A stretch of DNA of 8,561 nt, taken from contig MGOH01000082.1 in NCBI GenBank assembly GCA_001795315.1, forward strand, positions 1-8,561, written 5' to 3'. The first letter of the stretch is position 1, and the number at the start of each line of letters is the position of its first letter. This stretch comes from Chloroflexi bacterium RBG_19FT_COMBO_48_23. Its GTDB lineage: Bacteria; Chloroflexota; Dehalococcoidia; GIF9; UBA5620. Position numbers and translations under genes: made by a program. The notes under the pieces were generated by a model, which saw nothing but the letters and a program-made list of their open reading frames with translations, was not told the origin of the DNA and did not search any database. This document shows, one piece after another, positions 1-8,561 of this stretch.

Positions 1-403
1 AGCCGGCTTTATCCATGGGAGAAACCGTGGTTACGGTAACATCGATTTGCATGAAATCTTTGATCAGCCGAGGTATCTGATGGAAATAGTTGGGCACGAA
101 GTAGTTCAGCCCCACTCTAACCCCGGCTCTATCAGCCAGTCCAACAAACCAGGTATATACCTGAATACAATCGCAAAGGTCAGGCGCCAGTATGGTCATG
201 GCAGCATTCTCTGCCGGATGAAGGAAATAGAAGCTTATGTTTTTCAGATCCCCCTGTCTTGCCCTGTCTGCGATAGCAGTCAGAAGAGCAAAAGGTTCAG
301 CGTTGACCATGCCTGGCACGATGGTGGCACCATCCTGAATGTCTTCGACTGCCTTCTCCGGCGTGGTTAGCTTTTTTCGATATTCCTCAAAATAGCCACT
401 CAT
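1..403 (-). CDS. Acetyl-CoA hydrolase/4-hydroxybutyrate CoA-transferase family protein, N-terminal part (cut by window edge)
   Basis: The reading frame opens with ATG at 401-403 on the minus strand and stays open for 134 codons to the window edge. The protein begins MSGYFEEYRKKL. It shows the pattern of the acetyl-CoA hydrolase/transferase N-terminal domain: a Y-x3-L opening, an AVEDIQDGATIVPG segment near residues 18-31, an EP-x-ALL motif near 36-41, a FVGLADRAG stretch, and PNYFHQIPRLIKD followed by VSPMDKAG at the truncated end. Family members move CoA between acyl groups (acetate, butyrate, 4-hydroxybutyrate, succinate) in the cytoplasm through a glutamyl-CoA intermediate. The catalytic glutamate lies in the missing C-terminal part, so activity and substrate cannot be judged. 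It begins 29 nt after the phosphatase gene upstream, has its own good ribosome binding site, and is probably the last seen member of that transcript. Family assignment is fairly secure; substrate is unknown. Confidence 0.85.
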   Translation of the reverse strand, partial: MSGYFEEYRKKLTTPEKAVEDIQDGATIVPGMVNAEPFALLTAIADRARQGDLKNISFYFLHPAENAAMTILAPDLCDCIQVYTWFVGLADRAGVRVGLNYFVPNYFHQIPRLIKDFMQIDVTVTTVSPMDKAG

Positions 404-411
404 TGCTATTA

Positions 412-418
412 CTCCTTT
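412..418 (-). promoter_or_regulatory. Ribosome binding site of the CoA-transferase gene
   Basis: The minus strand reads AAAGGAG, eight bases before the ATG at 403. This is a strong Shine-Dalgarno sequence. It lies in the 29-nt spacer after the preceding stop codon and fixes the start of the CoA-transferase. Confidence 0.7.
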
Positions 419-432
419 ACCTCAGAAGCTGA

Positions 433-2154
433 CTAATTTCCCTTTCCATTAAACCTCAGAGCCAGCATGGTGATGTCGTCAGACTGGGGCATTCCACGAG
501 TGAATTTCTCTATCTCAGCTCTTACTGCACTTATTATGTACGTCGGTTCCCTGTCTTTCAAGCTGGACAGGCAATTTTTAAGTCTATCGCTAGAGAACAG
601 GTGTTTTTCTGGATTTTCAGCCTCTGTTACACCATCGGTATACATAAAAATAACATCGTTTGGCTTGAGTATTAGTTTTTGGCATTCGAATTTGACATCT
701 GGCATTACACCTACCACCAGGCTTTTAGACATCTGGATGAATTCAAACTCGCCGTCGGCGGTACATATTAAAGGTGGATTATGCCCACCATTGGCAAATA
801 ATATTTCACCGTTTTCCGTATTGAGCATTACACAGAAGCCCGTGAAAAACATAGAGAACTCATTATCAGGATACAACATACCGTTAACTCTGGTCAGAAT
901 TTGTTCCGGCGATAAGCCGCGTAATGCCTCCGTCTTCAACAGGGTTTTGCTAATAGCCATGAACAGCGCCGCCGGAATACCCTTTCCACAAACATCACCG
1001 ATATCAAAACATAGTTTATTCTGGTCAACAAAGAAGAAGTCATAGAAATCGCCGCCTACTTCTCTTGCCGGAGCCATGGTAGCAAAAATATCGAACTCTT
1101 TTCTATCTGGAAACGGAGGAAATGTCCTGGGCAGCATGCTGGTCTGAATTTCAGTAGCCACTCTTAGCTCACTATCGATACGCTCCTTGGCTGCGGTAGT
1201 TCTCTCGAGTTCCTTCATGTGTATTTTCAGGCTCTCAACCATATCCTGGAAGGTCCTGGCCAATTCCCCCAACTCATCGTTACGTCTGGCGACGGGGTTA
1301 ATTACGCTTGTCTGATACTCGCCTGAACCGATAACTTTAGCCCCGGTGCAAAGTAGCGACACGGGCGATGTCAGTCTCCTGACCATAAATACGGATGTAA
1401 TTGTGCCCACCAGCAGGACAACGACGGATGCCAGCCCAGCCCAGCGGAGCAAGTCCAGTGCCGCCTCGTGTGTTGCTTGAGCGGCAGCGGTACCGCCCAC
1501 AATAGATACAATCGTGTCATCAACACGCCAGACAAGTATGGCCGTTGTCCCCAGAATACAGGCAGCGAGCAGAAAAGTCACCATTAGTATGACTCTAGTT
1601 TCTAGGGTCAGCACAAGACGCCTGATAGCCAGCAGTAATAGAGGAACTATGACGAAAGCCAGCAGGACATTGGTCAGCAAAGAGGGTAGCAACCAGCCCA
1701 GAATGGCTTCCTGAAATGATATTCTGTGCAATACCAGGCTATCGATAAAGGTACCGGTAGTCAATCCGACCAGGTTAGCTATCAAGATGGACAATAGGAC
1801 TATGCCGAATTGTCCCACGGTCTTGATGATCCGTATACCCATTAGATAGACAATGCCCGGTATAGCTCCCAGCAGGCCATTGCCGATAGACCAGTCCCAA
1901 TACTGCAGTCCATATCCGGAGAGAAAGTCACCAAAAACGTTGCCCACAAATCCAGTGATAAATCCGGGAAGAGGGCCAAAAGCCAACCCCATGGTTATAG
2001 GAATTGCAACCTGCGGTCTCAGGCTAACTAAGGTGGCACCGGGTAGATGCAGGCCACTGAAAGCCCAGTTCAACAGCCCGTAAAACAGTGCTACACCTAG
2101 AGCAAGTAGCAGCTTTGTCGATATTGTTCTGCCTGCAAATATACCAGCTATCAT
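433..2154 (-). CDS. Membrane sensor with ECF-like TM domain, HAMP and SpoIIE/RsbU-type PP2C phosphatase
   Basis: This 573-residue protein has three parts. Residues about 12-180 are a multi-pass membrane domain with SLRPQVAIPITMGLAFGPLPG and a GNGLLGAIPG segment, resembling ECF-transporter S-component folds. Two further membrane helices (about 187-209 and 236-258) flank a short extracytoplasmic loop and lead into a HAMP linker (about 257-312) and a coiled coil (about 310-340). Residues about 345-570 are a SpoIIE/PP2C phosphatase with metal-binding motifs GGDFYDF (368-374), GDVCGKG (386-392), YTDGVTE (505-511) and SDDIT (558-562). All expected aspartates are present, so it should be active. Such enzymes dephosphorylate a STAS anti-sigma antagonist, here plausibly the product at 5734-6075. 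An in-frame TAA lies just upstream of the ATG, so the start cannot be much further out. No clear Shine-Dalgarno precedes it. The ligand of the membrane domain is unknown. Confidence 0.9.
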   Translation of the reverse strand: MIAGIFAGRTISTKLLLALGVALFYGLLNWAFSGLHLPGATLVSLRPQVAIPITMGLAFGPLPGFITGFVGNVFGDFLSGYGLQYWDWSIGNGLLGAIPGIVYLMGIRIIKTVGQFGIVLLSILIANLVGLTTGTFIDSLVLHRISFQEAILGWLLPSLLTNVLLAFVIVPLLLLAIRRLVLTLETRVILMVTFLLAACILGTTAILVWRVDDTIVSIVGGTAAAQATHEAALDLLRWAGLASVVVLLVGTITSVFMVRRLTSPVSLLCTGAKVIGSGEYQTSVINPVARRNDELGELARTFQDMVESLKIHMKELERTTAAKERIDSELRVATEIQTSMLPRTFPPFPDRKEFDIFATMAPAREVGGDFYDFFFVDQNKLCFDIGDVCGKGIPAALFMAISKTLLKTEALRGLSPEQILTRVNGMLYPDNEFSMFFTGFCVMLNTENGEILFANGGHNPPLICTADGEFEFIQMSKSLVVGVMPDVKFECQKLILKPNDVIFMYTDGVTEAENPEKHLFSSDRLKNCLSSLKDREPTYIISAVRAEIEKFTRGMPQSDDITMLALRFNGKGN

Positions 2155-2206
2155 CGGTGTTTATGCCATTTGCTATTTGCTGCAGACAGGCCTTGTTTCT
2201 GCAACG

Positions 2207-2635
2207 CTACCGCTTCTTCCCGATCAGCATCTTTCTCATTACCAGCGTGTTGCCTTCTTCCGCATCGAAGCTGTAGCTGACATCGTCCATCATAATTCTC
2301 ATCATATATATACCCAGCCCGCCGATTTTCCGTTTGTCCAGGTCCGCCTCCAGATCAGGCGGCGGAACAGATGACGGGTCAAAAGGTTTCCCCTTATCTC
2401 TGATGGTGGCTACGAAATCGTTGCCCTGCAACTCACAGGTCACAGTGATTATGCCACCTTCCCCAGAGTAGGCATAATTTATTATGTTGGTACACGCCTC
2501 ATCCACAGCCGTTTGTACTTCGAATACGCCTGTCTCTACGCCAAGCTGGCTCATCGAACTGGAAATGAAATCGGCGATTACCGACAGATTTTCCAGCTTA
2601 GCATCGACTTTTAACTCAAGTTGATTATTCTTCGT
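2207..2635 (-). CDS. RsbW/SpoIIAB-like anti-sigma factor serine kinase (HATPase_c_2), probable ACG start
   Basis: The GHKL ATPase fold of anti-sigma kinases is clear. The N box reads AVDEACTNIINYA, the G1 box IRDKGKPFD and the G2 box GGLGIYMM. The first ATG in frame (2552-2554) would give 115 residues and delete the first strand and helix. The conserved N-terminus continues upstream without a stop as LELKVDAKLENLSVIADFI to a TGA at 2639-2641. No ATG, GTG or TTG exists in that extension. An ACG at 2633-2635 sits 6 nt after a near-consensus ribosome binding site. It gives 142 residues, and places the N-box Glu and Asn at positions 46 and 50, the numbers I recall for SpoIIAB. Its family phosphorylates a STAS antagonist and binds a sigma factor. 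It lies between the two phosphatase genes, 10 nt after the preceding stop. The identity is secure; the start codon is inferred. Confidence 0.85.
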   Translation of the reverse strand, partial: TKNNQLELKVDAKLENLSVIADFISSSMSQLGVETGVFEVQTAVDEACTNIINYAYSGEGGIITVTCELQGNDFVATIRDKGKPFDPSSVPPPDLEADLDKRKIGGLGIYMMRIMMDDVSYSFDAEEGNTLVMRKMLIGKKR

Positions 2636-2638
2636 TGT

Positions 2639-2647
2639 TCACCCCCT
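2639..2647 (-). promoter_or_regulatory. Ribosome binding site of the RsbW-like gene, pointing to a non-ATG start
   Basis: The minus strand reads AGGGGGTGA, one mismatch from the full anti-SD complement AGGAGGTGA. It overlaps the TAG stop of the preceding phosphatase gene. The next standard start in the RsbW-like frame is more than 80 nt away. ACG at 2633-2635 is at ideal spacing. A GTG inside the site (2640-2642) is in another frame and meets a stop after five codons. Confidence 0.6.
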
Positions 2648-4013
2648 AAGTTGCCTTTAATATCACCAAGGTGAAATCGTCAAATTGAGGCTGGTCCTGA
2701 GCAAAGGTAAAAACTTCGTCCTTCACTCTGCCAACTAAATCTTTCACCGGCAAGTCTGCATTCCGATTTATCGTTTCAACAAGCCTTTTTTCGCCAAACT
2801 GTTCCCCCGCACTATTGATAGCCTCAGTGATGCCATCGGTATAAAAGACTACTATATCATTGCTGTCCAGTTCAATCTCCTTCTCCTCCAGGGAAACATC
2901 GTCTATAACACCCATGGCAATCCCGCTGGCTCGCAACAGGATAACATCTCCCGAACTTTTTTTAACCACAAAGGGTGGATTGTGACCGGCATTGACGTAT
3001 TGCAGCCGTCTTTTCTTAGGGTCCAGCACAGCATAAAATAAAGTTACGAACATACCCATCTTCGCTTCCTGCGAAATCAGGCGGTTTGCCTTCTGCATGG
3101 CTTGAGAAGCTGTGGGGTTGTCAGCGACGTTGGCTCGAACCAGCGTTCGGGACAGTGCCATAAACAAAGCTGCCGGCACACCTTTGCCCGATACATCAGC
3201 TATTATTATTCCCCACTTACCTTCGGAGACGGGTATAAAATCATAGAAATCTCCTCCAACCTGCCTCGCCGGCAAGTTCAGAGCAGCAAGTTCAAACCCC
3301 TCTATTATAGGTGGCGACTCAGGCAAAAAGCTTTGCTGGATTCCCCTGGCAGTCTCCATCTCATATTCTGTTCGCTCCAGTTCGCGTCTATAGCTTTCCT
3401 TTTCTTCCGCCGTCCTTCTCTCAGTTATCAGATTGCGTATTATAAAAGCGAAGATAGCCATACCCAGTGCATTAGCACCGGTCATAGGCAAAATAACCTC
3501 TTTAACCACCCCCAGTGCCTGCTCATATGGTTTGGCTATCAATAGCGTCAACCCCATATGTAATGATTCCATAAAGATAGCAAAAAGTATCGCCTGCCAA
3601 ACTGCAACGAACTCCCCTCTTTTAAGTCGATAAATGGCACCACCCAATAGACCGGCTATAACGGTGCTCAAAGCGCAAGGGATGCACACAAATCCACCAA
3701 GGAAATAGCGGTGCAGGCCACCTATTAGGCCTGCACCGAGGCCTACCACAGGACCACCAACAAGCCCGGCCACCATCGGACCGAGGTCTCTAATATTGGC
3801 TATGGCACCGGACGGCAGTATTAATCCACCATATGTGCCGAATACGGACAGTGCCCCAAAAAGCAAAATCAGGATAGCCTGGTTTTTAAAACTGAATTTT
3901 TTGTCTAATATCTGGGCAAAGAATCCGGTGCGGGTCAAAACGTAGGCAAAAGCAACAACTACGCAGGCAGTCTTAATCAGGTCTATCAATATACTGGCTA
4001 TTGATACGTCCAT
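2646..4013 (-). CDS. LytS-type 5TM sensor with SpoIIE/RsbU-type PP2C phosphatase
   Basis: This is a 455-residue membrane protein. Residues about 5-195 form a 5TM-5TMR_LYT-type receptor domain as in LytS/YhcK proteins. The signature is ANIRDLGPMVAGLVGGP at about 72-88, then GLGAGLIGGLHRYFLGGF at about 91-108. A charged, coiled-coil-like linker (about 197-225) leads to the SpoIIE phosphatase domain (about 225-454). Its motifs are GGDFYDF (253-259), ADVSGKG (272-278), YTDGITE (391-397) and FDDFT (444-448), with the metal-binding aspartates intact. The expected role is sensing a membrane or envelope signal and dephosphorylating a STAS antagonist to release a sigma factor or other partner. It starts 23 nt after the upstream gene with a modest AGGTTG ribosome binding site, and is followed 10 nt later by the RsbW-like kinase. 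It shares the catalytic domain type with the 433-2154 protein but has a different sensor. Confidence 0.92.
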   Translation of the reverse strand: MDVSIASILIDLIKTACVVVAFAYVLTRTGFFAQILDKKFSFKNQAILILLFGALSVFGTYGGLILPSGAIANIRDLGPMVAGLVGGPVVGLGAGLIGGLHRYFLGGFVCIPCALSTVIAGLLGGAIYRLKRGEFVAVWQAILFAIFMESLHMGLTLLIAKPYEQALGVVKEVILPMTGANALGMAIFAFIIRNLITERRTAEEKESYRRELERTEYEMETARGIQQSFLPESPPIIEGFELAALNLPARQVGGDFYDFIPVSEGKWGIIIADVSGKGVPAALFMALSRTLVRANVADNPTASQAMQKANRLISQEAKMGMFVTLFYAVLDPKKRRLQYVNAGHNPPFVVKKSSGDVILLRASGIAMGVIDDVSLEEKEIELDSNDIVVFYTDGITEAINSAGEQFGEKRLVETINRNADLPVKDLVGRVKDEVFTFAQDQPQFDDFTLVILKAT

Positions 4014-4036
4014 GTCAACCTAGTGCGAGGCGGTTT

Positions 4037-5515
4037 TCATCCCCTTGCTTTAGTAACATAATCAAGTAGCTCTTTACCAAAATCAGATTCAATCTGAACG
4101 TTTTTGAGGTCAACATCTACATTATTAAGATATTGTAAACGAAGTACATCACCGCCAAGCATTTCCGGGATGACTCCGGCAAAAAAGAAGCCAAGCATTT
4201 CCAGGGAGGCACAAAATTTCGGTGTAGCCGGGTGGGACAGAGGTAAATCAATATAGATACAGTCGATTCGACGCAGGCAAAGCTCCCGTAAACGGAATTT
4301 CACCAATCCTTCCAGGTCGGCTCCGTATTGTGCGATGAGCATAAAAGCACGGCTGGCATCAGCCTGCACCCTCACATCTACCTGAGAAGATGTAGGTATA
4401 TCAAACTGGTCTTTAACATCAGGTGCGCTGATAATATTCCGTCGGAAATTGTTCCTCTCATATATGCTACGGATAATCGCCTGATGGTGAAATGGCGGAT
4501 ACACATCTCGCTGTGGTTCCTCATTAAGCCTGGTATATAAGAGAACTGCAACTTGACGTTGTTGTCGATTTCCTTCCCGGATTTTTTTAAACAACATAGT
4601 TGCAGGGGTAAAACCTAAAAGGACACCTGTCTCGCGTGCTCCAATGGAAAGAGCTGCCTTCTGACTGTAGGCGTGAACGGTTACCGCTTCGCTATAAGTG
4701 CCATACATTCCCATACCCTTCGCATGTTCTACCGAAGCGCTTATTAACTTATTAAGTAAACCATGGCCTCTATATCGCGGGTCGACTACTGCCTGTCCTC
4801 TCTCTCCGATTCTAGCGTCAGGATGTTCCTTGCGTATTGCCAAATGGCCAATAACCTCATCATCGGGACTTAAGGCGACATGAGATATCAGCAATCCGCT
4901 TTCCAAAAATTCTCGCACTCTGTCAGGGAAATAAACATCACCATTAGCGTAGGTGTATCCATAGCAACGATACACACACCTGGACAAATCGACTGAGTCA
5001 TCCGGTCTCATCAAGCGTATTGTGAGTTGAATATCCTCCGGTACAGGGGAAAGAGGTAAGGCTCTGTCCTTCTCCTCTTCAGAAATATATGCTTCTACGT
5101 CTTTGTAGGGAAGGTTTTTAACGAGTTCGACTCTCTTGCCACGACGACCCAGGTTGAGAAAATGAATCTCGTCAGCAAAAGCTTTCATCAATATGATGCC
5201 GAGACCTGATTCTTTCTCGACGTCAAATTTTCTGAAATCAAAAGGCAACCCCTGGTCTTCAACTGCCACTACAACCTGCCCCGGCTTCCGCAGGATAACA
5301 ACATCGAAAGAACCCTGCTCTCCAGGGTCAAAAGCATGTTCAATCACATTCAAACAAGCTTCTTCCACCACGAGCTCAAGCTGCTCTATATCATTGCCGG
5401 ATAGGCCCAGCTTGGTGGAGATTTCTCGCACAAAACTGGCAACAGCAGGTAGGAACTCCACCTTTGCCACAAGTATAATACGAGCCACCTGTTGTTCTTC
5501 TTGAATATTATCCAT
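4037..5515 (-). CDS. Fusion of RsbW-like ATPase with GNAT acetyltransferase and a divergent C-terminal region
   Basis: This is a 492-residue soluble protein. Residues about 10-137 are an anti-sigma-type HATPase. The N box is LVVEEACLNVIEHAF with Glu52 and Asn56, the G1 box VEDQGLPFD (Asp87) and the G2 box ESGLGIILMKAF (102-113). Residues about 164-312 are a GNAT domain beginning IRLMRPDD. Its acetyl-CoA loop is VVDPRYRGHGLLNKL at about 243-257. The region after about 320 looks like a second, degenerate GNAT-type lobe (VRVQADASRAFML; LEMLGFFFAGVIPEML), but no CoA loop is visible there. The ATPase could phosphorylate the STAS protein encoded upstream. The acetyltransferase could be an output or sensor arm using acetyl-CoA. 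Substrates are unknown. The ATG at 5513-5515 is preceded by AAGGGCAG, a weak ribosome binding site. A fusion is certain from the single uninterrupted frame; function is inference. Confidence 0.87.
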   Translation of the reverse strand: MDNIQEEQQVARIILVAKVEFLPAVASFVREISTKLGLSGNDIEQLELVVEEACLNVIEHAFDPGEQGSFDVVILRKPGQVVVAVEDQGLPFDFRKFDVEKESGLGIILMKAFADEIHFLNLGRRGKRVELVKNLPYKDVEAYISEEEKDRALPLSPVPEDIQLTIRLMRPDDSVDLSRCVYRCYGYTYANGDVYFPDRVREFLESGLLISHVALSPDDEVIGHLAIRKEHPDARIGERGQAVVDPRYRGHGLLNKLISASVEHAKGMGMYGTYSEAVTVHAYSQKAALSIGARETGVLLGFTPATMLFKKIREGNRQQRQVAVLLYTRLNEEPQRDVYPPFHHQAIIRSIYERNNFRRNIISAPDVKDQFDIPTSSQVDVRVQADASRAFMLIAQYGADLEGLVKFRLRELCLRRIDCIYIDLPLSHPATPKFCASLEMLGFFFAGVIPEMLGGDVLRLQYLNNVDVDLKNVQIESDFGKELLDYVTKARG

Positions 5516-5733
5516 GAGGCTGCCCTTACAATATTAATCAGCACTCCTCTGAATATGCCCGTCGGCCGTAAAAGCCGCACTCCCTTAACGCTTGGCTAAC
5601 TTGTGTTTAATGCAATCCTGCTTATTTGCGATATCGAACAGAGATGCCAGGAGAAACTTGAAAGAGGAAAAGATGTAGCCCAATTTCTAACCTTCAAGAT
5701 GGTTCGAAATATGCCAGCCGTGACAATACCCAC
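5516..5733 (-). other. 218-nt gap inside the partner-switch cluster
   Basis: This separates the STAS gene from the ATPase-GNAT gene, whereas the other spacers in the cluster are 10 to 52 nt. The minus strand is open for about 45 codons from GTG at 5733, but the peptide has no recognisable pattern. No hairpin followed by a T run was seen in the transcript direction, and no convincing -35/-10 pair. The stretch may hold a weak internal promoter or a decayed coding remnant, but neither can be shown by eye. Confidence 0.4.
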
Positions 5734-6075
5734 CTACGCCTCGCTAAAACCACTAACAGCGGCCTCCTGGGTATCAAATATATTAAAAAGCTGGCTAAAT
5801 CCAGCGATGTCAAACACTTCCTTTATAAAAGGTTTCATGCAGGCCAGCTTGATATCCCCTTGCTGTTTTCTTGTTTTCTTAAGCGCTGCCAAAAAGACTC
5901 TAAGGCCTGAACTACTGATATACTCCAACTTCTCAAGGTCAATTACCAGGCAAGGTTGACCAGCCTCAATTAATGAGTCCATCTTCTTCTCTACCTCGGT
6001 TGCACAGTAGGCATCCAGCCTGCCCGATAGCGATAGCACGTTCACGCTCCCAAGTTTCTTCTCTACGATCTCCAT
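5734..6075 (-). CDS. STAS-domain anti-sigma factor antagonist (RsbV/SpoIIAA-like)
   Basis: This 113-residue protein is a single STAS domain, the usual size for RsbV/SpoIIAA. It opens with MEIVEKKLGSVNVLSLSGRLD and contains the central LVIDLEKLEYISSSGLRVF segment. By alignment with the SpoIIAA DSSGL motif, the phosphorylated serine should be Ser55 in ISSSGL. In its family the unphosphorylated form binds the anti-sigma kinase and frees the sigma factor; the kinase phosphorylates it and SpoIIE-type phosphatases reset it. It is the only STAS protein visible beside two ATPases and two phosphatases. The start is fixed by a perfect AGGAGG 7 nt upstream. It is the first gene of the minus-strand cluster, with a candidate promoter about 80 nt upstream, and is divergent from the CDF-like gene. 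Confidence 0.93.
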   Translation of the reverse strand: MEIVEKKLGSVNVLSLSGRLDAYCATEVEKKMDSLIEAGQPCLVIDLEKLEYISSSGLRVFLAALKKTRKQQGDIKLACMKPFIKEVFDIAGFSQLFNIFDTQEAAVSGFSEA

Positions 6076-6082
6076 CCTGTTG

Positions 6083-6088
6083 CCTCCT
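6083..6088 (-). promoter_or_regulatory. Ribosome binding site of the STAS gene
   Basis: A perfect AGGAGG on the minus strand lies 7 nt before the ATG at 6075. It is the strongest such site in the cluster and suggests high translation of the antagonist compared with the downstream kinase and phosphatase genes. Confidence 0.75.
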
Positions 6089-6154
6089 AGTTTTTGAGTT
6101 TCGTCGATTCGAACGCTTATGGGTATCTTTTGGTTCGGTTATCTCCTGCCGTAA

Positions 6155-6183
6155 AGTATAGCACACGTTAAACCAATTGATAA
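6155..6183 (-). promoter_or_regulatory. Candidate sigma-70/A-type promoter for the partner-switch cluster
   Basis: On the minus strand, TTATCA (6178-6183) is followed after exactly 17 nt by TATACT (6155-6160). The -10 is preceded by TGC, forming an extended -10 element. Transcription would start near 6148 and leave a leader of about 70 nt before the STAS ATG. The match is to the housekeeping consensus, not to a recognised alternative sigma factor. This is visual consensus matching only. Confidence 0.5.
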
Positions 6184-6208
6184 TTGTGAAGCCTATCATA
6201 GTGAAATC

Positions 6209-6217
6209 TGGTATTAT
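6209..6217 (+). promoter_or_regulatory. Candidate extended -10 promoter for the CDF-like gene
   Basis: The plus strand carries TGGTATTAT, a TGn motif joined to a five-of-six match to TATAAT. No good -35 is present. Transcription would begin around 6224, about 40 nt before the ATG at 6264. This position argues against translation starting at the upstream TTG at 6177. Confidence 0.35.
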
Positions 6218-6263
6218 TAAAGGCAACTGTAACATTAATCCTCACCGCCACATTACTGGAAAA

Positions 6264-7178
6264 ATGAAAAGGGAAAAGCCGATTAAACCCAGCCTTTCAC
6301 AGCAAAAGGAACGGTCTATACTACTCGGGGTTATTTTGGGCTTATTCGGCTTAGTAACCGGACTTTTTGCCGCCCTCTCTGCAAATTCCACAGCTATTCT
6401 TTCTGAGGTATTGAAAAACGCCGGTCTCACTATAGCCGTTTTACTTTCATGGCTAAGCTTGAGAAAGGTCCGCGTGGGAAAGACGGAAGGCTACAATTAC
6501 GGCTACGGCAAGCTAGAGAATTTTTCAGGGTTGATAGTTGCCGTAGTTATGATAGTCTCATTCTTCTTAATACTATATCACACCGTGGAACGCTTTCAGA
6601 CGCGTATTGAGATGCATCCCGTAGGGGTGGATATCGGCCTCGTTTTTTCTGTCATCGCTCTCATTTGCAGTATAGCGATGTGGAATCATGACTATCATCT
6701 GGCAAAGAAAGAACATTCTCCAGTGATGGAATCTCTGTGGCGTTTATACAGGTCGAAAACCATAACCACCGGAGTAGTCATTTTATCGCTACTGCTTAGC
6801 GTGGTCTTTCGAAACCACGGCTGGTCTTTATACATCGACCCCGTTGGTTCCATCATAGTATCTATGTTCCTAGCTTATTCGATATACAGCGTTAGCTCAC
6901 AGTCAATGTATGATTTATTAGACCGTGCTCTAGAGGAATCACTGCAGCTGGTCATATTGCGTGAATTAGCTTCTCATTTTAATGAATATGAGGCTTTGCA
7001 TGGCATACGCTCAAGGAGAACAGGCGGCAATGTTTATATTGAAATATTTCTGGAATTTGAAGACGAGCGCAAGATGTCAGAAGTTCAGCAAATAATTGAC
7101 TCTATTAAAACTGACCTGGAGCAAAAAATACAGGGCAGCCACGTTGTAATAGCACCGACAAGGTCGGCGGTAACCTGA
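6264..7178 (+). CDS. Cation diffusion facilitator (CDF)-like membrane protein lacking canonical metal-site residues
   Basis: From ATG 6264 the protein is 304 residues, normal for the CDF family. It has six predicted membrane helices (about 18-38, 44-66, 86-106, 122-142, 165-181, 188-209) and a cytoplasmic C-terminal domain from about 212. Family marks are the SANSTAIL start of TM2, YGYGKLENFSGL at the TM2-TM3 loop, IDPVGSIIVS in TM6, and LLDRALEE then HGIRSRRTGG in the tail. The transport-site ligands look absent. Aligned to E. coli YiiP, Asp45/Asp49 become Lys51/Leu55 and His153/Asp157 become Leu161/Lys165. It may be a non-transporting or altered-substrate paralogue. A longer frame from TTG 6177 exists, but it lacks a ribosome binding site and starts upstream of the likely promoter. 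The fold assignment is good; zinc or iron export should not be assumed. Confidence 0.82.
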   Translation: MKREKPIKPSLSQQKERSILLGVILGLFGLVTGLFAALSANSTAILSEVLKNAGLTIAVLLSWLSLRKVRVGKTEGYNYGYGKLENFSGLIVAVVMIVSFFLILYHTVERFQTRIEMHPVGVDIGLVFSVIALICSIAMWNHDYHLAKKEHSPVMESLWRLYRSKTITTGVVILSLLLSVVFRNHGWSLYIDPVGSIIVSMFLAYSIYSVSSQSMYDLLDRALEESLQLVILRELASHFNEYEALHGIRSRRTGGNVYIEIFLEFEDERKMSEVQQIIDSIKTDLEQKIQGSHVVIAPTRSAVT

Positions 7179-7319
7179 ATCTGATATCCTGTTTTATCTT
7201 ATTTGTAGACATCACCTTCCAAATATTAAAACCCGTACTAGCCCTTCCGAACTAAGAAAATAAACGATACTTCTACACCGAGATTCAAAATATTTCTCCA
7301 CAAATCGTGCACCAGCCCC
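7179..7319. other. AT-rich intergenic region with no visible feature
   Basis: Between the end of the CDF-like gene and the redox-operon promoter I see no ORF with a recognisable product and no hairpin followed by a T run. A frame open from GTG 7307 through the ferredoxin gene crosses the promoter and the palindrome and has no ribosome binding site, so it was not used. Confidence 0.5.
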
Positions 7320-7349
7320 TTGACAAGATAAATGAGGCTATGTTAATAT
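7320..7349 (+). promoter_or_regulatory. Candidate promoter of the ferredoxin-hisH-oxidoreductase operon
   Basis: A perfect -35 TTGACA (7320-7325) is followed after 18 nt by TAATAT (7344-7349), with TGT just before it (7341-7343) as an extended -10. Transcription would begin near 7356, inside the left arm of the inverted repeat at 7346-7381 and about 40 nt before the ferredoxin ATG. Confidence 0.55.
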
Positions 7350-7381
7350 GGTATACGGCAAGCGGTTGCCGTATACCATAT
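7346..7381. promoter_or_regulatory. Perfect 16-bp inverted repeat, probable repressor operator
   Basis: The left arm ATATGGTATACGGCAA (7346-7361) is exactly repeated in reverse complement at 7366-7381, around a GCGG spacer. Within each arm lies a self-palindromic GTATAC (7351-7356 and 7371-7376), centred 20 bp apart, about two helical turns. The repeat overlaps the candidate -10 and start site, so a bound protein would block transcription. Because the predicted start falls inside the left arm, the full hairpin would not be transcribed, which favours a DNA operator over an RNA element. No T run follows, so it is not a typical terminator. The cognate regulator is not in the window. Confidence 0.6.
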
Positions 7382-7396
7382 GCTAAGAGGAACGAA

Positions 7397-7879
7397 ATGA
7401 AGAAGATTTACGTAAAAGAAGAGGCTTGCATGGGCTGTGGGCTTTGCCGGGTCTACTGTCAGGCCGAGCATTCCAAGACACATGACATCCTTAAAGCATT
7501 TAAGAGGGAGTCTCCCCGACCATTGCCGCGTATCCGCGTAGAGAGAAATGGGGAGGTGTCTTTTTCTCTTCAGTGCCGGCACTGCGATGAACCCTGGTGT
7601 GTTTACTCGTGCCTCACCGGTGCTATGCATAGAGATGAAGCCACTGGAGCCATAGCTGTTGATACTGAAAAGTGTATAGGCTGTTGGACATGTATAGTAG
7701 CCTGTCCTAACGGAGCCCTCGTCCGGGATGGGGATAGAAAGGTCGTGGCAAAGTGCGACCTGTGTCCGGGAAGTGATGTGCCGGCCTGTGTGTCTAATTG
7801 TCCGAATGAGGCGCTTGTATTGGTAGAAGATAGCAAAGCTGAGAAATTAGCGGTCGATACTGCAGGAGTAAACGGGTGA
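7397..7879 (+). CDS. 16-cysteine 4Fe-4S polyferredoxin, CooF/HycB-type electron-transfer subunit
   Basis: This 160-residue protein has four cysteine quartets: C11/C14/C17/C21, C60/C63/C68/C72, C93/C96/C99/C103 and C120/C123/C131/C135. That is the arrangement of the DmsB/HycB/CooF family, predicted to bind four [4Fe-4S] clusters. No signal peptide is seen, so it is cytoplasmic. It should carry electrons between a partner dehydrogenase, such as CO dehydrogenase or hydrogenase, and the flavoprotein encoded two genes downstream. The start at 7397 is chosen because AGAGG lies six bases upstream and MKKIYVKEEACMGCG is a typical family opening. A longer frame from GTG 7307 would translate the promoter and operator. 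Its stop lies 1 nt before the next ATG, so translation is probably coupled. The partner enzyme is not visible, so the CODH link is inference. Confidence 0.9.
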   Translation: MKKIYVKEEACMGCGLCRVYCQAEHSKTHDILKAFKRESPRPLPRIRVERNGEVSFSLQCRHCDEPWCVYSCLTGAMHRDEATGAIAVDTEKCIGCWTCIVACPNGALVRDGDRKVVAKCDLCPGSDVPACVSNCPNEALVLVEDSKAEKLAVDTAGVNG

Positions 7880-7880
7880 A

Positions 7881-8513
7881 ATGATTGCCATAATCGATTA
7901 CGGTGCAGGAAATCTGGGTAGCGTTGCCAATGCAATTGCAAAGCTAGGATATCAACCGAATATTACCGATAGACCGGACGACGTGCTCAGCTCCGCAGCA
8001 GTTATCCTGCCGGGAGTCGGCGCTGCCGGTGACGCCATGGAAAAGCTGGAGGTTATAGGTATGGCAGATGCGATTCGACAGGTAATAAATGAGAATCGGC
8101 CATTGTTCGCCGTTTGCGTCGGATTACAGCTTCTTTTTTCCAGCACCGAGGAAGGTGACTTTCATAAATGCCTGGATATAGTACCCGGCACTGTAAAGAG
8201 ATTACCTCAGGGGCTCAAAGTTCCTCATATGGGCTGGAACCAGGTCAAGCAACAGGTGAAACATCCAATCTTTAATGGCATACCTGATGAAGCCAATTTT
8301 TATTTCGTTCACAGCTACTATGTTGAGCCGGAGGATATGTCAGCTGTAGCCGGCACCACGGATTATGGAGCAACCATGTGCTGCATGGTCATCAGGAACA
8401 ATCTGATAGCAACCCAGTTCCACCCCGAGAAAAGCGGCAAATGGGGTTTAAGGATGTACTCTAACTTTCTAGAAATGGCACTTGGCAAGGAAGGACAACA
8501 TGGGAAATCGTAA
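7881..8513 (+). CDS. hisH: Imidazole glycerol phosphate synthase glutaminase subunit HisH
   Basis: This 210-residue class I glutamine amidotransferase has the usual HisH length. It begins MIAIIDYGAGNLGSV, the classic HisH opening. The nucleophile is Cys79 in AVCVGLQLLF, and His181/Glu183 in QFHPEKS complete the triad, so it should be active. HisH-specific segments include ILPGVGAAGDAM, VPHMGWN (about 114-120) and NFYFVHSYYV. HisH hydrolyses glutamine and channels ammonia to HisF for imidazole ring closure in histidine biosynthesis. It starts 1 nt after the ferredoxin stop, with AGGAG 12 nt upstream and GGGTGA closer. It overlaps the next gene by 14 nt. No hisF or other his gene is seen, and its placement between two redox genes is odd. 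A HisH-like subunit of another ammonia-dependent pathway is possible but less likely. Confidence 0.88.
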   Translation: MIAIIDYGAGNLGSVANAIAKLGYQPNITDRPDDVLSSAAVILPGVGAAGDAMEKLEVIGMADAIRQVINENRPLFAVCVGLQLLFSSTEEGDFHKCLDIVPGTVKRLPQGLKVPHMGWNQVKQQVKHPIFNGIPDEANFYFVHSYYVEPEDMSAVAGTTDYGATMCCMVIRNNLIATQFHPEKSGKWGLRMYSNFLEMALGKEGQHGKS

Positions 8514-8561
8514 AGCAATTAGAACTGAATATTTAATCATAGGCAACTCAGCCGGTGGCAT
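8500..8561 (+). CDS. FAD-binding (NAD(P)-type) oxidoreductase, first 20 codons
   Basis: ATG at 8500 lies 4 nt after AAGGAAGGA and overlaps the end of hisH by 14 nt. The 20 visible codons contain RTEYLIIGNSAGG, a beta strand and glycine-rich turn of the dinucleotide-binding fold. They match the start of pyridine nucleotide-disulfide oxidoreductase-type flavoproteins such as the FNOR found beside CooF ferredoxins. The rest lies beyond the window, so NAD(P) specificity and any redox cysteine cannot be assessed. As the third gene of the operon it is the likely electron partner of the polyferredoxin. Confidence 0.65.
   Translation, partial: MGNRKAIRTEYLIIGNSAGG

Follow-up and report, generated by a model that had tools for sequence, protein, structure and literature searches.

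Classical partner switches of the Rsb/SpoIIA type are built from a SpoIIE/RsbU phosphatase, an RsbW/SpoIIAB kinase, and an RsbV/SpoIIAA STAS protein, and the sigma factor they target, of SigB/SigF/SigG type, is usually encoded alongside. Partner switches without a sigma factor, namely SiaABC-SiaD, HsbR/HsbA-HsbD, and BgrUWV, have an enzyme or a signalling pathway as their output, which is reached via protein-protein contact, as described in the available parts of PMC7647112. Among acetyltransferases, the type III bacterial KATs combine a GNAT domain with an N-terminal domain through which cAMP, amino acids, or NADP+ exert regulation (available parts of PMC8556138 and PMC11254643), and in Bacillus, the GNAT AcuA is encoded beside AcsA, the acetyl-CoA synthetase that it inactivates (PMC8556138, in part).

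The window analysed here is a stretch of 8,561 nucleotides from Chloroflexi bacterium RBG_19FT_COMBO_48_23 (contig MGOH01000082.1). Pfam profiles place a STAS protein, two HATPase_c_2 proteins, and two SpoIIE phosphatases in five genes at 433..6075 on the minus strand, in agreement with the preliminary description of a one-strand cluster with two different membrane sensors. The features are as follows:

5734..6075, minus strand: STAS anti-anti-sigma-type antagonist, 113 aa, first gene (PF01740, 75.2 bits)
4037..5515, minus strand: RsbW-GNAT fusion, 492 aa (PF13581, 75 bits, and PF00583, 29 bits)
5108..5491, minus strand: RsbW/SpoIIAB-fold ATPase domain of the fusion, residues 9-136
4508..5029, minus strand: GNAT domain of the fusion, residues 163-336
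4040..4570, minus strand: C-terminal domain of the fusion, residues 316-492, partly GNAT-like
2646..4013, minus strand: 5TM-5TMR_LYT (LytS-type) membrane sensor with SpoIIE phosphatase, 455 aa (PF07694, 164.6 bits, and PF07228, 176.9 bits)
2207..2635, minus strand: separate small RsbW-type ATPase, 142 aa when read from an ACG (PF13581, 99.8 bits)
433..2154, minus strand: ECF-S-like membrane domain with HAMP and SpoIIE phosphatase, 573 aa (PF07155, 56.5 bits; PF00672, 32.9 bits; PF07228, 169.1 bits)
2..403, minus strand: CoA-transferase of the acetyl-CoA hydrolase/transferase family, N-terminal part, cut by the window edge (PF02550, 28 bits)

At the sequence level, the core of a partner switch is present, i.e., a STAS protein with a phosphorylatable Ser/Thr, an RsbW-type kinase, and a PP2C/SpoIIE phosphatase. 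The putative phospho-acceptor region of the STAS protein, aligned with RsbV and SpoIIAA chains, is YISSSGLR with Ser55/Ser56. The N-box Glu/Asn pairs are intact in both ATPases, as had been stated earlier (E52/N56 in the fusion and, for the small RsbW, the E and N within DEACTN), and so are the aspartates of both phosphatases, read by eye in the translations as GGDFYD, YTDG, and DD, which we take to be the SpoIIE aspartate motifs. As an ATG-only ORF, the small RsbW covers 2207-2554 and lacks the conserved N-terminus; for this missing part, the frame is open upstream up to an ACG at 2635-2633. The CoA-transferase gene lies 29 bp downstream of the last gene of the cluster.

The preliminary description had seen no sigma factor alongside the cluster, and this is borne out: a profile search found no sigma gene in the window, and three related MAGs of the Chloroflexota (G001-G003) yielded none of SigB/SigF type, so that the target of a sigma-controlling Rsb/SpoIIA system was found in neither. 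The sigmas with region 3 in G001-G003 are all RpoD-sized, with open frames of 482-542 aa, and the remaining ones, at 185-211 aa, fall in the size range of ECF sigmas. That the output is transcriptional, on the model of the classical Rsb/SpoIIA systems, and runs via a sigma factor encoded at a distance is very unlikely in our estimate. The survey of G001-G003 argues against it, as does the alignment of both window ATPases, which have Ala in place of SpoIIAB Arg20, a residue presumably in contact with sigma F and SpoIIAA; yet MAGs may be incomplete, and the genomes G004 and G010 do contain sigma genes whose open frames span 288 and 296 aa and whose region 3 is weak.

While both ATPases carry an RsbW-type domain as first reported, the protein at 4037-5515 had been taken for a plain kinase, but is an ATPase-GNAT fusion, and its relatives of ~490 aa are present in many phyla. 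Its fold was modelled by AF2 with a mean pLDDT of 78.8, and both the fold and the (R/Q)xxGx(G/A) acyl-CoA motif, complete as RYRGHG at residues 247-252, assign the window protein to the GNAT superfamily. Motifs and ATP lids were compared in 63 near-full-length aligned rows (61 of 68 loci plus the window), leaving out seven loci with split, cut, or spurious ORFs. GNAT residues E276, H281, S/T284, and Q285 are invariant in 63/63 rows, whereas the ATPase motifs vary, and the acyl-CoA motif is complete in only 26 rows and incomplete in the other 37. Sirtuin-family genes, possible erasers of acylation, occur in G001-G003, which is permissive only. Because the cluster holds its own enzymatic module (GNAT) together with a CoA-transferase, the earlier suggestion of a non-transcriptional output is strengthened, even though it had been made with the GNAT fusion missed. 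The cluster may act on metabolism itself rather than by switching on genes, and the reading we favour, plausible if still short of probable, is a partner switch whose output is enzymatic and linked to acyl-CoA, with the fused GNAT as likely effector.

In the fused ATPase, the N-box and G-box residues E52, N56, D87, G89, G104, and G106 (GLG 104-106) are intact, so the domain in the window may still be a kinase. Its ATP lid is not full-length, with 19 residues versus 28 in SpoIIAB and 32 in RsbW, and is 9 residues shorter than the 28-residue lid of the small RsbW in the window. Across the fusions, the lid stretch is exactly 19 residues in 53/63 rows and below 28 in 62/63; in companion RsbW domains, by comparison, it has 28 residues in six of seven cases and 24 in the remaining one. 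At three loci with STAS and another RsbW-type domain close by (L027, L041, L046), the N-box Asn of the fusion is replaced by Ser and the companion keeps Asn. Degenerate ATPase motifs occur in 10/11 rows from genomes lacking SpoIIE and in 25/40 rows from SpoIIE-bearing genomes; a tree-aware test of ATPase degeneracy against SpoIIE absence gave 0 of 4 informative pairs. The short lid suggests a receptor more than a kinase. The direction could also be reversed, with the GNAT part sensing acyl-CoA and tuning the attached ATPase as a second STAS kinase whose output lies elsewhere. We consider this quite unlikely: the GNAT active-site residues are invariant and the ATPase is the variable, short-lidded part, and in genome G008 a fusion is present while neither SpoIIE nor a small STAS protein was found. 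It does draw on the incomplete acyl-CoA motif in 37 rows, on the inactive acetyl-CoA-binding acyl-CoA synthetase domains of type I/II KATs (PMC8556138, in part), and on the N- and G-box motifs being intact throughout the window's group of 13 rows, which has support 87, not starred, in a tree made by a quick method and with long branches.

The neighbouring CoA-transferase is, judged by its sequence, a member of the same superfamily as TIGR03948 (butyryl-CoA:acetate CoA-transferase). Full-length homologues of the incomplete window piece exist at locus L001, and four full-length homologues score 350-370 bits, below the curated TIGR03948 cut-off of 674.8. In G001-G003, six of seven PF13336 (CoA-transferase-family) genes have a STAS, RsbW, or SpoIIE gene no more than 3 kb away, with a crude chance of 2e-9 at a 5 kb margin, not corrected for descent. 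In genome G096, a single run of genes encodes STAS, a TPP enzyme, LytS-SpoIIE, RsbW, and two CoA-transferases; a fusion was found neither within the 14 kb read nor genome-wide at E 1e-50, and the link to CoA-transferases therefore does not need the GNAT. It could be speculated that metabolic enzymes are the direct target of the switch, the CoA-transferase or the acetolactate-synthase-like enzyme being bound by free STAS or RsbW, with RsbW-GNAT as an accessory. This is unlikely but the strongest of the alternatives, as the RsbW/CoA-transferase and STAS/TPP enzyme ORF pairs of G096, as delimited mechanically, each overlap by 4 bases, STAS in G003 lies 108 bp upstream of a CoA-transferase on a contig other than that of the fusions, and SiaC and SiaD offer the precedent of a STAS-like protein with a direct enzyme target (PMC7647112, in part). 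Against it stands the position of the fusion inside or beside switch genes in the window, at L001, L002, L009, L027, L041, and L046, and in the Cloacimonadota group (L098-L100). The same may hold for G003, where 173 bp lie between the two fusions and the end of contig C52 and LytS-SpoIIE begins 198 bp inside contig C58; the two contig ends share no overlap, and these genes may be neighbours across an assembly gap.

The single STAS protein reported for the cluster stands for the window and does not extend to the relatives, as two small STAS proteins are encoded in G001 and likewise in G002. A separate STAS partner for each kinase would have spoken against one shared antagonist, and this is partly what G001 displays: its second STAS lies outside the cluster, and two parallel switches, side by side and with an own STAS for each ATPase, are conceivable for that reason. 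We regard this as the least likely alternative, given the single STAS in the window cluster and the second STAS locus of G001, which resembles a degraded version of the G096-type operon. G001 has no SpoIIE genes other than the two in the cluster, and no clear RsbW domains beyond the two located there.

Beyond this lineage, the fusion lies within three genes of pyruvate dehydrogenase (PDH; 12 loci), AMP-binding acyl-CoA ligase (4), or LuxC/LuxE (6) at 22/66 loci, and these families, chosen post hoc, are absent from that range at the other 44; L065, L068 (a chance-level match of 53 residues), and the window were left out. By distance, such genes make up 47/327 within three genes, 8/155 at four to five, and 2/254 beyond five. 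Among 124 genomes of the Cloacimonadota group, 14 have both the fusion and the dCache-HAMP-SpoIIE sensor, part of a two-sensor switch module and used as a co-occurrence marker, 2 the sensor only, 8 the fusion only, and 100 neither; a second fusion paralogue in this group sits by other genes. Under the favoured reading of an enzymatic output, the small RsbW would be the STAS kinase, and LytS-SpoIIE and ECF/HAMP-SpoIIE would dephosphorylate STAS~P on two envelope or metabolite cues. Unphosphorylated STAS would then dock on the short-lidded RsbW domain of the fusion, a putative receptor, and this docking may turn the GNAT on or off. Finally, the GNAT would acylate an enzyme that acts in acyl-CoA metabolism, for which the adjacent CoA-transferase is the likeliest candidate in this lineage; this is the weakest step. 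That a released antagonist controls a protein acetyltransferase via a repurposed fused RsbW domain, and in this way links Ser/Thr phosphosignalling across several phyla with the acylation of acyl-CoA enzymes such as CoA-transferase, acyl-CoA ligase, pyruvate dehydrogenase, and LuxC/LuxE, is a more tentative proposal than the enzymatic output itself.

A literature search, with most subscription journals and preprints outside its scope, found no published account of an RsbW-GNAT fusion. In the available parts of the sources, described non-sigma partner switches act on c-di-GMP enzymes or levels (PMC7647112), and described regulated bacterial acetyltransferases sense small molecules (PMC8556138, PMC11254643). 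If true, an anti-sigma-type domain on a GNAT that is encoded among partner-switch genes would bring two major post-translational systems together, and for uncultured bacteria it would offer candidates for how PDH, acyl-CoA ligases, and CoA-transferases are switched. With Rsb/SpoIIA, the window cluster shares the SpoIIE phosphatase, RsbW-type ATPase, and STAS with their motifs intact; it differs in the second ATPase domain fused to GNAT, in the two different sensor phosphatases, and in the sigma factor, absent in the window and with no SigB/SigF type found in the three relatives. The proposed enzymatic output under protein-protein contact resembles SiaABC-SiaD, HsbR/HsbA-HsbD, and BgrUWV, yet these target diguanylate cyclases or c-di-GMP levels (PMC7647112, in part), whereas the candidate effector here is a GNAT with its own RsbW-like domain. 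As in AcuA/AcsA, a GNAT gene adjoins a gene for an acyl-CoA enzyme, e.g., the Cloacimonadota copies beside an AMP-binding ligase, but a CoA-transferase replaces the ligase in this lineage, and the available part of PMC8556138 describes no RsbW domain for AcuA. The architecture is that of type III KATs, an N-terminal regulatory-type domain followed by GNAT; unlike in these, the regulatory position is taken by an ATPase domain of the RsbW/SpoIIAB fold, a further domain follows at the C-terminus, and lysine acylation is putative.

The window carries one gene cluster on the minus strand and three genes divergent from it:

6075-5734, minus strand: STAS antagonist, first gene of the cluster
5515-4037, minus strand: 492-aa protein (RsbW-GNAT fusion)
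4013-2646, minus strand: LytS-type SpoIIE phosphatase
2635-2207, minus strand: small RsbW
2154-433, minus strand: ECF-S/HAMP/SpoIIE phosphatase
403 to the window edge, minus strand: CoA-transferase, start of the gene
divergent from the cluster, plus strand: CDF cation transporter, 4Fe-4S protein and HisH

The intergenic gaps from STAS to CoA-transferase are 218, 23, 10, 52 and 29 bp. Given the four short gaps, the fusion, LytS-SpoIIE, small RsbW, ECF-SpoIIE and CoA-transferase genes look like a single operon, to which the STAS gene, 218 bp before the fusion, may also belong. Among genome loci, L001 (Chloroflexi bacterium) is nearest at 87% identity, followed by L002 (Dehalococcoidia bacterium) at 70%, and several close protein relatives are likewise named Dehalococcoidia or Chloroflexi. 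The preliminary description had the proteins and motifs right and overlooked three things: that the 492-aa protein is a fusion, that a CoA-transferase gene is present, and that the small RsbW lacks an obvious start codon. Membership of the partner-switching systems holds at sequence level, and on that footing this is a real partner-switch cluster with an unusual second ATPase.

Membership of the sigma-controlling kind fails where tested, and the earlier statement that no partner sigma factor is visible is borne out by the genomes of L001, L002 and L004 (G001, G002 and G003). These genomes hold 4, 4 and 6 matches to sigma-70 region 2, respectively; those with region 3 (2, 1 and 3) all have open frames of 482-542 aa and are RpoD-like, and the remainder, at 185-211 aa, are of ECF size. 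G001 encodes two SpoIIE genes, two clear RsbW domains, both inside the cluster, plus one weak match above the cut-off, and two STAS genes, one outside the cluster.

For the small RsbW of the window, no in-frame ATG, GTG or TTG was found 5' of the conserved first strand. Its apparent start is an ACG (2633-2635, minus strand), some 6 nt downstream of a purine-rich stretch. The ACG recurs at the corresponding position of L001 (4913-4915), with an in-frame TTG a few codons downstream, while L002 has ATG there and the relatives in G003 and G096 also start with ATG. ACG as a rare start codon appears more likely than an error shared by the window and L001.

The fusion was aligned in 63 rows, comprising the window and 61 of 68 loci, with L004 contributing two rows. 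GNAT residues E276, H281, S/T284 and Q285 are invariant across all rows; the acyl-CoA motif (R/Q)xxGx(G/A) is complete in the window, yet in just 26 of the 63. The ATPase motifs are clade-dependent: intact throughout the window's group (13/13 rows; support 87, not starred), with the N-box Asn replaced by Ser in all five aligned LuxC-linked copies and one Bacteroidales copy, and the G2 box altered in pyruvate dehydrogenase (PDH)-linked copies. Between the G1 Asp and the G2 Leu lie 19 residues in 53/63 rows and fewer than 28 in 62/63; for comparison, SpoIIAB has 28, RsbW of B. subtilis 32 and, of seven companion RsbW domains, six have 28 and one 24. Thus, the family keeps the GNAT active-site residues, while the ATPase part, with its variable motifs and short stretch, looks like a regulatory domain that may have lost kinase activity. 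The GNAT is a strong lead, drawn from sequence, for the output of the switch. At L004 (8494-11482), two RsbW-GNAT genes form a tandem pair ending 173 bp short of the contig end.

CoA-transferase (PF13336) genes number 3, 1 and 3 in G001, G002 and G003, and six of the seven lie near switch genes (chance estimate 2e-9, a crude figure that ignores shared ancestry). Two in G001 are in tandem, the first 68 bp downstream of ECF-SpoIIE, and contig C52 holds the third, a C-terminal piece that lies 1.9 kb away from the second STAS. The G002 gene lies 2.9 kb downstream of the small RsbW. One G003 gene follows a STAS by 108 bp and another an ECF-SpoIIE by 1.35 kb; around the third (divergent, 632 aa), switch queries gave no match in the surrounding 9 kb. 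Against the butyryl-CoA:acetate CoA-transferase model, whose cut-off is 674.8, four full-length homologues reach 350-370 bits and so fall below it. Also in G003, a 204-aa 5TM-LYT-type membrane protein without phosphatase (L093:196-810) adjoins a STAS/CoA-transferase pair.

G096, a genome of the same class as G001, speaks against a simple fusion/CoA-transferase story. Its locus L116 (4288-12616) holds, in a single run, STAS, a TPP enzyme (gene with an in-frame TAG), LytS-SpoIIE, RsbW and two CoA-transferases, and a fusion search of the genome at E 1e-50 gave no match; the switch and CoA-transferase can thus travel apart from the GNAT fusion. A serious rival is accordingly that STAS or RsbW acts directly on metabolic enzymes, as switch genes and CoA-transferases stand together here with no fusion matched. 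In G001, the locus of the second STAS (L077:77-2887, minus strand) has an acetolactate-synthase-like gene and a remnant of the LytS N-terminus (45 residues) between STAS and the CoA-transferase piece, and it resembles a G096-type operon that has decayed. Searches with the fusion (E 1e-50) and LytS-SpoIIE (E 1e-70) each matched 3/294 genomes; one LytS-SpoIIE match, G111, has the sensor half alone, joined to a nucleotide cyclase domain. At L117 (3259-5028), the same LytS 5TM sensor carries an adenylate/guanylate cyclase domain, with a cyclic-nucleotide-binding protein alongside.

Across phyla, PDH (12), AMP-binding ligase (4) or LuxC/LuxE (6) genes occur within three genes of the fusion at 22/66 loci, these families having been chosen post hoc from neighbours already seen. 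These families make up 47/327 genes within three, 8/155 at four to five and 2/254 beyond. The other 44 loci have none of them within three genes, including L001 and L002, whose CoA-transferases lie farther along. The PDH-linked fusions (L020-L022, L025, L030, L032-L034, L036, L040, L051 and L056) come from MAGs whose titles read Dadabacteria, Deltaproteobacteria or Thermodesulfobacteri(ot)a and lie next to genes for PDH E2 or E3; the fusion has LuxC/LuxE-type acyl-activation genes as neighbours at L038, L039, L041, L046, L059 and L064, and L046 continues directly with a dCache-HAMP-SpoIIE-HATPase protein and STAS. SpoIIE (E 1e-10) is present in 39/50 genomes tested and absent from 8/10 PDH-linked ones. 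In genome G008, searches for SpoIIE and for small STAS proteins found none, so any action of the fusion there would have to be independent of this switch.

A two-sensor module recurs in Cloacimonadota, where L009 reads fusion, NMT1-type binding protein, dCache-HAMP-SpoIIE, 5TM-LYT-SpoIIE, RsbW, STAS. L098 has this order by similarity, L099 and L100 have a partial module adjoining the fusion, and L078, L101, L102, L106 and L107 have all or part of it with no fusion in the stretch read. The phylum group to which G010 belongs was covered with 124 genomes (known titles mostly Cloacimonadota; G309 Armatimonadetes): 14 have both the fusion (E 1e-40) and a dCache-HAMP-SpoIIE orthologue, 2 have the sensor without the fusion, 8 have the fusion without the sensor and 100 have neither (Fisher 3e-11, phylogeny ignored; some fusion matches partial). 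The sensor limit, about E 1e-140, was set post hoc at the gap before the next genome (4e-96); the preset E 1e-40 matched 62/124. In the same group, RsbW and STAS are fused as a single 256-aa protein in G412 (L104:922-1692, minus strand), and a second, divergent RsbW-GNAT paralogue (L109-L114) is located elsewhere than the first, near a putative DNA polymerase IV gene.

With the gene content, domain folds and motif states of the cluster in hand, a GNAT-output mechanism may be proposed. The small RsbW would phosphorylate STAS, and the two SpoIIE phosphatases, answering two cues, would reverse this; free STAS could then bind the fusion through its RsbW domain, setting GNAT activity, and the GNAT would acylate acyl-CoA enzymes. 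Sirtuin-family genes occur in 5/6 genomes tested and could erase acyl-lysines, which is weakly and permissively compatible with an acylation output. The scheme has precedents in partner switches with enzyme outputs (PMC7647112) and in GNATs bearing regulatory domains (PMC8556138, PMC11254643).
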